A DNA stretch of 11,005 bases from Methanomassiliicoccus sp. (GTDB lineage Archaea; Thermoplasmatota; Thermoplasmata; Methanomassiliicoccales; JACIVX01), in the NCBI GenBank assembly GCA_020725985.1, contig DYTM01000026.1, positions 1 through 11,005 of the forward strand. The letters are read 5' to 3'. Below are positions 1-11,005 of this stretch, piece after piece. The position numbers and the translations under genes are program-made. Each line of letters opens with the position of its first letter. Position 1 is the stretch's first letter. The notes beneath the pieces are model-generated. The model was given only the letters and a program-made list of their open reading frames with translations. It did no database searches and was not told where the DNA came from.

Positions 1-1
1 A

Positions 2-73
2 GCAGTTCCCGTCGCTTCCGCTAGCGAGGACGTGGATCTCTATGCGGGCAGTTCCCACGAGCGCATCCCATGA
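2..73 (+). CDS. possible C-terminal tail of an upstream gene (partial)
   Basis: This frame is open from the window edge to a TGA at 71-73 and gives 23 residues ending in His-Glu-Arg-Ile-Pro. The acidic segment Glu-Asp-Val-Asp-Leu-Tyr looks protein-like, but the stretch is too short to assign. A second plus frame (3-140) is also open, so the choice of frame is a guess. If real, this is the end of a rightward gene convergent with the CBS gene. No function can be given. Confidence 0.22.
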   Translation, partial: AVPVASASEDVDLYAGSSHERIP

Positions 74-93
74 CTGGAAGGCTCTGGAGGTAG

Positions 94-99
94 AAAAAA
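94..99 (-). terminator. oligo-T tract downstream of the CBS gene
   Basis: A run of six A on the plus strand reads as six T on the minus strand, 50 bases past the stop codon of the leftward CBS gene. Archaeal RNA polymerase commonly terminates at oligo-T tracts without needing a hairpin, so this is a reasonable terminator candidate. No strong stem precedes it. Confidence 0.35.
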
Positions 100-148
100 G
101 TGACGACCGCCTTTCCGGAAGAGCCCCCGTTCAAACGTAACTCAGAGA

Positions 149-640
149 CTAGACCTTGGAGAACTTGTCACGGTAGAGGGCCCAGATGATATCCCCCTTC
201 GTGACGATACCGACGATCTTGCCGTGTTCCAGGACAGGCACCCGGTTGACGTCCTTCTTCATCATGCTGTCGATCGCCTCCATGATGTTCATCTCCGGGG
301 TCACGGTGAGGGCCTCGGTGGTCATGATCTCCCTCACCTGCTTCGCTGAGACCTCCTTGTAGATGCTGGCGAGTTTCTCGTCCTTGAGTATCTCCTCGAA
401 CGGAAGCGCAAGGAACGAAGTCGACGGGAACTCGTTGCGGACCTCGTCCTGGAGCCTCTTCACGAAGGCGAGGATGTCCGTCTCGCTGAGGACCCCGATC
501 AGCCTTCCCTCGTCGTCCACCACCGGCGCCCCCGAGATGCCGTTGACTGCGAAGGTAACGGTCGCGTCATGAAGGGTCGCAATGCCCTTGATCGTAACCA
601 CCGTTGAGGTCATCACATCTCGGACCTGCAGATCGGCCAT
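149..640 (-). CDS. two-CBS-domain protein
   Basis: A 163-residue stand-alone CBS pair (Bateman module). CBS1 covers about residues 4-60 and CBS2 about 100-157. Each ends in the usual strand-turn pattern: Gly-Val-Leu-Ser-Glu-Thr-Asp near 49-55, and Gly-Ile-Val-Thr-Lys-Gly-Asp near 144-150. Such pairs usually bind adenosine nucleotides (AMP, ATP, SAM) and act as energy or ligand sensors; the ligand and partner here are unknown. No catalytic or membrane segment is present. The frame stays open upstream to 772, but that extension is Pro/Arg-rich and not CBS-like. I chose the ATG at 640 because the fold begins right after it (Ala-Asp-Leu-Gln-Val-Arg-Asp-Val-Met), a TATA-like CTTAAGAC lies about 27 bases upstream, and a GGAG precedes it by a few bases. 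It points away from the tRNA. Confidence 0.9.
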   Translation of the reverse strand: MADLQVRDVMTSTVVTIKGIATLHDATVTFAVNGISGAPVVDDEGRLIGVLSETDILAFVKRLQDEVRNEFPSTSFLALPFEEILKDEKLASIYKEVSAKQVREIMTTEALTVTPEMNIMEAIDSMMKKDVNRVPVLEHGKIVGIVTKGDIIWALYRDKFSKV

Positions 641-662
641 GTGGCTCCAATTGAGCGGAGGC

Positions 663-674
663 GTCTTAAGGTTT
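663..674 (-). promoter_or_regulatory. TATA-like box of the CBS gene
   Basis: On the minus strand the sequence AAACCTTAAGAC is centred about 27 bases before the ATG at 640. That spacing fits an archaeal TATA box driving a leaderless or nearly leaderless transcript. It also supports the ATG at 640 over the longer open frame reaching 772. Confidence 0.4.
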
Positions 675-787
675 TTGCAGCCTCCTACCCCAGGAAGAGT
701 TTCTGGCCTCGGTGCTTCTCCCCGGCTTCGAGCAAATCCGGATGGCCGGCTCGGGATCGAATAAGTTCGCAAAAGGTCAGGGTGGGG

Positions 788-813
788 TCGGATTCCAGAT
801 GCTTCGAATCTGA
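788..813. repeat. inverted repeat between the CBS gene and tRNA-Lys
   Basis: Arms TCGGATTC (788-795) and GAATCTGA (806-813) pair over eight positions with one G-T wobble, around a 10-base loop. It lies in the divergent spacer, about 25 bases before the tRNA TATA-like box. It could be a protein-binding site or have no role. Confidence 0.3.
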
Positions 814-834
814 CGCGCCAATCAATTCGATATG

Positions 835-842
835 TTTATTTA
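835..842 (+). promoter_or_regulatory. TATA-like box of the tRNA-Lys gene
   Basis: TTTATTTA is centred about 28 bases before the first base of the tRNA at 867, inside the most AT-rich part of the spacer. This matches archaeal TATA spacing. A second AT block, CATATATG at 849-856, is too close to serve as the box. The same promoter probably also drives the GTPase gene that follows. Confidence 0.5.
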
Positions 843-866
843 CATTGACCATATATGCCCCGCTCA

Positions 867-963
867 GGGCCCGTAGCTCAGCTAGGTAGAGCAATCGGCT
901 CTTAACCGATGGGTCGAGGGTTCGAAAGATTCTTCACAGAATCCGAGCATCCCTCCGGGCCCG
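867..963 (+). tRNA. trnK: tRNA-Lys (anticodon CTT) with a 23-nt intron in the T-loop (927-949)
   Basis: The exons fold into a complete cloverleaf of 74 nt. The acceptor stem is GGGCCCG (867-873) with CGGGCCC (956-962). The D stem is GCTC/GAGC (876-879, 889-892). The anticodon stem is ATCGG/CCGAT (894-898, 906-910) with loop CTCTTAA and anticodon CTT at 901-903. The variable loop is GGGTC, the T stem is GAGGG/CCCTC (916-920, 951-955), and the discriminator is G963. No CCA is encoded, as in many archaea. The T-loop is interrupted after TTCGAA. Removing 927-949 restores the canonical loop TTCGAAT. The gene ends 18 bases before the next ATG. Lysine identity is read from the anticodon. Confidence 0.93.
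927..949 (+). other. tRNA intron at T-loop position 59/60 with a strict bulge-helix-bulge
   Basis: The exon-side helix is the T stem itself (GAGGG/CCCTC). Next comes a four-pair central helix, TTCG (921-924) with CGAG (944-947), containing one U-G pair. Three-base bulges AAA (925-927) and CAT (948-950) flank it on opposite strands, and an intron hairpin GATTC-TTCACA-GAATC (928-943) closes the structure. Cutting after the second base of each bulge releases exactly 927-949 and leaves a standard seven-base T-loop. This 3-4-3 geometry is the form recognised by archaeal tRNA splicing endonuclease. Confidence 0.88.
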
Positions 964-981
964 CTCTCCTCGGGGCCGCTC

Positions 982-1746
982 ATGAAGAATATCTATTTCA
1001 TCGGGACTGCGGGAAGCGGGAAGAGCTCGCTCGCGCTCGCGTTCCACGAATGGATGGAGCTACAGGGGCTCGACTCGATTCTGGTGAACCTCGATCCGGG
1101 GGCTGAGGCTATTCCCTATGTCCCGGACGTGGACATCCGGGACTGGATCAGGCTCAGCGAGATCATGCGCGAGTACGCGCTGGGCCCGAACGGCGCGCAG
1201 ATCGTGTGCGCAGACCTCATCGCCCTCAACATGAAGGAGGTTGTTTCGGTCGTCGAGGGGTTCAAGACGAACTTCGTTCTCATCGACACCCCTGGCCAGA
1301 TGGAGCTGTTCGCGTTCCGGCAGTCGAGCTCGGTCGTCATCGAGAGCCTCGGCAAGGACGATTCTTTCCTCGTCTTCCTTTCCGATCCTCAGCTCTCCAA
1401 GACCCCGGAGGGCTTCGTGTCGGACCTGATGCTCTGCGCCATAACGCACTTCCGCTTCTCGATCCCGATCCTCAACGTCCTCTCCAAGATGGACCTCCTC
1501 ACCGACCAGGAGGTCGAGGCGGTCCTGGCATGGTCCCGGGACCCGTACGAGCTGTACAGTGCGATAGGGGAGAGACAGGGAACCTCCCAGAGCGTGCTGA
1601 GCATCGAGATTCTCAAGGCTCTGGAGAACATCGGCATGTATCGGGAGCTCACCCCCGTCTCGGCCGAGATGCCCTACGGCATGGAGGACATCTACAACGC
1701 GATCCAGCAGTCTTTCGAGGGCGGGGAAGATCTCAGGCCGGACTGA
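982..1746 (+). CDS. GPN-loop GTPase
   Basis: A 254-residue P-loop GTPase of the GPN family, the archaeal relatives of eukaryotic GPN1-3, which help assemble or import RNA polymerase II. The archaeal role is less clear. Visible motifs are the P-loop Gly-Thr-Ala-Gly-Ser-Gly-Lys-Ser (8-15), Asn-Leu-Asp-Pro-Gly (36-40), the signature Gly-Pro-Asn (68-70), Asp-Thr-Pro-Gly-Gln (102-106), Ser-Lys-Met-Asp (168-171, in place of Asn-Lys-x-Asp) and Ser-Ala-Glu (227-229). Length is normal for archaeal members. The ATG at 982 is fixed by the P-loop starting only seven residues in. There is no clear ribosome binding site. The ATG lies 18 bases after the tRNA, so co-transcription with the tRNA is likely. It runs tail to tail with the next gene with no bases between the stop codons. 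Confidence 0.93.
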   Translation: MKNIYFIGTAGSGKSSLALAFHEWMELQGLDSILVNLDPGAEAIPYVPDVDIRDWIRLSEIMREYALGPNGAQIVCADLIALNMKEVVSVVEGFKTNFVLIDTPGQMELFAFRQSSSVVIESLGKDDSFLVFLSDPQLSKTPEGFVSDLMLCAITHFRFSIPILNVLSKMDLLTDQEVEAVLAWSRDPYELYSAIGERQGTSQSVLSIEILKALENIGMYRELTPVSAEMPYGMEDIYNAIQQSFEGGEDLRPD

Positions 1747-2088
1747 TCAGCCGCCGGACTTCCACTCGCATTCCATGAGGAAGTCCTCGCGCTCCCCCGT
1801 CACCATCTCGAAGTGCGCCGTCAGGGTTCCGTTGCCGAAGGTCACCATGGCGCTTCTCAGAAGGGATTCGTAGGCGGAGATGTGCTTGCCCTCGAATGTG
1901 AGGCGCCTCTCCTTGCACCTCAGGAGGCCGTTCTTCTCAAGCATTCTGATTCTCCGGTAGCAAGCCGCTATCGGGATGTTCATCTGCCTGCTCAGGTCGA
2001 TCGCGGTCTTTGCGTCGTCGAGCGTGGCCGTGAGTATTCTGACCGAGTACTCGTCGGTGATGATCCTGGAAGCTTCAAGCGCGTGCAT
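1747..2088 (-). CDS. winged helix-turn-helix transcriptional regulator (ArsR-like)
   Basis: A 113-residue protein. An N-terminal winged helix spans about residues 10-70: a helix carrying Tyr-Ser-Val-Arg-Ile-Leu, a helix-turn-helix near 26-52 ending in Tyr-Arg-Arg-Ile-Arg-Met-Leu-Glu, and a wing near 53-68. About 45 residues follow that could form a small ligand-binding or dimerisation unit. Small archaeal proteins of this shape are usually DNA-binding regulators, but the specificity cannot be read from sequence. The ATG at 2088 has a TATA-like TTAAATA about 29 bases upstream on its strand, giving a nearly leaderless message. The gene is divergent from the zinc ribbon gene, so control of itself and of that gene is a natural guess. 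Confidence 0.8.
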   Translation of the reverse strand: MHALEASRIITDEYSVRILTATLDDAKTAIDLSRQMNIPIAACYRRIRMLEKNGLLRCKERRLTFEGKHISAYESLLRSAMVTFGNGTLTAHFEMVTGEREDFLMECEWKSGG

Positions 2089-2111
2089 TTACCTCGATGG
2101 ATTCGGACCGG

Positions 2112-2124
2112 GGGTATTTAACCC
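2112..2124. promoter_or_regulatory. TATA box of the wHTH gene inside a small inverted repeat
   Basis: GGGT-ATTTA-ACCC is a perfect 4-bp inverted repeat around an AT core. On the minus strand the core reads TAAAT, centred about 30 bases before the ATG at 2088. A repeat that frames the TATA box could be an autoregulatory operator. This is inference from position only. Confidence 0.4.
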
Positions 2125-2147
2125 TCATCATGTCAATCCAATAACTG

Positions 2148-2165
2148 ATTATTTCCCGAGATAAT
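2148..2165. promoter_or_regulatory. candidate operator and TATA region of the zinc ribbon gene
   Basis: ATTAT and ATAAT form perfect arms over an 8-base centre. The inner part extends the symmetry: TTATTTC-CC-GAGATAA has one mismatched pair in seven. It overlaps the AT-rich region about 20-35 bases before the ATG at 2183, where a TATA box would lie. The divergent wHTH protein is the obvious candidate to bind here, but nothing in the sequence proves it. Confidence 0.35.
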
Positions 2166-2182
2166 ACACGAAGGGAGGAGGA

Positions 2183-2374
2183 ATGAAGCGGCTGAGGAGT
2201 CGGGGGCGGGTGCTACTCTGCCCCGAATGCGGGTCGGCCGACCTCTACTACGAGGCTGGGCTGACGACGGGTTACAAGTACCACTGCAAGCGCTGCAACT
2301 ACATCGGTGCATTCGTCGTCGAAAAGGAAGTGGAGGATCTCGAAACGGAAGAATCAGGCGAACATGACGCCTGA
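2183..2374 (+). CDS. small zinc ribbon protein, function unknown
   Basis: A 63-residue protein with one zinc ribbon: Cys13-Pro-Glu-Cys16 and Cys35-Lys-Arg-Cys38. The 18 residues between include a Tyr-rich strand pair (Leu-Tyr-Tyr-Glu ... Gly-Tyr-Lys-Tyr), and the tail is very acidic (residues 47-62). The knuckle spacing resembles the ribbons of TFIIS- or TFIIB-like proteins, which bind nucleic acid or protein partners, but no specific family is named with confidence. A strong Shine-Dalgarno (GGGAGGAGG, 2173-2181) precedes the ATG. The last six codons and the stop overlap the end of the PAN gene on the other strand, codon facing codon. Confidence 0.82.
2354..2374. repeat. palindrome carrying both stop codons of a convergent gene pair
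   Basis: TCAGGCG (2354-2360) and CGCCTGA (2368-2374) are a perfect 7-bp inverted repeat with a 7-base loop. Read rightward it ends the zinc ribbon gene with TGA; read leftward it ends PAN with TGA. In RNA from either strand it can form a GC-rich hairpin exactly at the stop codon. It may act as a two-way 3' end or RNA stabiliser. No T-run follows on either side. Confidence 0.5.
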
Positions 2375-3571
2375 CTCGACGCACTTCGTCTCCTCGGTCT
2401 CAAGGACCTTCGCCACGGCTCTCTCGAAGTCGAGCATCGAAACGGTGTCTCGGTTATCCCTGATCGCGAACATCCCGGCCTCGGTGCAGATCGCCTTTAT
2501 GTCCGCGCCGGTGGCCTCCTCGCACTTCGCCGCAAGCTCAGCAAGATTGACCGTCCGGTCGGCGTTCATCCTGCTCGTGTGGATCTTGAAAATCTCGTGC
2601 CTCGCCTCGAAGGTCGGCATCGGGATGGTGATGATCCTGTCGAATCTTCCCGGGCGGAGCAGTGCCTCGTCAAGAATGTCCGGCCTGTTTGTTGCCCCGA
2701 TGATCTTCACGTCCCCTATCGGATTGAATCCGTCCAGCTCCGACAGGAGCTGCATGAGCGTTCTCTGGACCTCCCTATCCCCGGAGGTTGCGACCTCGAG
2801 GCGCTTGGCGCCGATCGAGTCCAGCTCATCTATGAAGACGATGCTCGGGGCCTTTTCCCTCGCCAGCTCGAACAATTCCCGAACCAGCCTCGCCCCTTCC
2901 CCTATGTATTTCTGGACCAGCTCCGAGCCGACGAACCTGATGAAGGTGGCGCTGGTCTGATGGGCGACGGCCTTGGCCAACAGGGTCTTCCCGGTGCCTG
3001 GCGGGCCCACGAGGAGCACTCCCTTCGGAGGCTCGATCCCCACCTTCTTGTACAGCTCCGGCCTGAGAAGTGGATCCTCGACCGCCTCCCTGACCTCCCT
3101 GATCTGATCGTCCAGGCCCCCTATCTCCGAGTAGGTCAGGCTCGGCTTGTCAATGATCTCGGCCCCGATCACTATCGGGTCGAGCGACGGCGGGAGGACT
3201 CCCATGACCGCCAATGTCTGCTTGTTCAAGGCGACCCTTGCCCCGACCACGAGGTCCTCTGCAGGGACGTACTCAGAAGTGCCTACTATGAAGTCCGGCC
3301 CGGTCGAGCTCTTGACCACCACCCTTCCGTCAGAGAGGATGTCCTTCATGACGCCGATGATGAGCGGCGGAGACTTCAGCCTCTCCATCTCCGTCCTCAT
3401 CCTTTTGATCTCCTTTTGAAGCCTGAAGAGTTCGCTCTCCACGTACCTCTTCTCGCCCTCGACCCGACGGGATTCCTCAAGCAGCTCGCTGTTACGCCGC
3501 TCTAGCAACTCAATCTTCTCCTTCATATCAATTATGAGAACGTCCAGTTGCTGGTCTTTCAACAGGGCCAC
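2354..3571 (-). CDS. pan: proteasome-activating nucleotidase (PAN), AAA+ ATPase
   Basis: PAN is a homohexameric ATPase that unfolds proteins and feeds them to the archaeal 20S proteasome. Numbering is from the GTG at 3571 (405 residues). A coiled coil spans about 10-65 and an OB domain about 70-130. Walker A is Gly-Pro-Pro-Gly-Thr-Gly-Lys-Thr (189-196). Pore loop 1 is Tyr-Ile-Gly (222-224). Walker B is Ile-Val-Phe-Ile-Asp-Glu-Leu-Asp (244-251). Sensor 1 lies in Gly-Ala-Thr-Asn-Arg-Pro, and the arginine fingers are in Arg-Pro-Gly-Arg (306-309). The last residues are Met-Phe-Ala, where PAN normally ends hydrophobic-Tyr-X. The frame is open to a TTG at 3640, but that adds 23 residues of non-coil sequence. 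The GTG has a purine-rich AAGGATAAG before it and a TATA-like AAATATC about 33 bases upstream. An ATG at 3526 is a third option. Confidence 0.95.
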
Positions 3572-3600
3572 CTTATCCTTGCCGCTATATGAAGGCGGGT

Positions 3601-3607
3601 GATATTT
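3601..3607 (-). promoter_or_regulatory. TATA-like box of pan
   Basis: AAATATC on the minus strand is centred about 33 bases before the GTG at 3571. It would place the transcript start near 3578, downstream of the alternative TTG start at 3640. It therefore supports the shorter PAN. Confidence 0.35.
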
Positions 3608-3684
3608 GACTCTTTCGCAGTGAATCGAGTTCTGGAACAATGACCATCATGACGCTGGTCCGTCGCCAGTTCTTGCCCGAGGCT

Positions 3685-3710
3685 ACCGCCGCCGGGGAGT
3701 GGCGGCTGGT
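3685..3710. repeat. GC-rich inverted repeat just upstream of the MBF1 promoter
   Basis: ACCGCCGCC (3685-3693) pairs with GGCGGC-T-GGT (3701-3710) over nine base pairs with one bulged T and a 7-base loop. It ends about 11 bases before the MBF1 TATA box, within the divergent spacer shared with pan. A 9-bp direct repeat, GCTGGTCCG (3654-3662 and 3705-3713), overlaps its right arm. It could be a regulator site or chance in GC-rich DNA. Confidence 0.3.
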
Positions 3711-3720
3711 CCGGAGTGAG

Positions 3721-3728
3721 ATATAAAT
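3721..3728 (+). promoter_or_regulatory. TATA box of the MBF1 gene
   Basis: ATATAAAT is the clearest TATA box in the window. Its centre is about 35 bases before the ATG at 3760, which predicts a transcript start near 3750 and a leader of about ten bases. TGAGGA at 3745-3750 could serve as a ribosome binding site if transcription starts slightly earlier. Confidence 0.65.
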
Positions 3729-3759
3729 GACCCCTCCCGCATAATGAGGAACGATCTGT

Positions 3760-4254
3760 ATGATCTGCGAGCTCTGCGGGAAGGAGACCAACCGCACCAC
3801 ACTGGTTTTCATCGAGGGGTCCTCCCTCCGGGTCTGCAGCGACTGCGAGAAATTCGGGGAGGTCCGCAAACCCGCGAAGAAGGAGGAGGCCGCCAAGTCG
3901 ACTATCGCTCAGCGCCTTGAGGTCAGGGAGCGGCGCATGAAGTCAAGGGACGTGTACGAAGGGGAGGAAACCACCCTCGAGCTCGTCCCGGACTTCCCGA
4001 AGCTCATCCGGGAGGCGAGGATGGCGCGGGAGTGGAAGCAGGAGACTCTCGCGGCGAAGATCAACGAGAAGACGAGCGTCATCAACAAGCTCGAGCGCGG
4101 GGACATCCGTCCGGTGGACAGCCTTGTCAAGAAGGTCGAAAAAGAGCTCGGGATCAAGCTTATGGAGAGAGTTCCCCTCATCAAGCCGGAGGCGAAGACG
4201 TCAGGTTCGAAAGGCCTCACCCTCGGGGACCTGATCAAGCTTGAGAAGGAATGA
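3760..4254 (+). CDS. mbf1: archaeal multiprotein bridging factor 1 (aMBF1)
   Basis: A 164-residue protein with the archaeal MBF1 layout. The N-terminal zinc ribbon has Cys3-Glu-Leu-Cys6 and Cys26-Ser-Asp-Cys29. A basic, charged linker follows (about 35-72), then a Cro/C1-type helix-turn-helix (about 79-134) holding the family-like Gln-Glu-Thr-Leu-Ala-Ala-Lys-Ile and Leu-Glu-Arg-Gly-Asp-Ile-Arg-Pro. The tail is Thr-Leu-Gly-Asp-Leu-Ile-Lys. Eukaryotic MBF1 bridges TBP and activators. Archaeal MBF1 has been linked to ribosomes and translation, so the exact role here is open. The ATG is fixed by the first zinc knuckle at residue 3. The gene is divergent from pan and faces the DUF2240-like gene with only three bases between stop codons. 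Confidence 0.93.
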   Translation: MICELCGKETNRTTLVFIEGSSLRVCSDCEKFGEVRKPAKKEEAAKSTIAQRLEVRERRMKSRDVYEGEETTLELVPDFPKLIREARMAREWKQETLAAKINEKTSVINKLERGDIRPVDSLVKKVEKELGIKLMERVPLIKPEAKTSGSKGLTLGDLIKLEKE

Positions 4255-4257
4255 CGA

Positions 4258-4725
4258 TCACCTTTCGAGCACCTCTTTCCTGACGAGGTCCTCGAGCTTC
4301 GACGTGTCAGCCCCGACCTCCTTCGCGAGCGCGAGGGCCGCCACCTCAACGTCCACCCCCAGCCTCTCCTGGATCTTGTTGATTCTCGCGACCGCGTCCC
4401 TCTTGGTCAGTCCCGAGGTGGCGGAGATCGCTTCGAGCAATCTTGCGAAAAGGGAGACATCATCCCGGTCTTCCGTCAGAACTCTTTTCGTAGGCTTGTA
4501 GTTCATCGGGATCTCGACCTTCTTGTAGTCGAAGGTTGGCTTGACGAGCCCGTCCGTCCTCTCGAGAAGACCCTTCCTGATGCCCAGGTCTAGGAGGCTT
4601 TGGGCCTCCTTCGGGGTGAACCATCGGAAATCCATCGAGGCAGAGAAGACGAGTTCCTTCTCCGAAAGCACGTTCTTCCCCTTCCTCTTGAACAATAGTG
4701 CCAGACAGGTCTCCAGCTCTCCCAT
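4258..4725 (-). CDS. DUF2240-like archaeal protein, function unknown
   Basis: A 155-residue soluble protein. I recognise it as probably DUF2240, an uncharacterised archaeal family, from its opening Leu-Phe-Lys-Arg-Lys-Gly-Lys, then Ser-Glu-Lys-Glu-Leu-Val-Phe and Asp-Phe-Arg-Trp-Phe-Thr-Pro-Lys-Glu-Ala (32-41). Residues 20-60 look like a winged-helix or other small helical DNA-binding fold with a Gly-Leu-Leu-Glu turn. The C-terminal half (87-155) is helical and charged, with a segment (Leu-Thr-Lys-Arg-Asp-Ala-Val-Ala-Arg-Ile-Asn) that could be a second helical unit. No catalytic motif is visible. The ATG at 4725 has a good Shine-Dalgarno (GGGAGG about 9 bases upstream), and a TATA-like AATCTTAAAT lies about 70 bases upstream (4791-4800), giving a leader of about 45 bases. 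Confidence 0.78.
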   Translation of the reverse strand: MGELETCLALLFKRKGKNVLSEKELVFSASMDFRWFTPKEAQSLLDLGIRKGLLERTDGLVKPTFDYKKVEIPMNYKPTKRVLTEDRDDVSLFARLLEAISATSGLTKRDAVARINKIQERLGVDVEVAALALAKEVGADTSKLEDLVRKEVLER

Positions 4726-5024
4726 CGTGCCTTTCCTCCCTCAATTGTCTTGACGGTGCGTCCCTTCACCCCCTGAATCTCCGCCGTCCCATTTAAGATT
4801 TCTACCATGATTTCAATGAAGGCGTCCCCCCCCCAAGCCGCCGTCTCAGGGATCCTCGGTTCACGGGGGAGGGGAACCCCCCTGTACCTTGTCCATATCT
4901 CCTCGGCTCCCACGCAGTGAGGGTCGATTTTTCGTTATACTTATATAGAAGAACAAACATCTCAAATCCCACAGACTTCGACGGAAGAAGTGGTTGTTTA
5001 GTGAGTATTGAGGAGGTATGAAAA
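4726..5024. other. 299-base spacer between divergent DUF2240-like and thermosome genes
   Basis: The left part holds the TATA-like box of the leftward gene (4791-4800). The middle holds a run of nine C (4826-4834) and a G-run/C-run segment (4865-4883) that can fold on itself. The right part, from 4928, is AT-rich and holds the thermosome promoter and leader. A leftward frame is open from 4913 into the DUF2240-like gene, but it has no good start and overlaps that gene. I see no RNA gene here. Confidence 0.6.
4941..4948 (+). promoter_or_regulatory. thermosome promoter (TATA box)
   Basis: TTATATAG sits in an AT-rich block (4928-4950) and predicts a transcript start near 4970. That leaves an untranslated leader of about 55 bases, long for an archaeon with several nearly leaderless neighbours. 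The leader can form a short hairpin, ACTTC-N7-GAAGT (4975-4991), and ends in a strong Shine-Dalgarno, AGGAGGT (5011-5017), seven bases before the ATG at 5025. Confidence 0.6.
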
Positions 5025-6668
5025 ATGGGAATGGGAACTACACCTATCTTTATCCTCAAAGAGGGGACGAAGAGGGACAAGGGAAAGGACGCGCAGTACA
5101 ACAACATAATGGCCGCAAGGGCCATCGCAGACTCGGTCCGAAGCACCCTCGGCCCCCGTGGTATGGATAAGATGTTGGTCGACAGCATGGGCGACGTCGT
5201 CATCACGAACGACGGCGTCACCATCCTGAAGGAAATCGACGTTGAGCATCCGGCAGCCAAGATGCTGGTGGAGGTCGCCAAGACGCAGGATGAAGAGTGC
5301 GGGGACGGCACCACCACCGCGGTCATTCTCGCTGGGGAGCTGCTGAAGAAGGCCATCGACCTCATCGACGCGAACGTTCACCCCACGATCATCAGTGGAG
5401 GTTACCGGCTCGCGGCGCAGAAGTCTTTGGAGATACTAGAATCGATATCGATGCCTATTTCGGTCGACGACAAGGGAACCTTGAAGAAGATTGCCATGAC
5501 CGCCATGATGAGCAAGGCGGTCAGCGGAGTTCGCGCCCACATGGCCGACCTCGCTGTCGGCGCCGTCACGGCGGTGGCCGAGAAGGCCGACGGGAAGTGG
5601 ACCGTCGACCTGGACAATATCCAGATCGTCAAGAAGCATGGGGGCTCGATGGAGGACACGGAGATCGTGAAAGGAGTGATCCTTGACAAGGAGCCAGTTC
5701 ACCCCGCCATGCCGAAGAAGATCGAGAACGCCAAGATCGCCTTGGTAGACGCGGCGCTCGAGATCAAGAAGACGGAGATTGACGCCAAGATCGAGATTCG
5801 GGACCCGTCCCAGCTTCAGGCCTTCCTCAACGAAGAGGAGAACATGCTGAGGAAGATGGTGGATCAGGTGAAGAGCTCTGGCGCGAACGTACTCATGTGT
5901 CAGAAGGGAATCGACGACCTGGCTCAGCACTTCCTCTCGAAGGAGAAGATTTTCGCTGTGAGAAGGGTCAAGAAGTCCGACATGGAGAAGCTCGCCAAGG
6001 CGACTGGTGCGGCTATCGTCAGCAAGCTCAGCGAGCTCAGCAAGGCCGACCTTGGCAAGGCGGATCTCGTCGAGATGAGGAAGTACCAGGACGACGAGAT
6101 GACCTTCGTCACCGGGTGCAAGAACCCCAAGGCAGTTTCGATACTCATCCGCGGCGGCACCGAGCATGTCGTGGACGAGATCGAGAGGTCTCTCGATGAC
6201 GCCATGAGCGTGGTGGCGGTCTCGATCGAGGACGGCAAGATGATTACCGGCGGAGGCTCGACAGCTGTCGAGCTGGCGATGAAGCTCAGGGAGTATTCCG
6301 CCTCGGTCGGCGGTAGGGAGCAGATCGCCATCGACGCGTTCGCTAGCGCCCTCGAGGTCGTTCCGACGGCCCTCTCTGAGAACGCGGGCCTCGACCCGAT
6401 TGACGTGCTCATCGAGCTCAGGAAGGCCCACAAGTCCGGCCAGAAGACCGCGGGCGTCAACGTCTACACCGGGAAGGTGGTGGACATGGTGAAGCAGGAC
6501 GTCCTCGAGCCCTTCCGCGTGGGGAAGCAGGCTATCAGCTCCGCGACCGACGCCGCCGTAATGATTCTCAGAATCGACGACGTCATAGCGTCGAAGGGCG
6601 GAGCCAGAGGAGGACCAGGAATGCCCGGGGGGCCGTCCGAAGCTAGCCTGAGACCGGATGAGGACTGA
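5025..6668 (+). CDS. ths: thermosome subunit (group II chaperonin)
   Basis: A 547-residue full-length subunit of the two-ring archaeal chaperonin, which closes over unfolded proteins with a built-in lid and folds them using ATP. The equatorial nucleotide site shows Thr-Leu-Gly-Pro-Arg-Gly-Met-Asp-Lys (41-49), Thr-Asn-Asp-Gly (61-64) and the signature Gly-Asp-Gly-Thr-Thr (93-97). The later Gly-Gly-Gly-Ser-Thr-Ala-Val-Glu (start of the second equatorial half) and Val-Asn-Val-Tyr-Thr-Gly complete it. The C-terminal tail is Gly/Met/Pro-rich, then acidic (Arg-Pro-Asp-Glu-Asp); a flexible Gly-Met tail is usual in the family. The ATG at 5025 has an ideal Shine-Dalgarno. An out-of-frame ATG at 5018 is not used, and ATG 5031 is an in-frame alternative. 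Only one subunit is encoded here; paralogues may lie elsewhere. Confidence 0.97.
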
Positions 6669-6679
6669 GAAAGAAAGGC

Positions 6680-6700
6680 GGGAGGGGCAAGCGCCCTCCC
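6680..6700 (+). terminator. hairpin after the thermosome gene
   Basis: GGGAGGG (6680-6686) and CCCTCCC (6694-6700) form a perfect 7-bp GC stem with a 7-base loop, 12 bases after the thermosome stop. A T-rich but broken stretch follows (6708-6723). It is a plausible 3' end for the thermosome message and would separate it from the grpE operon. Confidence 0.5.
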
Positions 6701-6711
6701 TGCAAACCTCT

Positions 6712-6731
6712 TATTGTCCTTTTGAACAATA
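6712..6731. promoter_or_regulatory. inverted repeat in the grpE-dnaK-dnaJ promoter region
   Basis: TATTGT (6712-6717) and ACAATA (6726-6731) are perfect arms around an 8-base centre. The repeat lies 39-58 bases before the ATG at 6770 and overlaps the only AT-rich sequence that could be the TATA box (around 6710-6716). A regulator bound here would block initiation. It does not match the bacterial CIRCE element, which has longer 9-bp arms and a different sequence. Confidence 0.45.
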
Positions 6732-6769
6732 GTTCGAGCCGATGTCCCGGAATCGAGGTGGATGATGCC

Positions 6770-7321
6770 ATGAACGACGAAGGGGGTGCAACGGTCCCGC
6801 CCGAGGCGACGCCGGGGCGCGCGGAGTGCCAGGAAGAGATGGACAGGCTTGAGAAGGCGGTCGAGGAGGCGAGGAAGGAGCTCGACAGGCAGACCCTGAT
6901 GGCAAAGGAGTACCTCGAGGCCGCGAAGCGCATCCAGGCCGATTTTGACAATCACAAGAAGCGCATCCAGAGGGAGTGGGAGGAGTACGTCAAGCTGGCG
7001 AACGAGAAGCTTGTGCTCGATCTCCTCCCGACAATCGATGATTTCGAGCGGGCTCTGGAGGCGGATTGCAGCCCGGAGGAACTTCGGACGGGGCTGAGGA
7101 GCATTCACGATAACCTATTATCATTGCTCAAATCCTACGGACTGAGGGAGATACCCTCGAACGGCATGTTTGACCCGGAGTACCACGAGGTCCTCTCCAC
7201 GGGCGAGGGGGAGGACGGCGAGATACTCGAGGTCTACCAGAAGGGCTACTTCCTCGGGCCGAAGGTGCTGAGGCATTCGAAAGTCAAGGTAGCGAAGAAG
7301 AGAGGTGATGACGATGTTTAG
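6770..7321 (+). CDS. grpE: GrpE, nucleotide exchange factor of DnaK
   Basis: A 183-residue cytosolic protein that releases ADP from DnaK. A charged N-terminal tail is followed by a long helix/coiled coil for dimerisation (about 20-80), a short helical bundle holding [11 protein letters not shown] (85-95), and the C-terminal beta domain. The beta domain carries the family signature near 131-143 ([12 protein letters not shown]) and Tyr-Phe-Leu-Gly-Pro-Lys-Val-Leu-Arg (160-168). The frame opens at a TTG (6722), but I chose the ATG at 6770. It is preceded by GAGGTG (6755-6760), and the upstream residues are not GrpE-like. A GTG at 6758 is possible. The stop overlaps the dnaK start by eight bases, so translation of the two is probably coupled. 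It is the first gene of grpE-dnaK-dnaJ. Confidence 0.95.
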
Positions 7322-9173
7322 AATAGTCGGGATTGATCTGGGAACGAGCAACTCGGCGGCCGCGGTGATGGAGGCGGGGAGACCGGCCATCATTCCGAGC
7401 GCCGAGGGAACGAGTCTCGGGGGCAAGGCGTTCCCCTCCTACGTCGCATTCGCGAAGGACGGGCAGCTGCTGGTCGGTGAGCCGGCGAAGAGGCAGGCGG
7501 TCTCGAACCCCGAGGCGACGATTACTGCGATCAAGAGGAAGATGGGAACTGACTACAAGGTGAAGGTCCAGGGTAAGGAGTACACCCCGCAGCAGATCTC
7601 CGCTTTCATCCTTCAGAAGATCAAGAGGGACGCGGAGGCCTACATCGGAAGCGAGGTGACCAAGGCGGTCATAACGGTGCCTGCGTACTTCAACGATAAC
7701 CAGAGGCAGGCGACGAAGGATGCCGGGGCGATTGCGGGGCTGGAGGTCGTGAGGATAATCAACGAGCCCACGGCGGCGGCCCTCGCCTACGGCCTCGACA
7801 AGTCCGGAAAAGAGCAGAAGATCATGGTCTTCGACCTCGGCGGCGGAACGCTCGACGTCACGATCATGGAGTTCAGCGAGGGCGTTTTCGAGGTGATCTC
7901 GACCAACGGGGACACCCAGCTCGGCGGGACGGACATGGACGAGGTGATGGTCAAGTACGTCGCTGACAATTTCAAGAGAGACACGGGCATCGACCTAACG
8001 AAGGATAAAATGGCCCTGTGGAGGGTGAGGGAGGCCTGCGAGAAGGCGAAGATCGAGCTCTCGACGACGATGTCGACCGACATCAACCTCCCATTCATCA
8101 CCGCAGATGCCACAGGACCAAGGCACCTTGCCATGACCCTGACGAGGGCGAAGCTGGAGGAGCTCGTCAATCCGATCATCGAGAAGTGCAAGGGGCCGAT
8201 GATCACCGCGATGGACGACGCCCACTTGAGCCCCGACAACATCGATACGGTCATTCTCGTCGGCGGGCCGACGAGGATGCCGATCGTGCAGAGGCTGGTG
8301 GAGAGGATCGTCGGAAAGAAGATACAGAGAGGCATCGACCCGATGGAGTGCGTCGCCATGGGGGCGGCGATTCAGGGAGCAGTTCTGGCTGGAGAGGTCA
8401 AGGATGTCCTCCTTCTCGACGTCACCCCCCTCTCGCTCGGGATCGAGACGCTCGGGGGCATCGCGACGAGGCTCATTGAAAAGAACACGACGATTCCGAC
8501 GCGGAAGAGCCAGATTTTTACCACCGCAGCGGACAACCAGACGAGCGTCGAGATCCATATCATTCAAGGCGAAAGGGAGATGGCCTCGGCGAACACCTCC
8601 CTCGGGCGCTTCCATCTCATGGGCATTCCGCCCGCTCCGAGGGGCGTGCCCCAGATCGAGGTGACCTTCGACATCGATGCCAACGGCATCATGAACGTCT
8701 CTGCGAAGGATCTAGGCACCGGGAAGCAGCAGGGGATCACCATCACAGCGAGCACCAAGCTCTCGAAGGAGGAGATCGAGAAGATGGTCTCCGAGGCGCA
8801 GCAGTTCGCGGAGCAGGACAAGAAGCAGAAAGAGAAGGTCGAGATGATCAACCAGGCCGACGCGATGATCTACAACGCGAACAAGACCGTCGAGGAGCTC
8901 GGGGACAGGGTGACGAAGGAGGAGAAGGAGAGGATCGAGAAAGGTATCGAGGAGCTTCGCACCGCCATGTCCGGCGGAGAGTTCTCCGCGATCAAGGCGA
9001 AGATGGACGCCCTCACCAAGGAGCTGTACCAGCTCTCCTCCCGGATCTACCAGGCCGCCTCCCAGCAGAAGGGCGAGGGGCAGCAGGGGCAGCCGCCGGG
9101 CGGGGAGGGAGGAGGCAAGGGGGACGGAGAGGGCTTCGTCGACGCCGACTACCACATTGTCGACGACAAGTGA
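7314..9173 (+). CDS. dnaK: DnaK, Hsp70 chaperone
   Basis: A 619-residue Hsp70. The ATPase domain (1-360) shows Ile-Asp-Leu-Gly-Thr-Ser-Asn-Ser (7-14), [10 protein letters not shown] (173-182) and Val-Gly-Gly-Pro-Thr-Arg-Met-Pro (316-323). The linker is [10 protein letters not shown] (364-373). The substrate domain runs to about 480, followed by a helical lid and a Gly/Gln-rich tail (586-606) ending in an acidic segment. Residues 74-92 are short: the insertion of about 24 residues seen in Gram-negative DnaK is absent, as in Gram-positive and archaeal forms. I chose the ATG at 7314 because GAGGTG (7302-7307) is six bases upstream. The GTG 7305 and ATG 7308 lie inside or against that site. Confidence 0.97.
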
Positions 9174-9195
9174 GCATGAATTCGGATGAGCTGAG

Positions 9196-10350
9196 ATGGC
9201 GAAAAGGGATTACTACGATGTGCTGGGCGTCGGCAGGAACGCCACAGTCGACGACATAAAGAAAGCGTACCGCAACCTCGCCAGACAGTATCATCCGGAC
9301 GTGACGAAGGAGGACCGGAAGAAGGCCGAGGAGAAGTTCAAGGAGATCTCCGAGGCGTACGAGGTCCTCGCGGATGGCGACAAGCGGAAGCTCTACGACT
9401 CCTACGGCCACGCCGGCGTCAGCGGCCAATTCAGGGAGGGACAGTTCACCTGGAGCGACTTTTCGCACATGTCCGACCTCCGGGACATCTTCTCCGATTT
9501 CGGGATAGGATTCGGGGGAATGGGGGGCGGAGACAGCATCTTCGACATGATCTTCGGCCGGGGGAACGGCATGTACCAGAGGGCGAGGCAGGGGCCGAGG
9601 AGAGGGCAGTCGCTTCGCTATGACATCGAGATCGGCCTCGAGGAGGCCGCCTCCGGCTTCGCCAAGGAGATCGCCATCCCGCGCTCGGTCAAGTGCGAAG
9701 CCTGCGGGGGGACCGGAGCGAAGGACGGGAAGGTGACGACCTGCACTGCCTGCGGGGGAAGAGGGCAGAAGAGCACCGTCGAACGGAAGGGGTATAGCCA
9801 GTTCGTTTCGATTACCACTTGCCCCAAGTGTCGCGGGACCGGCAGGATCGCCACCGAGGCCTGCCCCAAATGTGGGGGAGAGGGTGTGACTTTCACCACC
9901 TCCAGGATCAACGTCACGATCCCGAAGGGGATTGAGGACGGGACGAGGCTTCGAATCCCCGGAGCGGGGGAGGCGGACGCGGGCGGGGGCCCTCCGGGAG
10001 ATCTATTCGTCGTTGTGCATGTGAAGGAGCATGAGCTCTTCAAGCGGGACGGCCCCGACATCTGGATAGAGTGGCCTATTACCTTCCCTCAGGCCGCGCT
10101 CGGCACCGAGATCGAGGTGCCGACCATAGGTGGGAAGGCGCGGCTGAAGATCCCCGCTGGGACAAAAGGGGCTTCGGTCTTCAGGCTTAAGGGTACCGGA
10201 CTCGAGAGGATGGACGGCGAGGGGAAGGGGGACCAGTACGTCCGGGTGAGGATCGAGGTCCCGCAGAAGCTGACGCACCTGCTTAAGAGGTTCGCGGAGC
10301 TCGAGGGCGAGCCAAAAGGCCGGTTCTCCAAGTTCAAGAAGGCCCGCTGA
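9196..10350 (+). CDS. dnaJ: DnaJ, Hsp40 co-chaperone (type I)
   Basis: A 384-residue type I Hsp40 that delivers substrates to DnaK and stimulates its ATPase. The J domain (1-70) has the catalytic His-Pro-Asp at 33-35. A Gly/Phe region follows (about 98-125), less pure than in E. coli. Four zinc-binding CxxCxGxG repeats begin at Cys167, Cys183, Cys209 and Cys223. The C-terminal beta domains continue to about 365 ([12 protein letters not shown] is the familiar entry to CTD1), and the tail is basic. All key residues are present. The start lies 22 bases after dnaK, with only a weak ribosome site (GAGCTGAG), which suggests translation following dnaK in the same message. Confidence 0.97.
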
Positions 10351-10375
10351 ACCCTCGAGCCTCATTCTGAAAAAT

Positions 10376-10383
10376 CCTTAACT
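10376..10383 (+). promoter_or_regulatory. TATA-like box of the MFS gene
   Basis: CCTTAACT lies in the short AT-rich patch of the 82-base spacer after dnaJ. It predicts a start of transcription near 10405 and a leader of about 28 bases. AAGGAG (10419-10424) lies eight bases before the ATG at 10433 and is a good ribosome binding site. Confidence 0.4.
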
Positions 10384-10432
10384 AGAGCCACGTATCTCGC
10401 CTCCGGCAGCTTGAGCGCAAGGAGAGCGGGAG

Positions 10433-11005
10433 ATGCGGATTCGGACCGAGTCCTTCAAGGGCTATGACCGGAGAGTCTGGATTCTGTTCGTCGGGAGAAT
10501 GATAGCGGCAGCTGGATTCTCCGTCGTGATGCCCTTCCTTGCCATTTACCTCCACAACAAGATCGGCGTGCCGATGTCGGTCGTCGGCCTCATATTCCTC
10601 GTCTCCTCCGCCACCGGAGCGATGGGCCAGTTGATCGGAGGGGAGATCGCGGACCGTTTCGGACGGAAGAGCATCATGGGGATTTCGATCGGCGCGAGGT
10701 CCGGGATATTCGTCCTGATAAGTCTTGCGATCGCAACCAATCTCGATTTCCTTCTCATTGGGGTGCTCGTCGTCGCGAGCAACCTGCTGGGATCGCTGTT
10801 CGAGCCCGCGTCGAACGCAATGATAGCCGATGTGGTCCCGCCGGGGCGGAGGCTCGAGGCCTACGGCCTCCTGAGGATCGGGGTCAACCTCGGCTGGGCG
10901 CTCGGCCCCCTCATCGGCGGATTCCTCGCCGCACTTTCCTACTCCTCCCTCTTCCTCCTCACGGCGATGACGAGAGCCATCGTTGCCACGCTCATATTCT
11001 TCAAG
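10433..11005 (+). CDS. major facilitator superfamily transporter, 3' end outside the window
   Basis: The first 191 residues of an inner-membrane MFS carrier; the frame is still open at the last base. About five to six membrane helices are visible. The cytoplasmic loop after helix 2 carries MFS motif A (Gly-Gly-Glu-Ile-Ala-Asp-Arg-Phe-Gly-Arg-Lys, residues 69-79). Helix 5 carries a motif C-like Gly-Trp-Ala-Leu-Gly-Pro-Leu-Ile-Gly-Gly, the antiporter motif of drug:H+ exporters. This points to the multidrug/TetA-like efflux branch, but the substrate cannot be told. The ATG follows an AAGGAG by eight bases, and the first 14 residues form the usual basic cytoplasmic N-terminus. Its own TATA-like box suggests it is separate from the dnaJ operon. 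Confidence 0.88.
   Translation, partial: MRIRTESFKGYDRRVWILFVGRMIAAAGFSVVMPFLAIYLHNKIGVPMSVVGLIFLVSSATGAMGQLIGGEIADRFGRKSIMGISIGARSGIFVLISLAIATNLDFLLIGVLVVASNLLGSLFEPASNAMIADVVPPGRRLEAYGLLRIGVNLGWALGPLIGGFLAALSYSSLFLLTAMTRAIVATLIFFK

Follow-up and report, generated by a model that had tools for sequence, protein, structure and literature searches.

A putative T-loop intron at position 59/60 of a Methanomassiliicoccales tRNA-Lys(CTT) gene and its counterparts in Lys and Arg tRNA genes of Thermoplasmata

Position 59/60, within the T loop, is among the archaeal tRNA intron positions listed in the available portion of a 2014 review (PMC4090602), where non-canonical and multiple introns are tied to two-subunit splicing endonucleases and euryarchaea with α4 or α2 enzymes are said to have single canonical introns. 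Korarchaeum is called the only archaeon with an α2 enzyme and non-canonical introns in the available text of PMC4033280. This contrast between enzyme and intron types was never absolute, because euryarchaeal exceptions are already in print: a table of the latter paper places Methanopyrus and Methanothermobacter among the euryarchaea with multiple-intron tRNAs, and non-canonical introns are described in three thermophilic euryarchaeal methanogens (PMC3218864). In addition, tRNAscan-SE 2.0 includes one intron model built partly from euryarchaeal non-canonical introns and, according to the accessible text, found 673 non-canonical introns in 217 archaeal genomes (PMC8450103); some of the introns described below may have been detected automatically by this program before. 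The main text of that paper, taken without its supplement, does not contain the string "Thermoplasm". Regarding the open literature, which leaves out most subscription papers and supplements, no report on such introns in Methanomassiliicoccales or Thermoplasmatota appeared among the matches listed.

The window analysed here, a stretch of 11,005 nucleotides, comes from a draft genome (G000; 1.51 Mb in 285 contigs, 74% complete) of the Methanomassiliicoccales, an order placed in class Thermoplasmata. A tRNA-Lys(CTT) gene occupies positions 867-963 of the forward strand, and its T loop is split at 59/60 by a 23-nt insert, 927-949. Exon 1 (867..926), assigned from the sequence and from ARAGORN on the spliced form, comprises the acceptor 5' strand (867-873), D arm, anticodon arm with the CTT anticodon at 901-903, variable loop, T-stem 5' strand (916-920) and the T-loop bases TTCGAA (921-926). 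Exon 2 (950..963), read from the sequence, comprises T60, the T-stem 3' strand (951-955), the acceptor 3' strand (956-962) and the discriminator G963, and the CCA end is not encoded. The stem halves are perfect and stand in normal order, the 5' half upstream of the 3' half, and a candidate archaeal TATA-like box, TTTATTTA, can be read by eye upstream on the same strand at 835..842. ARAGORN called no tRNA in the whole window, and the Rfam model RF00005 gave only a partial match, 874-935, ending within the insert at 29.1 bits against a cut-off of 29. Once 927-949 are deleted, the remaining 74-nt RNA is named tRNA-Lys(ctt) by ARAGORN, while the unspliced form gives no tRNA. The T-loop intron at 59/60 proposed in the sequence-only reading is therefore correct in its coordinates, and the gene appears to carry a removable archaeal intron, the splicing itself being judged from sequence.

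The predicted structure agrees with this assignment. In the minimum-free-energy (MFE) fold of 916-955, the T stem of 5 bp is followed by a 4-bp UUCG/CGAG helix with one G-U pair (921-924 with 944-947) and then by the intron hairpin, with AAA bulged on the 5' side and CAU on the 3' side. The inner hairpin has 6 bp (928-933 with 938-943, closed by the loop 934-937), and the intron ends with the helix strand CGAG (944-947) and the first two bases of the 3' bulge. Both folds confirm what had been proposed, a strict 3-4-3 bulge-helix-bulge with the T stem as its outer helix (core 921..950, forward strand), and exactly one such motif occurs in the whole pre-tRNA. The motif geometry predicts cuts within the bulges 925-927 and 948-950, after 926 and after 949. 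An identical mature RNA would be expected if 926-948 were excised instead of 927-949, so that the exact junction 926/949 is placed by the bulge geometry. The fold of 916-955 has z = -2.75, with 3 of 200 shuffles equally good; in that of the full pre-tRNA (867-963) the T arm keeps its shape, at z = -4.0 with none of 200 shuffles equal, and the D and anticodon arms do not form a cloverleaf. When the letters of the intron were shuffled 200,000 times, 0.019% of the shuffles retained the 4-bp helix together with at least 4 bp of inner helix.

The comparative support for a putative intron seems stronger than these fold statistics, as an insert of 22-23 nt is found at the same place in all six genomes of the family (f1). 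The central helix has 4/4 pairs in 60 of the 65 distinct Lys sequences whose T-stem 3' strand was found after the insert, a count in which the 3' border was chosen among possible T-stem matches so as to favour the motif, and insert length among these 60 runs from 19 to 76 nt. Ten Lys sequences lack a clean 4-pair motif: L171 and L183 have 3/4 pairs, L056 and L100 are intronless genes that were mis-scored, and the others are L191, L192, L195, L198, L200 and L203. For the covariation analysis, 35 rows were picked from the 60 sequences with full central helix and T stem (alignment A3, replacing earlier T-loop alignments with misoriented or shifted rows), and the 100% pairing of those two helices is thus a product of selection, not evidence. 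The intron hairpin was no selection criterion, and there 77.5% of cells are paired, with two-sided changes at all five pairs; a shift of one or two bases in many of the Lys(TTT) hairpins lowers this figure. The whole structure reaches a covariation score of 0.423 against a shuffle mean of 0.164 (none of 500 shuffles reaches it), and structures slid along A3 score 0.057-0.189.

Removal of the insert restores a tRNA in 18 of 20 Lys(CTT) genes with the motif, as judged by ARAGORN; of the two failures, L035 is truncated where its contig ends, and L210 looks further interrupted. The expectation that simple gene finders would miss this gene held for the present locus and not in general, as two of the 20 (L034, L041) are named Lys already in unspliced form. 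With the ARAGORN intron option off, removal of the T-loop insert alone gives Lys(ttt) in 4 of 40 Lys(TTT) genes, a low recovery that is expected because a D-loop insert remains in place.

The Lys pattern was searched in 61 genomes. Within the family f1, three of the five other genomes match the Methanomassiliicoccales MAGs LCB019-061, OWC_0006 and OWC_0007, with the same tRNA and flanks. Beyond it, the Lys(CTT) insert is present in G008 (family f4) and in 2 of 15 genomes of family f6 (G043, G028), the other 13 genes being intronless, as are the five Lys(CTT) genes found in f3 and the 24 Lys matches inspected in f2 (8 further f2 matches were left out). When named genomes were scanned for Lys(CTT) carrying the motif, 21 contigs were recovered, some of them from Lokiarchaeota, Hermodarchaeota, Aenigmatarchaeota and Woesearchaeota. 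Among the contigs of these Asgard and DPANN groups, L190, L196, L207, L199 and L202 show the 4-pair motif and yield Lys(ctt) once spliced in silico, and L191, L192, L195, L200 and L203 are without a clean motif call.

Regarding the surroundings of the gene, a GTPase gene lies downstream (982..1746, forward strand); its best NCBIfam models are PRK13768 GTPases, below curated cut-offs, and from these models we take the name GPN-loop for the product. Upstream, a divergent gene for a CBS-domain protein (149..772, reverse strand) comes from the open-reading-frame list, with CBS-type matches below cut-off. When 22 Lys(CTT) loci were compared across f1, f4 and f6, the GTPase gene followed the tRNA at 16 (4 of them partial, at sequence ends), and the CBS gene was found at 15, the present window included and G043 and G001 not; two loci, L043 and L046, have neither. 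The neighbourhood is largely common to loci with and without the intron. In the present window the tRNA and the GTPase gene are 18 nt apart, close enough that both may belong to one transcript; the spacing is 18-21 nt in the remaining five genomes of f1, and in G043 it is about 255 nt. Farther along the window, at 6722-10350, a thermosome gene is followed by consecutive GrpE-like, DnaK and DnaJ-like genes; the thermosome and DnaK were identified by NCBIfam model matches, the other two by eye.

The second Lys isoacceptor is interrupted as well. A motif search in 147 genomes of the order matched 37, of which 32, the present genome included, have a T-loop-interrupted Lys(TTT) after curation; by our own count, nine of the 32 also have an interrupted Lys(CTT). 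Matches in G065, G066, G080 and G092 were left out as not tRNA-like, together with G039 and one of two in G042, both judged from the printed match. In the present genome, the Lys(TTT) gene (G000:C147:1593-1641; L161/L262) has inserts in both D loop and T loop. Among 60 distinct Lys(TTT) sequences with enough upstream sequence, in which a D-loop insert was called by an over-long D arm, 48 have both inserts, one (L227) has the T-loop insert only, and 11 have neither. Thus, 48 of the 49 with an interrupted T loop also have the D-loop insert, and the 11 uninterrupted genes all belong to family f2; the shared absence suggests that both introns were lost there in one event, e.g., by replacement with an intronless copy. 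The D-loop intron has a looser motif than the T-loop one: as read by eye, the 5' side is a 3-nt bulge, the 3' site lies in an internal loop and not in a pure bulge, and a CUAGG/CCUAG helix is accompanied by AG opposite AAA. At the level of the class, 71 of 400 genomes matched, chance matches included, and tRNA-like Lys matches occur also in families f9, f10, f11, f13, f14 and f16. The two Lys introns of G189, in Lys(CTT) and Lys(TTT), are identical at 24 of 30 bases, which suggests copying between these genes.

The same motif recurs in tRNA-Arg. Screening 22 genomes with a covariance model built on the T-loop motif (R1) produced 39 matches, spread over 20 of the genomes; 28 fall at known Lys genes and the other 11 all in tRNA-Arg genes (8 TCT, 2 CCG, 1 TCG, read by eye), five of which have an extra insert at the anticodon. 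In the whole order, screened under stricter filters, 76 of 147 genomes had at least one match, and the 88 matches comprise 39 known Lys genes, four Arg genes already read and 45 new ones. Twenty of the new matches were read, yielding 15 Arg(TCT), 4 Lys(TTT) and one cut by a contig end, which still shows T arm and acceptor strand. In total, 31 matches outside the known Lys set were read, and every one falls in the T arm of a tRNA: 26 of Arg, 4 of Lys and 1 cut off. The euryarchaeal setting proposed for the gene is supported, and the picture of an isolated oddity of a kind known mainly from Thermoproteales is not: the whole family keeps the intron, both Lys isoacceptors and Arg tRNAs have such introns across the order and class, and Lys(CTT) counterparts with complete motif exist in named Asgard and DPANN contigs.

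Other interruptions were met in the near-complete genome G001, where the tRNA model finds 40 genes and the motif search adds Lys(TTT), 41 in all. The T loop is interrupted only in the two Lys genes among these 41, and D-arm inserts occur in Thr(GGT), Thr(CGT), Ala(CGC) and Val(TAC) (isotypes by eye; the last two are L111 and L112). Neither the tRNA model nor the motif search detected Trp, Leu(CAA), Leu(TAG), Arg(CCG) or Arg(TCT) in it, and further interrupted genes may be hidden there. Separately, a D-loop insert of tRNA-Thr(CGT) is present in L011 (G000), L080 (G001) and L122 (G028), that is, in three genomes of two families; by eye it forms a strict-looking bulge-helix-bulge, and ARAGORN misnames all three genes. 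Inserts at the anticodon, the canonical position, were also noticed in G000 in Asn, Met, Tyr, Val, Ser and Glu tRNAs (L008, L013, L015, L017, L021, L026; isotypes by eye).

The history of these introns allows two readings. They could be real introns and yet recent, independent gains in each lineage rather than a single old inherited set, a plausible account that we nevertheless lean against. In genus g14, the Lys(CTT) intron is present in one of six genomes only (G043), and the downstream GTPase gene is found at least in part in all six; because this neighbourhood is shared, the intron was gained or lost at an apparently orthologous site. The inner intron sequences also differ between families, and Thermoproteales introns are reported as transposing in the accessible part of PMC4090602. 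Against separate gains stand the unbroken presence in the family f1, the joint occurrence of both introns in nearly all interrupted Lys(TTT) genes, and the sequence of the Lys(CTT) introns, which in f1, f4 and f6 have the ends AGRTT...CCGAAYA in common (once CCGAGCA, once CCGAATT) and are unlike the Lys(TTT) introns alongside them in each genome.

That the gene is a pseudogene, its T arm broken by a chance insertion while another Lys(CTT) gene is used, is highly improbable. The failure of ARAGORN on 867-963 and the incompleteness of the draft would allow it, but the stem halves are perfect, the insert lies at the same position throughout the family, and the intron hairpin covaries. Moreover, a second, intronless Lys(CTT) gene, the finding that the sequence-only reading had set against its own proposal, was not detected by an exact-match pattern in G000 (74% complete) or in the five other family members, which include G001 (97% complete) and G003 (96%). 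It is equally hard to believe that the insert is retained in a working tRNA with an enlarged T arm, as might be argued from the two unspliced genes that ARAGORN accepts. T-loop bases take part in D-loop docking, and here they would be occupied by the 4-bp helix; in addition, the endonuclease motif recurs while insert length varies. A permuted tRNA is ruled out by the normal order of the halves, and an assembly error by the six family assemblies and by the Arg T-loop introns of G014, G026 and G035, each a single-contig genome.

A removable intron calls for a splicing machinery, and the present genome encodes one splicing endonuclease reading frame with two PF01974 repeats. A single frame of this kind was found in all 16 genomes tested, including two of f14 and one of f2. 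In the C-terminal repeat of the G003 protein, Tyr, His and Lys, which we take to be the catalytic triad of the splicing endonuclease, align with those of Archaeoglobus fulgidus 1r0v, and the G000 protein has the same C-terminal segment. The G003 protein matches the two-repeat EndA of A. fulgidus (1r0v, 2gjw), with its best match in 5x89, a Methanopyrus structure (PMC6379350, available part). By its predicted domain organisation, the host endonuclease is of the single-chain, two-repeat α'2 architecture and probably acts as an α'2 homodimer, in line with the homodimer-type enzyme anticipated for this genome. RtcB was found in all five genomes examined. In G028, RtcB matches fall in two pieces within one 947-aa frame (G028:C12:107459-110110), as for an intein-like insert.

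We thus regard it as very likely that the insert is a removable T-loop intron processed by endonuclease and RtcB, and part of a recurrent set in Lys and Arg tRNAs of Thermoplasmata. The T stem, the UUCG/CGAG helix and the intron hairpin would fold into the strict bulge-helix-bulge, the two-repeat endonuclease would cut after 926 and after 949, and RtcB would join the exons, restoring the T loop UUCGAAU. Only the spliced tRNA-Lys(CUU) would then be functional, and T-loop modification and D-loop/T-loop docking would be delayed until splicing, because the intron ties up T54-G57 in a helix.

It had also been proposed that the strict geometry fits a strict enzyme; the geometry stands, and the inference is weakened by the looser D-loop intron in Lys(TTT) of the same genome. 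The α'2 enzymes of A. fulgidus and Thermoplasma are listed as narrow in specificity, and A. fulgidus EndA removes a bulge-helix-loop intron at 37/38 from full-length pre-tRNA, according to the available part of PMC6379350. A looser D-loop site in an α'2 lineage is therefore unusual, yet possible. More tentatively, and with doubt outweighing conviction, it can be suggested that the T-loop introns of Thermoplasmata (in Lys UUU, Lys CUU, Arg UCU and some Arg CCG/UCG, serving AAR and AGR-type codons) are an old set that has been inherited together, that the α'2 enzyme has a range wider than the strict motif, because the looser D-loop intron of Lys(UUU) must also be removed, and that splicing is a compulsory early checkpoint, because the intron hides T-loop bases. 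If true, splicing would gate folding, modification and end trimming of these Lys and Arg tRNAs.

T-loop introns can hide Lys and Arg tRNA genes from ordinary gene finders. A 2014 comparative paper detected no tRNA-Lys in Methanomassiliicoccus luminyensis and, in its available text, blamed missing sequence (PMC4153887). In G028, both Lys genes are present and both are interrupted. This genome is very probably that of M. luminyensis, as its two orc1/cdc6 genes lie together on contig 21, on opposite strands and about 68 kb apart, as published for CAJE01000021; both genes also share one contig in 3 of 5 control genomes (G031, G013, G010), with other contig numbers. Its G+C content, 59% over 55 kb sampled, is close to the published 60.5%. 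Against this identification, the species was absent from the named-genome Lys(CTT) scan, which also lacked four of the other eight genomes of the order with the gene. T-loop introns probably explain the reported absence of tRNA-Lys in M. luminyensis. Two different pyrrolysyl-tRNA-synthetase-like reading frames (L301 and L302, on C4 and C23) were also observed in G028.

Compared with described systems, the introns reported here share position, bulge-helix-bulge logic and short length with the known archaeal 59/60 introns. The latter are concentrated in Crenarchaeota and Nanoarchaeota in the available portion of PMC4090602, whereas the present ones belong to Thermoplasmata with a single-chain two-repeat enzyme and lie mainly in Lys and Arg tRNAs. 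The multiple-intron tRNAs of Thermoproteales likewise have introns in D loop, anticodon loop and T loop, and two per gene are seen here in Lys(TTT) and some Arg genes; however, the Thermoproteales enzyme is (αβ)2 and not α'2, and introns per genome are fewer here, as counted in the one near-complete relative G001. Methanopyrus and Methanothermobacter are also euryarchaeal, with non-canonical or multiple introns (PMC4033280, PMC3218864), but both are thermophiles, and the Methanopyrus enzyme is (αβ)2 (PMC6379350), unlike the α'2 enzyme of this lineage. The permuted tRNAs of Thermofilum and Cyanidioschyzon join at the same T-loop junction, 59/60 (PMC3218864), whereas the halves found here in normal order define an intron. 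Atabeyarchaeia and Freyarchaeia also combine non-canonical positions and multiple introns outside Crenarchaeota; they are Asgard archaea in which 92-95% of tRNA genes are interrupted, as given in the accessible text of PMC11291895. The contrast between enzyme types gains a large further exception in an order of Thermoplasmata that combines two-repeat enzymes with T-loop, D-loop and double introns, and the proposal that enzyme type and intron diversity co-evolved becomes testable in lineages that include cultured methanogens. The unexpected part, with its bearing on enzyme specificity and on tRNA genes absent from annotations, is that such introns recur among the Lys and Arg tRNAs of Thermoplasmata, the 59/60 position itself being already known.
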